DNA from: Synechococcus sp. WH 8109
Lineage (GTDB): Bacteria > Cyanobacteriota > Cyanobacteriia > PCC-6307 > Cyanobiaceae
Assembly: GCF_000161795.2 (NCBI RefSeq)
Contig: NZ_CP006882.1
Coordinates: forward strand, 1,612,001 to 1,676,000
DNA: 64,000 bases
Direction of reading: 5' to 3'
A model generated the notes under the pieces. It was not told where the DNA came from, did not search any database, and saw only the letters and a program-made list of their open reading frames with translations. Positions 1-64,000 of the stretch are shown here, in pieces; position 1 is the first letter of the stretch, and the number at the start of each line of letters is the position of its first letter. The position numbers and the translations under genes were made by a program.

Positions 1-694
<694 letters not shown>

Positions 695-736
695 TTAAGG
701 AAGAAGGAGCGGGGAATCGGTTCGTTCGTTGATCCG

Positions 737-3700
737 TCAGTCCTCGTCGTAATCCGCGACGCCGAGGGATTCGTAGGTGGGCCTGCTGGGGGTGCTGCGA
801 CGTGGGTTCACGTCCTGCATCAGATCCACTTCCTTGCCTTCGTCGGTGTAGACGGCGATGTCCAGACCCAGGGACTGAAGCTCGCGCATCAGCACTTTGA
901 AGGATTCCGGTGTACCCGGGCGGGGAATCGGCTTGCCCTTGACGATGGCGTTGAGGGCCTCGTTGCGGCCCTGCATGTCGTCGGACTTGACAGTAAGCAG
1001 TTCCTGCAGGGTGTAAGCGGCGCCATAGGCCTCGAGTGCCCACACCTCCATCTCACCCAGACGCTGACCACCTTGTTGTGCCTTACCGCCCAGGGGCTGC
1101 TGGGTAACAAGGGAGTAGGGACCGGTGGAACGGGCGTGAATCTTGTCGTCCACCAGGTGAACCAGCTTGAGGAAATGGGAGTAGCCCACGGCCACTGGCT
1201 GGTCGAAGGGCAGACCTGTGCGGCCATCCCGCAGCTGCAGCTTGCCGGGATCCTCAGGGTCGTACACCCACCCCTTCCCGGGCTGCTTGGCGGCTTCCTT
1301 GAGGAAGGTCTCGACGGTCTGCTGGGACTTCTCAGCACCGTGCATCTCATCGAAGGGAACAATGCGCACGCGGCAATCCAGGTTGGACGCTGCCCAACCC
1401 ATCAGCAGCTCGAACACCTGACCCACATTCATCCGGCTCGGCACACCCAGGGGGTTGAGCACGATGTCGACCGGAGTGCCGTCGGGCAGATAGGGCATGT
1501 CCTCCCGGGGAAGGATGCGGCTGATGATGCCCTTGTTGCCGTGGCGGCCGGCCATCTTGTCGCCGACCTGGATCTTGCGGCGCTGGGCCACATAAACCCG
1601 CACCACCATGTTGGCGCCGGGGGGCAGCTCATCACCCTGTTCACCGGTATAGATGCGCACATCCACAACGCGGCCACGCTCGGTGCCGGGCACCCGCAGG
1701 GAGTTGTCGCGCACATCGCGCGCCTTCTCACCGAAGATCGCGCGCAGCAGCTTCTCTTCCGGCGGCTGATCGGATTCACCCTTGGGCGTCACCTTGCCCA
1801 CGAGGATGTCGCCGCTTTCAACGAAAGCGCCCACGCGGATGATGCCCATCTCGTCGAGGTTGCCAAGGCTTTCCTCAGCGACGTTGGGAATTTCGCGGGT
1901 GATCTCCTCAGGTCCGAGCTTGGTCTGACGCGCTTCGATCTCGTACTTCTCGATGTGAACAGAGGTGTAGAGGTCCTCGGTGACAAGACGCTCACTGACC
2001 AGCAGCGCGTCCTCGTAGTTGTAACCCTCCCAGGGCATGTAGGCGATCAGAACGTTCTGACCCAGGGCAATCTCACCGCCTTCACAGGCCGAGCCATCCG
2101 CCATCACCTGACCGACGATCACCGGATCGCCGCAGCGGACGATTGGGCGCTGGTTCAAGCAAGTGTCCTGGTTGGAGCGCTGATATTTCTGCAGGAAATG
2201 GGTGTGGTCGTTGCCGTCCTCGTCCTGCACAACGATGGCGTTGGCATCCACATAGGTGACGGTGCCATTGACGCGAGAGATAGGCACCATGCCGGAGTCT
2301 CGGGCCACCTGGGTTTCCAGGCCGGTGCCCACCAGGGCACGTTCAGGACGCAGCAATGGAACAGCCTGACGCTGCATGTTGGAGCCCATCAGAGCGCGGT
2401 TGGCGTCGTCGTGCTCCAGGAAGGGGATCAGGGACGTTGCCACGGAGATCACCTGGACCGGTGACAGGGCGACGTAGTCGACCTGCTCAGGGGGGACCTT
2501 CTCGAAGTCCTGGCGGTAACGCACAGGAATCAGATCCGCCGAGATCCGGCCGTCGTCGTCGGTGGCCACGTCACCAGGGGCGACGCGTACTTCGTCTTCC
2601 CGGTCTGCAGACAGGTAGATCGGATCGCCATCCTTCAGAACGACACCGTTCTCCACCTTCCAGAACGGCGTTTCAATGAATCCGTACTCATTGACCCGGG
2701 CGTGGGTGGCCAGGGAGTTGATCAGACCGGCGTTAGGGCCTTCCGGCGTCTCAATCGGGCAGAGACGGCCGTAGTGGGAGGGGTGAATGTCGCGGACGGC
2801 GAAGCCGGCACGCTCACGGGTGAGACCGCCGGGTCCAAGGGCCGAGATGCGGCGCTTGTGGGTGAGCTCAGCCAGAGGGTTGGTCTGGTCCATGAACTGG
2901 CTCAGCTGGCTAGAGCCGAAGAACTCCTTGATCGCCGCCACCAGCGGCTTGGGGTTCACCAACTGGGCTGGGGTAAGCGAATCGGTTTCGCCGACGGTCA
3001 TCCGTTCCTTGATGATTCGCTCAAGACGGTTCAGACCCACCCGAACCTGGTTCTGCAGGAGTTCGCCCACGGAACGCACGCGGCGGTTGCCGAGGTGGTC
3101 GATGTCATCGAGGCTGGCGCCACCGACATCCAGTTCCAGGTTGATCAGGTAATCGAGCGTGGAGAGCACGTCCTCATGGGTGAGGGTGCGCACCGTGTCG
3201 GGGATGGTGAGGCGCAGCTTCTTGTTGATCTTGTAGCGGCCGACCCGACCGAGGTCGTAGCGCTTGGGATCAAAGAAACGGGTCTGCAGCAGCTGCTGAC
3301 CACCACTTACAGAGGGGGGTTCACCCGGGCGCAGTTTCTTGTAGAGCTCAAGCAGCGCTTGGTCTTCTGAACTGATGCCCTCGTCGTTGGCGGCATCAAT
3401 CGACTTCTTGTAGAACTCGGGGTGACGCAGCTTGTCGAGCACATCGTTGTCTGAAAGACCCATGGCACGCATGAGCACGTGCGCGTTGATCTTGCGGGTC
3501 TTGTCAACACGAACGTGGAGCAAGTCGTTCTTATCCGTCTCAAACTTCAGCCAGGCACCCCGGTTGGGGATGACGCTGGCGTTGTAGGTGCGCCGGCCGT
3601 TCTTGTCCATTTCGTCCTTGAAATAGACACCGGGGCTGCGCACGATCTGGTTCACAATCACGCGCTCAGCGCCGTTGATGATGAACGTGCCGCGCTCGGT

Positions 3701-4030
3701 CATCAGCGGCAGCTCGCCGATGAAGACCTCCTGCTCCTTGATCTCACCGGTCTCCTTGTTGACCAGGCGGCAGGTCACATACATCTGTGACGCGAAGGTC
3801 GCATCGCGGCGCTTGGCCTCTTCCACATCATGGCGGGGGCGCTTCAGGCGGTACTCGCTACCGATGAAGTGCAGCTCCAGCTTGCCGGTGTAATCCGTGA
3901 TCGGAGAGAAGCTTTCCAGCTCCTCGATCAGACCTTGATCCAAAAACCACTTAAAGCTGGCCCGCTGCACCTCCACCAGATCAGGGAGGTAGGTGGCGGT
4001 CTTGGCGACCTGAATCGCGCTGCTGCTCAT
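737..4030 (-). CDS. rpoB: RNA polymerase beta subunit RpoB
   Basis: Catalytic beta subunit of RNA polymerase, 1097 residues, a normal cyanobacterial length. The rifampicin-pocket region is wild-type-like ([20 protein letters not shown], then ISALGPGGL). The conserved [20 protein letters not shown], the [12 protein letters not shown] lysine/histidine segment and the C-terminal clamp region ([20 protein letters not shown]) are all present. The start [19 protein letters not shown] fits the family. It follows rpsT and tatD on the same strand and precedes rpoC1. A 281-bp gap upstream leaves room for its own promoter and leader. No frameshift or missing block was seen. Confidence 0.99.
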
Positions 4031-4311
4031 GCGGGGACCGGCAGAGAGGACGAAGGGACTGGGGAGGACTGGATTGGCGGCAGAAGCTCACCTGACAGGA
4101 CGATTCGACACAACAGCGGCACCGACGGTTTCCAGGACGGAACCGAGAGCGCCGCTGCTGCTGTTCAGAAATCGCGGGTCAGATCAGCTGACGACGACAA
4201 GTGCACCGGAAGGAAATGGACGCTTCAGGCACCACACACAAGACGGAATCTTGCGCATGGCCAGGCCAATACAACATCTTACATATGGACTCGACACCCT
4301 TTGAGCTCCGG

Positions 4312-5100
4312 TTAAGGGAGTCCAAACAAACGCCGGGCGTTGGCGGTGCTGCTGCAGGCCACGCTGTCGAGATCCACGCCGCGGAGCTCGGCCACCCGCG
4401 TGGCAACGGATGCCACGAAGGCCGGCTCGTTGCGCTTGCCCCGGCGGGGCACAGGGGCCAGGAAAGGGCAATCGGTTTCCACCAGGAAACGATCCTCCGG
4501 CACCTGACGGGCGCAGTCGTGGGTGGGCTCCGCCTTGGGGAAGGTGACGGTGCCGCTGAAGCTGATGTAAAAGCCGAGGTCCAGGAACTGGTGCATTTCA
4601 GCGGGGGTGCCGCCCCAGCAATGCATCACTCCTCCGGGGCACCAGCCCTGCGCCTTGCGGGCCCGCAGTTCCTCCAGCATCGGCTCGGCAGCATCCCGGC
4701 AGTGAATGATCACCGGGAGATTCAACTCCACCGCCAGGTCCAATTGAGGACGCAACACAGCAAGCTGCTCCTCGAGATTCTTGTCCCGGAAGAGATCGAG
4801 ACCGAGTTCGCCGATGGCGACCACCCGATCGTCTTCCAGAGCAGCCCGGCGCAACACCGCCACCGTGTCATCTCGCCAATGCTCGGTGTCCAGTGGATGG
4901 ACGCCGACGGAATAACGCATCTCCGGGAACCGATCTGCCAGGGCACGGATCGCCGGAATTTCGGAGGGTTCGACGCAGGCGTGCAGCAGAGCACCGACCC
5001 CAGCCTCACGCCAACGTAAGGCCACCTCATCGAGGTCGTCGTCAAAGTTGCGGAAGACGATGTGACAGTGGCTGTCAATCAACGTCGGGGTGGGGGACAC
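4312..5100 (-). CDS. tatD: TatD family metal-dependent deoxyribonuclease
   Basis: 262-residue amidohydrolase-fold hydrolase of the TatD family, linked in other bacteria to DNA 3' processing and D-Tyr-tRNA-independent nuclease activity. Metal-binding motifs are in order: DSHCHIVF near residue 9, GELGLD mid-protein, IIHCRDA, MHCWGG and the C-terminal ETDCPFLAPVPRRGKRNEPA. The gene sits between rpsT and rpoB on the minus strand, 48 bp downstream of rpsT. The conserved location is probably transcriptional rather than functional. The substrate in this organism is not shown by the sequence. Confidence 0.95.
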   Translation of the reverse strand: MSPTPTLIDSHCHIVFRNFDDDLDEVALRWREAGVGALLHACVEPSEIPAIRALADRFPEMRYSVGVHPLDTEHWRDDTVAVLRRAALEDDRVVAIGELGLDLFRDKNLEEQLAVLRPQLDLAVELNLPVIIHCRDAAEPMLEELRARKAQGWCPGGVMHCWGGTPAEMHQFLDLGFYISFSGTVTFPKAEPTHDCARQVPEDRFLVETDCPFLAPVPRRGKRNEPAFVASVATRVAELRGVDLDSVACSSTANARRLFGLP

Positions 5101-5148
5101 AGCTGGACCGAAACGCGCTTTCGGCCCATTCTGCCGGTTGAAACCGAA

Positions 5149-6853
<1,705 letters not shown>

Positions 6854-6861
<8 letters not shown>

Positions 6862-7573
6862 GGCGCTTCTCCAGGCTGCGGACACCGGCAACACCATCGG
6901 TGATCTCGCCGACCAACACCTCATCGGTGATGTTGACGAACAGACCGTTCTCCAGAACACCGGGGATGTTGTTGATCGTCTGCTCCAGGGCCACTGGATC
7001 GCTGATGCCGCCATCGAGCTTGGCGTCCAGCACCAGGTTGCCCTGATCGGTGACCACAGGGCCGGCCTTGCGCTGGGCCATGCGCAGATCAGCACTGCCC
7101 CCGAGAGCTTCCAGCTGCTGCTTCACCTGTCGCCAGGCCCCGGGAAGCACTTCCACCGGCAGCAGAAAACCGAGGTTGAGACGGTCAACCAGTTTGGTGG
7201 AGTCCACGACCACAACAAAACGATCCGCCCGTGCCGCCACGAGTTTTTCCTGCACGTGGCAAGCGCCACCACCCTTGATCAATTGGAAGCCAGGGTCGAC
7301 TTCGTCGGCACCATCGATGGCCAGATCAATCCGGCTTACGGCGTTGAGGCTGAGCAGGGGGATGTTGAGCTCAGCGGCCAGCACCTCTCCCTGGAAGGAG
7401 GTGGTGACACCGACGATCTCTTTGAGTTCTCCGCTAGCGAGCTTGGCCCCCAGGCCCTGAATCATCAGGGCGGCGGTGGAGCCTGACCCCAGGCCCAGCA
7501 CCATGCCATCTTTGATCTGTTCCACAGCGGCATCAGCTACCGCCTGCTTCATCTGGGTCTGTAGATCAGCCAT
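6854..7573 (-). CDS. rpiA: Ribose-5-phosphate isomerase A
   Basis: 239-residue RpiA, interconverting ribose 5-phosphate and ribulose 5-phosphate in the pentose phosphate and Calvin cycles. Recognised by [13 protein letters not shown] near the N-terminus, the active-site [11 protein letters not shown], and [16 protein letters not shown] containing the catalytic lysine. Length matches the family. ATG at 7573, 37 bp downstream of the HtrA stop on the same strand, so the two may be co-transcribed. No anomaly apart from the 8-bp tail-to-tail overlap with hisD. Confidence 0.97.
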
Positions 7574-7610
7574 CAGGTCACGTCCTTCGGGCGCGACCGT
7601 AGCAAGGGTT

Positions 7611-8786
<1,176 letters not shown>

Positions 8787-8917
8787 TCACGACGCCCTTT
8801 GCGATGCGCGGACGACTCTGAAAATCACAGATAACAGATCAGCAAACGCAGTTTTCGCAAGCGTGCACTTCTGGCTCCAGCGGCATCTCGGCTGGCCCGG
8901 TTGCCCTCACCCCTTAG

Positions 8918-9447
8918 GCCTCCGCGGAGAGCACAACGCTCAAGGCGGTGATCTTCGAGGAGGTCAAGCCGCTAAATCACGAAACAGATGCCGGCTACGA
9001 AGGCCCCGGGGTTGACGTTCTTGAACAGATCCGGATCCAGGCCAAGCGCCGCAAGGCGGACTACCGCGTGGCCAAGTCGGTGAACGACGGCATCGGCGCC
9101 GTGATAACCGGCAAAGCCGACATTGCCCGCGGCGTGGCCTTCACCTGGGGCCGCTCTACGCATCACTCATAGCCTTCCCTTCGGCATCGGTGGCACCCGT
9201 CTTCTGATGGCCAACGACACCACCGTCGATGGAACCCCCGCCTCAATGGAGGGCCAAACCATTGGTGTGGTGAACGACACCGCCTCAGCCCAGGTGCTGA
9301 AAAACGTGCTGCCCGGCGCCACGCTGAAGAATTTCACCACCCCCAAGGAAACGTTGGACGCCTTCTACACGGGTGACGTCTTCATACTGGGGGTACGGCG
9401 CCGAACAGCCGGGCGACGCCTTCCCCGATGCACCAGCCATCGATTAG
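8918..9447 (+). pseudogene. Decayed amino-acid-type periplasmic solute-binding protein
   Basis: A broken gene for an SBP_bac_3-like extracellular solute-binding protein. One frame gives AESTTLKAVIFEEVKPLN through DVLEQIRIQAKRRKADYRVA to DIARGVAFTWGRS. It stops at 9172, and homology continues one frame over with SLPFGIGGTRLLMAND, GQTIGVVNDTASAQVLKNV and TPKETLDAFYTGDV. A second frame change near 9388 leads to YWGYGAEQPGDAF and a stop at 9447. A stop at 8915 and the missing signal peptide show the 5' end is lost, and the C-terminal lobe appears truncated. At least two frame disruptions plus terminal loss support a pseudogene. Confidence 0.8.
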
Positions 9448-9569
9448 GCAACAGCTGACGACAGGCAGACGGTCCCGTACATTGAAGGTGTGTCCGACGG
9501 GCATCTCCCTGCGGGAGATCGGTCACAACTGAAAATGCACGTCGGGCCGACGTCCGCCCTCAGTTCGAG

Positions 9570-10037
9570 TTGCCTCATCCTCTGCTTCCGGATCTTGAAA
9601 CGCTGGTCACCGATGTGGCCTCCAGCAAAGGCTTTGCCCTTTGTGGCATTCAGCTGCTCACCCATATGAGCCCGATGACCCTGGAAGTGCAGATCCGCCA
9701 CAGCAGTGGAGCGGATGTGAGCCTTGATGACTGCGCCGGTTTCAGTGGCGTACTGGGGGATGCCCTTGAGGCCTCCACCCTGCTCACTGACGCGTATGTT
9801 CTGGAGATCAGCAGTCCCGGCATCGGCGACCAGCTGTCCAGCGATCGCGACTTTGAAACCTTCCGCGGTTTCCCCGTGGAGGTGCATCACCGCGACAACG
9901 ATGACAGCGAGCAACGCCTGGAGGGCCTCTTGCTCGAACGCGACGCCGACACGCTGCAGATCAACATTCGCGGGCGAATCAAACGGATTCCCCGGGATTG
10001 CGTGATCGGTGTCCGCCTCACGAGTCCGGGAAGCTGA
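9570..10037 (+). CDS. rimP: Ribosome maturation factor RimP
   Basis: 155-residue RimP, a cytoplasmic factor for 30S subunit maturation. Typical features are the N-terminal LPDLETLVTDVASSKGFALC, the central DDCAGFSGVLGDALE and YVLEISSPGIGDQLSSDRDF, and a C-terminal SH3-like part ending IKRIPRDCVIGVRL. The start is a TTG at 9570. It heads the rimP-nusA-ylxR-infB cluster, a conserved bacterial order that itself supports the call. Confidence 0.95.
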   Translation: MPHPLLPDLETLVTDVASSKGFALCGIQLLTHMSPMTLEVQIRHSSGADVSLDDCAGFSGVLGDALEASTLLTDAYVLEISSPGIGDQLSSDRDFETFRGFPVEVHHRDNDDSEQRLEGLLLERDADTLQINIRGRIKRIPRDCVIGVRLTSPGS

Positions 10038-10091
10038 ACCCAGCGTTCACACCCCTACAACCGCTCCTTTCTTTTCCCCTAACCCAACGCG

Positions 10092-11543
10092 ATGGCTCTC
10101 GTCCTGCTTCCCGGTCTCAGCAACCTGATCGACGACATCAGCGAAGAGAAGAAGCTGCCGCCCCAGGTGGTGGAAGCGGCCCTGCGGGAGGCCCTGTTGA
10201 AGGGCTATGAGCGCTACCGGCGCACGCTGTACATCGGCATCAGCGAAGACCCCTTTGATGAGGAGTACTTCAGCAACTTTGACGTTGGCCTCGATCTTGA
10301 GGAGGAGGGCTACCGGGTTCTCGCCAGCAAGATCATTGTTGATGAGGTGGAGAGCGAAGACCACCAGATCGCGATCGCCGAGGTGATGCAGGTGGCCGAT
10401 GACGCCCAGGTGGGCGACACGGTGGTGCTGGATGTCACCCCAGAGAAAGAAGATTTCGGCCGGATGGCTGCCGCCACCACCAAACAGGTGCTTGCCCAGA
10501 AGCTGCGGGATCAGCAGCGCCGCATGATCCAGGAGGAATTCGCTGATCTGGAGGATCCGGTGCTGACGGCCCGGGTGATCCGCTTCGAGCGCCAGTCGGT
10601 AATCATGGCGGTCAGCTCAGGCCTGGGCCGTCCGGAAGTGGAGGCTGAACTCCCCCGGCGCGATCAACTGCCCAACGACAACTACCGCGCCAACGCCACC
10701 TTCAAGGTCTTCCTGAAAGAGGTGAGCGAAGTGCCCCGCCGGGGACCGCAGCTGTTCGTCAGCCGCTCCAATGCCGGTTTGGTGGTCTACCTGTTCGAGA
10801 ACGAAGTTCCCGAAATTCAGGAAGGTTCCGTTCGGATCGTGGCCGTAGCCCGTGAGGCCAATCCCCCCTCCCGTTCCGTGGGCCCCCGCACCAAGGTGGC
10901 CGTCGACAGCATCGAACGAGAGGTGGATCCCGTCGGCGCCTGCATCGGCGCCCGCGGCTCCCGCATTCAGCAGGTGGTGAACGAACTGCGTGGAGAAAAA
11001 ATCGACGTGATCCGCTGGTCGCAGGATCCGGGCCAGTACATCGCCAATTCCCTTAGCCCCGCTCGGGTGGAAATGGTGCGCCTGGTGGATCCCGTGGGCC
11101 AGCACGCCCATGTGCTGGTGCCCCCCGATCAGCTGAGCCTGGCCATCGGCCGCGAGGGCCAGAACGTGCGCTTGGCCGCCCGACTTACCGGCTGGAAAAT
11201 CGACATCAAGAACTCCACCGAATACGACCAAGAGGCAGAGGATGCCGTGGTGGCGGAGCTGATCTCCCAGCGTGAGGAGGAGGAAGCCCTCCAGCAGCAA
11301 GCCGAAGAACGACTAGCCGCCGAACAGGCCGCTCGGGCAGAAGAGGATGCACGCCTGCGAGAGCTGTATCCGCTGCCCGAAGACGAGGAGGAGTACGGCG
11401 AGGAGCAGGCCGAGCAGGAGTTCTCTGAGCAGGAGCCCGATGAGGTGGAAGCCGGCAGCGAAACCGAGTTCGAGGCCGAAGCAGAAACCACGGACGCAGC
11501 GGTTGAGGCCGATGCCGATCCCGATCAGGAGCAGGTCCGGTGA
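10092..11543 (+). CDS. nusA: Transcription elongation/termination factor NusA
   Basis: 483-residue NusA. The N-terminal RNA-polymerase-binding domain (LIDDISEEKKLPPQVVEAAL) is followed by S1 and two KH RNA-binding domains (DPVGACIGARGSRIQQVV; AIGREGQNVRLAARLTGW). After residue ~390 comes a glutamate-rich tail, a likely disordered acidic extension where E. coli has acidic repeats. The ylxR GTG overlaps its stop by 4 nt, indicating translational coupling. Confidence 0.97.
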   Translation: MALVLLPGLSNLIDDISEEKKLPPQVVEAALREALLKGYERYRRTLYIGISEDPFDEEYFSNFDVGLDLEEEGYRVLASKIIVDEVESEDHQIAIAEVMQVADDAQVGDTVVLDVTPEKEDFGRMAAATTKQVLAQKLRDQQRRMIQEEFADLEDPVLTARVIRFERQSVIMAVSSGLGRPEVEAELPRRDQLPNDNYRANATFKVFLKEVSEVPRRGPQLFVSRSNAGLVVYLFENEVPEIQEGSVRIVAVAREANPPSRSVGPRTKVAVDSIEREVDPVGACIGARGSRIQQVVNELRGEKIDVIRWSQDPGQYIANSLSPARVEMVRLVDPVGQHAHVLVPPDQLSLAIGREGQNVRLAARLTGWKIDIKNSTEYDQEAEDAVVAELISQREEEEALQQQAEERLAAEQAARAEEDARLRELYPLPEDEEEYGEEQAEQEFSEQEPDEVEAGSETEFEAEAETTDAAVEADADPDQEQVR

Positions 11544-11818
11544 GTGACCGCCCCGTCCTGCGTCGCTGCGTGGCCTGCCGCCAGCTCTTGGATCGCCGCC
11601 AACTCTGGAGGGTGATCCGCGACCATCAGGACGGAGTTCTCCTCGATGAGGGAATGGGCCGTTCGGCCTATCTCTGCCGCGAGGAGAACTGCCTTGAGGA
11701 GGCGACCCGTCGCAAGCGTCTGCAGAAAGCCCTGCGTTGTCAGGTGCCCGAAACAGTGTTTGCGGTGTTGAAACAGCGGCTCAACCAAAGCGTTGGTGAA
11801 TCCGCTGAGGCAGACTGA
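11540..11818 (+). CDS. ylxR: YlxR family RNA-binding protein (DUF448)
   Basis: 92-residue YlxR/DUF448 protein, typically encoded between nusA and infB and thought to bind RNA or nucleoid DNA. The signature RRCVACRQLLDRRQLWRV opens the protein and GRSAYLCREENCLEEATRR follows, with a basic surface. GTG start overlaps the nusA stop (GTGA). The family is recognised from both motif and position; its function here is inferred from distant homologues only. Confidence 0.93.
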   Translation: MSDRPVLRRCVACRQLLDRRQLWRVIRDHQDGVLLDEGMGRSAYLCREENCLEEATRRKRLQKALRCQVPETVFAVLKQRLNQSVGESAEAD

Positions 11819-11887
11819 ACATTGGCCCCACCTTGTGCGTGGCCACCGCGGCATTCCATGCCCGGACCGATCGGAGACCCGAACTGA

Positions 11888-14800
11888 ATGACCAGCAGCG
11901 GCAAAGTCAGAATTTACGAGCTGTCCAAGGACCTCGGCCTTGAGAACAAGGACGTGCTGGATGCGGCTGAAAAGCTGTCGATCGCTGCGAAGAGCCACAG
12001 CAGCTCGATCAGTGACACTGAAGCCGGAAAGATCCGTTCGCTACTCGGCAAAGGCGGGAATGGTGTGAAACCCGCTGCCGCGGCCCCTGCCAAGCCCGCA
12101 CCTGGCAAGGCCATCCTCTCGGTGAAGAAAGCGGCCCCCGCCGCGCCAAGCAAGCCTGCTCCAGCGGTGAGCAAACCGGTTGCCAAGCCTGTGGCCGCAA
12201 AGCCCGTGGTCGCCAAACCCGTGGCGGCTGCCAAACCGCAGGCGGCCCCGAAGCCTCCCGCAGCGGCCACACCCAAACCGGTGATCACCAAGCCAGCGGC
12301 TGCACCGGTGAAATCGTCAGCAGCCCCGGCGCGGCCCGCCGCTCCTCAGAAAACCCCCGCAGCCCCGGCGCGGCCGACGGCGGCAAAACCCGTTCCACGA
12401 CCTGCCGCGGCCAAGCCGCAGGTTGTCAGCAAGCCGTCTGCAGGCAAACCGGAACTGGTGAGCAAGCCAAAGTCTGCTGCCAAACCCACGGCACCCACGC
12501 CGCGACCCACACCGGCTCGCCCGGCGCCGCGACCTGCAGGAGCGGGTAGTCCAGCACGACCCGCCCCTGGCCAGGGGCAGCCCAAGCCACAGATCATCCG
12601 CGCAGGCGCTCCATCTCGGCCCGGTGCGCCAACCCGTGCCGGCGCTCCCACAAAGCCTGGTGCACCCTCACGGCCCACTCCGAGGCCTGAACTGGTGGGC
12701 AAACCCGTTCCCCGCCGTCCGGCAGGCACCGGCGTGCCTCAACGCCAGGGAGGTCCAAGCCGTCCAGGATCCCCCACCCGACAGGGTCGCCCAGGGATGC
12801 CCCCCCGCAGCGGCAACACCCTGGAACTGGTCGGCAAGCCGATTCGTCGCGACGGCAGCAGCACAGGTAGCGGTCGTCCTGGTGCGCCCACCCGTCCGGG
12901 AGCTCCTGGACGTCCCGGCATGCCTGCTGGAATGCGCAAACCAGTAGCTCCCGGTGAGCTCATGCAGCTGCAAAAGCCTGTCGGCAGGCCAGCAGCACCG
13001 GCACCCCGCCGTCCGGATGCACCCACCAAAACTGGTGGAGGTGCAGGAACGGCCACCCCGCCCGTGGCGCGTCCGAATGCCCCCTCGGCGCCCCGCCGTC
13101 CCAGCTTCCGTCCGGGTGGCCCTGGTGGCCAACGGCGGCCTGGCCGTCCCGACTGGGATGACAGCGCGCGGCTCGATGCTCTGCGCAGCCGCTCGCCGCA
13201 GAAGCAGCGCCAGAAAGTGCACATCATCGGTGAAAACGATGATTCCCTGGCGGCACAGACCGGCGGCTTCGCCGGCGAACAGGAGAACATGGTTCTCTCG
13301 GCGAGCCTGGCTCGTCCCGCCAAGCCCAAGTCGCAGCAGCGCACCGCACCCAAGCCAGTGGCGGCGATGCGCAAGCGCAAGAAGGAAACCGCCCGTCAGC
13401 GTCAGCGCCGGCGTGCCATGGAGCTGCGGGCAGCCCGGGAAGCCAAGCAAGTGCGTCCCGAAATGATCGTGGTGCCGGAGGACAACCTCACGGGGCAGGA
13501 ACTGGCGGACATGCTGAGCGTCGAAAGCTCAGAGATCATCAAATCCCTGTTCTTCAAAGGGATCATCGCCACGGTCACCCAGACCCTGGACATGCCCACG
13601 ATCGAGGCCGTTGCCGACGAATTCGGTGTGCCGGTGCTTCAGGACGACGTAGAGGAGGCAGCCAAGAAGACCGTCGAAATGATCGAAGAGGCCGACAAGG
13701 CGCACCTGATCCGACGTCCGCCCGTGGTCACCGTCATGGGCCACGTCGACCACGGCAAAACCAGCCTTCTGGATGCCATTCGTCAGGCCCGCGTCGCTGC
13801 GGGTGAGGCCGGCGGCATCACCCAGCACATCGGTGCGTATCAGGTTGAGATCGAGCACAACAACGAGCAGCGCAAGCTCACCTTCCTGGACACTCCGGGC
13901 CACGAAGCCTTCACGGCCATGCGAGCCCGCGGCACCAAGGTGACCGACGTGGCTGTGCTGGTGGTGGCCGCTGATGACGGCGTCCGCCCCCAGACCCTGG
14001 AAGCCATCAGCCACGCCCGGGCCGCTGAAGTGCCGATCGTGGTGGCGATCAACAAGATCGACAAAGAAGGTTCCTCGCCCGAGCGGGTAAAGCAGGAGCT
14101 GTCTGAGCAAAACCTGCTGGCGGAAGACTGGGGCGGCGATGTGGTGATGGTGCCGGTAAGCGCCATCAAGGGCGAAAATATCGACAAGCTGCTGGAGATG
14201 TTGCTGCTGGTCACCGAAGTGGAAGACCTGCAGGCCAACCCTGATCGTCTGGCCCGCGGCACTGTGATCGAGGCCCACCTCGACAAGGCCAAAGGCCCCG
14301 TGGCCACGCTGCTGGTGCAGAACGGCACCCTCAAGACCGGCGACGTCGTCGCCGCTGGTCCGGTGCTGGGCAAGGTGCGCGCCATGGTGGACGACAACCG
14401 CCAACGTCTCAAGGAAGCGGGCCCCTCCTTTGCGGTGGAGGCCCTGGGCTTCAGCGAGGTACCCACCGCTGGTGACGAGTTCGAGGTGTACCCCGACGAG
14501 AAATCAGCCCGGGCCGTTGTGGGCGATCGCGCCTCCGATGCCCGTGCCACCCGTCTTGCTCAGCAGATGGCGTCAAGGCGCGTCTCGCTCACGGCCATGT
14601 CCGGCCAGGCCAATGACGGTGAGCTGAAGGAACTCAACCTGATTCTCAAGGCCGACGTTCAAGGCTCTGTGGAAGCCATCCTCGGGTCGCTCGAGCAGCT
14701 GCCCAAGGATGAGGTGCAGGTGCGGGTGCTGCTGTCGGCACCTGGCGAGATCACCGAGACCGACGTCGACCTGGCAGCCGCCTCCGGCGCGGTGATCGTG

Positions 14801-15241
14801 GGCTTCAACACCTCCATGGCCTCCGGCGCCAAGAAAGCGGCGGATGCCACCGGGGTGGATGTGCGCGACTACGACGTGATCTACAAGCTGCTGGAAGACA
14901 TCCAGTTGGCGATGGAAGGCCTGCTGGAGCCGGAACTGGTTGAAGAAGCCCTGGGCGAAGCCGAGGTGCGCGCCGTCTTCACCATCGGCAAGAGCGCCGT
15001 TGCTGGCTGTTATGTCACCACCGGCAAGCTGCATCGCAACTGCCGGGTGCGGGTGCACCGCGGAAAACAGGTGGTCTACGAGGGCGACCTCGACTCCCTG
15101 CGTCGCAACAAGGACGACGTCAAGGAAGTGGCCACGGGCTTCGAATGCGGTGTCGGCACCGATCGGTTCGCCAACTGGGAAGAAGGCGATCGCATTGAAG
15201 CCTTCAAGATGGTCACCCAACGCCGCAAACTCACCACCTGA
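11888..15241 (+). CDS. infB: Translation initiation factor IF-2
   Basis: 1117-residue IF-2, the GTPase that places initiator tRNA on the ribosome. Residues 1-50 form the IF2 N-domain ([19 protein letters not shown]). Residues ~55-430 are a very long low-complexity stretch of Ala/Lys/Pro, then Arg/Pro/Gly. The GTPase core begins near 615: G1 [11 protein letters not shown]3 DTPGHEAF, G4 NKID. The C-terminal beta-barrel/C2 region contains [20 protein letters not shown] start; last gene of the rimP-nusA-ylxR-infB set. Confidence 0.98.
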
Positions 15242-15255
15242 CCCCGCAAGCGATC

Positions 15256-16560
15256 GTGCAGCCCCGCAGCGAGCCCCTGCTCTGGCTTCAGTGCCTGGCC
15301 CTTGGAGCCATCCCCCTGGAGCTGCTGCTGATCCGCCTGGTTCTGGCCGGCGCGGATCCGGGTCCTGTTCCCGGTGTGGAGCGATTTCTGATTTGGGGGG
15401 TGGGGGTCCTGGCCCCAGCTGTTGCGTTGTGGCGACGGCCAGCCGACTGGGGCTCACTGCTGTTGGTGCGTCAGCCGCTGGCCAGCCGCAACAGCGATCA
15501 ACTCCGCATCAGTGCCTCGCACGGCGGCTTGAGCAGCCGCGCCGCTGTGGTGATCGCCGCAGTCATCCTGCTGCCCGTGCTCTGGTGGATGGACGATTCA
15601 GCGGTGCTGGCAAGTGAATTTTCCCCGGTTTCGGGACAATCCCGTCTGGTCACCTTGTTGCTGGTCAGCCCATTGCTGGCCTTGATGGTCTGGCAGGTGC
15701 AGCAGCTGATTCAAGCCGCAGCGCTGTTGCTTGGATCACCAGCAACAGTTGCCCCTGGCGATTCGGCTTTTCGTTCTGATGCTGTGGCAACGCAACGCAC
15801 CAGCCTTGGCCTGCAGTTGCTCAACCTCCACGCCCTTGAGTGGCCGGAACCTGCAGTGGAGCCGATCAAGCGAGAGCAGGACAAGGTCATCGGGGTGGAA
15901 GACACCGAGTTGGAGACGGACGACAGCACTGATCAAGCCAATACTGAAAATGAAGCACCCGACGATGAGAGTTCAGCCGTCCATCCGATGACGGCTGCAG
16001 TGTCTGACGTGGCTGGTCCCGAAACCACTCCTAAGCCCGTCGTTGCCGAGGCTCAAGCTGAAGACATTGATCCAACAGGTGATCAGGACGCCGATGAGGC
16101 CATCAGCCTGGAAGACACCACGCCGGAACCGGACGACAGCACTGAAGACGTCAGCGCCGCCGACATGAGCTCTGACAACGAAGAGCCAGAAAACCAAGAG
16201 CGAGACGACGAAAGTTCAGTCATCAACACTGAGACGACTGAAGAACCTGATGAGGCAGAGCCCGAAGCGCTGGAACCCGTCGACGCAGAGGATCAAGACG
16301 ACATGTCTGAAGACGACGACTCTGAAGACATCCGTGCGGTTGACTCCGACGAATCAAGCGTCGCTGCTGCTGTCCCTGTTGCGGTCGAACCAGAGCAGTC
16401 CGGAGAAGAGCAGGAGAGCACCCCCCTGAATGCCGAAGTCAGCCAGATCGACAGTGTCGCCGGCGGAGACACGGAAAGCCATCGTGAACAGGCCGAGTCC
16501 AGCGGAGGCAAAGAGAGCAAACCAGACGAGCCGTCTGAGCCCACGCCAGGGGGTCTGTGA
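15256..16560 (+). CDS. Membrane protein with long acidic repeat tail
   Basis: 434 residues in two parts. Residues 1-~165 contain about four hydrophobic segments (LALGAIPLELLLIRLVLAG; LIWGVGVLAPAVALW; VVIAAVILLPVLWW; LVTLLLVSPLLALMVW), so this part is probably membrane-embedded. The remainder is an Asp/Glu/Ser/Thr-rich, presumably disordered tail with an imperfect duplication of about 80 residues (blocks built on EDTxxxxDDST and DDESS). GTG start 14 nt after infB, possibly co-transcribed. The last 207 bp are antisense to a DUF3493 gene. I do not recognise a functional family; similar low-complexity proteins occur after infB in related strains, as far as I recall. Confidence 0.7.
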   Translation: MQPRSEPLLWLQCLALGAIPLELLLIRLVLAGADPGPVPGVERFLIWGVGVLAPAVALWRRPADWGSLLLVRQPLASRNSDQLRISASHGGLSSRAAVVIAAVILLPVLWWMDDSAVLASEFSPVSGQSRLVTLLLVSPLLALMVWQVQQLIQAAALLLGSPATVAPGDSAFRSDAVATQRTSLGLQLLNLHALEWPEPAVEPIKREQDKVIGVEDTELETDDSTDQANTENEAPDDESSAVHPMTAAVSDVAGPETTPKPVVAEAQAEDIDPTGDQDADEAISLEDTTPEPDDSTEDVSAADMSSDNEEPENQERDDESSVINTETTEEPDEAEPEALEPVDAEDQDDMSEDDDSEDIRAVDSDESSVAAAVPVAVEPEQSGEEQESTPLNAEVSQIDSVAGGDTESHREQAESSGGKESKPDEPSEPTPGGL

Positions 16561-16626
16561 TTCCTTGAGCAACCGTTCCCGCAGGGCGGGATCCAGGCCA
16601 GATTTGGGACGGGGATTATCGGGCAA
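16354..16626 (-). CDS. DUF3493 / LPA1-Rep27-like small membrane protein
   Basis: 90-residue protein with the conserved opening of DUF3493 (LRERLLKESQTPWRGLRRLV), two hydrophobic stretches (WFALFASAGLGLFTMAF and LADFGIQGGALLLFSGLLW) and a short polar tail. The Pfam family is named for LPA1/Rep27, plastid factors in photosystem II assembly, so a thylakoid role is possible but not shown. The start is a TTG at 16626 (PDNPRPKSG follows). The gene overlaps the 3' end of the plus-strand acidic-tail gene by 207 bp, tail to tail. Confidence 0.8.
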   Translation of the reverse strand: MPDNPRPKSGLDPALRERLLKESQTPWRGLRRLVWFALFASAGLGLFTMAFRVSAGDTVDLADFGIQGGALLLFSGLLWFDRNRDSSSDA

Positions 16627-16667
16627 ACGTCCAAGTTGGATTCAGAGCAAATGTTAAATTGCCCATG

Positions 16668-16742
<75 letters not shown>

Positions 16743-16785
16743 TTTTAAGCAGTGGTGCATTGAATCAGCCTGATTCAATGCATGT

Positions 16786-16986
16786 CTAGTTAACACATAG
16801 TCGCTTCAATCCCGAAAACGAGCAGAGATCGTTTCCGCTTTTGGTACTGCCACGAAGAAGATCGTCCCAGGGAACAATCCAGTGCTCTGGATTCACATCA
16901 GCCAACACGTCAGCCGCCTCAGGATTCTGAAGCACCAGGATCCTTCGCGACCGCAGTTTGAGCTGGCGCCTTAACCAGGGCGTCAT
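16786..16986 (-). CDS. Small hypothetical protein, 66 aa
   Basis: Basic 66-residue reading frame starting MTPWLRRQLKLRSRRILVLQ, with NPEAADVLADVNPEHWIVPW in the middle and no membrane segment. It lies 9 bp after the stop of the solute-binding-like gene on the same strand, which favours co-expression. No family is recognised; the assignment rests on position and plausible composition, so it may be spurious. Confidence 0.45.
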   Translation of the reverse strand: MTPWLRRQLKLRSRRILVLQNPEAADVLADVNPEHWIVPWDDLLRGSTKSGNDLCSFSGLKRLCVN

Positions 16987-16995
16987 GATCGCTTC

Positions 16996-17823
16996 TTAAA
17001 CAAGGCGCTGGTACGAGCCATCGGCAATCACCCGTACAAAACCGGTATGGATCGCGGCTGCCAGCTCGGCGTTCTCTGGAGCCACATAGAAAAAACCTAC
17101 AAAGGGATAAACAATCAACAGATGGGGATCCAGCAGCATCTGCGGGTATAACGACGTCACCACGGAATCCTCCGCTTCAAGTTCCGCCACACTGCGGGGA
17201 AACAACTGCACCCGGTTGTCATTCACCAAGCGCAGCCATTTTTCCGACCGGGCGGTGTAGGTGCGCAATCCAGCACGATCGAAAATTTCAACATCGCTCC
17301 AGCCCAGTCCTTGCACCAAAACGATGCGTTGGAGGTCCTGAAGGCTGCGGATCGTTTGCAGTTCGGCTAGCGATGCCTGATTGGTCCATCCCGCCCGCAG
17401 CCCGAGGATTCCACCCGTCACCAGAATGGGCACCGCCCGGAGACGACGGTTGAACTCAGGGCCGGCACCGTAAACACCAACCAAGAGTCGCAGGGGGTGC
17501 CGCCGACCTGCCTTCTGCCCTTCCGCGAGCGCTGCAATCGCCTCATCCTGCGGCTGAACTGCAGCGCTGAAACACAGGGCAAACGGTGTGCCGCTGCGCT
17601 CCAGCACAAGCTTCAGCAGGCGAAAGCGAAAGTCGTTTTGATCCTGACCGAGGCGGCGATCCAACACCACGGGAAGCGTGCCTTGCGGCAGTTCTGCAAC
17701 TTCATCGGCAGTGAGAACGTATCGATCGGGCAACAGCTGACAGCGTTCCGACAACCGGGGCTGAATCAACAGGACTCCCAGAACCAGGAGGAACAGCATC
17801 AATAACGATGTCACCAGAGCCAT
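16996..17823 (-). CDS. Periplasmic solute-binding-like protein
   Basis: About 275 residues from the ATG at 17823. An N-terminal hydrophobic stretch (TSLLMLFLLVLGVLLIQ) looks like a signal anchor. The body resembles SBP_bac_3-type binding proteins: TLPVVLDRRLGQDQNDFRFR, GILGLRAGWTNQASLAEL, SLQDLQRIVLVQGLGWSDVE, then HLLIVYPFVGFFYVAPENAE with a C-terminal helical end typical of these folds. No permease or ATPase gene is adjacent, so it may sense or bind rather than transport. The frame is open further upstream, but that extension is antisense to the sdhB remnant and not protein-like. Ligand unknown. Confidence 0.72.
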   Translation of the reverse strand: MALVTSLLMLFLLVLGVLLIQPRLSERCQLLPDRYVLTADEVAELPQGTLPVVLDRRLGQDQNDFRFRLLKLVLERSGTPFALCFSAAVQPQDEAIAALAEGQKAGRRHPLRLLVGVYGAGPEFNRRLRAVPILVTGGILGLRAGWTNQASLAELQTIRSLQDLQRIVLVQGLGWSDVEIFDRAGLRTYTARSEKWLRLVNDNRVQLFPRSVAELEAEDSVVTSLYPQMLLDPHLLIVYPFVGFFYVAPENAELAAAIHTGFVRVIADGSYQRLV

Positions 17824-18180
17824 CAGCTGGAGAACGTCTCCCCCGACCTCTCCCTGCTGGAGGCCCTCGATCAGCTCAACGAACAACTGATCAGCACCGG
17901 AGAACGGCCTGTGAGCTTCGAGCACGACTGCCGCGAAGGCATCTGCGGCAGCTGCGGCTTCCTGGTGAACGGCCAGGCCCCCGATGGCAACGCCCTGCCC
18001 ATGGGCCGGGAGCAGGCCACCAGCGCCTTCAGCACGGCAACCTGCATCGGTTGTGGCGCCTGCGTCGCCAGTTGCCGCAATGCCTCGGCAGCTGCAGTAG
18101 CGACCTCGAATGCAAGGGTCTGTCCCCAAGGATTTCCGCAGACTGGATCAGCTGGATGCACCGGGAACGGAGAAGCTGAC
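17821..18180 (+). pseudogene. Remnant of succinate dehydrogenase iron-sulfur subunit
   Basis: The frame reads DLSLLEALDQLNEQLI, then VSFEHDCREGICGSCGFLVN (the SdhB/FrdB [2Fe-2S] motif). It jumps directly to APDGNALPMGREQ and TATCIGCGACVASCRNASA (a [4Fe-4S] motif). In intact SdhB about 60-80 residues separate these motifs, so an internal deletion is evident. The N-terminus is missing: it abuts the start codon of the divergent solute-binding-like gene, with an in-frame stop at 17803. After 18090 the homology fades and later cluster cysteines are not found. A short protein could still be made, but it could not hold all three clusters. Confidence 0.8.
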
Positions 18181-18292
18181 TGGGCAAAAACACCACAATC
18201 GCTGCTGCACCAGCCCAGAGATCATCAGAAACCTTTTGCCAATAACCAACAACAAATAACTACTGTTTTAAGGATTGACTCAAGCCAGCAGC

Positions 18293-19072
18293 ATGCAAGC
18301 CAACCCCCAGCCGGAGCAGATCACCAAAACCGTGGTGGGCGTAACCACGGTCTTCATTGGAGGCATTGCTCTGCTCTCCAGTGTGTTTGTTGTTCCCGCC
18401 GGTGAAGTTGGCGTGGTAACCACCCTTGGAAAAGTCTCCAACACCCCAAGAGAGCCGGGATTGAACCTCAAACTTCCGTTCATTCAGTCGACCCATCATT
18501 TCAGCGTCAGAACACAGGTCATCCCCGAAAAATTTTCAACACTCACCAAAGACCTGCAGGTGATCGAAGCCACAGCAACGGTGAAATATGCGGTCAAGCC
18601 TGGAGAAGCACCCAGGATCTACAGCACGATTGCCACCGATGACTCTGCGATTTACGCCAGGGTGATTCAGCCATCACTGCTGAAATCACTGAAATCGGTG
18701 TTCTCGAAGTATGAACTCGACACCATCGCCACCGACTGGAACAACATTTCCACCCTTGTGCAGGAAAGCGTCTCCAATGAGCTGAGCAAATTCGACTATG
18801 TGGCTGTCAAAGGCCTGGACATCACGGGCCTCAAGATTGCTGAGGAATACCGAGCGGCCATCGAGCAGAAGCAGATCGCGCAACAGCAGCTTCTGCGCGC
18901 CAAAACAGAGGTTCAGATCGCCGAGCAGGAGGCCCTGAAGTTTCAGACCTTGACCCGATCGCTCAATGACAGCGTTCTCTACAAGCTGTTCCTCGACAAG
19001 TGGGACGGAAAAACGAAGGTGGTTCCGCCCATTCGTGGGGGCAGCACGCCGCCGGTGATCGTTGGCCGATAA
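18293..19072 (+). CDS. SPFH/Band 7 (prohibitin-like) membrane protein
   Basis: About 259 residues. An N-terminal membrane anchor (TTVFIGGIALLSSVFVV) leads directly into a Band 7 domain: VPAGEVGVVTTLGKV, PREPGLNLKLPFIQS, SVRTQVIPEKFSTLTKDLQV. A coiled-coil-prone region (AAIEQKQIAQQQLLRAKTEV) follows, and the C-terminus is short. Prohibitin-like proteins form membrane ring assemblies. ATG at 18293 is preferred; a TTG at 18275 is in frame. Base composition is slightly more AT-rich than neighbours upstream. Confidence 0.9.
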   Translation: MQANPQPEQITKTVVGVTTVFIGGIALLSSVFVVPAGEVGVVTTLGKVSNTPREPGLNLKLPFIQSTHHFSVRTQVIPEKFSTLTKDLQVIEATATVKYAVKPGEAPRIYSTIATDDSAIYARVIQPSLLKSLKSVFSKYELDTIATDWNNISTLVQESVSNELSKFDYVAVKGLDITGLKIAEEYRAAIEQKQIAQQQLLRAKTEVQIAEQEALKFQTLTRSLNDSVLYKLFLDKWDGKTKVVPPIRGGSTPPVIVGR

Positions 19073-19081
19073 CGGGATGCG

Positions 19082-19354
19082 TCAGAACCCAGCGCAGCAG
19101 CGGGTCGCCGCCTGCAGGTCAGCAATGGCCTCGGCGCCACGGCCCGCCCGTAGCTGCTGCATCACCAGATCCGCCTGAACCCCCAACAGCAGGGTCTGGC
19201 AGGGATAGGCACTGCGGGCTGACGCCTGTTGCTGCAGGACCTCCGCCTCGATCAAGGCTTGTTCACAGAGCTGAGGCTGACGGCTCTCAAAACAGCGCCT
19301 GGCTCGGGCCTGAAAGGCTGCCAAGGGCGACGCACGCACCACAGGCCCCCCCAT
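19082..19354 (-). CDS. Small hypothetical exported(?) protein
   Basis: 90 residues from the ATG at 19354, cysteine-containing and helical (AAFQARARRCFESRQPQLCE, EAEVLQQQASARSAYPCQ). The codons just upstream read ALLARSVTVLLLLAM in frame, an apparent signal-peptide core, but contain no ATG, GTG or TTG before a stop. Either a CTG start is used or the true start has been lost. Convergent with the SPFH gene, 9 bp apart. No family recognised. Confidence 0.5.
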   Translation of the reverse strand: MGGPVVRASPLAAFQARARRCFESRQPQLCEQALIEAEVLQQQASARSAYPCQTLLLGVQADLVMQQLRAGRGAEAIADLQAATRCCAGF

Positions 19355-19449
19355 GGCGAGCAGCAGCAGGACTGTGACGGAGCGCGCGAGCAGGGCTCAG
19401 GGGGGCGATTTGCTGAGATGATGCCTCAACTTCGACCCATCGCCCCGCC

Positions 19450-19569
19450 GTGTACACCGACTGGACCGCCATTGCCCTGCTGCTGTTCACCGCGGTGCCG
19501 TTGTTGATCGTTGTGGCGACGGCCACCTACTTCGTGATCCAGAACGATCAGAAGACTCCCCTGGACTGA
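19450..19569 (+). CDS. 39-aa single-membrane-span protein
   Basis: A 39-residue frame from GTG at 19450 to the TGA at 19569. It has a short polar start (YTDWTA), one hydrophobic span (IALLLFTAVPLLIVVATATY) and a polar end (FVIQNDQKTPLD). The layout is that of tiny thylakoid subunits such as PsbX or NdhP, but I cannot match it to a named one. A start 3 bp before or after the chosen one is not available. It ends 3 bp before the convergent zinc-finger gene. Confidence 0.6.
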   Translation: MYTDWTAIALLLFTAVPLLIVVATATYFVIQNDQKTPLD

Positions 19570-19572
19570 GGA

Positions 19573-19761
19573 TCAAGCCAGGGGCCTGGTGGGACAGCTG
19601 AGTTTGGCCAGACCTGGGTTGGTGATTGGCTGGTGGTTCAACGGTGCCGACTGGACTGCTGAACTGATCTGACCGGTCCCCAGACAGACGATGCAAGTGC
19701 GGAAGCGGTCCCCCGACACCCGCTGCATTCCACTGCCACCACAGACGGTGCACGTGCACAT
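19573..19761 (-). CDS. DnaJ-type zinc-finger mini-protein
   Basis: 62 residues with two CxxCxGxG-like units: CTVCGGSG near the start and CIVCLGTGQ about 20 residues later, i.e. half of the DnaJ central zinc-binding domain without a J-domain. The second half is polar and unstructured-looking (SAPLNHQPITNPGLAKLSCP). Cyanobacteria and plastids have several such stand-alone proteins, some acting in photosystem or thiol-dependent assembly. The function here is unknown. Confidence 0.75.
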   Translation of the reverse strand: MCTCTVCGGSGMQRVSGDRFRTCIVCLGTGQISSAVQSAPLNHQPITNPGLAKLSCPTRPLA

Positions 19762-19827
19762 GATCCCAAGGATCAGACGATGGATTCAGTGTGGGGCGAA
19801 AACCCGGCGTTGATCCCGAAGTATTCC

Positions 19828-20709
19828 CTAAGAAATCACTGCATTGATCTCTTGCTCCGTCAAGTGTTCGAGCAACTCTGTTGCACTCAGACGCGCACCA
19901 GGATCCAGCAGCTGAAGACCTGAGGCCAAGCGACCAATCACCGCAGCCGCATCCAGCCCCACGGCTCGGAGCGATTCAAGGCCGGAACTGGCCTCACGTT
20001 TAGACAGTTTCTGGCCGCTGGCATCACAAAGCAGAGGCCCATGCCGGAACTCGGGTGGTGATTCACCCAGGGCCGCAAAGAAACTGCGCTGGGCTGGAAG
20101 GGCCTCGCGCAGATCAGCACCACGCACCACATCGGTGATACCGAAGCTGAGTTCGTCGATCACGGTGGCGAGCTGGTACGCGATGAAGCCATCGGCTCGC
20201 CGCAACACCACATCGCCACTGCCGTGGGGATCGTCATCGGCCACCCGCAGGCGCCAACTGGGGAGCCGCTGCTGCTGCCAGCCCCAGTGGTGCCCAGCCG
20301 TCCGGCAGAAGCCGGGATAGATCGAGTGATCGGCAAGCTGCCTTCGGGAGCAGCGACAGGCGAACAACCATCCGGATCGGCGTAACCACGACAACCAGGA
20401 GTAGTAAATGCCACGCCGTTCGCTCTGGAGCAGGACCGGCCCATCCCATTCGAGGCCCAGCCAGCGCAAATCGCTTTGGATAGCCTCGATGGCACCGGCG
20501 CGGTTACGCGGTGTATCGAGGTCATCGATGCGCAGCAACCAGGCCCCACCGGCCTGACGGGCCACCAACCACGAGAGTAGAGCCGTTTGCAGGTTGCCGA
20601 GGTGGAGCACCCCCGTGGGGGATGGGGCGAAACGGCCGCGGTAGCCACCGGCAGGAGCCAGGGCTCGACCCCGCTCCAGATGCTGCTGCAGATGCTCTGG
20701 AAGAGCCAT
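19828..20709 (-). CDS. gluQ: Glutamyl-Q tRNA(Asp) synthetase
   Basis: 293-residue paralogue of the glutamyl-tRNA synthetase catalytic core, lacking the anticodon-binding domain. It charges glutamate onto queuosine in tRNA-Asp. Seen: GRFAPSPTGVLHLGNLQTAL (HIGH-like), LLRIDDLDTPRNR, the zinc ligands in CRCSRRQL and YPGFCR, and QKLSKREAS (KMSKS-like). ATG at 20709; a TTG one codon earlier is possible. The U-tract of the upstream hup terminator abuts this start codon. Confidence 0.94.
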   Translation of the reverse strand: MALPEHLQQHLERGRALAPAGGYRGRFAPSPTGVLHLGNLQTALLSWLVARQAGGAWLLRIDDLDTPRNRAGAIEAIQSDLRWLGLEWDGPVLLQSERRGIYYSWLSWLRRSGWLFACRCSRRQLADHSIYPGFCRTAGHHWGWQQQRLPSWRLRVADDDPHGSGDVVLRRADGFIAYQLATVIDELSFGITDVVRGADLREALPAQRSFFAALGESPPEFRHGPLLCDASGQKLSKREASSGLESLRAVGLDAAAVIGRLASGLQLLDPGARLSATELLEHLTEQEINAVIS

Positions 20710-20710
20710 C

Positions 20711-20735
20711 AAAAAAGGCGACCCACTGGGCCGCC
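20711..20735 (-). terminator. Rho-independent terminator after the HU gene
   Basis: On the minus strand a GC hairpin (ggcggccca-gt-gggtcgcc, with one G-U pair) is followed by six T. It begins 24 bp after the HU stop. The T-run ends one base before the gluQ ATG, so readthrough would be required for gluQ expression from the HU promoter. Confidence 0.8.
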
Positions 20736-20759
20736 CGCAGAACGAAATTGAGGCGCTGA

Positions 20760-21035
20760 TCAGCCCTGAACGCGGTCCTTGAACATCTTGCCGGCGGTGA
20801 AGGCGGGAACGCGCTTGGCGGGAATAGCGATCTTTTCGCCGGTCTTGGGGTTCAGACCCTGACGGGCGGAACGCTCACGGGGTTCAAAGGAACCGAAACC
20901 GAGGATGGACACCTTCTTGCCTTCCACCACGGAGTCGATGATCGTGTCGATAGCGGCGTCGACAACCATGGAAACGTCGGTCTTGGTGAGCTCGGTGCGA
21001 GCAGCCACCAGATTCACCAGATCAGCTTTGTTCAT
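20760..21035 (-). CDS. DNA-binding protein HU
   Basis: 91-residue HU/IHF family histone-like protein that bends and compacts DNA. It starts MNKADLVNLVAARTELTKTD, has the HU signature GFGSFEPRERSARQGLNPKT across the beta-arm and ends KDRVQG. Length matches HU exactly. Strong terminator directly downstream, consistent with a highly expressed monocistronic gene. Confidence 0.97.
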   Translation of the reverse strand: MNKADLVNLVAARTELTKTDVSMVVDAAIDTIIDSVVEGKKVSILGFGSFEPRERSARQGLNPKTGEKIAIPAKRVPAFTAGKMFKDRVQG

Positions 21036-21168
21036 TGGTTAAAGAGAGTCGGGGGGCGGGAGACGGCTCAGATACGGCGTCGTGGGCTCGCCGCTGCCTT
21101 CCCCAAGCGGCCCAATCGTATGGAGAGCAACCGGTTGCTGCAAGCGAAAGGTGTTGTGCCGCAACGCT

Positions 21169-21828
21169 TTAGCAGTTGTCTGCAGAATCGCTCCAACCGC
21201 TGAAGGGCACAAGCCGCTCCCCACGCAAAGCACCAAGTGCAGCCCCAGAAAGCAGTTGGGGACTGGCATCTGAAGGAATCCAATCCCTGAGCCTGGCCAA
21301 GCTGTTCAGCTGTCTTGGCCAGTGGAATGTGCGGGCATGGCGCATCGGCGCGAGCTGACCCTGAGCCCATGGCGTCAGCAAACGCCCGCAGAACAACAGT
21401 TCATTTGGTGCCGGGGCGAACACCACACAGCTCCCCGGCGTCGGCCCCGGCGTCCACAACAGCCTCAAACCACTCACGGTGGTGTGTTCCTCGGCGAAGG
21501 TGTCCAACGGCTCCACATTTGGCAGGAGATAGGCCTCCTGTTCCTGCACCAGCACCGGCCATCCCAGGCGCTCCTGAACGCGACGAAGGCGCCCATGGCC
21601 TTCACGGCTGGTGAGCAGGATCCTCGGGCTGCGGGTTCCCGCCAGCTGGTGCAGAGCAGTGAGGCTGGCCTCCGTCAACGGCGGGCAGTCCACCAGCACG
21701 GGCTCGGGATCCAGATCCAGCCACCAGGAACTGCCCCCCTGGCTGTCGCGGTTGGGCGGAAACAACCAGAGGTCGTTACGCAGCTGCTGCGGCGGCCGGC
21801 CGGCCTCAAGTGTGGTGGTCATCGCCAT
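21169..21828 (-). CDS. Metallo-beta-lactamase-fold protein with degenerate active site
   Basis: About 219 residues from the ATG at 21828. MBL-fold landmarks are present: NDLWLFPPNRDSQGGSSWWL, EPVLVDCPPLTEASLTALH, ILLTSREGHGR, LLWTPGPTPGSCVVFAP and LLFCGRLLTPW. The HxHxDH metal motif normally found after the first strands is replaced by TSREGHG, so most zinc ligands are missing. The longer frame back to 21912 would overlap the divergent glgX start, so the inner ATG is preferred. Probably non-catalytic or altered in function. Confidence 0.75.
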   Translation of the reverse strand: MAMTTTLEAGRPPQQLRNDLWLFPPNRDSQGGSSWWLDLDPEPVLVDCPPLTEASLTALHQLAGTRSPRILLTSREGHGRLRRVQERLGWPVLVQEQEAYLLPNVEPLDTFAEEHTTVSGLRLLWTPGPTPGSCVVFAPAPNELLFCGRLLTPWAQGQLAPMRHARTFHWPRQLNSLARLRDWIPSDASPQLLSGAALGALRGERLVPFSGWSDSADNC

Positions 21829-21869
21829 TGGTTCAAAACAACGGACCAAACCACTAGTTTGAAGTCGAG

Positions 21870-23975
21870 ATGCCCCAACGGGCCTTGAGTGGCATTCACC
21901 CCGGTTCTTCATGGCCCCTGGGCAGCAGCCTCACCAGGCAAGGTGTGAACTTTGTGCTGGCAGCTCCCGGGGCCGACCGCATTGAATTGCTGCTCTACAG
22001 CAACGGCAACGATCGCAACCCAGAGCGGGTGATCGAACTGGACGGTCGACGTCACCGCTCGGGCGACTACTGGCACGTAGAAGTGGAAGGAGTCGGCGAA
22101 GGCTGCTGTTACGGCTACCGGGTCTTCGGGCCGCTGGCGCCGGGTGGCCATGGCTTCCAGCCCTCCAAAGTGCTGCTGGACCCCACCGCCCGTGCCATCA
22201 GTGGCTGGGACGTTTACGACAGGGTGCTGGCCACCGGCCCCTCACCCAACGCCCATGCTTGCCTCAAGGCGGTGGTGTGCGAACGGGATCTGTTCGATTT
22301 TCAGGCCCATCCGCGCCCGCGCCACAGCTGGCAAAGCACGGTGATCTACGAGCTGCACGTGGGGGGCTTTACCCGCCGCGAGGATGCCGGGGTCGCCGTG
22401 GAACACCGCGGCACCTACCTGGGCTTGATTGAGAAGTTGCCCTACCTAAAGGAGCTGGGCATTACGGCGGTGGAGTTGTTGCCGGTGTTCTGCTTCGACC
22501 CGGCCGATGCCCCCCCGGGGCGCGACAACGTGTGGGGGTACAGCCCCCTGAGCTGGTTCACACCCCACCACGACTACTGCTGCAGTCGCGATCCATTGCA
22601 AGCCCGCCATGAGGTGCGCCAACTGGTAGCCGCATGCCATGACGCCGGCATCGAAGTGCTGCTGGATGTGGTCTACAACCACACCACCGAGGGCAACCGC
22701 CATGGCCCCACCCTGAGCTGGCGGGGTTGTTCCGACAACGTCTACTACCACCAAAACGAGGACGGCGACTATCAGGATGTGAGCGGCTGCGGCAACTCGA
22801 TCGCCGCCAATGCGCCGATCACCACCCAGCTAATCCTCGAGTCGATGCGCTGCTGGGCCCTGGAACTGGGTGTGGATGGCTTCCGCTTCGATCTGGGCAT
22901 TGCCCTGAGCCGCGGCGACCAGCTCAAACCCCTGAATGAGCCGCCCCTGTTCGCGGCGATGGAGGCCGACCCACAGCTGAGTGACCTCAAATTGGTAAGC
23001 GAACCGTGGGACTGCGGCGGCCTTTATCGGCTGGACGACTTCCCCGCCAAGCGGATCGGCACCTGGAACGGCCATTTCCGCGACGGGGTGCGGCGCTTCT
23101 GGAAAGGGGACGACCACAGCACCTGGAGCCTGGCCCAGCGGTTCAAGGGCAGCCCCGATCTCTATGACGGCAAGCCCGTGGCCCTGGGGAGTTCGGTGAA
23201 CTTCATCACCGCCCACGACGGCTTCACCCTGGCGGATCTGGTGAGCTACAACCGCAAGCACAACCTGGCCAACGGCGAAGACAACCGGGACGGCGAGAAC
23301 CACAACAACAGCTGGAACCACGGCATCGAAGGTCCCAGCAGCAATGCCCTGGTGCAAAGCCTGCGGCGGCGTCAGCAACGCAACCTGCTCAGCTCGCTGC
23401 TGCTGGCCCGTGGCGTGCCGATGCTGCTGATGGGCGATGAAGTGGGCCGCAGCCAAGGTGGCAACAACAACAGTTGGTGCCAGAACAGCCCCCTGGGCTG
23501 GATGGTCTGGGATGAAGACCACTGCGACCTGGAACTCAAGCAGTTTCTGCAGCGGCTTCTGCGGCTGCGCCAGGCCCTGCCGCAACTGTTTAATCCATTG
23601 GTGCCGCCACGGGAGAGCAACCGCAAATCAGCGGAACAACCATCGGAGCAGCGAAGCGATCTCTGGCGCCAATGGCACGGGGTGAACCTGGCCAAACCCG
23701 ACTGGGCCGCCTGGAGCCGCACGACGGCCACCAGCCTCCACCGCGGCAGCCGCGGGGCCCTGCTGTGGATGGGCTTCAACGCTTACAAGGAAAGTCTCAG
23801 CTTTGAGTTGCCGGTTCCGGCCTCCCCCTGGAAACGGGTGATCGACACCTCGTTGCCCAGCCCCAAGGATTTTCCAGCCGAGCCTGCCAGGTTCAGCGGC
23901 GTTGAGATTCCCTTGCAGAGCCGGAGCTTCGTGCTGCTGATCGCCGAAGAGGAAGCCTCAGGCCTGCGGTTGTGA
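21870..23975 (+). CDS. glgX: Glycogen debranching enzyme (isoamylase-type GlgX)
   Basis: 701-residue GH13 enzyme that cleaves alpha-1,6 branches during glycogen mobilisation. An N-terminal CBM48-like domain (SSLTRQGVNFVLAAPGADR) precedes the barrel. Catalytic motifs: VVYNHTTEGN, the nucleophile in DGFRFDLGIALSRGD, the acid/base in LVSEPWDCGGLY and the stabiliser in FITAHDGFTLADLVSYNRKH. Length and order match isoamylase-type GlgX/TreX. It is divergent from the MBL-fold gene and followed by a tRNA-Gly on the other strand. Confidence 0.96.
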   Translation: MPQRALSGIHPGSSWPLGSSLTRQGVNFVLAAPGADRIELLLYSNGNDRNPERVIELDGRRHRSGDYWHVEVEGVGEGCCYGYRVFGPLAPGGHGFQPSKVLLDPTARAISGWDVYDRVLATGPSPNAHACLKAVVCERDLFDFQAHPRPRHSWQSTVIYELHVGGFTRREDAGVAVEHRGTYLGLIEKLPYLKELGITAVELLPVFCFDPADAPPGRDNVWGYSPLSWFTPHHDYCCSRDPLQARHEVRQLVAACHDAGIEVLLDVVYNHTTEGNRHGPTLSWRGCSDNVYYHQNEDGDYQDVSGCGNSIAANAPITTQLILESMRCWALELGVDGFRFDLGIALSRGDQLKPLNEPPLFAAMEADPQLSDLKLVSEPWDCGGLYRLDDFPAKRIGTWNGHFRDGVRRFWKGDDHSTWSLAQRFKGSPDLYDGKPVALGSSVNFITAHDGFTLADLVSYNRKHNLANGEDNRDGENHNNSWNHGIEGPSSNALVQSLRRRQQRNLLSSLLLARGVPMLLMGDEVGRSQGGNNNSWCQNSPLGWMVWDEDHCDLELKQFLQRLLRLRQALPQLFNPLVPPRESNRKSAEQPSEQRSDLWRQWHGVNLAKPDWAAWSRTTATSLHRGSRGALLWMGFNAYKESLSFELPVPASPWKRVIDTSLPSPKDFPAEPARFSGVEIPLQSRSFVLLIAEEEASGLRL

Positions 23976-23979
23976 TCAG

Positions 23980-24050
23980 AGCGGGTGACGGGAATCGAAC
24001 CCGTGTCATCAGCTTGGAAGGCTGAGGTCTTACCATTACACAACACCCGC
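23980..24050 (-). tRNA. tRNA-Gly (UCC anticodon)
   Basis: 71-nt cloverleaf on the minus strand: acceptor gcgggtg pairs with cacccgc, anticodon stem tcagc/gctga encloses loop cttccaa (anticodon TCC), T arm cgggttcgattcccg, discriminator T. It reads GGA/GGG glycine codons. CCA is not encoded. It starts 4 bp beyond the glgX stop, convergently. Confidence 0.96.
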
Positions 24051-24136
24051 ATAGTACAAACAAACCACTGCCCATGGGGCTGGTGGCGTAGTGAGCACGC
24101 ATTCATTATGGCAATCCGCCTGCCCGAAGCCTCCGC

Positions 24137-25510
24137 GTGACACCGACCGACGCATCCCTACAGGGATCCCGCCGCAGGCTGATGCTGGCCTACGGCCTGG
24201 GCGACGCCGGGACCGGACTTGCGGCCACCCAACTAGGCTTCTATCTCTTCCCGTTTTTTATCTGCGCCGCTGGCCTGCCGGCCTTCATCGCCGGCTCTCT
24301 GCTAACGGTGAGCAAGGTTTGGGATGCGCTTAATGATCCGTTGATTGGCTGGCTCAGCGATCACACTCACAGCCGCTGGGGCCCGCGTCTGCCCTGGATG
24401 CTGACCGCAGCCCTGCCGCTAGGCATCACCCTAACGGCGATGTGGTGGGTGCCCCCAGGCGACACTCTGCAGCGCACCACGTACTACGCGGTTATGGCGG
24501 TGTTGCTGATGACCGCCTACACCAGCGTCAACCTGCCTTACGCCGCCCTCAGCACCGAACTCACTCCCGACACCGCCATTCGCACCCGCCTCAATGCGGC
24601 GCGGTTTACCGGATCAATCCTGGCGGGCCTGAGCGGACTGATCGTGGCTTCGGTGGTGCTCACCGAAGGAGGCGGGGGCTATCTGGCCATGGGCCGGATC
24701 ACCGGCAGCATCGCCGCCACCACCACGCTGCTCTGCTGCTGGGGGCTAGCCCCCTACGCCAAGCGGGCCCAACGGCCGGTGCCCAACAACGAGCCGCCGA
24801 TGCAGCAGCTGAAGCGGGTGATGACCAACCCCCGTTTCCGCCAGGTGCTGGGGCTGTATCTGCTGCTCTGGTTCGGCCTGCAACTGATGCAGGTGGTGGC
24901 CCTGATCTGGCTGGTGCAGGTGGTGCATGTGCCTGCCAACCTCTCCACCTGGATCCTGTTGCCTTTCCAGATCGCCGCCCTGCTGGGGCTTCAGATCTGG
25001 AGCAACCTCAGCAACCGTATCGGGCGCGTCGCCACCCTGCGCTGGGGCGCGGGGCTATGGATCAGCGCATGCCTGCTCTCAATGCTGTTCCCGCCCCTGG
25101 CGGCGGATCCCGGCCCGCTGCAACTGCTGCCACTGGTGGGGCTGATTGCCCTCGTTGGGGTGGGAGCGGCGACGGCCTATCTGATTCCCTGGTCGCTGCT
25201 ACCCGACGCGATCGACGCTGACCCAAGCAAACCCGCCGGGCTTTACACCGCCTGGATGGTGTTCGGCCAGAAACTGATCATCGGCCTGACCATGTCGGTG
25301 TTCGGCAGCCTGCTCTCACTCACCGGCTACATCTCCGCCAAGGGAGGCAACTGCAGCGGGGCACTGAGTTTCATCGAACAGCCGGATTCAGCCCTGCTGG
25401 CGATCAGGCTCTGCATGGGTCTGATTCCCGCCATCCTTGTATTGCTTGGCCTTGTGGTGATGCGAGGCTGGCCCGAGCGTGGAGCCCGTCTGCAGAAGGA
25501 CACCGGATGA
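24137..25510 (+). CDS. GPH/MFS-2 family sugar:cation symporter-like transporter
   Basis: 457-residue inner-membrane transporter with about 12 hydrophobic spans. The family signature is near the N-terminus: KVWDALNDPLIGWLSDHTHS followed by RWGPRLPWML, as in MelB-type glycoside-pentoside-hexuronide symporters. The second half repeats the fold (YLIPWSLLPDAIDADPSKPA). GTG start at 24137; the stop overlaps the next gene by 4 nt (ATGA). Substrate cannot be told from sequence, and relatives in marine cyanobacteria may not carry sugars. Confidence 0.88.
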   Translation: MTPTDASLQGSRRRLMLAYGLGDAGTGLAATQLGFYLFPFFICAAGLPAFIAGSLLTVSKVWDALNDPLIGWLSDHTHSRWGPRLPWMLTAALPLGITLTAMWWVPPGDTLQRTTYYAVMAVLLMTAYTSVNLPYAALSTELTPDTAIRTRLNAARFTGSILAGLSGLIVASVVLTEGGGGYLAMGRITGSIAATTTLLCCWGLAPYAKRAQRPVPNNEPPMQQLKRVMTNPRFRQVLGLYLLLWFGLQLMQVVALIWLVQVVHVPANLSTWILLPFQIAALLGLQIWSNLSNRIGRVATLRWGAGLWISACLLSMLFPPLAADPGPLQLLPLVGLIALVGVGAATAYLIPWSLLPDAIDADPSKPAGLYTAWMVFGQKLIIGLTMSVFGSLLSLTGYISAKGGNCSGALSFIEQPDSALLAIRLCMGLIPAILVLLGLVVMRGWPERGARLQKDTG

Positions 25511-26256
25511 ACACTCCTCGTTCCATCAAACGCCTGGGCACCAGCCTGCTGATCGGAGGCCAGGCCGTGGCGGCCACCCTGCGCGGTCGCATCAATCGGG
25601 GCGAGCTGTTTGAGCAAATGTTGGAGGCCGGCCCGGGCAGCCTGCTGATCGTGCTGATCATCTCGGTGGCCGCCGGCTCGGTGTTCAACATCCAGGTGGC
25701 CGCAGAACTCACCCGCCAGGGAGCGGGATCAACGGTGGGCGGCATCCTGGCGATCGGCCTGGCACGGGAGATCGCGCCCCTGCTCACCTCCTGCCTGCTG
25801 GCCGGCAAGGTGGCCACCGCCTACGCCGCCCAGTTGGGGACGATGAAGGTGACTGAACAGATCGATGCGATCACCATGCTGCGCACCGACCCGGTGGAGT
25901 ACCTGGTGGTGCCCCGGATGATCGCGATGGTGGTGATGGCTCCGGTGCAGTGCTTCTTCTTCTTCTTCGTGGCGGTGTGGTCGGGCCAACTCACCAGTAC
26001 GGCCCTCTACAACATCCCGCCGGCGGTTTTCTGGACCTCGGTGCAGACCTGGATGAACCCGCTGGACCTGCCGTTCATGCTGGTGAAAGCCCTGGTGTTC
26101 GGGCTGATCATCGCCACGGTGGCCTGCGGCTGGGGCCTGACCACCCGCGGCGGTCCCAAGGAAGTGGGCACCAGCACCACCGGCGCGGTGGTGATGATCC
26201 TGATCCTGGTGGCCCTGATGGATGTCGTTCTCACCCAGGTGCTGTTCGGAGCATGA
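25507..26256 (+). CDS. MlaE-family ABC transporter permease
   Basis: 249-residue MlaE/DUF140 permease, a class that moves lipids between inner and outer membranes. Hallmarks are EQMLEAGPGSLLIVLIISVA, QGAGSTVGGILAIGLAREIA, TSCLLAGKVATAYAAQLGTM and VTEQIDAITMLRTDPVEYLV. Five or so membrane spans. The start overlaps the transporter stop by 4 nt and its own stop overlaps the DUF3119 start, so three genes form a coupled operon. No MlaD-type or ATPase gene is in the window. Confidence 0.94.
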   Translation: MNTPRSIKRLGTSLLIGGQAVAATLRGRINRGELFEQMLEAGPGSLLIVLIISVAAGSVFNIQVAAELTRQGAGSTVGGILAIGLAREIAPLLTSCLLAGKVATAYAAQLGTMKVTEQIDAITMLRTDPVEYLVVPRMIAMVVMAPVQCFFFFFVAVWSGQLTSTALYNIPPAVFWTSVQTWMNPLDLPFMLVKALVFGLIIATVACGWGLTTRGGPKEVGTSTTGAVVMILILVALMDVVLTQVLFGA

Positions 26257-26678
26257 GTTCAACCCCCGCCCCCGTCACCCTCAAGCCGGACGTGCGGCTG
26301 CCGTTGCTGGTGGTGGCCCTTGGCCTGGCACTGCTACCGCTGCCGCTCTCGCCCTGGCCCACCTTGGTGGTGGGGCTGTTCGGCCTGTTTCTGCTGATAC
26401 AGAGCGCCAGCCTGCGGCTGGAATTCAAGGAAGACGCTCTGATCGTGTGGCAGAACAGCCGCGAGCTGCGGCGTTTCCCCTACGACCAATGGCTGAGCTG
26501 GCGGCTGTTCGCCCTCTGGCTGCCAGGCCTGTTTTATTTCCGCGAAACCCAGAGCATTCACTTCCTGCCGATCCTGTTCAGCCCCAGGGAGCTGCGGGAA
26601 CAGCTGGAACTGCGGTTGGGAGCACTTGAAGTACCGAAAGACGACCCGGAAGACAACACGAGCAAAAGCGAGCAGTAG
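26253..26678 (+). CDS. DUF3119 family membrane protein
   Basis: 141-residue cyanobacterial/plastid DUF3119 protein. Two adjacent hydrophobic spans (LPLLVVALGLALLPLPLSPW and LVVGLFGLFLLIQSASL) are followed by a PH-like beta domain (LEFKEDALIVWQNSRELRRF, FYFRETQSIHFLPILFSP). ATG overlaps the MlaE-type permease stop (ATGA). The link to a lipid-type permease is contextual. Confidence 0.86.
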   Translation: MSSTPAPVTLKPDVRLPLLVVALGLALLPLPLSPWPTLVVGLFGLFLLIQSASLRLEFKEDALIVWQNSRELRRFPYDQWLSWRLFALWLPGLFYFRETQSIHFLPILFSPRELREQLELRLGALEVPKDDPEDNTSKSEQ

Positions 26679-26785
26679 CACGATTTCGAGGCGATTCTGT
26701 GCTGATATCCATGCGATTTCGTGCACCCCTGTCGCAGTTGTGATGCCACCTGTTTTTCTGCGGTCTGGTCGGCTGGAATGGAGGG

Positions 26786-27805
26786 ATGGAGAGCACGGCA
26801 GCTGACGCAATGCCCGACGACACCGACCTGACCCCCCAGGCGCCTGAACCGGAGCAGGCCCTGGCGGAATCCAGCGGCGAAACCAGCACAGAACCCCCCA
26901 GTGCCACCAGTACCGAGCCCGCCGCTGCAGAAGCCAATCCCGTGATGGAACTGGCCCTCAAGGATCTTCAGGAGCGTCGCGACGCCCTGGAAGCGGAGAT
27001 CAACGCCCTCAGCTCCCGCAAGCAGCAACTAGAGACTGAACTGAAGGCCAACTTCGCTGGCCAGTCCGACGCCATCGCCCGCCGCGTGAAGGGCTTCCAG
27101 GAGTACCTGGGCGGCGCCCTTCAGGACCTGGTTCAGAGCGTGGAAAACCTGGAGCTGGTCGTGCAGCCAATGGTGGTGCAGCCCTCCCCCCTCGATCAGG
27201 CGGCAGACAACGCAACGGCGCCGGAGAAGCCCGGTGAGAGCACCCCACCGCCAGCGGTGGCCGACACCTTCCGCCCCGATGAAGAGCTGATCCGTGAGAC
27301 CCTGGAGCGCTTCCTCAAGCAGCCGGACGTCTACGCCGACCCCTGGAATCTGCGGCGCAGCATCGACGCCCGCGACACGGCCCTGCTGGAGGACTGGTTC
27401 TTCAATCAAGGCGGACGTGGCGCCCAGCCCAGCCGCGGCACACGGCCCCGCAACATCCTGGTGAGCGCGGCCCTGATCGCAGTAATCGGTGAGCTGTACG
27501 GCGATCAGTTCCAGTGCCTGGTGCTGGCCGGCGGCCCCGAACGGCTCGGTGAATGGCGGCGCGGCCTGCAGGATGCCCTGGGCCTGGGCCGGGAAGACTT
27601 CGGCCCCAGCAGCGGCATCGTGCTGTTCGAACGCCCCGAAGCCCTGGTGGAGCGGGCCGACCGGCTGGAGGAGCGGGGCGAAGTGCCCTTGATTTTGATC
27701 GATGCGGCCGAGCGCAGCGTCGAAATCCCTGTGCTTCAGTTCCCGCTCTGGCTGGCCTTCGCTGCCGGACCGGGTGAACGCCTCGACAACGACGATCTGC
27801 TGTAA
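26786..27805 (+). CDS. DUF3086 family protein
   Basis: 339-residue cyanobacterial DUF3086 protein. Residues 1-55 are acidic and low-complexity. A coiled coil follows (LKDLQERRDALEAEINALSS), leading to FAGQSDAIARRVKGFQEYLG. After a proline-rich linker, the conserved C-terminal domain starts at FRPDEELIRETLERFLKQPD and includes NILVSAALIAVIGELYGDQF and VPLILIDAAE. No membrane segment or known function. Confidence 0.9.
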   Translation: MESTAADAMPDDTDLTPQAPEPEQALAESSGETSTEPPSATSTEPAAAEANPVMELALKDLQERRDALEAEINALSSRKQQLETELKANFAGQSDAIARRVKGFQEYLGGALQDLVQSVENLELVVQPMVVQPSPLDQAADNATAPEKPGESTPPPAVADTFRPDEELIRETLERFLKQPDVYADPWNLRRSIDARDTALLEDWFFNQGGRGAQPSRGTRPRNILVSAALIAVIGELYGDQFQCLVLAGGPERLGEWRRGLQDALGLGREDFGPSSGIVLFERPEALVERADRLEERGEVPLILIDAAERSVEIPVLQFPLWLAFAAGPGERLDNDDLL

Positions 27806-27875
27806 GCAGAAGCCCATCGACCCCTGAAGCCTCAGGCGATCGCCGGTGCGCTATTGCGTACATGTGTCTGTGCTG

Positions 27876-27998
27876 ATGGCATCGATCTCCGTGACAGAAG
27901 CGCGAAAACGCCTGTTCTCGTTGATCGACGACGTGCGCGAATCCCACGAACCGATTGAGATTCAAGGCAAACGGGGCAGCGCCGTGCTTCGATTCAGC
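27876..27998 (+). pseudogene. Phd/YefM-like antitoxin N-terminal remnant, in frame with plsY
   Basis: From an ATG at 27876 the frame reads MASISVTEARKRLFSLIDDV, then ESHEPIEIQGKRGSAVL. This matches the N-terminal DNA-binding half of Phd/YefM antitoxins (the S-x-x-EAR-x-x-L-x-x-L-x-D-V pattern and the following I-x-x-x-G-x-x-A-V-L strand). The antitoxin C-terminal half and any toxin gene are absent. The same frame runs without a stop into plsY. An even earlier in-frame start at 27846 exists. Confidence 0.65.
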
Positions 27999-28025
27999 CG
28001 CGATCTCGCAACCGCGCACGTCCCT

Positions 28026-28628
28026 GTGATCCTCACCTCACTACTGCTGCTGGCCATCGGCTACCTGCTGGGAGCCATCCCCAGCGGCTACCTCGCGGGC
28101 CGCTGGCTCAAAGGCATCGACCTGCGCGACTGCGGTTCCGGCAGCATCGGCGCCACCAACGTGCTGCGCAACGTGGGCAAGGGCCCAGCCCTGGTGGTGT
28201 TCCTGATTGATCTGGGCAAAGGAGCCCTGGCGGTGCTGCTGGCCAAAAGCGTTGGCCTGAGCGACTGGCTGCAGGTGCTGGCGGGCCTGGCGGCCTTGGC
28301 CGGTCACATCTGGCCGGTGTGGCTGGGTTGGAAGGGCGGCAAGGCGGTGGCCACCGGCCTGGGCATGTTCCTGGGGCTGGCCTGGCCGGTAGGGCTGGCC
28401 TGCTTTGGCCTGTTCATGGCCGTGATCTCGATCTTCCGGATCGTGTCGTTCTCGAGCGTGGTGGCCGCCATTGGACTGCCGCTGTTGATGCTGCTCTCCG
28501 GCGGCAGCAGCGCCTACGTGGTGGTGTCGCTTGTGGCCAGCCTGATGGTTCTCTGGCGTCATCGCAGCAACATCGAGCGGTTGCTGGCGGGAACCGAACC
28601 CAAGATCGGGCAGAAAGCCAAGGGCTGA
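28026..28628 (+). CDS. plsY: Glycerol-3-phosphate acyltransferase PlsY
   Basis: About 200 residues from the GTG at 28026. Polytopic membrane enzyme that transfers acyl from acyl-phosphate to glycerol 3-phosphate, the first step of phospholipid synthesis. PlsY motifs: YLLGAIPSGYLAGRWLKGID, GSGSIGATNVLRNVGKGPA, AGHIWPVWLGWKGGKAVATG. The reading frame is open to 27846 and includes an antitoxin-like segment, so a 260-residue fusion could also be made. The GTG start gives the usual family length. Confidence 0.93.
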   Translation: MILTSLLLLAIGYLLGAIPSGYLAGRWLKGIDLRDCGSGSIGATNVLRNVGKGPALVVFLIDLGKGALAVLLAKSVGLSDWLQVLAGLAALAGHIWPVWLGWKGGKAVATGLGMFLGLAWPVGLACFGLFMAVISIFRIVSFSSVVAAIGLPLLMLLSGGSSAYVVVSLVASLMVLWRHRSNIERLLAGTEPKIGQKAKG

Positions 28629-28678
28629 GCTAGCTACTTGAGCAGCAAAAGCTCAGGCAACAAAATGACGCTCGTCGA

Positions 28679-29401
28679 TCAAAGCTCCCCGCAACAGGCT
28701 GCAAAAGCAGCGCTTGGATCCTCAACCTTGGTGATCGGCCGGCCGATCACCAGCTGACTGGCTCCAGCTGCAATCGCCTCAGCCGGCCCCATCACCCGGG
28801 CCTGATCACCTACCGCAAAGCCCTTGGGACGAATGCCTGGCGTCACCAAGGCAAAGGGTTCAGGGTGCTGAGCCCGCAATGCCGCGGCCTCCAAAGGTGA
28901 ACACACACAACCGCCGATGCCGGCGGTTGCCGACAGCTGCGCCAACACCGGCACCCGTTCGGCGATGCCCTGGGCAACGGCGAGTTCCCGTTGCAGCCGT
29001 TGCTCTTCCCAACTGGTGAGCACCGTCACCGCCAGCAAGGTGGGGGCGGGTTGGCCAGCCCCTTGAGCCCCTTCCTCTGCCGCGGCCTGGGCTGCCTTGA
29101 GTGCTTCGCTGCCGGCGCAGGCATGCACTGTGATCAGTTCGGCCCCCAGCGCCGCTGCCCGCCGGCAAGCACCAGCCATCGTGGCCGGGATGTCGTGAAA
29201 TTTGAGATCAAGAAACACACGCAGTCCCATCTCGCGCAGCTGGGCCACCACCGCCGGGCCGGCCTGCACAAACAGCTCCAGGCCCACCTTCACCCAGCGC
29301 AGCCCTTCCACCTGGCCGGCAAAGCGCAGCGACTGTTCGGGCGCCATGCCATCGAGAGCCACGATGATCAGATCGGCGGGGTCAGCGGGATGCAAGGTCA
29401 T
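28679..29401 (-). CDS. pyrF: Orotidine 5'-phosphate decarboxylase
   Basis: 240-residue class I decarboxylase, the last step of UMP synthesis. Motifs: [15 protein letters not shown] at the N-terminus, the catalytic [14 protein letters not shown] with its Asp/Lys pair, [15 protein letters not shown] and the C-terminal [13 protein letters not shown]. The ATG overlaps the tyrS stop by one base (TGATG on the minus strand), indicating a coupled tyrS-pyrF pair. Confidence 0.96.
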
Positions 29402-30648
29402 CAGCCCACCAAACGACGGAAGGTTTTCTTGCCCAATTGCAACACCTTGCCCTCCAGCTCCGCCGCTGAAGCGAACTCCTGGTTGGGGTCGGTGATCTTT
29501 TCCCCCTCCAGTCGGGCCGCACCACCCTTGATCTGACGGCGGGCCTCGCTGCTGCTAGCGCAGATCCCCACGGCACTGAACAGATAAAAGGCCTTGGCCG
29601 GGAAATTCACCTCGGCAAGCGACGCTTCGGGCACATCAGCGCCAGCATCACCACTGCCCCCCACCAGGGTGGCGGCATCGCTCTGGGCCTTCTGGGCGGC
29701 TTCGATGCCATGGCGGCTGGCGGTCACCGCCAGGGCCATCGCCTTCTGCTTCTCGCGCGGGTTTTCAGGCAAAGAAGTCAGATGCAGATCGGTCAGCAAC
29801 GTGACGTAGTCGTCGATCGCCGCATCGCCGACCTTCTCCAACTTGGAGTACATCGACAGCGGATCCTCCTCCAGCCCCACCACGTTGCCAAGGCTCTTGC
29901 TCATCTTCTGCACCCCATCCAGACCCACCAAAATCGGCAGCAGCAGGCCGAACTGGGTGCCTTTGTTGAAGTGGCGCTGCAGGTCGCGGCCCATGGCCAC
30001 GTTGAACTTCTGATCGGTGCCGCCCAGCTCCACATCCGCATTCACCGCCACCGAGTCGAAGCCCTGCAGCAGCGGGTAGAGAAACTCATGCAGGGCGATT
30101 GGGGTGCCGCTGCCGTAGCGCTTGGAGAAGTCGTCCTTGGCCAGCATCTGACCAACTGTGCCGGTGCCGAGCAGGCCAATCACCGCCGGTAGGTCCATGC
30201 CCTCCAGCCACTCGGAGTTGTATCGCACCTCCAGGCGGCCGGGGGTTTCGAAATCGAGCAGCGCCGTTTCCTTGGGCTGGTCCTGTCCCAACTGGCGCAG
30301 ATAGGTGGAGGCGTTGGCGGCCACCTGCTCCTTGGTGAGCTGCACCCGCGTGGCGCACTTGCCGGTGGGATCACCGATCCGCGCCGTGAAATCGCCGATG
30401 ATCAGAACGGCCTTGTGGCCCGCGTCCTGGAAGGCCCGCAACTTGCGGAACAGAATGCTGTGGCCCAGATGGATGTTGCTGCCGGTGGGATCGATGCCCA
30501 GCTTCACCCGCAGCGGCCGGCCTTCCTTTTCGGCCTGGACCAACCGGGCCGCCAGGGCCTGATCCGCATCACTGGGATCCCCGGCCGGGAACAGGTCGGC
30601 CATGCCCCGGGACAGCCAATCCGGCAACGACGGGATGGAGTCCGGCAT
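29401..30648 (-). CDS. tyrS: Tyrosyl-tRNA synthetase
   Basis: 415-residue class I synthetase of the TyrRZ-like type. It contains [20 protein letters not shown] (HIGH-like), [26 protein letters not shown], and a C-terminal S4 RNA-binding domain ([20 protein letters not shown]). The ATG at 30648 is used; a TTG four codons upstream is also open. Confidence 0.96.
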
Positions 30649-30708
30649 GGAGAGGCGCAACGAGCGAGCGCTGGCGATCGTACGAGTCTTGGCTCAGCTC
30701 GAGGTGGT

Positions 30709-31038
30709 TCAGCTGGAGGGCGGCTGATCAATCTGCGCCTTCATCCGCTCGAGGGTGGAGTTCATCTGGTCGAACATCTGCTCGGGGGTGATGCCGAACT
30801 GGTTGAGCTGGGTGCGCAGCTGCTCCACCGTGAGCTTGGCCTGGAAATCCTCCGAGAGTTCAAAGCGCTTCATGAACACCCTGTAGCGGCCCATCAGCTC
30901 TTCCATTGTCTCGATGAACTTCTTCTTGCCCTCCCGGTCGAACTTGCCGTACTCACTGCCCAGCTGCATCAGCTGCTGGTAATCGCTGAACAGGCGCTTG
31001 GCTTCGTCCTGAACGATGTCGGAATCGAAGAAGGTCAT
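30709..31038 (-). CDS. DUF1825 family protein
   Basis: 109-residue cyanobacterial DUF1825 protein. It starts MTFFDSDIVQDEAKRLFSDY, is rich in charged helices (KKFIETMEELMGRYRVFMKR, LTVEQLRTQLNQFGI) and lacks membrane segments. The frame extends another 46 codons upstream without family similarity, so the ATG at 31038 is preferred. It ends 60 bp before the tyrS ATG on the same strand. Function unknown. Confidence 0.9.
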   Translation of the reverse strand: MTFFDSDIVQDEAKRLFSDYQQLMQLGSEYGKFDREGKKKFIETMEELMGRYRVFMKRFELSEDFQAKLTVEQLRTQLNQFGITPEQMFDQMNSTLERMKAQIDQPPSS

Positions 31039-31212
31039 CGTCGACGTCGAGCATTGCTTCGGCAAAGTCTGCCAAGGATTCGCCAGTGGCAACGGGGGTG
31101 ATCGCCGCACCTTTGATGACCTTTCACGGAAAGGTTTTGTACGGTCTTGCTGACCCGCACCACCCTCTGGTGGCATCCGAATTCATGGTGAGATTCGGGC
31201 CGCCTCCAGGAT

Positions 31213-31947
31213 GTGGACTTCACCGCTCAGCTCGGCACGATGCGTGAGCTTCCCCGGCGCCATCGGCCCCTGTTGGAGGGGTGCCACATCGTGGTGGCCT
31301 CCGCCGATCGCGTCTTGATCAGCGGCCTGGTGCACAGCCTTGATGGCATCGGCTCCCTAGTGGGAGCCGCCAGCACTGAAACAGAAGCACTCGCCTGCCT
31401 TCGCAACACAGCAGCTGATCTACTGATCTGCAGCGACCAGCTCGAGCGCGGCACCGGCCCCTCCCTGGTGGCGGCCGCTAAGGCCCAGCAGCCCTCCCTG
31501 CGCTGCCTGATGTTGATTCAGCGCCCGTTGCTCAGCACAATTCACGCCGCGGCCAAGGCGCAATGCGAAGGGCTCTGCAGCCATGAACGCATCGGTAGCG
31601 GAGGCCTGCTCAGCGTTCTGCGCGCCATGGAGAGCGATGGCAGCCACATGGATCCGGTGATTGCCGGCGTGGCCAACCACGACCGCGGATCCAGAGGCGC
31701 CGCCCATCCCCTCAGCGACGTGCTGAGCCTGCGTGAAGAGGACGTGCTGCGCGGGCTCTGCAAGGGCCTCAGCAATCAGGAGATTGCCGATCAGCTGCAC
31801 CTCTCGATTGAAACCACCAGGCACTGCGTCACGGGGCTGCTGCGCAAACTCGATGCCAAAAGCCGCACCCAGGCGGCGCTGATCGCCTTTCAGCGCAACC
31901 TTGTGGATCCACCGCTGCCGATTCCCCGCTGGACCCGCTCAGCCTGA
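31213..31947 (+). CDS. LuxR/NarL-type response regulator with atypical receiver
   Basis: 244 residues: a receiver-like N-terminal domain (HIVVASADRVLISGLVHSLD, with a possible phospho-Asp in ADLLICSDQLERG) and a C-terminal LuxR helix-turn-helix (LSLREEDVLRGLCKGLSNQE, then IADQLHLSIETTRHCVTGLL). The conserved receiver lysine (usually in a YLLK context) is replaced by GLCSHERIG, and the first acidic pair is reduced to SAD. GTG start at 31213. It probably binds DNA; conventional phospho-signalling is doubtful. No histidine kinase lies adjacent. Confidence 0.87.
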   Translation: MDFTAQLGTMRELPRRHRPLLEGCHIVVASADRVLISGLVHSLDGIGSLVGAASTETEALACLRNTAADLLICSDQLERGTGPSLVAAAKAQQPSLRCLMLIQRPLLSTIHAAAKAQCEGLCSHERIGSGGLLSVLRAMESDGSHMDPVIAGVANHDRGSRGAAHPLSDVLSLREEDVLRGLCKGLSNQEIADQLHLSIETTRHCVTGLLRKLDAKSRTQAALIAFQRNLVDPPLPIPRWTRSA

Positions 31948-32042
31948 AGGAATCCGCTCGGTGCCACAACAACCAGATGTGCAAGTTGCGCTGACGCAGC
32001 CCCTGCACCCTCGTTAAGGTCAGCCCATCTCTGCTGAGCAGC

Positions 32043-32612
32043 ATGCCCCGCAGCCACTGGTTGGATCCCCTGGCCAGGAGGGTGCTGCAAGCCACCGGGC
32101 AGCTGCCAGCACCACCCCGACCGGCCCCAGAGCAGCCTTTACCAACCGTGCCCGAGCCGCCGGGTTGGATGATGGATGTCAACCGGGCCAGCCGCGATCA
32201 GTGGCTGCAACTGCCCGGCTGCAGCCAGGACACAGCCGATCTGCTGGTGCGGCTGCAGCGGGGTGGGGTGCAATTCGCCAGTCCCGATGATCTGTTCCGG
32301 CTGCTGGAGCTGCCGAACGATCTGGCCAGGCTCTGGACACCCCATCTCCTCTTCCAGTGGCACGGCGATGCCCCACCGCAGCCGCAGGCCGCTCCCCTCG
32401 ACCTCAACAACGCCAGCTCCGATCAGCTGGCGCTGCTTGGCTGGCCGGACCAACGGCTGACCAACCTGATGCGCGAGCGCCGACGCGCCACTTTCAAAGA
32501 TCTGGCCGATCTGCAGGAGCGGCTTTGCCTGCCTGCCAGCAGCGTGGAAGCCCTGATCGGCAGGGTGAGTTTCGGCAGCCGCCGCGCCGGGCCCAGCCTG
32601 CCGCTGCCCTGA
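32043..32612 (+). CDS. Helix-hairpin-helix (ComEA-like) protein
   Basis: 189 residues with two helix-hairpin-helix units: DVNRASRDQWLQLPGCSQDT near residue 45 and LDLNNASSDQLALLGWPDQR near 120, resembling ComEA/T2SK-type repeats. There is no signal peptide and the N-terminus is proline-rich. Such domains bind DNA non-specifically or act as protein adaptors. Its stop overlaps the next ATG by one base (TGATG), so it is translationally linked to the GIY-YIG-like gene. Confidence 0.8.
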   Translation: MPRSHWLDPLARRVLQATGQLPAPPRPAPEQPLPTVPEPPGWMMDVNRASRDQWLQLPGCSQDTADLLVRLQRGGVQFASPDDLFRLLELPNDLARLWTPHLLFQWHGDAPPQPQAAPLDLNNASSDQLALLGWPDQRLTNLMRERRRATFKDLADLQERLCLPASSVEALIGRVSFGSRRAGPSLPLP

Positions 32613-33184
32613 TGCAGGGGGATCTGTTCTCCACCGGTGCGCTGGCCTTCAGCAACGGGCCCGACCTGCCCCTGCAACGGGAGCAGCTGCTCGCCTGGCA
32701 ACAGCGACTGCATGCCCATCAGGCGCCGCTGTTCCGGGGAGAGAGCGCTGATGCGGCCCAGGGGGATCTGTTCGGTGCCAGCTCCGATGACGCCGCTGCG
32801 GCCATCGATCCACTGGCCTTGACCCCCCTGGCGATGAGTTTCTGGCGCTGGCCGGAACCGTCCCACCGCGGAGCAGCGATTTATCTGGTGATAGACAAAC
32901 CAGCGCAGCTGGAGCAGCCACTTCTGCTCTATGTGGGCGAAACCCTGGCCGCCGAGCGCCGCTGGAAAGGTGATCACGACTGCAAGGCCTACCTCGCCGC
33001 CTATGGGGAAGCCCTGCAGCGTTGTGAGCTGAGCGCCCAGCTGAGCATCCGCTTCAGCTGCGATGTGCCCCGAGCCACCCTCGCCCGGCGGGCCCTGGAA
33101 CAACAGCTGATCCAACGCTGGTGGCCGCCGTTCAACAAGGAAACCCGCCAGCGCTGGGCCACCCCCTTCACCGCAGAGCTCTAG
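32612..33184 (+). CDS. GIY-YIG nuclease-like protein
   Basis: 190 residues from the ATG at 32612. The C-terminal half matches the GIY-YIG fold: AAIYLVIDKPAQLEQPLLLY then VGETLAAERRWKGDHDC, SCDVPRATLARRALEQQLIQ and a final RWWPPFNKET with the conserved Glu/Asn region. The first tyrosine of GIY is present as IY. The N-terminal ~85 residues are Ala/Gln-rich and family-specific. Coupled to the helix-hairpin-helix gene, suggesting a joint DNA transaction. Confidence 0.78.
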   Translation: MQGDLFSTGALAFSNGPDLPLQREQLLAWQQRLHAHQAPLFRGESADAAQGDLFGASSDDAAAAIDPLALTPLAMSFWRWPEPSHRGAAIYLVIDKPAQLEQPLLLYVGETLAAERRWKGDHDCKAYLAAYGEALQRCELSAQLSIRFSCDVPRATLARRALEQQLIQRWWPPFNKETRQRWATPFTAEL

Positions 33185-33239
33185 GGCCAAACCCATCACG
33201 TGGGATCGCTACGCTCATCCTCTGTTGATGCGTCCACCC

Positions 33240-34709
33240 ATGCGCTTCTCCCTGTCCTCCGCCGGTTTACAGGAGTGGAACGGCGATGTGCTGGCGGTGG
33301 GGCTGCCCCAGGACGATGTCGAGGCCACGGCAACGGCCCTGGAACAACGTTTTGCCGGCATCACCGATTCCCTCAAGCAGCAGAAGTTCAAAGGCAAGCC
33401 TGGGGACCAACTGGTGATCACGCCCCTGGGCGGGTGCCCGCAGCGCCTGGTGGTGCTGGGCATGGGCGAGAGCGATGGGATAGACGCCGAGCGCCTGCGC
33501 GGCGCCACCGCTCGGGCTGCCAAGGCCGCCATCGGCTGTGAAGGCAGCCTCGGCCTGCAACTGCCCTGGGCTGGAACCGATGCCACAGAAGCCGCCCGCA
33601 TCTGTGCAGAAGCCGTCCGGCTCTGCCTCTACAAAGACCAGCGCTTCCGCAAGGAGCCGGACCCGCGCCGAATCCCCGCGGCCCTGGAGCTGATTGACCT
33701 CGACCCTGCCGCCGCCGCCGGTTTTAAGGCCGTTAATGCCACCTGCGCCGGAGTGGAACTGGCCCGGGAGCTGGTGGCAGCCCCTCCGAACGTGGTCACC
33801 CCAGCTGCCCTCGCCGACACGGCCGCTGGCATCGCCAAGGACCATGACCTTGAGCTCAAGGTGCTCGAGCGCAGCGACTGCGAAGCCAAGGGCATGGGGG
33901 CCTTCCTGGCGGTGAGCCAGGGCTCAGATCTACCCCCCAAGTTCATCCACCTGATCTATCGCCCCGAGGGCGAGGTGAAACGCCGCGTTGCCCTGGTGGG
34001 CAAAGGCCTCACCTTCGATTCCGGCGGGTACAACCTCAAGGTGGGCGCCGCCCAGATCGACATGATGAAGTTCGACATGGGCGGTAGTGCCGCTGTGATC
34101 GGTGCCATGCGCAGCATCGCCGAACTCAAGCCGGCCGGCGTTGAGGTGCACATGGTGGTGGCCTCCTGCGAAAACATGGTGAACGGCTCCGCCGTCCACC
34201 CCGGCGACATCGTCACGGCCGCCAACGGCATGACGATTGAGATCAACAACACCGACGCCGAAGGTCGCCTCACCCTCGCCGATGCCCTGCTCTACGCCTG
34301 TGAGCAGAAGCCTGATGCCGTGGTGGATCTGGCCACCCTCACCGGAGCCTGCGTCATTGCCCTGGGGGATGAGATGGCCGGGCTGTGGTCCAACAATGAA
34401 GATCTGGCTGAAGCCCTCGACGCCGCTGCTCAGACGGGCGGTGAAGGCCTCTGGCGCATGCCACTGCGGCAGTCCTACAGGGATGGATTGAAGTCGTTGC
34501 TGGCCGACATGAAGAACACCGGCCCGCGACCCGGCGGTTCGATCACAGCGGCTCTGTTCCTCAAGGAGTTCGTGGCCAAAGACACCGCGTGGGCCCACAT
34601 CGACATCGCTGGCCCGGTCTGGAGTGACAAGGGCAAAGGCGTCAATCCCGCTGGTGCCACCGGCTACGGCGTGCGCACTCTGGTGAACTGGGTGCTGGCC
34701 CAGTCATGA
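33240..34709 (+). CDS. pepA: Leucyl aminopeptidase (PepA, M17)
   Basis: 489-residue M17 dinuclear metallopeptidase that removes N-terminal residues from peptides. Metal and catalytic motifs in order: VGKGLTFDSGGYNLKVG, MKFDMGGSAAVIGAMRS, NTDAEGRLTLADALLYA, LATLTGACVIALGDEMAGL. ATG at 33240 gives the usual N-terminus MRFSLSSAGLQEW; an ATG at 33228 is in frame. Its stop overlaps the next small gene by 4 nt. Confidence 0.96.
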   Translation: MRFSLSSAGLQEWNGDVLAVGLPQDDVEATATALEQRFAGITDSLKQQKFKGKPGDQLVITPLGGCPQRLVVLGMGESDGIDAERLRGATARAAKAAIGCEGSLGLQLPWAGTDATEAARICAEAVRLCLYKDQRFRKEPDPRRIPAALELIDLDPAAAAGFKAVNATCAGVELARELVAAPPNVVTPAALADTAAGIAKDHDLELKVLERSDCEAKGMGAFLAVSQGSDLPPKFIHLIYRPEGEVKRRVALVGKGLTFDSGGYNLKVGAAQIDMMKFDMGGSAAVIGAMRSIAELKPAGVEVHMVVASCENMVNGSAVHPGDIVTAANGMTIEINNTDAEGRLTLADALLYACEQKPDAVVDLATLTGACVIALGDEMAGLWSNNEDLAEALDAAAQTGGEGLWRMPLRQSYRDGLKSLLADMKNTGPRPGGSITAALFLKEFVAKDTAWAHIDIAGPVWSDKGKGVNPAGATGYGVRTLVNWVLAQS

Positions 34710-34942
34710 GCCGCTCCCCGGTGCGCTGGTACGTCAAGGCCCAGCTGGGGGTGCTGCTGCTCCCGGTGGGCCTCTGCCTGTTCGGCGAGGCAATGAGCCG
34801 CAAGGTAGTTCAGATGCTGGGCAAGGACGCAGGCCCCTGGTTCTGGTATGGAACCCTCAGCCTGATCTGCATCAACGCCGGCATCGGCCTGATGATCGAC
34901 AGCGGGCTGACCCGAGGCTTTCCTGGGCGACGTCAGGACTGA
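34706..34942 (+). CDS. Small two-span membrane protein
   Basis: 78 residues with two hydrophobic segments (AQLGVLLLPVGLCLFGEAM and WFWYGTLSLICINAGIGLMI). Its ATG overlaps the pepA stop (ATGA), so it is translationally coupled. It appears conserved in marine Synechococcus, as far as I recall, but has no recognised family. Confidence 0.75.
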   Translation: MSRSPVRWYVKAQLGVLLLPVGLCLFGEAMSRKVVQMLGKDAGPWFWYGTLSLICINAGIGLMIDSGLTRGFPGRRQD

Positions 34943-34975
34943 TCGGGGCGCGCCTGCTCAGTACGAGGCAGCCCG

Positions 34976-35158
34976 TCAGGAGGCAATCGCCTGCAGTTCG
35001 AGGGAGCGATCTGGAGTTTCAAGTGCATGAATCTGCCACCGTGCTCGCTCGGAGCAGGTTGCCAATACCCTATCTAGATCATCCGATGCGTGCTTCGGCG
35101 ACGCGTAGGGACCGATATGACGGGTACCAAGACCATCCTTAATGGTCAGCAGATACAT
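34976..35158 (-). CDS. Small hypothetical protein, 60 aa
   Basis: 60 residues beginning MYLLTIKDGLGTRHIGPYAS, with DDLDRVLATCSERARWQIHA and no membrane span. It has the length and mixed composition of many cyanobacterial mini-proteins. First member of the small-gene islet on the minus strand. Function unknown. Confidence 0.55.
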   Translation of the reverse strand: MYLLTIKDGLGTRHIGPYASPKHASDDLDRVLATCSERARWQIHALETPDRSLELQAIAS

Positions 35159-35345
35159 ACAACCCTCCTCTCACCGAATGATGGTAAGCATTAGCAAAAG
35201 CTTCGTCGATGGCCGGAAACCCGTCTGTTCACTGAGAACTTGCTGAATCAATCAGGTTGCCGCGCTTAATCTTTTCAACAGGTTGGGTATTGGTTTCTTA
35301 AGGAATTCGACCAGATTTGATCAAGTAACGGCCGGCGAGATCCCC

Positions 35346-35370
35346 TGGAGCGATAAGGGGTATCGCTCCA
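35346..35370. terminator. Perfect 10-bp inverted repeat (hairpin)
   Basis: tggagcgata-agggg-tatcgctcca: a perfect 10-bp stem with a 5-nt loop, 11 bp past the stop of the 55-aa minus-strand gene. No U-tract follows on the minus strand and only a short ttt follows on the plus strand, so termination is probable but not certain. It could also be a protein-binding site. Confidence 0.5.
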
Positions 35371-35381
35371 TTTCATCGGGC

Positions 35382-35549
35382 TCAGTTGGCTTCAGTGACA
35401 GCCGCTGGAGCAGCAGACCTGCCAGACATCTCACGCAGAGAGCTAGCAGCGCAGAGGGTCGCTAGAGCGATCGCGACCAGGGCGGCGCTGTTGATCAGCT
35501 TGAGCGCGACGGGCAGATGGGTGTTGACCATCTCGCGGACGTTTGCCAT
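35382..35549 (-). CDS. Small hypothetical membrane-associated protein, 55 aa
   Basis: An open frame from ATG at 35549 to TGA at 35384-35382. It reads MANVREMVNTHLPVALKLIN, then a hydrophobic stretch (SAALVAIALATLCAASSL) and a polar tail (AAPAAVTEAN), so it has one possible membrane span. A promoter-like TTGACA-N16-TATGTT sits just upstream and a hairpin just downstream, making an isolated transcription unit. No family recognised. Confidence 0.6.
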   Translation of the reverse strand: MANVREMVNTHLPVALKLINSAALVAIALATLCAASSLREMSGRSAAPAAVTEAN

Positions 35550-35566
35550 GAAAAAAGTTCATAGTG

Positions 35567-35594
35567 AACATATTCATAGTGCGGCCCCTGTCAA
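35567..35594 (-). promoter_or_regulatory. Sigma70-type promoter with direct repeats
   Basis: On the minus strand a perfect -35 TTGACA (35594-35589) and a -10 TATGTT (35572-35567) are 16 bp apart, upstream of the 55-aa gene. The segment also holds two direct copies of cactatgaa flanking the -10, which could be an operator. The predicted leader would be only about 10-15 nt, with no obvious Shine-Dalgarno. Confidence 0.5.
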
Positions 35595-35678
35595 CGCAGC
35601 GAGGCTGCCCACAGAGCCCGGCCCCTTTTTCTTGACTCCCTCAAACCAGAACCATTCAGTCGTGATGGCGACGACCAG

Positions 35679-35718
35679 CCGCAGGAGCCCAGGCAATCCT
35701 GCGGGGGCTTCTTTCGGT
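35679..35718 (+). terminator. Hairpin with T-rich tail in small-gene islet
   Basis: ccgcagga / tcctgcgg (8-bp stem, 10-nt loop) followed by ggggcttctttc. It resembles a weak plus-strand terminator, but no confident plus-strand gene precedes it. It could end a small RNA or stop antisense transcription towards the neighbouring minus-strand genes. Confidence 0.4.
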
Positions 35719-35773
35719 AAAGGGGGATGCGTCGAACGCGGGGGCGCCTAGGGAACACCCCCCTTTTTTGGCA

Positions 35774-35926
35774 TCAAGCCACAAGAAAAAGGGCGATGTT
35801 GAGAATCGCCAGCCCCACCAAGAACACCGCCGCCAACAACGCTGCTTCGGGGAAGAACTTGGCAATCACAAAACCCACCCCAAGAAACACCGAGGAGATC
35901 ACGATGGCGGTGAGGTCCGATCCCAT
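35774..35926 (-). CDS. 50-aa membrane protein
   Basis: From ATG at 35926 the frame reads MGSDLTAIVISSVFLGVGFV and continues FPEAALLAAVFLVGLAILNI, i.e. two closely spaced hydrophobic spans and almost nothing else. A longer frame to 36037 overlaps the terminator of the next gene upstream, so the inner ATG is preferred. Typical of thylakoid or plasma-membrane mini-proteins in cyanobacteria. Function unknown. Confidence 0.6.
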   Translation of the reverse strand: MGSDLTAIVISSVFLGVGFVIAKFFPEAALLAAVFLVGLAILNIALFLVA

Positions 35927-36000
35927 CGGCGAATGCTGACTGGCTCGCCCACAGGATGCCTGGATCTCCCTTGGACCGTGGCTTGCTATCCGGTTGCCCA

Positions 36001-36027
36001 ACAAAAAACCCCTGCCAAGGGCAGGGG
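36001..36027 (-). terminator. Rho-independent terminator of the DUF4278 gene
   Basis: On the minus strand: cccctgcc-ctt-ggcagggg followed by six T, starting 24 bp after the DUF4278 stop. Perfect 8-bp GC-rich stem. Confidence 0.88.
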
Positions 36028-36050
36028 TAGGAGCCAACAGAGGCTTCGGG

Positions 36051-36218
36051 CTACTTGGTATACGTGACGCCCCGGTAGGTGAGGGTGCGGCGGCTTTCGC
36101 CCATGAGTTCCTGGCGGCAGGTGTTGTAATGCTCGCGGCGGTAGGTCAATTCAATGCAGGCCTTGGCAGTGGCTGGAGCTGCTGCGTAGGTGTGGCCTCG
36201 ATAGAGAAGTGCAGTCAT
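36051..36218 (-). CDS. DUF4278 domain mini-protein
   Basis: 55 residues from ATG at 36218: MTALLYRGHTYAA at the N-terminus and TLTYRGVTYTK at the C-terminus, the LxYRGxxY motif occurring twice as in DUF4278 proteins of cyanobacteria. The middle (CIELTYRREHYNTCRQ) has two cysteines. The frame is open 29 codons further upstream, but these are not family-like. A strong terminator follows. Function unknown. Confidence 0.78.
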   Translation of the reverse strand: MTALLYRGHTYAAAPATAKACIELTYRREHYNTCRQELMGESRRTLTYRGVTYTK

Positions 36219-36391
36219 TGGATGTTCCTCGAAGAAATCCAAGTCCCCGTTCCATGGCTTGGAGCATCTGCGCCCCCTCAAGAGGGAGTGAACGTTTTGT
36301 AGCAACCGCTACAAACTACTTATAGGACAGCCGTCAAGCCAACACCATTCGCGCAAATACACACAGCCCCTTGATCAACGCCCCCACTCGA

Positions 36392-36682
36392 TCAACACCC
36401 CGAAGAAACAGGCGCACTGGCGGGCCACCCATCCATCGACCAGATCACATCCGAGACCGCGTCGGCATTGATCCATTTGATGACGCCCGTATCCACATCG
36501 GCTACCTGGAACAGAGACGGAAGCCTGGGGTGGCGAGCACTTCCCTCACAGAAGAGCACCTGCCCCATCCACCAATCCTCTTGATCGAGCTGGTCTCCAG
36601 CGACGATCACAAAGTGCCCTGGGCGGACGTGGAGAAAGGGAGGATCCGCCTTCACCGCGAGATCACCGAGATCAACCGACAT
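36392..36682 (-). CDS. DUF3104 family protein
   Basis: About 96 residues from the ATG at 36682. Conserved DUF3104 features include FLHVRPGHFVIVAGDQLD, DWWMGQVLFCEGSARHP and FQVADVDTGVIKWINADAV. The family is common and variable in copy number in picocyanobacterial islands. Longer starts to 36745 are open and cannot be excluded. No membrane segment; function unknown. Confidence 0.72.
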   Translation of the reverse strand: MSVDLGDLAVKADPPFLHVRPGHFVIVAGDQLDQEDWWMGQVLFCEGSARHPRLPSLFQVADVDTGVIKWINADAVSDVIWSMDGWPASAPVSSGC

Positions 36683-36912
36683 GAGCCGCCCATGAATAAG
36701 TACACCTGTACTCATAGCCATGGCGATACGGGTTTGGCAAGCCAAAATCGCGCTGGCGCTTAAGCGCGGACGTGTTGCCAGACACTGACGTAAGCACTTT
36801 TGCTCCCTGGACCTTGACCCGTGGGCGTCTAAGTTTCACCAGTCTTCAGATCCGTAGGCCCCCTTTCGATCGCACAAGGCCCTGAGCCAGCCGCCGTCGA
36901 GAACGCCAATCG

Positions 36913-37065
36913 ATGACTGACCGCACCCTCAGCATTTCCGATGCCCTGCGCGAAGCGCAGCTGCAGCGCCTGGAAGCCTCCCTGGCCTGCAAATCAGCAT
37001 CCAAGCCTCACGCAACAACACAGCCAGCAAAAGACAAGAACAAGGACGCCAAAGCAAGCGACTGA
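36913..37065 (+). CDS. Small hypothetical helical protein, 50 aa
   Basis: ATG at 36913 to TGA at 37063-37065. MTDRTLSISDALREAQLQRL forms a likely amphipathic helix, followed by a lysine-rich tail (PAKDKNKDAKASD). No Shine-Dalgarno of note. Only plus-strand gene of the islet; low complexity makes it uncertain. Confidence 0.45.
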   Translation: MTDRTLSISDALREAQLQRLEASLACKSASKPHATTQPAKDKNKDAKASD

Positions 37066-37275
37066 TCGCAACAGTCCCCACGCATTCCTTGCTCAGATCG
37101 ACATATTTAGGAGCATCCAGCAAGTGCCTGAGTCCTCTAGTGCTGTGCTGTGGAGTCGCTGCTCTCGATCCTGTTGGCTGTCGCCCTCGCGTGAGCTATC
37201 ACGCGGGTAATCATCTGGCTGAGCGACCGTGCGCGCATCGGGGGCGCTCTGCAGAGGAATGAGGCTGCACCAGAT

Positions 37276-37899
37276 TTAGTTCACCCAGGCGTTACCTGAG
37301 CGCGCGTTGTCGCCCCAGACGCTGTCGAGCTTGCGGTCACGACCGCAGCTGAACCGGTAGAAGTTGTATTTGACGGCGTTGTTCTCCGCGTAGTTCTGGT
37401 GGTAACCCTCGGCAGGCCAAAAGCGAGTCGCCTGCGTGAGCTCCACCTTCAATACAGACCGTGGTTGTCCGATCTCACGGGCCGCTGCCGACGCACTGGC
37501 CTCAGCCGCCTGAGCCTGGGCGTCATCAGCCGTGAAGATCACCGGCCGGTAGGAATCGCCTCGATCGCAGAACTGGCCGCCGCCATCGAGGGGATCCACA
37601 TTGCGCCAGTAGCTGCGCAGCAGCTCCGAGTAGCTGATCTGATCCGGGTCAAAACGGACCTGCACCGCTTCCTGATGACCAGTCGTCTCACTGCTCACCT
37701 GCCGGTAGGTGGGGCGCTCTAGCTGCCCGCCGCTGTAGCCACTCACGGCATCACGCACCCCGGGCAGATGTTCCAGGTCGTGCTCCAAACACCAGAAACA
37801 GCCACCGGCGAAGACCGCCGTCTGAAGCTCAGCCATGGCGCGCTGGGGACAGCTGAGCAACATCAGGCAGGTAAAAAGCAGCAGCAAGGTTCGTTTCAT
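37276..37899 (-). CDS. msrA: Peptide methionine sulfoxide reductase A, exported
   Basis: 207-residue MsrA, reducing methionine-S-sulfoxide in proteins. Active site [19 protein letters not shown] with the catalytic cysteine; also [20 protein letters not shown] and [18 protein letters not shown] signal peptide ([21 protein letters not shown]) predicts an exported enzyme, unlike cytosolic MsrA. The LLSC could also be a weak lipobox. Its ATG overlaps the lpxB stop by 4 nt, so it is the last gene of the lpx operon. Confidence 0.95.
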
Positions 37900-39077
37900 C
37901 CGATCACCTGATCAAAGATGGCCTTGGCCGCCCGCTCGGTGACCCCAGGAGCACCCAGGGTGGTCCGCAGCCGCGCGTACCCCTCCAACATGTCGTGGCG
38001 CTCCGGTGTAGCGGTTAACAGGGGAAGCGCCCTCTCCACCAGGGCTTCGGCCGTGAGTTCGTCCTGCAGTAGCTCCGGCACCAACCGCTGCTTGAGCAAC
38101 AGATTCACCGGCGAAATGTGATCCACCTGGAAGCGCAGCACGTGGCGGGCAATCCAGGCCGTCAGTCGGCTCACGCGGTACCCCACCACCTGGGGGACCC
38201 CCTGCAGGGCCAGCTCCAGATTCACCGTGCCGGACTTGCCCAAGGCGAGATCCGCTGCCGCACAGAGGGTGGTCTTAAGCCCATCCGCTTCAGCAGCGGG
38301 AATCACCCGGCCATGGCGCACGCCGGCCGCCTGGAGCGCTGCATCCAGGGGCGCTTCGAACTCCGCAAGCCCAGCAGGTAGGAGCACCTGAAGATCAGGA
38401 TGGCTTTGCTGCAACAGGGCCGCCGCCTGGGCCAACGGTGGCATCAGGTAGCGCAACTCTTGGGTCCGCGAGGCCGGCAGCAACAACAGCACTGGGGCAT
38501 CAGGGTCCAGACCCAGTTGAAGACGGGAGCTGGCGCGATCGGGCAGGTTCTGGAAGCTATCCAAGAGGGGATGGCCCACCCAGCTCACATCCGCACCTCT
38601 GGCTCCATAGAACTCGGCCTCAGCAGGGAAAACCGCCAGTACCTTGTCGGTGAATTCGATCAATCGAGTGCTGCTGCCATCGCCGAAGCGCCAAGCCCAC
38701 TCCTGGGGAGCGATGTAATACGTGATCGGCAGCTTGGGCTGCTTCCGCCGCAGCCTTGTGCCCAAGCGCACATTGGCCCCGACATAGTCGATCAGCACCA
38801 CCCCATCAAGGCGCTGTTCCTCCAACAGCGCATCTACTCGGGCCTGCAGCCGCAGCGTGGGAAGAATCAACGGAGCGGCCTCCCACAGACCGATGGCCCC
38901 CATCGGCGCGGTGTCGGCGATCAACACCGCGCCCGCCTCCTCCATGCGCGGACCTCCCAAAGCCAGCACCTCCAGCTCAAGCCCCCGTTGTTCCGCCTCC
39001 AACCGCAAGGCGCGAATCAACAGGCTGCCCTGCAGATCACCGGAGACCTCCCCGGTGCTGATCAGCAGCCGAACCAT
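37896..39077 (-). CDS. lpxB: Lipid-A-disaccharide synthase
   Basis: 393-residue GT19 enzyme that joins UDP-diacylglucosamine and lipid X to form the lipid A disaccharide at the inner membrane. Recognised by [58 protein letters not shown] and the C-terminal [20 protein letters not shown]. Its start overlaps the lpxA stop by one base; its own stop overlaps msrA. Confidence 0.96.
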
Positions 39078-39901
39078 CAGCGGCCCTGCACTGGCATCGG
39101 ACCCCGTCGGCCCTGACCGGTGGAGGCTTCAAGGAACTGGCAGAAGTGCTCAGCCGCCGGCAGCAAGGGCTGGCTGCGGGCCCGCTGAAGCGCATCAGCA
39201 ATTACCAGGTCAGAGCGATACATCAGAGTCCAAATCTCCTGGAGCTGCTTGAGTTCAGCACCATCGTGGTTCGAAGCCAGGCCACTGCGCCTCAGGCCCA
39301 CGCGGTTCAACCCCCGTACCCTGCCCGGATGGCCTTCCACCAGGCAGTAGGGGGGAACATCCCGGTCGACGCGGGTCATCCCGCCCACCATCGCCATTCC
39401 ACCTATGTGAACAAACTGGTGAATGCCCAGACAGCCACCCACCACCGCACGGTCTTCGATCACCACGTGGCCCGCCACCTGAATGGCATTTGACATCACG
39501 ATGTTGTTGCCGAGATCGCAGTTGTGGCCCAGATGGCAATAAGCCATCAGCAGGTTTCCGTTGCCGATGCGGGTCAACTCGCCCTCTTCGGTGGCGCGGT
39601 TGATCGTCACGCATTCCCGCAGCGTATTTCCATCACCGATCAACACCTCGGTATTGGCACCGCGGTACTTGAGATCCTGCGGCGGAAGACCAAGGCAGGC
39701 GTTCGGGTACACCTTGTTGTCACGGCCCAAGGTCAGCCGACCATCCAAGACGGCATGGGGACCGATCCAGGTGTTCTCACCGATCACTACCTCAGGCCCT
39801 ACCACCGCACCCGGGCCGATCACCACGCCGGAGGCCAGCTCGGCCTTCGGGTCCACCACCGCAGTGGGGTGGATCTGCTGTAACGCCGTTTGCTGAGACA
39901 T
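39077..39901 (-). CDS. lpxA: UDP-N-acetylglucosamine acyltransferase
   Basis: 274-residue left-handed beta-helix acyltransferase catalysing the first lipid A step. Hexapeptide repeats run from [19 protein letters not shown] onward; the family motif is at [20 protein letters not shown] and the catalytic His lies in [20 protein letters not shown]. Sits between fabZ (5 bp) and lpxB (1-nt overlap). Confidence 0.96.
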
Positions 39902-39906
39902 CCCGC

Positions 39907-40362
39907 TCAGTCCACCAGCGAGAACATCAATTCCCCGGTGCAGGCCAGATCGCCGTCCACCGTGGCCTCCGCCTTGACCTTGCCGAAGCGTTTGCGCTTT
40001 AGGCCGAGCAGTTCACAGCGGATCACCAGCTGATCTCCAGGAACCACAGGCCTTCTGAAGCGTACCCCGTCAATCCCGGCAAAAACGAACAGTCCCTTGG
40101 GCAGATCGGGCATCTGGGTGACGATCAGACCACCCACCTGCGCCATCGCCTCGACAATCAGCACCCCTGGCATCAGCGGACGCTCGGGGAAATGCCCCTG
40201 AAACTGGGGCTCGTTCATGGTCACGTTCTTGATCGCCGTGGCCGAAACACCGGGCTCATGGGCGATAACCCGATCCACCAGAGCAAAGGGATAACGGTGC
40301 GGGAGCAAACCGGCGATCTGCTCGCTGGTGAGCACGACGTCAGGGGTGGTGGATTCAGTCAC
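39907..40362 (-). CDS. fabZ: 3-hydroxyacyl-ACP dehydratase FabZ
   Basis: 151-residue hot-dog-fold dehydratase of fatty acid elongation. Active-site segments: [20 protein letters not shown] with the catalytic His, and [20 protein letters not shown] with the catalytic Glu. The start overlaps the lpxC stop by 4 nt; placement within lpxC-fabZ-lpxA-lpxB is the common Gram-negative order. Confidence 0.96.
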
Positions 40363-41186
40363 AAAGCGGCTGCGAGATCAGTGTGAAGACCATGGGATCC
40401 CTTGTACACAAGAACCTGTGCCTGGGGAAAACCGACGAGGGCCAGGTCGCCGATTAAGTCCAAGAGCTTATGGCGCACCGGCTCATCCTCGAACCGCAGC
40501 GGCGGATTCATCCACTGATCACCGTCACAGACAAGGGCATTGTCCAGGGCTCCGCCCTGGATCAATCCGGCAGCGCGCAGCTGCTCCACCTGCTCCCGGA
40601 AACCAAAAGTGCGTGCTGGAGCGATCTCATCGACAAAGCGTTGGGGCGAGAGTTCCAAAGCGAACTGCTGTCGCCCGATGGCCGCCTGCGGGAAATCGAT
40701 GATGCCCACAATGCCAAATCGATCGGACGGGGTGGCGGTGATCACACTGTTGCCACGTGTGCGCAGCAGGGGTTGCTCCAGCCGCGGTGCAGACGGCCGT
40801 GGGGTGGCCGCCGGCACCAACCCAGCGGCTTCGATGGCTTCTACCCAGCCCAAGGCGGAGCCATCGAGCAGCGGAACTTCATGGCCATTGAGGCCTATCT
40901 CCACATGGCTGAGCCCACAACCGGCCAGGGCCGCCAGCAGATGTTCAACGGTGGCCACCTTGCTGGAACCCAAATCCAAGGTTGTGCACAACGGGCTGTC
41001 ACGGACTTGATCCGGCCGAAGCTGGATCGGCTGCTCCATCCCGGGCAAACGCATGTGGAAACCCGGCAGTTCCGTCGGCCGAAGCTCAACATGGGCCTCA
41101 GCTCCACTGTGGAGACCGACGCCAGAGCGTGATGTTTCCGCCGCCAATGTCCAAGCAGCGGAGTAGTCCTGAGGCCAGATGGTCAC
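40359..41186 (-). CDS. lpxC: UDP-3-O-acyl-GlcNAc deacetylase
   Basis: 275-residue zinc deacetylase, the committed step of lipid A synthesis. [20 protein letters not shown] holds a metal-binding His, followed by [20 protein letters not shown]. The second metal motif is [14 protein letters not shown], and [17 protein letters not shown] is in place. One-base overlap with the bamA stop. Length is slightly below the E. coli enzyme, with no missing motif. Confidence 0.96.
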
Positions 41187-43390
41187 TAGAACTTCCAGCC
41201 CACGCCCAGATTGAAGCGATAGTCGGATGAAAAGTCTTTGGTGGCCACCTCCAAGCGGATTGGGCCGACAGGGGTGGTCACGATCACCCCTGTACCAACA
41301 GAGACACCAGAACCGTCCTTATCCAGAAGCAGACCGGGCTTGCCAGGAACATCTTTCTGGGTGCCGAAATCAGTACCGGCATCCATGAACACCTCACCGG
41401 AGATAATGCTTATCAGCGGGAAGCGGTACTCGAGGGTGAGTTCGCTGAAGGCCTTCGAAACCGCAAGATCACAGTCGTACCAACCACGAATCGAGTTAGA
41501 TCCGCCCATGCAGAACGCCTCGTAAGAAGGCGCTTCACCCATAAGCACTCCGCCCTTGATCTGCACACCGATGGCTTGGGGGCAATCAGCCTGTTCGCCG
41601 GGCTTTTGACGGCAGCCCTTATGAAGCTTGAGCCAGTCCACAGGGAAGAACTGGGTGTAACTCGCCCGCAACCGGTTAAAGGTGGGAGAGTTGCTATTGA
41701 TTCCCACGAATTGCTCAGTTCCTGCTGAGAAAAACCGCCCGGCGGTGGGGTTGCGGGGATTGTTGAGCGTGTTGTAGGTGGTAGCAAAACGAGTCCCAAT
41801 GAGGGTGTTGCTATCTGCGCAGTTATACGAAACGCAAATAATTTCATCTTTGCCGACCTCACCATTCCCTTCACTGCGCTTTTTGGAGGAAACGGCGTAG
41901 GACCTTGAATCACCTGCAAAGTTGATTGGCCGCACTTCAGCAAAAGACATGCCAGCCACAACATTCCACTTAGCGTCTTTGTACGGATCACCACCGTTCA
42001 AAGGACGGGAGAAGGAGAAACTGCCGCCAGTCTTGCGCAGGACCACCGTGTCACCCTCGTAATCAAACCAACTGCGGTTCGGATAAGCGGCTTGCGCCAA
42101 ATTCACATCATCAGGAGCTGCAACACCTGCCGTGAAGTTGTAAACATTGCCTATTTCATAAGCAAAATTGGAGCCGTTATTGGCATATTCCTCTGCCGTA
42201 CGGATGTTGCCATTCTCTTCGCTCTGGAAGACCTGAGGCACCTGCTGGCTCAAAAAGAGAGACGTGCGGAAACTCGTGCGGTGCTTATCGCCATAGATCC
42301 AGGGGTCCGAGAAGTTGAGGTTGGCGAGTCCGCCGTATTGCCCGTAGGTGATGTTGGTGCCCAAATTCCAAGCTCTTCCAAGGAGGTTGGTCTCCTGTAA
42401 TTGCACCTGACCGAACACACCCTGACTCTGGCTGTAGCCAAGGCCTCCGGAAAGCTGGCCGGTGGACTGCTCAACGATGCCCAGCACGATCACCACGTCG
42501 CCGGGTTCTTCGGGCACAGGCCTCAAAGTGACCTTCACATCACTGAACAGCTGGGTTGTATACAACCGTTTGATGTCCCGCTCCAGCTGGTTGCGGTTGA
42601 ACGGATCACCAGGCTGAATCGAAACCTCTCGGGTGATCACCCACTCCCTAGTTTTGCCGCGTATGGGGTTGCCGTTCTCATCGGTGTCATCACCATCTTG
42701 GGTGAGGAATTTCACCTCAATGCCAGACACACTCCCTTGGAGCAGCTTCAACGTGACCACACCCTGTTGGCTGACCCGTTCCGGACCGGACACCCGCGCC
42801 AGGGAATAGCCCAGACCGGCTACTGAGGCCTGCAGGGCCTTCATCCGCTGCTGCAGATCGTTGAGATTGAGCGTACGGCCGTAATCGGAGGCAAACGTCT
42901 CCTCAATCAGCTCATCGGAGAGAAGATTCTCCTCATCACCGTTGATCTCCACGGCACTCAGCGGAGGGAAGGGCTGCACCTGAACAACCACTTGAACCCC
43001 GAGCGGTCCGTTCTGAGGAACGATCCGCACATCCGAGAACCAACCCGTGGCCTGAATGCCATTCAGATCGTTCTGCAGCTCCTCACGGTTCACACGCATC
43101 CCCGGACGCACCCGCATGGCGTCGTAGGTGGAGATTTGAAGACGTTCCTCTTCCGGGTGGCCCTCGATACCCTCAATCAGCACCTCGGAGATCAGCACCC
43201 GGGGCTGTTCCACCAGGGCGTCTTCACCAACAGTGGGAGCCACAACGACCTCTTTACTCTCAGCAGCTTGGTTCTCAGGCATGGCCTCCTGAGCCATGAC
43301 AGGTGGAGCCACTAAGGGGATTCCCAGTATCAGACCCAGAACCGTGCGACGAACGGCAACCGAGGAGCGGCGGGTCGAACGACGGGTCAT
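41186..43390 (-). CDS. bamA: BamA/Omp85 outer membrane assembly protein
   Basis: 734-residue Omp85 protein that inserts beta-barrel proteins. Signal peptide at residues 7-33 (VRRTVLGLILGIPLVAPPVM), then POTRA domains (ISEVLIEGIEGHPEEERLQI; DVRIVPQNGPLGVQVVVQVQ; SQQGVVTLKLLQGSVSGIEV). The C-terminal 16-strand barrel has the conserved lid motif GGSNSIRGWYDCDL, and the last residues are GVGWKF with the terminal phenylalanine. First gene of the lpx group; 42 bp separate it from purC. Confidence 0.95.
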   Translation of the reverse strand: MTRRSTRRSSVAVRRTVLGLILGIPLVAPPVMAQEAMPENQAAESKEVVVAPTVGEDALVEQPRVLISEVLIEGIEGHPEEERLQISTYDAMRVRPGMRVNREELQNDLNGIQATGWFSDVRIVPQNGPLGVQVVVQVQPFPPLSAVEINGDEENLLSDELIEETFASDYGRTLNLNDLQQRMKALQASVAGLGYSLARVSGPERVSQQGVVTLKLLQGSVSGIEVKFLTQDGDDTDENGNPIRGKTREWVITREVSIQPGDPFNRNQLERDIKRLYTTQLFSDVKVTLRPVPEEPGDVVIVLGIVEQSTGQLSGGLGYSQSQGVFGQVQLQETNLLGRAWNLGTNITYGQYGGLANLNFSDPWIYGDKHRTSFRTSLFLSQQVPQVFQSEENGNIRTAEEYANNGSNFAYEIGNVYNFTAGVAAPDDVNLAQAAYPNRSWFDYEGDTVVLRKTGGSFSFSRPLNGGDPYKDAKWNVVAGMSFAEVRPINFAGDSRSYAVSSKKRSEGNGEVGKDEIICVSYNCADSNTLIGTRFATTYNTLNNPRNPTAGRFFSAGTEQFVGINSNSPTFNRLRASYTQFFPVDWLKLHKGCRQKPGEQADCPQAIGVQIKGGVLMGEAPSYEAFCMGGSNSIRGWYDCDLAVSKAFSELTLEYRFPLISIISGEVFMDAGTDFGTQKDVPGKPGLLLDKDGSGVSVGTGVIVTTPVGPIRLEVATKDFSSDYRFNLGVGWKF

Positions 43391-43432
43391 CGAGACGGAG
43401 GCTGGGCCGAAGCCACAAAAGTTGCGCTGACC

Positions 43433-44185
43433 TTACAGGCAGTTGCGGGGGTTGGGGCAGCTGCTTTGGACCCGTTTAAGGACCTCCCCGTAGGCCTCCA
43501 TCACCCCACCGAGATCCTTGCGGAAGCGGTCCTTGTCCAAAATCCGGTCCTCGGCATTGCTGTTGCGGCGGTCCCAGAGCCTGCAGGTGTCAGGACTGAT
43601 CTCGTCGGCGAGCAGGAGTGTTCCATCCGATGCCAGCCCCAACTCCAGCTTGAAATCCACCAGTTGCAGCTCAAGCCCTTCAAAGAAGGGCTTGAGCACG
43701 GCATTCACCCGACGGGCCAATTGTTCAATTGCTGACAGTCCCGCCGGGTCTGCAACCCCCAACAGCTGCACGCGCGCCTCAGTCAGCAGCGGATCGCCCA
43801 TGGAATCATCCTTGTAATAAAGATCAAGCAGGGCAGGTTCGATGGCTGTCCCCTCCACGATCGGCGTCTGACGGCACAGCGATCCAGTGGCGATGTTGCG
43901 CAGAACCACCTCGAGGGGAATGATCTCCACCCGTCGCACCAACATCCAGGTCTCCCCGACCAGACCGCAGTAATGGGTCGGCACCCCCTCACTCTCCAGT
44001 AGCTCGAACAACCGTGCTGAGATCTGGCAGTTCAGCCGACCTTTGTCGTCCAGCTGAGCTTTCTTCTTGGCATTGAAGGCGGTGGCGTCATTCTTGAACT
44101 CCACCAGCACCCGGTCGGGATCCGTGCTGGCGAACACCCGCTTGGCCTTGCCTTCGTAAAGCAGCTCTCCGTGATCGGACGTCAT
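43433..44185 (-). CDS. purC: SAICAR synthetase
   Basis: 250-residue phosphoribosylaminoimidazole-succinocarboxamide synthase of purine biosynthesis. It opens [20 protein letters not shown] and contains [55 protein letters not shown] and [15 protein letters not shown] overlaps the upstream stop by 4 nt (ATGA). Confidence 0.97.
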
Positions 44186-45090
44186 AGCGACGGTGCAACG
44201 GCTGATGGTCTTACATCAGCATGGCCTCCGGGTTCCCGCGGTGAACGCAGCAGGGGATCGGGCTCGACCTCCGGATGCAGTTGCTGGAGTGCATAACGAT
44301 CGTTGAGGACAGTGGCCAACCGTTGGATCCGCTGCCGCGGCCGCGCGCCATCGCCCCCAGCCGCCAGCTGCAGTTGCAGCTGTTGATGCAGCAGGTCCAT
44401 GGCCAGTCCCCAGGCCTCTGCTGCTGCCGCTTGGTCCAAGGCGGTTTCCAGCAGCTGATCGGCCTGCTCGAATTGTTCGGCATCGAGCCATTGCACTGCC
44501 CGCGCCAGTCGTTTCGCCCCCTGAACGCCCGTCAGGTCGCCCAGCAGCTGCAGCTCCACAGCCACAGCGTTGCGGCCCAGGGCTGCTTCATGCAAAGCCA
44601 ACTGATCAAGTCCATTGCCCTGATCCGGCAACGGCTGATCAGGGAACAGAGGCGCATCCAGAGCCTTCAGGTTGCCATCCACCAAACGTCGCAGCGCCAA
44701 AGCCGCCTGGCGGTGATCCAGGGCCGCTGCTGCTGCACGCCAGCGCAGCAACAACCACTGACGCCGTTCATCGCCAGCGCGGGGGCTGTAGCGGTTGAGC
44801 ACCGCGGCCGCAGCTTCGGGGGCGCCGCAAACCATCAGGGCTTCAGCGTTCGCCAGCACCAGCTCCAACGAATCGATCACCGGATGCAACTCCAGCAGCT
44901 GGTCACGCAAAGGCTGGCGACGGCCATCGGAGTTGGCAATGCGGGGGTTGAGACAGGCCTGCTCCGCCGCGGCCAGATCCATCTCAGCGAGAACGCTCTG
45001 AAAGCGTTCCTCGCGCATCACCCGCGGATCCGGGGCTGCCGTGACAGCAGCCATAAGGGTGAGGGCAAAGGGGAAAAGGGGAGTCCCCAT
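44182..45090 (-). CDS. Exported helical-repeat-like hypothetical protein
   Basis: 302 residues with a likely signal peptide ([18 protein letters not shown]) and thereafter almost entirely Ala/Leu/Gln-rich helices arranged like TPR or related solenoid repeats ([60 protein letters not shown]). No canonical TPR consensus can be claimed by eye. Translationally coupled to purC and divergent from purD. Function unknown; a periplasmic scaffold is the simplest reading. Confidence 0.78.
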
Positions 45091-45148
45091 GGCGGGCTGC
45101 GGTCTACAAAGGAAAACCTACGAGGCCCAAACCGTTCCTCCCGCAACT

Positions 45149-46456
45149 ATGGCCATGTCGTCCACCCGTCCCACCACACTGCCCGCCCTCCAACGTGCCC
45201 TCGTCGTCGGTGGCGGCGGCAGGGAACAGGCCCTGGCCTGGGCCCTGGGCCGTTGTCCGGGTCTGGACACGGTCTGGATCACCCCTGGCAACGGCGGCAC
45301 GGAAGGCAGCGCCATGGCGGTGGGCGAAACCGATAGCGCTGGGTTGATCGCGCTGTGCCAGCAGAACGCCGTCGACCTGGTGGTGGTGGGTCCGGAAGCG
45401 CCGCTGGCCGCTGGCGTCGCCGATGCCCTGCGCGATGCGGGTTTTGCCGTGTTCGGCCCGGGAGCGGAGGGTGCCCAACTGGAGGCGAGCAAAGCCTGGG
45501 CCAAGCAGCTGATGCAGGAGGAGGGGGTCCCCACCGCTGGCCACTGGGCGGTGACCAGTGAAGCCGAGGCCCTGGCGGTGTTACAGGAGGTGCAACGGCC
45601 TCTGGTGGTCAAAGCCGATGGCTTGGCCGCCGGCAAGGGCGTCACGGTGGCGGACACCGTGGAGGAATCGGAAACCGCCATCCGCGAGGCTTTTGAAGGG
45701 CGTTTCGGTGCCGCCGGCTCCCAGCTGGTGCTGGAGGAGCGGATGGAGGGCCCTGAAGTGTCGGTGTTCGCCCTCTGCGATGGGGAGCGGATGGTGCTGT
45801 TGCCACCGGCGCAGGACCACAAACGTCTCAAGGACGGTGATCTCGGCCCCAACACCGGCGGCATGGGCGCCTATGCCCCCGCCCCGCTTCTGAGTGCCGA
45901 GGGCCTCGAGGAGGTACGCCGCATCGTGCTCGAGCCCACCTTGAAAGCCCTGCGCGAACGGGGCATCGATTACCGCGGTGTGATCTACGCAGGCCTGATG
46001 ATCACGGCCGATGGGCCCCAGGTGATCGAATTTAACTGTCGCTTCGGCGATCCCGAATGCCAGACCTTGATGCCCCTGCTCGGCCCTGAGCTCGGCGCCG
46101 TGCTGCAGGCCTGTGCCCTGGGACGCCTGGATCTGGCCCCACAACTGAGCATCGCCGAACGCTGCAGTGCCTGCGTTGTGGCGGCCGCCGAGGGCTACCC
46201 CGAGTCCCCCCGCAAAGGCGATGCGATACGCATCGACCTCGCCCCCAGCCCCAGCCATCAGCTGTTTCATGCCGGCACCCGCCGCGAGAGCTCCGGCGAA
46301 CTGCTCACCGCAGGGGGCAGGGTGCTGGCCGTCGTCGCCCAGGGCGATGACTTCGATGCCGCCTTTGCCAGGGCCTACAACAGCCTCAATCAGCTGGATT
46401 ACGCCGGAATCACCTACCGTCGAGATATCGGCCATCAGGTGCGCTCGGGCGGATGA
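45149..46456 (+). CDS. purD: Phosphoribosylamine-glycine ligase
   Basis: 435-residue ATP-grasp GAR synthetase. RALVVGGGGREQALAWALGR at the N-terminus, VVKADGLAAGKGVTVADTVE at the nucleotide site, VLEERMEGPEVSVFALCDG, QDHKRLKDGDLGPNTGGMGA and VIEFNCRFGDPECQTLMPLL are all present. The frame is open to 45041, but that extension overlaps the divergent gene; ATG 45149 (or 45155) is preferred. Its stop overlaps the nblS start by 4 nt. Confidence 0.96.
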   Translation: MAMSSTRPTTLPALQRALVVGGGGREQALAWALGRCPGLDTVWITPGNGGTEGSAMAVGETDSAGLIALCQQNAVDLVVVGPEAPLAAGVADALRDAGFAVFGPGAEGAQLEASKAWAKQLMQEEGVPTAGHWAVTSEAEALAVLQEVQRPLVVKADGLAAGKGVTVADTVEESETAIREAFEGRFGAAGSQLVLEERMEGPEVSVFALCDGERMVLLPPAQDHKRLKDGDLGPNTGGMGAYAPAPLLSAEGLEEVRRIVLEPTLKALRERGIDYRGVIYAGLMITADGPQVIEFNCRFGDPECQTLMPLLGPELGAVLQACALGRLDLAPQLSIAERCSACVVAAAEGYPESPRKGDAIRIDLAPSPSHQLFHAGTRRESSGELLTAGGRVLAVVAQGDDFDAAFARAYNSLNQLDYAGITYRRDIGHQVRSGG

Positions 46457-48519
46457 GCAGCAGCAGCGGAGCAACAATCGCTGATTGGGCGCTTCCCCCC
46501 AATGGCAAGCCGCCGGGAGACGACCAGAACCTCTGGGACCGCATCACCGCGTGGTGGGCGGAATTCACCCTCCAGACAAAGCTGCTGGCGATTGCCACCC
46601 TGGTAGTGAGCCTAATGATGACGGGCATCACGTTCTTCGCGCTGAACGGAATTCAGCGCGATGCCGTGATGAACGACACGCGCTACGCCCGGGATCTGGG
46701 CCTGCTGCTGGCCGGCAATGTAACTGAGCTGGTTGCTCAGGGCCAGGACCGTGAGCTGGCCAACGTCGCCGAAAAGTTCTGGCGTTCCAGCCGCAGCGTC
46801 CGCTACATCTTTTTCGCCGATCCTGAAGGCGTCGTCTATCTGGGGATTCCCATCAGCGCCACCCCCAGCAGTGGCGATGGGGAGCTTCGTCTAAACCGAC
46901 GACTGGAGCTGCCCGATGAACTACGTCGACGCCCCCAGAACCCCCTGGTGCGGCAACACCTCACGCCCCAGGGTGCCGTCACCGATGTGTTCGTCCCCCT
47001 GATCCGGGGAGGTCAGTACTACGGCGTTCTCGGCCTCGGGGTGAACCCGAATGAGACCGCCCTGGCCAGCGCAGCCCTCACCAGGGAGGTGACCGTGGCC
47101 GTGTTCATCTCGATCTGGGTGCTGGTGATCCTGGGCGCGGTATTCAACGCCCTCACCATCACCCGACCGGTGAAGGAACTGCTGCGGGGGGTGCGCTCAG
47201 TCGCCTCCGGCAACTTCGGCGCCCGGGTTGACCTGCCAGTTGGGGGGGAATTGGGGGAACTGCTCACCGGCTTCAACGCCATGGCCTCCCAGCTCGAGGC
47301 CTACGACGAGGCCAATATCGAGGAGCTCACCGCCGCCCAGGTGAAGCAGCAGTCGTTGATCGCCACCATGGCCGACGGCGCCATGCTGCTGGATGCCGAT
47401 GGCCGCATCGTGCTGGCCAATCCCACGGCGCGGCGTCTGTTTCGTTGGGAAGGGCGCAGCCTGGAAGGCCAGGAGCTGGTGGGGGAACTGCCAGAACTGC
47501 TTGCCATCGAACTGCACAGTCCCCTCGATTCCCTGCTCGGTAGCGCAGCAGACAGTGAAGACCTGCGCTGCAGCGTGGGGGAACCGGCCCGCACCCTGCG
47601 CATCGTTCTGCAAGCGGTGCGTGATGCCAGCGGTGAAACCCTCAAGGGCATCGCCGTCACCATTCAGGACCTCACGCGAGAGGTGGAGCTGAATGCGGCC
47701 CAGAGCCGTTTCATCAGCAACGTCTCTCACGAGCTGCGCACGCCGCTGTTCAACATCAAGAGCTACGTCGAAACCCTGCACGACCTCGGCGATCAGCTCA
47801 GCCCCGATGAACAGAAGGAGTTTCTCGGGGTAGCCAACGACGAAACCGATCGACTCACCCGGCTGGTTAACAATGTGCTGGACCTCTCCAGGCTGGAGTC
47901 GGGCCGGACGCTGCAGCTCGAACCAATCAGCATGCGCCCGGCCATGGAGCAGACCCTGCGCACCTACCGGCTGAATGCCGAGGATCGCCAGGTGGAACTT
48001 GTGCTGGATGTCAACGAAGAACTGCCCGAAGTGCTGGGCAACTGGGACCTGCTGCTCCAGGTGCTCGACAATCTGGTTGGCAATGCTTTGAAGTTCAGCC
48101 GCCCCGGCGGTCCCCTGGCGCTGCGGGCCTATCCCTGGCCCGACGCCTGTTCGGTGGAGGGAACCGCGATCACCAGCAGTGACGGACCCACCTGCGCCCT
48201 CACCTCACCGCTTCCCAAGCTGAGGGTGGAGATTGCCGACACGGGCTGCGGCATCAGCAGCGCTGATCAGGAGCGCATCTTCGATCGCTTCTTCCGGGTC
48301 GAGAACGCCGTTCACACGGAAGTGGGCACCGGGCTGGGTCTCTCAATCGTGCGCGGGATTCTCGAAAAACACGGCGCCCAAGTGCAGATGGCGAGTGAGC
48401 CCGAGGTGGGCACCACCTTCTGGTTCGATCTGCCCCTGGCGGAGGCCGACAAGGATGAGCTGCAACTGCAGGCGGAACGGCGCAGCCGCATCGCCATCGC
48501 CGAGGCCGTGGAGCTTTAG
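46453..48519 (+). CDS. nblS: Sensor histidine kinase NblS (DspA/Hik33 type)
   Basis: 688-residue membrane kinase. Transmembrane segment 1 (LLAIATLVVSLMMTGITFFA) is followed by a periplasmic sensor loop, transmembrane segment 2 near residue 220 (VAVFISIWVLVILGAVFNAL), a HAMP domain and a PAS domain. The HisKA box is FISNVSHELRTPLFNIKSYV, and the ATPase N- and G-boxes include GTGLGLSIVRGILEKHGA. In cyanobacteria this conserved kinase controls high-light, nutrient and phycobilisome responses. Coupled to purD by a 4-nt overlap and convergent with kaiC, 1 bp apart. Confidence 0.94.
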   Translation: MSSSSGATIADWALPPNGKPPGDDQNLWDRITAWWAEFTLQTKLLAIATLVVSLMMTGITFFALNGIQRDAVMNDTRYARDLGLLLAGNVTELVAQGQDRELANVAEKFWRSSRSVRYIFFADPEGVVYLGIPISATPSSGDGELRLNRRLELPDELRRRPQNPLVRQHLTPQGAVTDVFVPLIRGGQYYGVLGLGVNPNETALASAALTREVTVAVFISIWVLVILGAVFNALTITRPVKELLRGVRSVASGNFGARVDLPVGGELGELLTGFNAMASQLEAYDEANIEELTAAQVKQQSLIATMADGAMLLDADGRIVLANPTARRLFRWEGRSLEGQELVGELPELLAIELHSPLDSLLGSAADSEDLRCSVGEPARTLRIVLQAVRDASGETLKGIAVTIQDLTREVELNAAQSRFISNVSHELRTPLFNIKSYVETLHDLGDQLSPDEQKEFLGVANDETDRLTRLVNNVLDLSRLESGRTLQLEPISMRPAMEQTLRTYRLNAEDRQVELVLDVNEELPEVLGNWDLLLQVLDNLVGNALKFSRPGGPLALRAYPWPDACSVEGTAITSSDGPTCALTSPLPKLRVEIADTGCGISSADQERIFDRFFRVENAVHTEVGTGLGLSIVRGILEKHGAQVQMASEPEVGTTFWFDLPLAEADKDELQLQAERRSRIAIAEAVEL

Positions 48520-48520
48520 A

Positions 48521-50068
48521 TCAGTCCTCGGTGGAGACGCCGCGGGCAATGCGCGACAACTCGCTGCGCTCATCGGTGGTGACCCGATGGGGCACACCGG
48601 AAATGATCCGCTCGAAGTTGGAGAAGGAATCCTTGATCTGAGGACCATTGCCCGTGATCACAAATTCGCGGATGCCCTTGTCGTGCCATGAACCGCGCAT
48701 CTTGAAAACGTTGAGGGCGCGGGCCATCTCCCCGCGGATCTCCACGTACTGCAGCAGCAGGATCGTGTCAGTGATTGTGGAGATGTGGGAGTCGGTGATC
48801 GAATGGCTGCCCATGAACTCCTCGGAGGTGTTCGTGAAGAAGCCGGCGATCTCCTCCTGCTTGGCGTAACCGGTCACCCCGATCACGAACTGACGGAAGG
48901 CGTTGTGGCTCACACCGCGCGCCAAGGCCGAAAGGGAGTCGATCGCCATCCGCGACGGTTTGAACTGGCAGATCTCCGTCTTGATGATCTGCAGGTGATC
49001 CTCAAGGCCCGTGGATTCGGGATAGGCGCAAATGATCTTGAGCAGCCCGTCCTGCTCCATCTGCTCGAAGTCGATGCCCCAGCTGGTGCCGTTGCGCAGC
49101 AGCTGAGCCCGCGATTCCTCATAGGCAAAAAGGATCGCACGTTCCTTGTTGCGGCAGGCGTCTTCGAGGAATTTGGAGACGAGCATCGTCTTGCCCGTTC
49201 CAGTGGCTCCGGTGGCCAGGATGATCGAGTCCTTGAAGAAACCACCGCCGCACATGTCATCCAGGCGCGGCACGCCGGAACTGACCCGGACGTTGGAGGA
49301 CCGCTGGGTTAGGCGCATGGCCCCAAGGGGGAAGATGCTGATGCCGTGGGTTCCCATCGTGAACGGGAACTCGCCCTTCATATGGGTGGTGCCCCGCAGC
49401 TTGAGAATCTCAAGGGTGCGCCGACGCCGCTCTCCCTCGAGCACGTTGCGCAGAATCACCACGTTGTCGGACACAAATTCCTCAACGCCGTAGCGGGCGA
49501 TCGGGCCGTACTCGTCGATCCGTTCGGTGGTCATCACCGTGGTGACGCCGATTTCCTTGAGCCTCGCGATCAGCCGAAAGATCTCACGACGCACCACAAA
49601 CACAGCGTCGTACTGCTGGAACACCGCCGTGATCGAGTCGATAGCAACCCGCTTAGCCTTGTATTTGCGGATGGCGTAGTTGATCCGCTCGATCAAACCA
49701 GAGAGATCAAAACTGCCGGCCACGTCCTGGCCGTCCGGATCCGGTGAGGCGTCAAGGATGAAAAGTTTGTCCTGCTCGACCATCTCCTGCAGGTTCCAGC
49801 CGAAACTGGCGGCGTTGCGCAGGATGTCGAGGGGCGATTCCTCAAAGGTGACGAAGATGCCGGGTTCGTCGAACTGCTTGATGCCGTTGTGGAGGAAGTG
49901 CAGCGAAAACACCGTCTTGCCGGTGCCGGACGTGCCGCTGATCAGCGTGCTGCGGCCGATCGGCAGGCCGCCCTGGCATACATCATCAAAGCCCTCGATC
50001 CCTGTCGGGAGCTTTTGAACCTGCATCTGAGGCTGACCGCTGGTCGGGGGGAACTGCATGACAACCAC
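48521..50068 (-). CDS. kaiC: Circadian clock ATPase/autokinase KaiC
   Basis: 515-residue double-RecA ATPase. CI Walker A LISGTSGTGKTVFSL and CII Walker A ILATGATGTGKTMLVS are present. The CII phosphorylation region SHSITDSHISTITDTILLLQ carries the Thr/Ser/Thr residues known to be phosphorylated in S. elongatus, and the C-terminal A-loop and KaiA-binding tail (ERIISGVPHRVTTDERSELS) are retained. Nothing suggests inactivation. Third gene of kaiA-kaiB-kaiC, 56 bp after kaiB. Confidence 0.98.
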   Translation of the reverse strand: MVVMQFPPTSGQPQMQVQKLPTGIEGFDDVCQGGLPIGRSTLISGTSGTGKTVFSLHFLHNGIKQFDEPGIFVTFEESPLDILRNAASFGWNLQEMVEQDKLFILDASPDPDGQDVAGSFDLSGLIERINYAIRKYKAKRVAIDSITAVFQQYDAVFVVRREIFRLIARLKEIGVTTVMTTERIDEYGPIARYGVEEFVSDNVVILRNVLEGERRRRTLEILKLRGTTHMKGEFPFTMGTHGISIFPLGAMRLTQRSSNVRVSSGVPRLDDMCGGGFFKDSIILATGATGTGKTMLVSKFLEDACRNKERAILFAYEESRAQLLRNGTSWGIDFEQMEQDGLLKIICAYPESTGLEDHLQIIKTEICQFKPSRMAIDSLSALARGVSHNAFRQFVIGVTGYAKQEEIAGFFTNTSEEFMGSHSITDSHISTITDTILLLQYVEIRGEMARALNVFKMRGSWHDKGIREFVITGNGPQIKDSFSNFERIISGVPHRVTTDERSELSRIARGVSTED

Positions 50069-50124
50069 CTATGACTTGACCGTAGTGAGCAGGAGATGAA
50101 CCGTGCTGGAGCGCACCATGTCGC

Positions 50125-50490
50125 TTAAGGATCTGAAGAAATCGTCGTGTCGGTCTCCTCATCGACCGCATCGATCAAGCTCGAATTGAGCGATGTATCA
50201 GACAGCTCGTCGTAAAGCAGATCCAGACCGATCAGCACCCTCTCCCGATCGGAGAGATCGCCGATGATGCGCCGCACCGGCGGGGGAAGAATTTTGGACA
50301 ACGTCGGCGTTGCCAGGATCTTGTCTTCCTCAGCCAGTTGGGGATTTTTGAGCACGTCAATCACCTTGAGGGCATACACCCCCCGGAATTCGGTCTCGAG
50401 AATGTTGCGCAGCGTTTTCAACGCCCGCATCGAATTGGGCGTGTTGCCCGCCACGTAGAGCTTGAGGATGTAGGTCTTGCGGGGACTCAT
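50125..50490 (-). CDS. kaiB: Circadian clock protein KaiB
   Basis: 121 residues with the thioredoxin-like KaiB fold: [40 protein letters not shown] and [20 protein letters not shown] with the cis-proline region. It exceeds the ~102-residue S. elongatus form by an acidic C-terminal tail ([20 protein letters not shown]). The ATG overlaps the stop of the out-of-frame kaiA 3' part by 4 nt (ATGA), as expected when kaiA is intact. Confidence 0.97.
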
Positions 50491-50693
50491 GACGACTCCT
50501 CCGAGGCATCGAGCTGATCCGTCGGGCGACGTACACGGCTGGAAGCCGTGCCCGACAGAGGAATGTCCGGCGGAATGGAGCGCCGGTACATCTCACACAG
50601 ATGCGCCATCACATCCAGAAGCGCAAGGCGGTAATCCTGAAGAAAGTCATGTTTGTGGCCCTCCAAACTCAGTTGTTTCCAGAATTCATCGAT
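50487..50693 (-). pseudogene. kaiA: Out-of-frame C-terminal part of kaiA
   Basis: 68 codons plus a stop that continue KaiA homology in the -1 frame relative to the kaiA ORF: IDEFWKQLSLEGHKHDFLQD, then [20 protein letters not shown], matching the last helices of KaiA, followed by a short tail. It lacks its own start near the break and overlaps kaiB by 4 nt. One extra A at minus-strand position 50694/50693 accounts for the separation from the upstream ORF. Confidence 0.85.
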
Positions 50694-51372
50694 TCAGATC
50701 CACGTGGATCTCAACGGTGCGGGTGATCGGCAGATCACTGAAAAAAGCAGTGTTGACGAAGCTTTCCAAGGCCTGATTGGCCGCGGCCGGATCGCTGAAA
50801 TAACTCGCCAGCAGGTCCCGATAGGTGCGTTGGAGCGACAGCAGCAGATCCCGGCGCTCCCCAGGGGGCAGGCTGCCCAGGAAGCGGGATGGATCCCGCT
50901 TGTAGAAGACCCCTAGGTAGCCGAGTCGCTCCTGCAGGCGATCGGAGAGATTGCTGACGGCGCGGGAGGAGGAGCTGCTTTCGTCCTGGCGTCCATCGGC
51001 ACGACCCTGGCGCAGAAAACGCGAAATGGCCGCGTCAACGTTGTATCCCAGCTGGGCCAGCTGGTCGTCGGGCAGATGCAACTCCTCGGGGTGGTAGTCC
51101 ACCTGCCCCTTCACCTCCCCAACGATCACGGCGGGGAAAAGCAGACCCGACGCCAGCAGTTGCTCCTTGGCCTCAGCATCGAGCAGGCTCTGCTCGAGCA
51201 CCACAGCGTCAAAGTCGTTCTGCCGAGGTCCGAGAACAGCCGCCAGGGTCTCCCCAGGATCAACCGTCAGAACAACAGACTCGTAACGGTTGGCCGGCAG
51301 CCAGGGGCGGCAGGCTTCAACCAAGGCTGGGCTGGCCAGCACGAGAGCAACAGTGAGGGCCGGCCTGGCCAT
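50686..51372 (-). CDS. kaiA: KaiA, truncated by a one-base frameshift
   Basis: 228 residues: an N-terminal pseudo-receiver (ALTVALVLASPALVEACRPW, DAVVLEQSLLD), a linker, then part of the KaiA C-terminal domain (SDRLQERLGYLGVFYKRDPS, RTYRDLLASYFSDPAAANQA, VNTAFFSDLPITRTVEIHVD). It then ends after LNR. Intact homologues continue with IDEF-type sequence, which is present in another frame downstream. Restoring the frame by removing one base gives a protein of 294 residues, a normal length. KaiA stimulates KaiC autophosphorylation; loss of the last helices removes part of the dimer/KaiC-binding domain. A sequencing error is the alternative. Confidence 0.88.
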   Translation of the reverse strand: MARPALTVALVLASPALVEACRPWLPANRYESVVLTVDPGETLAAVLGPRQNDFDAVVLEQSLLDAEAKEQLLASGLLFPAVIVGEVKGQVDYHPEELHLPDDQLAQLGYNVDAAISRFLRQGRADGRQDESSSSSRAVSNLSDRLQERLGYLGVFYKRDPSRFLGSLPPGERRDLLLSLQRTYRDLLASYFSDPAAANQALESFVNTAFFSDLPITRTVEIHVDLNR

Positions 51373-51504
51373 CCGAGCATCCGCAGCTTCGAAGTATCTG
51401 AATCTTGACGATGGGGCGCGTCAGAGACGAAGATCTTTGTTTGTCTTTCGATTGCGGCTCAGGCCTAAATCGGTTCGCCGAGCCTGAACGCGTCTTTTCC
51501 CCTT

Positions 51505-51870
51505 ATGGCCGACACCAAACCAGCCGCGGAACAAAGCGGGACCTACGCCATCGTTGAGGCGTCGGGCACCCAGATCTGGCTGCAGCCCAACCGCTACTAC
51601 GACATCGATCGGCTTCAAGCCGAGGTGGATGACACCATCAAGCTTGAGAACGTTCTCCTGGTGAAGGACGGCAAGGGCACCACCCTCGGCCAGCCCTACG
51701 TCAAAGACGCGTCCGTGTCCCTAAAGGTGATGGCCCATCGCCGCGGACCCAAGGTGATCGTTTACAAGATGCGCCCCAAAAAGAAAACCCGCCGCAAGAA
51801 TGGTCACCGGCAGGAACTCACCCGGGTGATGGTTGAGTCCATCTCCGTGGGCGGCAAGGCCATCAGCTGA
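51505..51870 (+). CDS. rplU: 50S ribosomal protein L21
   Basis: 121-residue L21 binding 23S rRNA. It contains [20 protein letters not shown] and [20 protein letters not shown], and ends in the basic [20 protein letters not shown] region. An N-terminal extension of ~12 residues is typical of cyanobacteria. Followed by rpmA after 44 bp; divergent from kaiA. Confidence 0.97.
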
Positions 51871-51914
51871 CCTCTCACCTAGCTCCATCAACCGCCCCAT
51901 CAGCATCTCCTCTC

Positions 51915-52181
51915 ATGGCACATAAAAAAGGCACAGGCTCAACCCGTAACGGCCGCGACTCGAACGCCAAACGCCTTGGTGTGAAGGCCTACGGCGGCGA
52001 AACCGTCACCGCTGGTTCCATCCTGATCCGCCAGCGCGGCACCTCCGTTCTGCCAGGCATCAATGTCGGCAAAGGCAAAGACGACACCCTGTTTGCCCTC
52101 ACCGACGGCATCGTGAAGTTCGAATCGATCCGTCGCGGCCTGCGCAACCGCAAGCGCATCAACATCACTGCAGCGGTCTGA
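51915..52181 (+). CDS. rpmA: 50S ribosomal protein L27
   Basis: 88-residue L27 near the peptidyl-transferase centre. Starts [20 protein letters not shown] and shows [17 protein letters not shown] and [13 protein letters not shown]. No cleaved N-terminal extension is needed. A strong terminator follows 22 bp downstream, closing the rplU-rpmA operon. Confidence 0.98.
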
Positions 52182-52203
52182 GTTTCAAGGCCAACATCAA
52201 TCC

Positions 52204-52238
52204 AAAGCCCCGATCCCAGCTGGCACCGGGGCTTTTTT
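52204..52238 (+). terminator. Rho-independent terminator of rplU-rpmA
   Basis: aaagccccg ... cggggctttttt: a 9-bp stem (AAAGCCCCG/CGGGGCTTT) around a 14-nt loop and followed by a run of T. Twenty-two bp after the rpmA stop. Confidence 0.9.
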
Positions 52239-52263
52239 GTTGGCAGCTTGTGTTGTTGCAGCC

Positions 52264-53016
52264 TCAGGAACGCCGGTACAGCCGGGCCGTGATCAACAGG
52301 GGGTGAAACACCTCAAGGAACTGAGCCTGCAGGGTCCGGAAAAACCCATCCACCAGGGCCGGATCATCGAAATGGAAGGGGTACTCGCCCTGATGCCCTT
52401 TGAAGAAGTACCAGTTCAGAAGAGCGATGGCCCCGGGGGCCATCCGCTGGTGAAACTCCAGCAATTGCACCGAGGGATCCGGCAGGTGTTCCAGCACATC
52501 GAGGCAGACCACCGCATCGAAACGAACATCGCGCGTGCTGCTGAGGTCGCGATGGACCGTGAGCTTGTCCGCCAACCCCAGGCTTTGCGCCCGTTGCTGA
52601 ACAAAAGCCTGGTTGTGGGGATTGAGATCGACAAACCAGACGTGATCGACCTCCGGCAGCGCCGCCGCCGAAAGGGCATGGGTGCCGATGCCACCGCCGA
52701 AATCCAGCACCTGGCCCTGCACCGCCATGCCCTGCAGCCGCAGCGTGTCGGCGATGTAATCCGCACTGGAGAGATGCCAAGCCGCCAGCTCCAGTAGGTG
52801 TCCAGTGCCCACCGTGTCCTCATAGAAGGCGGTGGCGTCCTCCGGCCGGAACGCACCGGGGTGGAGATCCGCCAGGTCGTCGGTGCTGCTAGGCAGACGC
52901 TGCTCAAGCTGATCCAGCGTCAGGTCTAGGTAGCGACTGAGGTGTTGCTTGATGCCCAAACCGTCCGCCAGGAAAGCGGAGACGTCCACATCCGTGCTGC
53001 TGCGGAGCTGGGGCAT
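52264..53016 (-). CDS. Class I SAM-dependent methyltransferase
   Basis: 250 residues. SAM-binding glycine motif VLDFGGGIGTHALSAAALP, acidic loop FVDLNPHNQAF and motif II VVCLDVLEHLPDPSVQLL. The C-terminal half is less conserved, with a possible substrate pocket (HQRMAPGAIALLNWYFFKGH). Convergent with the rpmA terminator side and divergent from truB. Small-molecule methyltransferase is the likely class; the substrate is unknown. Confidence 0.82.
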   Translation of the reverse strand: MPQLRSSTDVDVSAFLADGLGIKQHLSRYLDLTLDQLEQRLPSSTDDLADLHPGAFRPEDATAFYEDTVGTGHLLELAAWHLSSADYIADTLRLQGMAVQGQVLDFGGGIGTHALSAAALPEVDHVWFVDLNPHNQAFVQQRAQSLGLADKLTVHRDLSSTRDVRFDAVVCLDVLEHLPDPSVQLLEFHQRMAPGAIALLNWYFFKGHQGEYPFHFDDPALVDGFFRTLQAQFLEVFHPLLITARLYRRS

Positions 53017-53057
53017 GGATGGGCATCAGAGAGCGGCCAACCTACGCAGCCGGCGGA

Positions 53058-53966
53058 ATGCAACAGTCGGGGCACCCTGCTCCAGCCCCGGTGAACGGCC
53101 CCTTCGGCTTCGTGGTGATCGATAAGCCCGCAGGCCTCACCTCCCACGCCTGCGTCAGCCGCCTGCGCCGCAGCTACGGTCTCAAGCGCGTGGGCCATGG
53201 AGGCACCCTTGATCCTGCTGTCACCGGGGTTCTCCCCATTGCCCTAGGGCCGGCGACCCGATTGCTGCCCTACCTCCCCGGGGAAAAGACCTACACCGGG
53301 GTGATTCAGCTGGGACGGCGCACCAGCAGCGACGATCTGGAAGGAGAGCTGCTGGAGCAGCAGGCCTGGCCTGGCCTCAGTCAGGCCGAACTCAACAGCG
53401 GCCTGGAGGCGTTCCGGGGCGCGATTGAACAGCGTCCACCGCAGATCTCCGCCGTCCATGTAGATGGCGAACGGGCCCACGCCAGGGCACGGCGCGGTGA
53501 AGCCATGGATCTGCCGCCGCGGGCCGTCACCGTGCACCGGCTGGAGCTGTTGGATTGGGATGTGGCCCTGGGGCAGCTGAGCATCGAGGTGCACTGCTCG
53601 GCTGGCACCTACATCCGCTCAATCGCCAGGGATCTGGGGGACCGCATCGGCTGCGGAGGCTGTCTGGCCTCTCTGCGCCGCACCCAGGCCCTGGGGTTCC
53701 ATGCGCATCAGGCCCATCCCCTGCCGGAGCGAGACGCTGTGCCGCCCGATCCCCTGTCGCCGCTGCTGGCCCTAGGGGCCCTGCCCCGGCGTGTTCTTAG
53801 CGAAGCCGAGCAGATCGACTGGCGCTGCGGCCGACGCATTGCAATGGATCCAGGGGCTGGAGAGGCGGTGGTGGTGTGCAACGCGGATGGAAGCATGGCC
53901 GGCATCGGCCACCGCGAGAGAGAAAGTCTGTTGCGACCAAAGGTGGTCTTCGATGCAGCAGGCTGA
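53058..53966 (+). CDS. truB: tRNA pseudouridine(55) synthase TruB
   Basis: 302-residue TruB, converting U55 of tRNA to pseudouridine. [20 protein letters not shown] and the catalytic Asp segment [20 protein letters not shown] are diagnostic, along with [18 protein letters not shown] and [19 protein letters not shown]. The ATG at 53058 fits the family; the frame is open upstream to 53019. It is 53 bp before the YebC-family gene. Confidence 0.95.
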
Positions 53967-54019
53967 AACCACCCGGTCGCTCAGTACTCTCCGAGCGCAT
54001 CCCGCCCTGCCCTGACGCG

Positions 54020-54763
54020 ATGGCTGGCCACAGCAAATGGTCCCAGATCAAACGCACCAAGGCCATCGTCGACGCCAAACGAGGCGCGGTGTTCACCCGG
54101 CTGGGACGGGAAATCATGGTGGCGGCCCGTGCAGGCACCGACCCCGCCGGGAATTTTCAGTTGCGGACGGCCATCAGCAAAGCCCGTGCCGCTGGGGTTC
54201 CCGCCTCCAACATCGAGCGGGCCATCGCCAAGGGGTCAGGTCAGGCGGGTGATGGAGCCCAACTCGAGGAGGTGCGCTACGAGGGCTACGGTCCCGGCGG
54301 CATGGCGGTGCTGGTAGAGGCGCTCACGGACAACCGCAACCGCACCGCGGCGGATCTGCGGCTGGCCTTCAGCAAGAACGGCGGAAACCTGGGGGAAAAC
54401 GGCTGCGTGGCCTACCTGTTTGAACACCGCAGCGAAGTGATCCTCAACGCCGGCCCCGTCGACGAGGAACGGTTGCTGGAAAGCCTCCTGGAGCTGGACG
54501 CCGATGGCTATGAGGTGTTGGACAGGGCAGTAGTGGTGCACGGCCCCTTCGAGGCCTTGGAGAGCCTTCAGGACGGCTTGCGACGAGCTGACTGGGATGT
54601 GCGGGAATGGGGCCATCACTGGTCCGCCCAGACCAGCGTCTCTGTGAGCGATCCCGACACAGCGCGCAGCTGCCTCAAGCTGCTGGATGCCCTCGACGGA
54701 CTCGACGATGTGCGCAGCGTCAGCGCCAACCTCGATCTCGCCGACGGGCTGGAGCTCGACTGA
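54020..54763 (+). CDS. YebC/PmpR family transcriptional regulator
   Basis: 247-residue YebC-family protein, opening [20 protein letters not shown] and containing [40 protein letters not shown] and [20 protein letters not shown], with the typical C-terminal [10 protein letters not shown] region. The ATG at 54020 is used; the open frame to 53876 overlaps truB and is not family-like. Known members act as DNA-binding regulators or ribosome-associated factors. Confidence 0.95.
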
Positions 54764-54868
54764 CGCCTCCTTGAAGTTTGTGGTCAGCAAATCCGCACCA
54801 AAGATTGAGGCTCTGAGCCTCGATCAACCCCAGCGCTAGGCCGAAGACATCCCTTCTGGAGGATCGAC

Positions 54869-55039
54869 ATGTCCATGAAACAGCTGGAGACGTTCATGTC
54901 GCGGGTGCAGAGCAACGACTCGATCCGCGATGAAGTGCAGCGCTGCGGCAAGGACAACTCCTGCGTGGTCAAGGTCGGAGCCAAACACGGCCACAAGTTC
55001 TCGCCAGCACACCTGAGCCGCTGGCAGAAGGAACACTGA
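54869..55039 (+). CDS. Nif11-domain mini-protein
   Basis: 56 residues from ATG at 54869, preceded by a good Shine-Dalgarno (ctggaggatcgac). SMKQLETFMSRVQSNDSIRD, then CVVKVGAKHGHKFSPAHLSR: the Nif11 helix pattern and the aa..G..F....L spacing of Nif11-type leader peptides. It stops after WQKEH with no core peptide. Nif11 leaders precede lanthipeptide precursors in marine picocyanobacteria, but no modifying enzyme is near. Confidence 0.8.
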   Translation: MSMKQLETFMSRVQSNDSIRDEVQRCGKDNSCVVKVGAKHGHKFSPAHLSRWQKEH

Positions 55040-55068
55040 CAACCGACCAGGCCGGCGGCTGGGCCTCC

Positions 55069-55332
55069 TCAGGGGGACTTAGTCGCCTTCTCCTCCTTGC
55101 CATCCGGTTGCTGACGGATCATCCGCGCCAGCATCTCCAACTTGGCGTTTTCCGATTCCGAGGCCCGGGTGGCCATCCAGGCACTGGCCGCCTTTTGCTG
55201 GGCCAGCTGCTGCACCAACGCCAGGGCGATCTCGCGCAACTGCTCAAAGTCCTGACAGTCCTGAATGAAGCGTGTCCAGCGTTCCGCTTCAAAGCTCTGC
55301 TCAAGGCGCCGTTCCACGGGGTCGATGCTCAT
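55069..55332 (-). CDS. Small hypothetical helical protein, 87 aa
   Basis: 87 residues, coiled-coil-like throughout (MSIDPVERRLEQSFEAERWT; LREIALALVQQLAQQKAASA) and ending in a Lys/Glu-rich tail. No membrane span. Similar proteins exist in other marine Synechococcus as I recall, without a named domain. Ends 29 bp downstream of the Nif11-like gene, convergently. Confidence 0.68.
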   Translation of the reverse strand: MSIDPVERRLEQSFEAERWTRFIQDCQDFEQLREIALALVQQLAQQKAASAWMATRASESENAKLEMLARMIRQQPDGKEEKATKSP

Positions 55333-55351
55333 CGCCGCTGCTCTCGGCTGT

Positions 55352-56119
55352 TCAAACTAAAGCCGCTGCATCGCACCAGAGCCAGACATTGGGATGGGTC
55401 AGCAGCCAGCTGGCGGGCAGAGCAGGATCCGGCTCCGTTAAGTCCAACAACCGCTTGAGGATGCCGGCCTTGGCGGCGCCGGTCACCACCAGATGAATCT
55501 CAGCAGCCTCGAGGATCTCCCACAGGCCCAGGGTGATGGCCCGCAAGGGCACAGCCTCAACGCAATTATCGAAGAGCACAGCGTTCTGCTGCCGGGTTGC
55601 AGGGGTCAGCTCCACCGCATGGCAGTGCTGATCAGGGGGACAAGGCGGCTCATTGAAACCCACATGACCATTGCTGCCGAGCCCCAGAAGCTGCAGGCCG
55701 ATGCCCCCGCAGCAGCTGAGCTGCTCGCCATAGCGCCGCGCGGCAACCGCTCCGTCAGCGGCAGTGCTATCGGGCAGATGCACCGCTGAGGCGGGCAAGC
55801 CCAGGGGGGCAGCGAGGTGGTGGGTCATATAGGCCCGGTAGCCCCGGGGATCGTCCGCCGAAAGTCCGAGGTATTCGTCCAGGTTGAAGCTGCACCATCG
55901 GGCCCGCAGGGCCTCCAGCTCATCGGCAGACCAAGACAGCAGCCGTTCCACCAGCGTGCGATAGAGCGGCTCCATCGTGCGTCCCGTGGCCAAGCCCAAT
56001 GGCTTCAGGGGATCAGGCCCCTGCCAACTGCGCAGATGACGCTCGAGATGGGCCGCCAGCACAGCGCAGAGATCCGTGTCACTGGAATGGCGTTGCAGAC
56101 GACAGGGAAACCGTGCCAA
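55352..56119 (-). CDS. nagB: Glucosamine-6-phosphate deaminase / 6-phosphogluconolactonase-like
   Basis: About 255 residues of the NagB fold. PLGLATGRTMEPLYRTLVER, WCSFNLDEYLGLSADDPRGY and LQLLGLGSNGHVGFNEPPCP are diagnostic for NagB rather than Pgl. The start is uncertain: a TTG at 56119 gives the usual length but lies 41 bp inside the upstream SpoIID gene; earlier starts run to 56206. Converts glucosamine 6-phosphate to fructose 6-phosphate. Confidence 0.85.
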   Translation of the reverse strand: MARFPCRLQRHSSDTDLCAVLAAHLERHLRSWQGPDPLKPLGLATGRTMEPLYRTLVERLLSWSADELEALRARWCSFNLDEYLGLSADDPRGYRAYMTHHLAAPLGLPASAVHLPDSTAADGAVAARRYGEQLSCCGGIGLQLLGLGSNGHVGFNEPPCPPDQHCHAVELTPATRQQNAVLFDNCVEAVPLRAITLGLWEILEAAEIHLVVTGAAKAGILKRLLDLTEPDPALPASWLLTHPNVWLWCDAAALV

Positions 56120-57521
56120 AGGGCGAAACCGGCATGTCTCTCCAGAGTGGCTTCGTTGGGGGCTTAAGCGCCAGCGATAGGTCATGGTGCGGCTGGTAAG
56201 GAACAACCTCAGCCCCGCGGTAGTAGTGCCGAAGAATCGAGCGGAAGTGAACGCCCTGCTCCGCCAGACCGTGGGCTCCCCACTGACTCATGCCAACGCC
56301 ATGGCCATAGCCTTGGCCTTTCACCAGCAGCTGGAGTCCACCAGCGGACCAACGACGCACCGACGTCTTGCTGACCAGCACCGGCGGAGGGGGCACCAAC
56401 AGGGGCGGCCGTGCTACCCGCTGACGGGCCACCGATGCCGTGATCCGATCGATGCGGGAGCCAGGGCTGGCGGTTGCGGTCACCATCTCAAAGTTCACCA
56501 GCGTGCTTTTGAGACCCAACCGCTTGCGCAGCTCGCCGCCGCTGAGCACCAACGATCCGCGGGGCCCGCGCAAGCGGGCTTCACGCACGCGTCCGCTACC
56601 GGAACGACTCAGCACCTCAACAGCCTGGAGCCCACCGGTTTCGGGCAGCCGCTGACGCAGCCCGGCCGAATCAAACCGTTGCTCCCAGCGGTGCACCGGG
56701 CTGTGCTGATCGTGGTCGGGGACGCTGACCAAATAGGGATGCTGGCGGCGCCAGACCATCCCACTCGCCTCGGTCACCCCGCCAGAACTGCTGTGGAAGA
56801 CGGCATCGATCAGGCGATCGCCGTGCACGAGCACAAGCGAACGTGTGCTCGCCACCGCCTTGCGTGTGCTCGGGGTTTCCGACTCCACGCCGCGGTACAC
56901 CTGACTCGCCACCGTGGCCTTCACATCCCAGGCACCACCGCGGCTGCGTTGTTTCAACGCATAGGTGCGCGCGGCCACGGCCTGGGCCTGCAGGGCAGCC
57001 AGGGGCCAGCGGTGGGGCATTTCGCTGCCGACAACACTGGCCAGATAGGTCTCAACGCCGAGGCTGTTGACCACCCGCAAGGTCCCGCCTCGGCCGCTGA
57101 TGCGCAGCACACCGCGGTAGCGATGCTCTCCCAACCAGATGCCCCGTGGATCGTCGTTCTGCACCGTCACCAGGGTGCTGGAGGCCAGCCGCATCGATCG
57201 GCCATCCACAGTCGCGGTCAGGCGGGCTCCTTGAAGGCTGAGCTGCAGCCGTTGCGGCCGTCGCTCGCCGCCGGGGAGTCCCTGCACCCGCAGCGGCTGT
57301 GCACCATCGGAGCGCAGGCTGACCCGGTTGTTCTCCAGCAGCAGCACGCGCATCTGCGGCTCGCGGCCGCGGGCCAGCGCCGCCGGTGATGGAGCGATCA
57401 CAGCGACGAGCACCAGCCCGACGGCAACGGAGGCGCGGCGCACGCTGGAGATCAACAGGCGTCCCAGTTTGCCGCCTGTTCCGGGGTTCAGCCAGATGGC
57501 AGCATGAGTCCTGAGGAGCAC
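56079..57521 (-). CDS. SpoIID/LytB domain protein (periplasmic)
   Basis: 480 residues with a signal region ([20 protein letters not shown]). The SpoIID domain is marked by [20 protein letters not shown] and then the conserved glutamine and C-terminal [20 protein letters not shown]. Such enzymes are peptidoglycan lytic transglycosylases or their amidase partners. The 5' end nearly abuts rnz; the 3' end overlaps the putative nagB start. Confidence 0.9.
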
Positions 57522-57526
57522 CGGCC

Positions 57527-58486
57527 TTGCAGGTCACATTTCTCGGTACGAGTTCTGGGGTACCCACCCGGGCCCGCAACGTTTCAGCCGTGGCTCTGCG
57601 CTTGCCGCAGCGCTCGGAGATGTGGCTGTTCGACTGCGGCGAGGGCACCCAACATCAGTTTTTACGCAGTGATCTGCGGCTATCGCAGCTGCGCCGGGTG
57701 TTCATCACCCACATGCATGGCGACCACGTGTTCGGCCTGCCTGGTCTGCTCGCCAGCCTCGGGCTCGCCGGCAGCAGCTCCGCAGGGGTGGATCTCTACG
57801 GGCCGGACCCGCTGGAGAGTTACCTCAATGGTGTGCTGCGCACCAGCTCCACCCGTATCGGCTACCCCCTCGCTATCCACAGGGTCCGGGATGCAGCCGA
57901 GCAGAGCACGCTGCTGTTCGAGGACGACGACTTCACGGTGCGCTGCACCCCGCTCACCCACCGTGTGCCGGCCTACGCCTATCGCATCGAACAGAAGCCT
58001 CTGGCCGGTCGCTTCGATATTGAGAAAGCACGGGAACTGAACATCCCGCCCGGGCCCGTGTACGCCCAGTTAAAGCGAGGTGAAACGGTGACCCTGGAGG
58101 ACGGTCGCAGCATCGACGGCACCAGCCTCTGCGGTGAGGAACGGCCCGGTGTGAGCGTCGTCTATTGCACCGACACCGTGTTCTGCGAAGCGGCGGTCGA
58201 GCTTGCGCGCGGCGCGGATCTGCTGATTCATGAATCCACCTTTGCCCATGGCGAGGCGGAGATGGCGTTCCAGAAACAGCACTCCACCAGCACCATGGCT
58301 GCCCAGACAGCCGCCGAAGCGGGTGTGGGGCAGCTGGTGCTCACCCACCTGAGCCCGCGCTACGTGCCGGGCAACCCGGTCACGCCCCAAGACCTGTTGG
58401 ACGAGGCCAAGGCAATCTTCCCCAACACGCTGCTGGCCAAGGACTTCCTCAGCATTGACGTCAAACCACGCTGCAACAGTTCGTGA
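57527..58486 (+). CDS. rnz: Ribonuclease Z (tRNA 3' endonuclease)
   Basis: 319-residue RNase Z that trims tRNA 3' trailers. [20 protein letters not shown] opens the protein, and the metal motif [18 protein letters not shown] (HxHxDH) is intact. [20 protein letters not shown] and [10 protein letters not shown] complete the site. TTG start at 57527, 5 bp from the divergent SpoIID gene. CCA is not encoded in the tRNA genes seen here, consistent with a need for this enzyme. Confidence 0.95.
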
Positions 58487-58559
58487 TCCGGCCACAGAGG
58501 GTCACTTCCCCGTGATACAAGAGCTTGGTGCGGTGAATGCGTCACACCCCCTTACCTTC

Positions 58560-59072
58560 ATGGCCTCTGTGTTCTCTTCCTTGCGACGGTCCCTGAAGGG
58601 CCTTCTGGTCCTCGTCCCGGTGCTGATCGGTTTGGCCGTTATCTCTCCGGCTCAGGCTGCCCAGTGGGACGCTGAGACCCTGACAGTTCCGGCAGATCCC
58701 TCCGGCACAGAGGTGACCTTCAGCGATCGCGAAATCGATACTGGCCGCAAGGTGTTCAACACCAGCTGCGGCACCTGCCACGCCGGCGGCATCACCAAGA
58801 CCAACCAAAACGTGGGTTTGGATCCTGAGACCCTGGCCCTGGCCACCCCGGCCCGCGACAACGTTGAGGCCCTGGTCGATTACATGAAGGACCCCACCTC
58901 CTACGACGGTGAGTACAGCATTGCTGACCTGCACCCCAGCATGCGCGACGTTGAGCTCTACCCCGCCATGCGCGATCTCGATGATGAGGATCTGCGCCTG
59001 ATGGCCGGCTACATCCTGGTGTCGCCCAAAGTCCAGGGCAGCGCCTGGGGCGGCGGCAAAATTTACTTCTGA
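58560..59072 (+). CDS. psbV: Photosystem II cytochrome c-550 (PsbV)
   Basis: 170-residue lumenal cytochrome of the PSII oxygen-evolving complex. Signal peptide LKGLLVLVPVLIGLAVISPA ends at AQA before AQWDAETLTV. The haem site is NTSCGTCHAGGITKT (CxxCH), and the downstream region has LHPSMRDVELYPAMRDLDDE and ends GGGKIYF. The axial ligand of the second site is a His in the C-terminal half. The ATG at 58560 is used. A terminator follows 38 bp downstream. Confidence 0.96.
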   Translation: MASVFSSLRRSLKGLLVLVPVLIGLAVISPAQAAQWDAETLTVPADPSGTEVTFSDREIDTGRKVFNTSCGTCHAGGITKTNQNVGLDPETLALATPARDNVEALVDYMKDPTSYDGEYSIADLHPSMRDVELYPAMRDLDDEDLRLMAGYILVSPKVQGSAWGGGKIYF

Positions 59073-59110
59073 TCAGCTACTGCTAATCAACTCCAGTCAA
59101 AATCGTTTGT

Positions 59111-59142
59111 CCCCGCCGGCCTCAGGTCGTCGGGGCTTTTTG
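59111..59142 (+). terminator. Rho-independent terminator of psbV
   Basis: ccccgccgg ... gtcgtcggggcttttt: an outer GC stem with one internal mismatch, followed by five T, 38 bp after psbV. The convergent 121-aa gene ends immediately beyond it. Confidence 0.8.
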
Positions 59143-59508
59143 TTAGGGACACACCTGCTCAGGGGCCATGGAGTTGGGATGACGGCTGTACCACCACTCC
59201 TGCAGATCCCGGCTGAAACGAACGGAGAACAGGGTCAGCACGGTGGGTGTGGGTCGGCCCCCTGGCTGCAGCAGTTCCACGGCGTAGGAGGGGCAACGCC
59301 GGGCCGCAAGGTCGGGAACAAAACGCCGTCCGATCCTTCGCCAGCTCGGCTCTTTGCTGCGCCAGGCCAGACGACAACAGGGCCAGGGCAGTTCTTCGCG
59401 GTCAAACAACCGGCAACAGGGCCCGATGACGCGGAAGCTGTACTGACCACCTGGGCTGGTGTGAACGCTGCCGGGCTCCAGAAGATCGTCGACTTCGGGG
59501 CGGCTCAC
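59143..59508 (-). CDS. Conserved hypothetical protein, 121 aa
   Basis: 121 residues from GTG at 59508 (SRPEVDDLLEPGSVHTSPGG follows). Contains YSFRVIGPCCRLFDREELPW, RRIGRRFVPDLAARRCPSYA and a C-terminal WYSRHPNSM. Several cysteines in spaced pairs might bind metal or form disulfides. The longer frame to 59586 runs into the petF terminator, so the GTG is preferred. No family recognised. Confidence 0.7.
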   Translation of the reverse strand: MSRPEVDDLLEPGSVHTSPGGQYSFRVIGPCCRLFDREELPWPCCRLAWRSKEPSWRRIGRRFVPDLAARRCPSYAVELLQPGGRPTPTVLTLFSVRFSRDLQEWWYSRHPNSMAPEQVCP

Positions 59509-59550
59509 GGCAGGAGAAGACAAGGGACACGCATGGAAGACGACCAGACC

Positions 59551-59578
59551 AAAAAAAACCACCCCCGCAGGGGTGGTT
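59551..59578 (-). terminator. Rho-independent terminator of petF
   Basis: On the minus strand aaccacccc-tgcg-ggggtggtt followed by eight T; a 9-bp stem 30 bp after the petF stop. Confidence 0.9.
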
Positions 59579-59607
59579 GAGGACACGTCCAGTTGAAGGA
59601 CAGAGGC

Positions 59608-59907
59608 TCAATAGAGCTCTTCTTCGGCGTGGGTCTTGATAGTGCAGTCGCTGGTGGGGTAGGCGACACAGGTCAGCACGAAACCAGCTTCGATCTGGTC
59701 ATCGTCCAGGAAGCTCTGGTCGGACTGGTCGACGGTGCCAGCGGTGATCTTGCCGGCGCAGGTGGAGCAAGCGCCAGCGCGGCAGGAGTATGGGAGGTCG
59801 ATGCCCTGCTCTTCAGCAGCGTCGAGGATGTACTGGTCGTCGGGCACTTCGATGGTCTTGTTCAGACCTTCGCTCTCGGAGACCAGGGTGACCTTGTAGG
59901 AAGCCAT
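59608..59907 (-). CDS. petF: [2Fe-2S] plant-type ferredoxin
   Basis: 99-residue photosynthetic ferredoxin. [20 protein letters not shown] starts the protein; the cluster ligands lie in [20 protein letters not shown] and [12 protein letters not shown]. The length and the Ser/Ala residues around the cluster are typical of PetF (Fd1). It accepts electrons from photosystem I. ATG at 59907, its own terminator downstream; likely monocistronic. Confidence 0.97.
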
Positions 59908-60034
59908 GATTGATGAATGCGTACAGGGTTCCGGAAAACCCGGTCCTGCAGAACGCCACATTTTTACTTCAAATAGGTGCTCAACCTGACGATTCCGGGG
60001 CCACTGGGGAGGAGGACCAATCGGAGACCCCACT

Positions 60035-60055
60035 CCGATAAGCCAGGCTTATCGG
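60035..60055 (-). terminator. Perfect hairpin at the prmA stop codon
   Basis: ccgataagc-cag-gcttatcgg: a 9-bp perfect stem with a 3-nt loop that includes the prmA TAA (60051-60049). No T-run follows on the minus strand, so it may be a 3'-end stabiliser rather than a canonical terminator. Confidence 0.5.
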
Positions 60056-60936
60056 CGGCGGATCTCCAGCAGCCCCCAGCGGCCCTGTGCCGCCTCGGCG
60101 GTGACCAACCAGCCCAAGCCCCCGAGGACCTCCTTCAGGCGCGGCGCCTGATCCACCAGAAGCCCACTGAGCAGAGCGCGCCCATCGGGCTGAAGCAGCC
60201 CCTCGAAACCCGGGGAGAGGGCTTCAATCACCGGGGCCAGGATGTTGCAGAGCAGCAGGTCAACGCGGCGGGGCGCGAGCAGCTCGCTCAGGGTCTCCAC
60301 AGAACCTAGAGCGACCTGAAGCTCAGCCTCCGATCGGTCGTTGAGGCTGCGGTTGTCCGCCGTGGCACGCACCGCCAGGGAATCGGTGTCAGCGGCCACC
60401 ACCGACTCCGCCCCCAGACCCAGCGCAGCGAGGCCCAGCACCCCGCTGCCGCAGCCCAGATCGGCCACAAGCCCCCCCACCGGAGGCGACTGCTCCAAAG
60501 CTTCCAGGCAGAGCCTTGTGGTGGGGTGGCTTCCGGTGCCAAAGGCACTGCCGGGATCCATCTTGATCACCAACCGGTCGGCATGCTCCGGCGGAACCTC
60601 CAGCCAAGCCGGCAGGATCAACAACCCCGTACCGACAGGATCGGCCTGCCAGTGCTGTTTCCAGCTGAGGCTCCAATCCTCGTCCGCCACATCATCCCAG
60701 TGCCCATCGGGCAGGCTGAGTCCAAATGGCTCCGCCAGCGGCATCAGGCTGGCGATCAGCTCCTGCCGCTGAGGCTCCGGCCACTCCGGCTTCGGGAGCC
60801 AGACCAACAGCGTCTTGCGATCAGGCGTTTCCGGCGCATGCTGCACCGCATGGCGATGCAGCCCCAGATCCGTCAGTTTCCAAACCAGCGATTCCTCCAG
60901 CTCCGAAGGACACGGGAGTGTGAGACGCCACCACAT
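60049..60936 (-). CDS. prmA: Ribosomal protein L11 methyltransferase
   Basis: 295-residue PrmA, trimethylating L11. Signature DPGSAFGTGSHPTTRLCLEA, SAM site LVADLGCGSGVLGLAALGLG, and NILAPVIEALSPGFEGLLQP. The ATG overlaps the serA stop by one base, so serA-prmA form a coupled pair. The stop codon lies within a perfect hairpin. Confidence 0.95.
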   Translation of the reverse strand: MWWRLTLPCPSELEESLVWKLTDLGLHRHAVQHAPETPDRKTLLVWLPKPEWPEPQRQELIASLMPLAEPFGLSLPDGHWDDVADEDWSLSWKQHWQADPVGTGLLILPAWLEVPPEHADRLVIKMDPGSAFGTGSHPTTRLCLEALEQSPPVGGLVADLGCGSGVLGLAALGLGAESVVAADTDSLAVRATADNRSLNDRSEAELQVALGSVETLSELLAPRRVDLLLCNILAPVIEALSPGFEGLLQPDGRALLSGLLVDQAPRLKEVLGGLGWLVTAEAAQGRWGLLEIRRR

Positions 60937-62522
60937 CAGAGCGTGACCGGGTGTGCTTCCTGAATGCCATCGATTGCCGTGATCGTCTGCAGCAGATCGG
61001 CTGGGATCGGATCATCGATGCTGAGCACCATCACTGCATCGCCGCGCACGATTTTGCGGCCCACTTGCATGGAGGCGATGTTGACGTTGTGTTCTCCCAG
61101 CAGAGAGCCCAGGTGACCAATGATTCCGGGCATGTCCCGGTGTCGGGTGAACAACATGTGGCTGCTGGGAGTCACATTCACCGGGAAGGCATCAATGCTG
61201 GTGATGCGCAGATCGCCATCGGCAAAAACAGCACCGGTGACGCTGCGGCTGCCCTGATCGCCACGGGTGGTGATCTGAAGTGAGCCACCGGCAAAGTCGC
61301 GGCTGCTCTCATCCTTCACCTCCAGCACCTGAATGCCGCGGGCCTTGGCCTCGAGAGAGGCATTCACGAAGTTGATGCTGTCACCAAGGCCAGCACTGAG
61401 CAGACCCTTCAGGGCAGCAATCACCAGAGGCTGGGAGGGATGGCTGGCGAATTCACCTTGCAAGCGCAGTTCCATCTCCTTCACATGACCGCCCGCCAGC
61501 TGACTGACGAGCAGACCGACGGTCTCGGCGAGCTGGAGATGGGGCTTGAGCCGCTCCATGATCTCAGCGCTGAGACCGGGAATGTTGACCGCACTGCGAG
61601 CCGGCAGACCCAGCAGCACATCACGGATCTGCTCCGCCACATCGATCGCCACATTCTCCTGGGCCTCTTCCGTCGATGCACCGAGGTGGGGCGTCAGCAC
61701 CAGACCACGCTCCACCGCCCGCAGGGGGGAGTCTTCCGCCAGGGGCTCACTGGCGTACACATCCAGGCCCGCACCGGCGATCACACCGTTGTTAATGGCT
61801 TCAGCGATCGCCTCTTCATCCACCACGCCGCCGCGGGCACAGTTCACGATCCGCGCCGTGGGCTTCATTGTGCGCAGCAGCTCCGCATTCACCAGGTTCT
61901 CGGTGTCCTTGGTTCGCGGGATGTGCAGGGTGACGTAGTCGGCGGTGCGGAACAGCTCATCCAGCTCCAGCAGCTTCACCTGCATCCGTTGAGCCCGGTC
62001 AGCGGCAATGAAGGGGTCGTAGGCGATCACCTCCATGCCCATGGCCTGGGCAACCCGGGCGATGTGGGTTCCGATCTTGCCGAGACCGACCACCCCCAGC
62101 GTTTTTTTGTAGAGCTCGTTGCCTACATATTTCTTGCGGTCCCACTTACCTGCCTGCATGCCGCCATGGGCCTGAGGAATGTGCCGCGAGAGGGTCAGCA
62201 TCATCGCCAGAGCGTGCTCTGCAGCAGCGATGGTGTTGCCCTCTGGCGAGTTCACCACCAGCACACCCCGCTGGGTGGCCGCAGGCACATCAACGTTGTC
62301 GACGCCGACGCCGGCGCGGCCGATGATTTTGAGACGGCTCGCCGCCGCGATCACCGCTGCGGTCACCTGGGTGCCGGACCGGATCATCAATCCGTCGTAC
62401 TCACCGATGATCCCGATCAGCTCCTCCTCCGAGAGGCCGGTGCGCTGATCCACCTGCGCCACTTGGCCAAGGATGTCGATCCCGGCCTGGTCGATCGGAT
62501 CGGAGACAAGAACTTTCGTCAT
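60936..62522 (-). CDS. serA: D-3-phosphoglycerate dehydrogenase
   Basis: 528-residue long-form SerA, first step of serine synthesis. [20 protein letters not shown] opens it, [20 protein letters not shown] and [20 protein letters not shown] bind [23 protein letters not shown] and [20 protein letters not shown] carry catalytic residues. A C-terminal ACT domain ([20 protein letters not shown]) is present. The ATG at 62522 matches the family; the frame is open to 62591. Confidence 0.97.
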
Positions 62523-62628
62523 CGAAAGGCGCAGAACTGCCGCGCTGAACTGTAGAGATCGACATCCACCACCCCCTCCAGTTCGAAGCACAGGGTTCAG
62601 AATTCAGCGCATTGGATCTAAATGCCCC

Positions 62629-63129
62629 ATGCCCGTCTGTGTGATGGTGATGGCCGACGCTCCTGCGGCGGAAGGCCTGACCCAGCGGCTCCGGGACACC
62701 GATCTGCCGCTGCTGAAGTGTCTGACGATCCCCCCAGATGGTGATGCCATCGACAAGGTTGCCCTGCTGAACCCCAACCTCACGCGCCAACAGCGGCAGA
62801 GGGGAATGGCCCGCTGGCTGATGCCCTTCGGTTTCCTGGCAGGGGTCACCTTCACCAAAATCACCACTCTCACCACCTTCGCCAGCTTTGGTCCCTGGGG
62901 TGAAACCCTGATCGCCGGCCTGCTGGGCATGGGCTCCGGCCTGATGGGGAGCTACGCCGCAGCCGCCAGCGTGGATTCAGACAACGATGCAGGCGTGCGG
63001 ATCCTGCGCAACCGCCGCGACGAAGGACGCTGGCTGGTGCTGCTGGAAACGCCCAATGGCATCGAGGCCCCCTGGCAGGTGATTCAAAAATCACGGCCGC
63101 AGCAGGTGGTTCGCCTCGACGACCTGTGA
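62629..63129 (+). CDS. Hypothetical membrane protein, 166 aa
   Basis: 166 residues, with two hydrophobic spans near residues 60-110 (WLMPFGFLAGVTFTKITTLT; LIAGLLGMGSGLMGSYAAAA) flanked by polar domains. It starts MPVCVMVMADAPAAEGLTQR. Stop and the next ATG share one base, coupling it to the S4-domain gene. No family is recognised. Divergent from serA. Confidence 0.75.
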   Translation: MPVCVMVMADAPAAEGLTQRLRDTDLPLLKCLTIPPDGDAIDKVALLNPNLTRQQRQRGMARWLMPFGFLAGVTFTKITTLTTFASFGPWGETLIAGLLGMGSGLMGSYAAAASVDSDNDAGVRILRNRRDEGRWLVLLETPNGIEAPWQVIQKSRPQQVVRLDDL

Positions 63130-63905
63130 TGCTGCCTCGGGAGGAGCTGCTGGCGGGGACCCAGAACCCGGAAGGGCTGACGGCGCTGGTCGATCTCGCG
63201 GAGCAGGTGTTGCGCACCTGGCAACCGGCCTGGAGTCCCTTCCTCAGCGCACCACTGCGGGAGGAAGCCTTGGCGCGGTTGGGCAACCTCAGTGAATTGA
63301 CCTGGATCAGTGATGGCGGCTATCCAGACGCCGAACGCCAACGACTACTTTGCCACCGCCGCGACGACAGCCCTGATTCAGGGGCCCCGACTCAAGGCCT
63401 GCTGATCGAAGGCAATTTCCTCTTCGACCCCCTATCGCCCGACGACCTGCGCGAGGCATTGCAGCTTATGGGCGTGAACGCAGACAAAATCGGCGATCTC
63501 TGGGTGCGAGGCGATCGCGGCGGGCAAGGGGTCTGCACCCCCAGCGCTGCCGAAGCCCTGCATGGCCGCCTGGGGGCCGTACGCAAGGTGGAGATTCGCT
63601 GCGAATCCCTCCCCATAGAGCAGTTGCAGCAGCCTGTCAAACGCAGCGTCCGCACCCTGCAGACGGTGGAGGCCTCCTGTCGCCTGGATGCGATTGCATC
63701 GGCAGGATTCGGGCTGTCCCGAGCCAAGATCGTGACCCACGTCAAAGCTGGGCGTCTACGGCTCAACTGGGGCAACGTGCGTCAAGCCAGCCGTGAACTG
63801 GTGGTGGGCGACCGGCTGCAGCTGCAGGATCGCGGCTCGGTGGAAGTGCTCTCGCTCACCCGCACCAAAAGGGAGCGCTGGCGCGTTGAACTGCGCCGCA
63901 GTTGA
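63129..63905 (+). CDS. Photosystem II S4-domain (YlmH-like) RNA-binding protein
   Basis: 258 residues, C-terminal S4 domain at RLDAIASAGFGLSRAKIVTH, then VKAGRLRLNWGNVRQASREL. The N-terminal region has ADKIGDLWVRGDRGGQGVCT and other YlmH-type features. YlmH is a cell-division-linked, ribosome-associated protein in Firmicutes; cyanobacterial homologues carry the photosystem II S4 label. The ATG at 63129 or a GTG one codon earlier is the start. Confidence 0.9.
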   Translation: MLPREELLAGTQNPEGLTALVDLAEQVLRTWQPAWSPFLSAPLREEALARLGNLSELTWISDGGYPDAERQRLLCHRRDDSPDSGAPTQGLLIEGNFLFDPLSPDDLREALQLMGVNADKIGDLWVRGDRGGQGVCTPSAAEALHGRLGAVRKVEIRCESLPIEQLQQPVKRSVRTLQTVEASCRLDAIASAGFGLSRAKIVTHVKAGRLRLNWGNVRQASRELVVGDRLQLQDRGSVEVLSLTRTKRERWRVELRRS

Positions 63906-63978
63906 GTTGAGCTGCCCATCAGCTGCTACTGTTCTGCCTCGATCGGTGAAATCACAAGATTTCAACCTGATCGAGGCC

Positions 63979-64000
63979 GGGCGATTAGCTCAGGGGTAGA
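63979..64000 (+). tRNA. tRNA gene (5' part only)
   Basis: gggcgattagctcaggggtaga: a 7-nt acceptor strand (gggcgat), linker and D-arm (gctcaggggtaga) of a tRNA running off the right edge. The anticodon lies outside the window, so the isotype is not callable; valine is a guess only. Confidence 0.75.

Follow-up and report, generated by a model that had tools for sequence, protein, structure and literature searches.

A single extra base splits kaiA beside intact kaiB and kaiC in the genome record of Synechococcus sp. WH8109

Introduction

Mutants of Synechococcus elongatus that lack kaiA are arrhythmic. In the S. elongatus system, KaiC is described to dephosphorylate without KaiA (PMC6070526), and in Prochlorococcus MED4 a modified A-loop allows KaiC to phosphorylate in the absence of KaiA (PMC5520375). 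In KaiA-less strains, a glutamine replaces the arginine at the second A-loop position of KaiC1, and the residues that interact with KaiA are poorly conserved (PMC5520375). The KaiC of Prochlorococcus cycles with light and stops under constant conditions (PMC6070526). Truncated KaiA proteins have been described as well: mostly in Nostocales, KaiA is N-terminally shortened (PMC5520375). Moreover, changes in the clock pathway can arise in culture, as a sasA mutation became fixed in a long-term evolution experiment with S. elongatus (PMC12435244).

Here, we compare with these systems the kaiABC cluster of Synechococcus sp. WH8109, which lies in a window of 64,000 nucleotides (G000:C1:1612001-1676000, where G000 denotes the genome carrying the window, a single contig of 2,111,515 bases). 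We take G000 to be WH8109, as the positions published for petB of this strain's record CP006882 (440919-441575; PMC10100653) hold in G000 a 657-base frame, from ATG to stop, whose product was recognised by eye as cytochrome b6. The original prediction, made from the DNA letters, was that kaiA is split by a one-base insertion next to intact kaiB and kaiC, and that the strain would resemble Prochlorococcus in its damped, hourglass-like timing.

Results

The kaiABC cluster of WH8109

The features of the cluster are collected in Table 1. The open frame of kaiA ends with VEIHVDLNR, directly followed by the stop codon. In an alignment with ten relatives, a single inserted A at window position 50694 is the sole insertion column; the extra A sits in an AA pair on the minus strand, and position 50693 is equally possible (the row of one relative, L040, is misaligned here, but L040 itself reads through in frame). 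Removal of one base yields a frame of 885 nt, i.e., 294 residues and a stop, which equals the length in the loci L033-L036. A profile search of the genome likewise places Pfam KaiA positions 1-80 in the first frame and 80-121 in the next, with the junction at G000:C1:1662692/1662693. The split by one base and the 294-residue protein that its removal restores are thus both confirmed. Compared with the unbroken KaiA of three relatives, the two halves agree at 97 and 97% (G033), 97 and 96% (G029), and 95 and 99% (G002), so that chance is no concern. No second kaiA was found in G000 with a Pfam model search of the genome, and a search for phage records with near-identical DNA gave no match.

Table 1. 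Features of the kaiABC cluster in the window (coordinates on the forward strand)
Feature	Position	Strand	Remarks
Open part of kaiA (228 aa), covering the N-terminal domain of KaiA and roughly two thirds of the C-terminal one	50686..51372	-	stop TGA 50688-50686; Pfam KaiA_N 49.6 bits, KaiA 87.9 bits (profile 1-79 of 122)
AA pair with extra A	50693..50694	-	ten aligned relatives one letter shorter here
Remainder of kaiA, next frame, to TGA	50487..50692	-	KaiA profile 80-121, 65.5 bits; alignment
ATGA overlap of normal kaiA stop and kaiB start	50487..50490	-	4 nt; premature stop ~200 nt upstream of overlap
kaiB, 121 aa, intact	50125..50490	-	Pfam KaiB 102 bits; protein identical in G033, G029, G002
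kaiC, intact, 513 aa from ATG (515 from GTG at 50068)	48521..50062	-	SITDS phosphosite motif, A-loop ERIISGVPHR

For a functional KaiA, an N-terminal pseudo-receiver domain and a complete dimerisation/KaiC-binding domain in one frame would be expected. The former is present (PF21714), while the latter (PF07688) is divided between the two frames at the insertion. The end of the C-terminal domain is indeed lost, as had been predicted: the last matched residue before the break aligns with residue 240 of a 284-residue solved KaiA chain, which we take to be the S. elongatus protein. This leaves about 44 residues of the solved C-terminal domain without a counterpart; in terms of the gene itself, 68 residues are swapped for two. 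The KaiA of an intact relative aligns as far as residue 282-283 of the same chain. In solved complexes, the lost KaiA helices carry the contacts for dimer formation and for the KaiC tail. In addition, the position of the new stop relative to kaiB implies that any translational coupling between kaiA and kaiB would be lost.

The expectation that kaiB and kaiC are intact beside the broken kaiA was borne out by open frames and Pfam matches, and the predicted 4-nt overlap of kaiB with the out-of-frame kaiA stop was found as well. An overlap of this ATGA type is common to 33/80 relatives' loci (best 80 of 93). The KaiC tail is the same in G000, G033, G002 and G029, and among these four genomes two KaiC residues are unique to G000, Leu in place of Ile and Cys in place of Ser. 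The A-loop reads ERIIS in all 55 matching loci of the 80 (the other 25 do not cover the region or do not match the pattern). A second KaiB-domain match in G000 lies in a 394-residue frame at 1483648, which is probably SasA.

Comparison with relatives

The original prediction had proposed a comparison with kaiA of close relatives, and this comparison isolates WH8109: the extra A, and with it the break of the frame, occurs in none of the best 80 of 93 loci found in the genome collection (0/80). The motif AHLCEMYRR is read through in frame in 78 of these 80; of the remaining two, the contig of L051 ends just before the motif, and L061 encodes a full-length protein without its exact form. Among the same-genus relatives (n=33 of 147 relatives), 32 have a single stop-free KaiA match over profile positions 1-121 or nearly so, and the one genome without a match, G018, is 63% complete. 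Eleven of the 32 were checked directly as excised loci, and all eleven are open through AHLCEMYRR.

Substitutions were counted on both sides of the break against L033, the closest locus among the best 80 of 93. The upstream part shows a pS of 0.188 and a pN of 0.014, and the downstream part a pS of 0.084 and a pN of 0.006, the latter values being based on five changes (4 synonymous, 1 non-synonymous). Against L034, L035 and L036, the downstream part differs by 10 and 1, 5 and 3, and 5 and 1 synonymous and non-synonymous changes, respectively. Judged by these substitutions, the part of kaiA beyond the break is still conserved with no sign of decay, which suggests that the lesion either arose recently or does not exist.

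Elsewhere in the family, a possible remnant of kaiA appears in three genomes, in which kaiB lies near a short or damaged match to the KaiA C-terminal domain with no KaiA_N match (G061:C29:99178-99696, G081:C56:102488-102984 and G040:C6:25031-25680). The match in G061 has two internal stops, TGA and TAG, and with WH8109 KaiA as query, G040 alone among the three is matched, weakly. A kaiA remnant has been described in large Prochlorococcus, a group which these three genomes would fit in size; they are possible older losses of kaiA, and nothing new is claimed for them. In G107, the KaiA match is split over two contigs (G107:C6:231025-231699 and G107:C21:84626-84832), and a TGA interrupts the latter piece; a contig break or an insertion may be the cause.

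Other frame breaks in the genome record

Frame breaks were surveyed in four genomes (G000, G033, G029 and G002) over 400 kb around kai. In G000, 207, 224 and 227 conserved genes were tested with G033, G029 and G002 as query genomes, respectively. The first count was noisy due to 5' extensions and antisense ORFs. A stricter count, which required intact orthologues in both other genomes, gave three broken genes in G000, none in G033, two in G029 and two in G002. By a third-position test, which asks for a coding-like substitution pattern on either side of a break, failing sites were dropped (two in G000, more in the others), and three sites passed in G000, one in G033, three in G029 and one in G002.

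The three breaks that passed in G000 concern kaiA, a DEAD-box/DSHCT helicase and an RNA pseudouridine synthase, the latter two outside the window. The kaiA break is backed by all three query genomes. The helicase (924 aa) is broken at residue 775 (G000:C1 ~1590092), on which all three queries agree as well; the site reads C9 in G000 versus C7 plus A, C8 and C8 in the relatives. The pseudouridine synthase is broken near residue 100 (G000:C1 ~1499142), where G000 has CCC versus CCCC in G029 and G002; this break is backed by the G002 query, and the gene is intact in G033 and G029.

In the comparison genomes, the breaks lie in an integrase-like gene (G033) and a PLD-like gene (G002), both named by eye. 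Two of the G029 breaks (1953087 and 1987240) were set aside, as the query begins in the leader 5' of an intact gene, and the third (2113747) falls in no clear gene. The excess in G000 thus amounts to 3 versus about 1, and it vanishes if the two set-aside G029 sites are counted; the contrast between housekeeping-like genes in G000 and integrase-like or PLD-like genes in G033 and G002 was drawn post hoc. Three breaks versus about one hint at indel errors in the G000 record but do not prove them.

Extending the survey to 800 kb with three genomes gained almost no genes, since the second 400 kb of G000 is inverted and lies elsewhere in the relatives. Two 6-kb probes from this part (G000:C1 1062001-1462000) hit G033, G002 and G029 with both their order and their strand reversed, which implies a large inversion between G000 and these three genomes.

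Discussion

The most probable reading, to which we assign a probability of about 0.52, is that the kaiABC cluster of WH8109 is normal except for an isolated, very recent one-base insertion in kaiA, with an error in the record slightly likelier than a true allele. In other words, the locus has the appearance of one new lesion, caused by a sequencing error or by a mutation of the culture not long ago, and not of a clock that evolved to do without KaiA. Sequencing errors often fall in homopolymer runs such as C runs, and two of the three breaks in G000 lie in runs of C, which argues for an error; kaiA and the other single-base breaks might then have a technical cause in common, and the strain would have an ordinary KaiABC clock. 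Against an error speaks that the G000 record consists of one contig and is 99.99% complete, and that the insertion in kaiA turns an A into AA outside any long homopolymer. The sequencing method of CP006882 was not found in the literature searched, as far as excerpts of it go.

The extra base may also be a genuine null allele that arose recently in the sequenced culture, perhaps under long culture in steady light, a reading that we consider quite conceivable, though less likely than not. The break removes everything beyond residue 240 of 284 in the solved KaiA, and the KaiC A-loop, ERIIS, is of the type that uses KaiA. There is also a precedent for a clock-pathway mutation born in culture, although the gene in the S. 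elongatus experiment is sasA and not kaiA, and the mutation came to light when the whole genomes of an evolved population were sequenced (PMC12435244). The further single-base breaks in the same record count against a real allele. The way in which such an allele might act is likewise plausible at somewhat less than even odds: KaiA without its last helices could not properly dimerise or bind the KaiC tail, KaiC would be under-phosphorylated, and the free-running rhythm would be lost. The early stop may additionally lower KaiB by breaking the translational overlap between kaiA and kaiB. The stronger version of this reading, in which WH8109 is a true kaiA null with unadapted KaiBC, i.e., a KaiA-less marine Synechococcus at the outset of a loss that has run its course in Prochlorococcus, we regard as less likely than not. 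The literature searched contained no paper naming WH8109 or WH 8109 together with kaiA, and none on WH8109, judged by title, for kaiA and frameshift in Synechococcus.

If the loss of KaiA were real, the analysis indicates that it should lead to low KaiC phosphorylation and arrhythmia, not to an hourglass, and WH8109 should resemble a kaiA-null mutant. This state is expected since KaiC of WH8109 is of the KaiA-using type and S. elongatus KaiC dephosphorylates without KaiA. The likeness to kaiA-null S. elongatus would thus lie in the clock state, the difference being that those mutants are engineered and belong to another species. The N-terminally shortened KaiA, known mostly from Nostocales, shares with WH8109 the truncation, but retains the C-terminal part, which is exactly the part that WH8109 KaiA loses (PMC5520375).

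With Prochlorococcus, WH8109 has in common that kaiB and kaiC are kept without a full KaiA frame (PMC6070526, PMC5520375), and the predicted likeness in timing did not hold up beyond this point. Prochlorococcus has lost kaiA, and its KaiC has changed so that it works by itself, whereas in WH8109 one inserted base breaks a kaiA that is otherwise conserved, and the A-loop of KaiC, ERIISGVPHR, has arginine instead of glutamine at its second position (PMC6070526, PMC5520375; the glutamine rule is that of PMC5520375). It is therefore highly improbable that an evolved, Prochlorococcus-like timer without KaiA is present in the WH8109 lineage. Loss of kaiA does seem recurrent in the family, as a KaiA match is absent in 39/148 genomes (some of them incomplete) and G061, G081 and G040 have a damaged or short KaiA beside kaiB, but KaiB of WH8109 is unchanged, its KaiC tail is that of three relatives, and 32/33 same-genus genomes are intact. 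The conservation of both kaiA halves might instead point to a programmed frameshift or to recoding of another kind, by which the split frame would still give full-length KaiA. Such a mechanism would be expected to show a break conserved in relatives as well as a slippery site with a stimulatory structure; here, the break is private to WH8109 among the best 80 of 93 loci, the sequence CTGAATCGATGA contains no slippery run by inspection, and the local RNA fold barely beats shuffles (z -0.67), which makes recoding very unlikely.

Unless the base is confirmed, the matter is an ordinary one. An erroneous base would mean that a core clock gene of a reference strain is misread in the record. WH8109 serves as a host in cyanophage experiments (PMC8776855); with a real extra base, phage studies on this WH8109 stock would have relied on a strain without working KaiA. 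The strain would then show the state of a clock right after the loss of kaiA, before KaiC has adapted.
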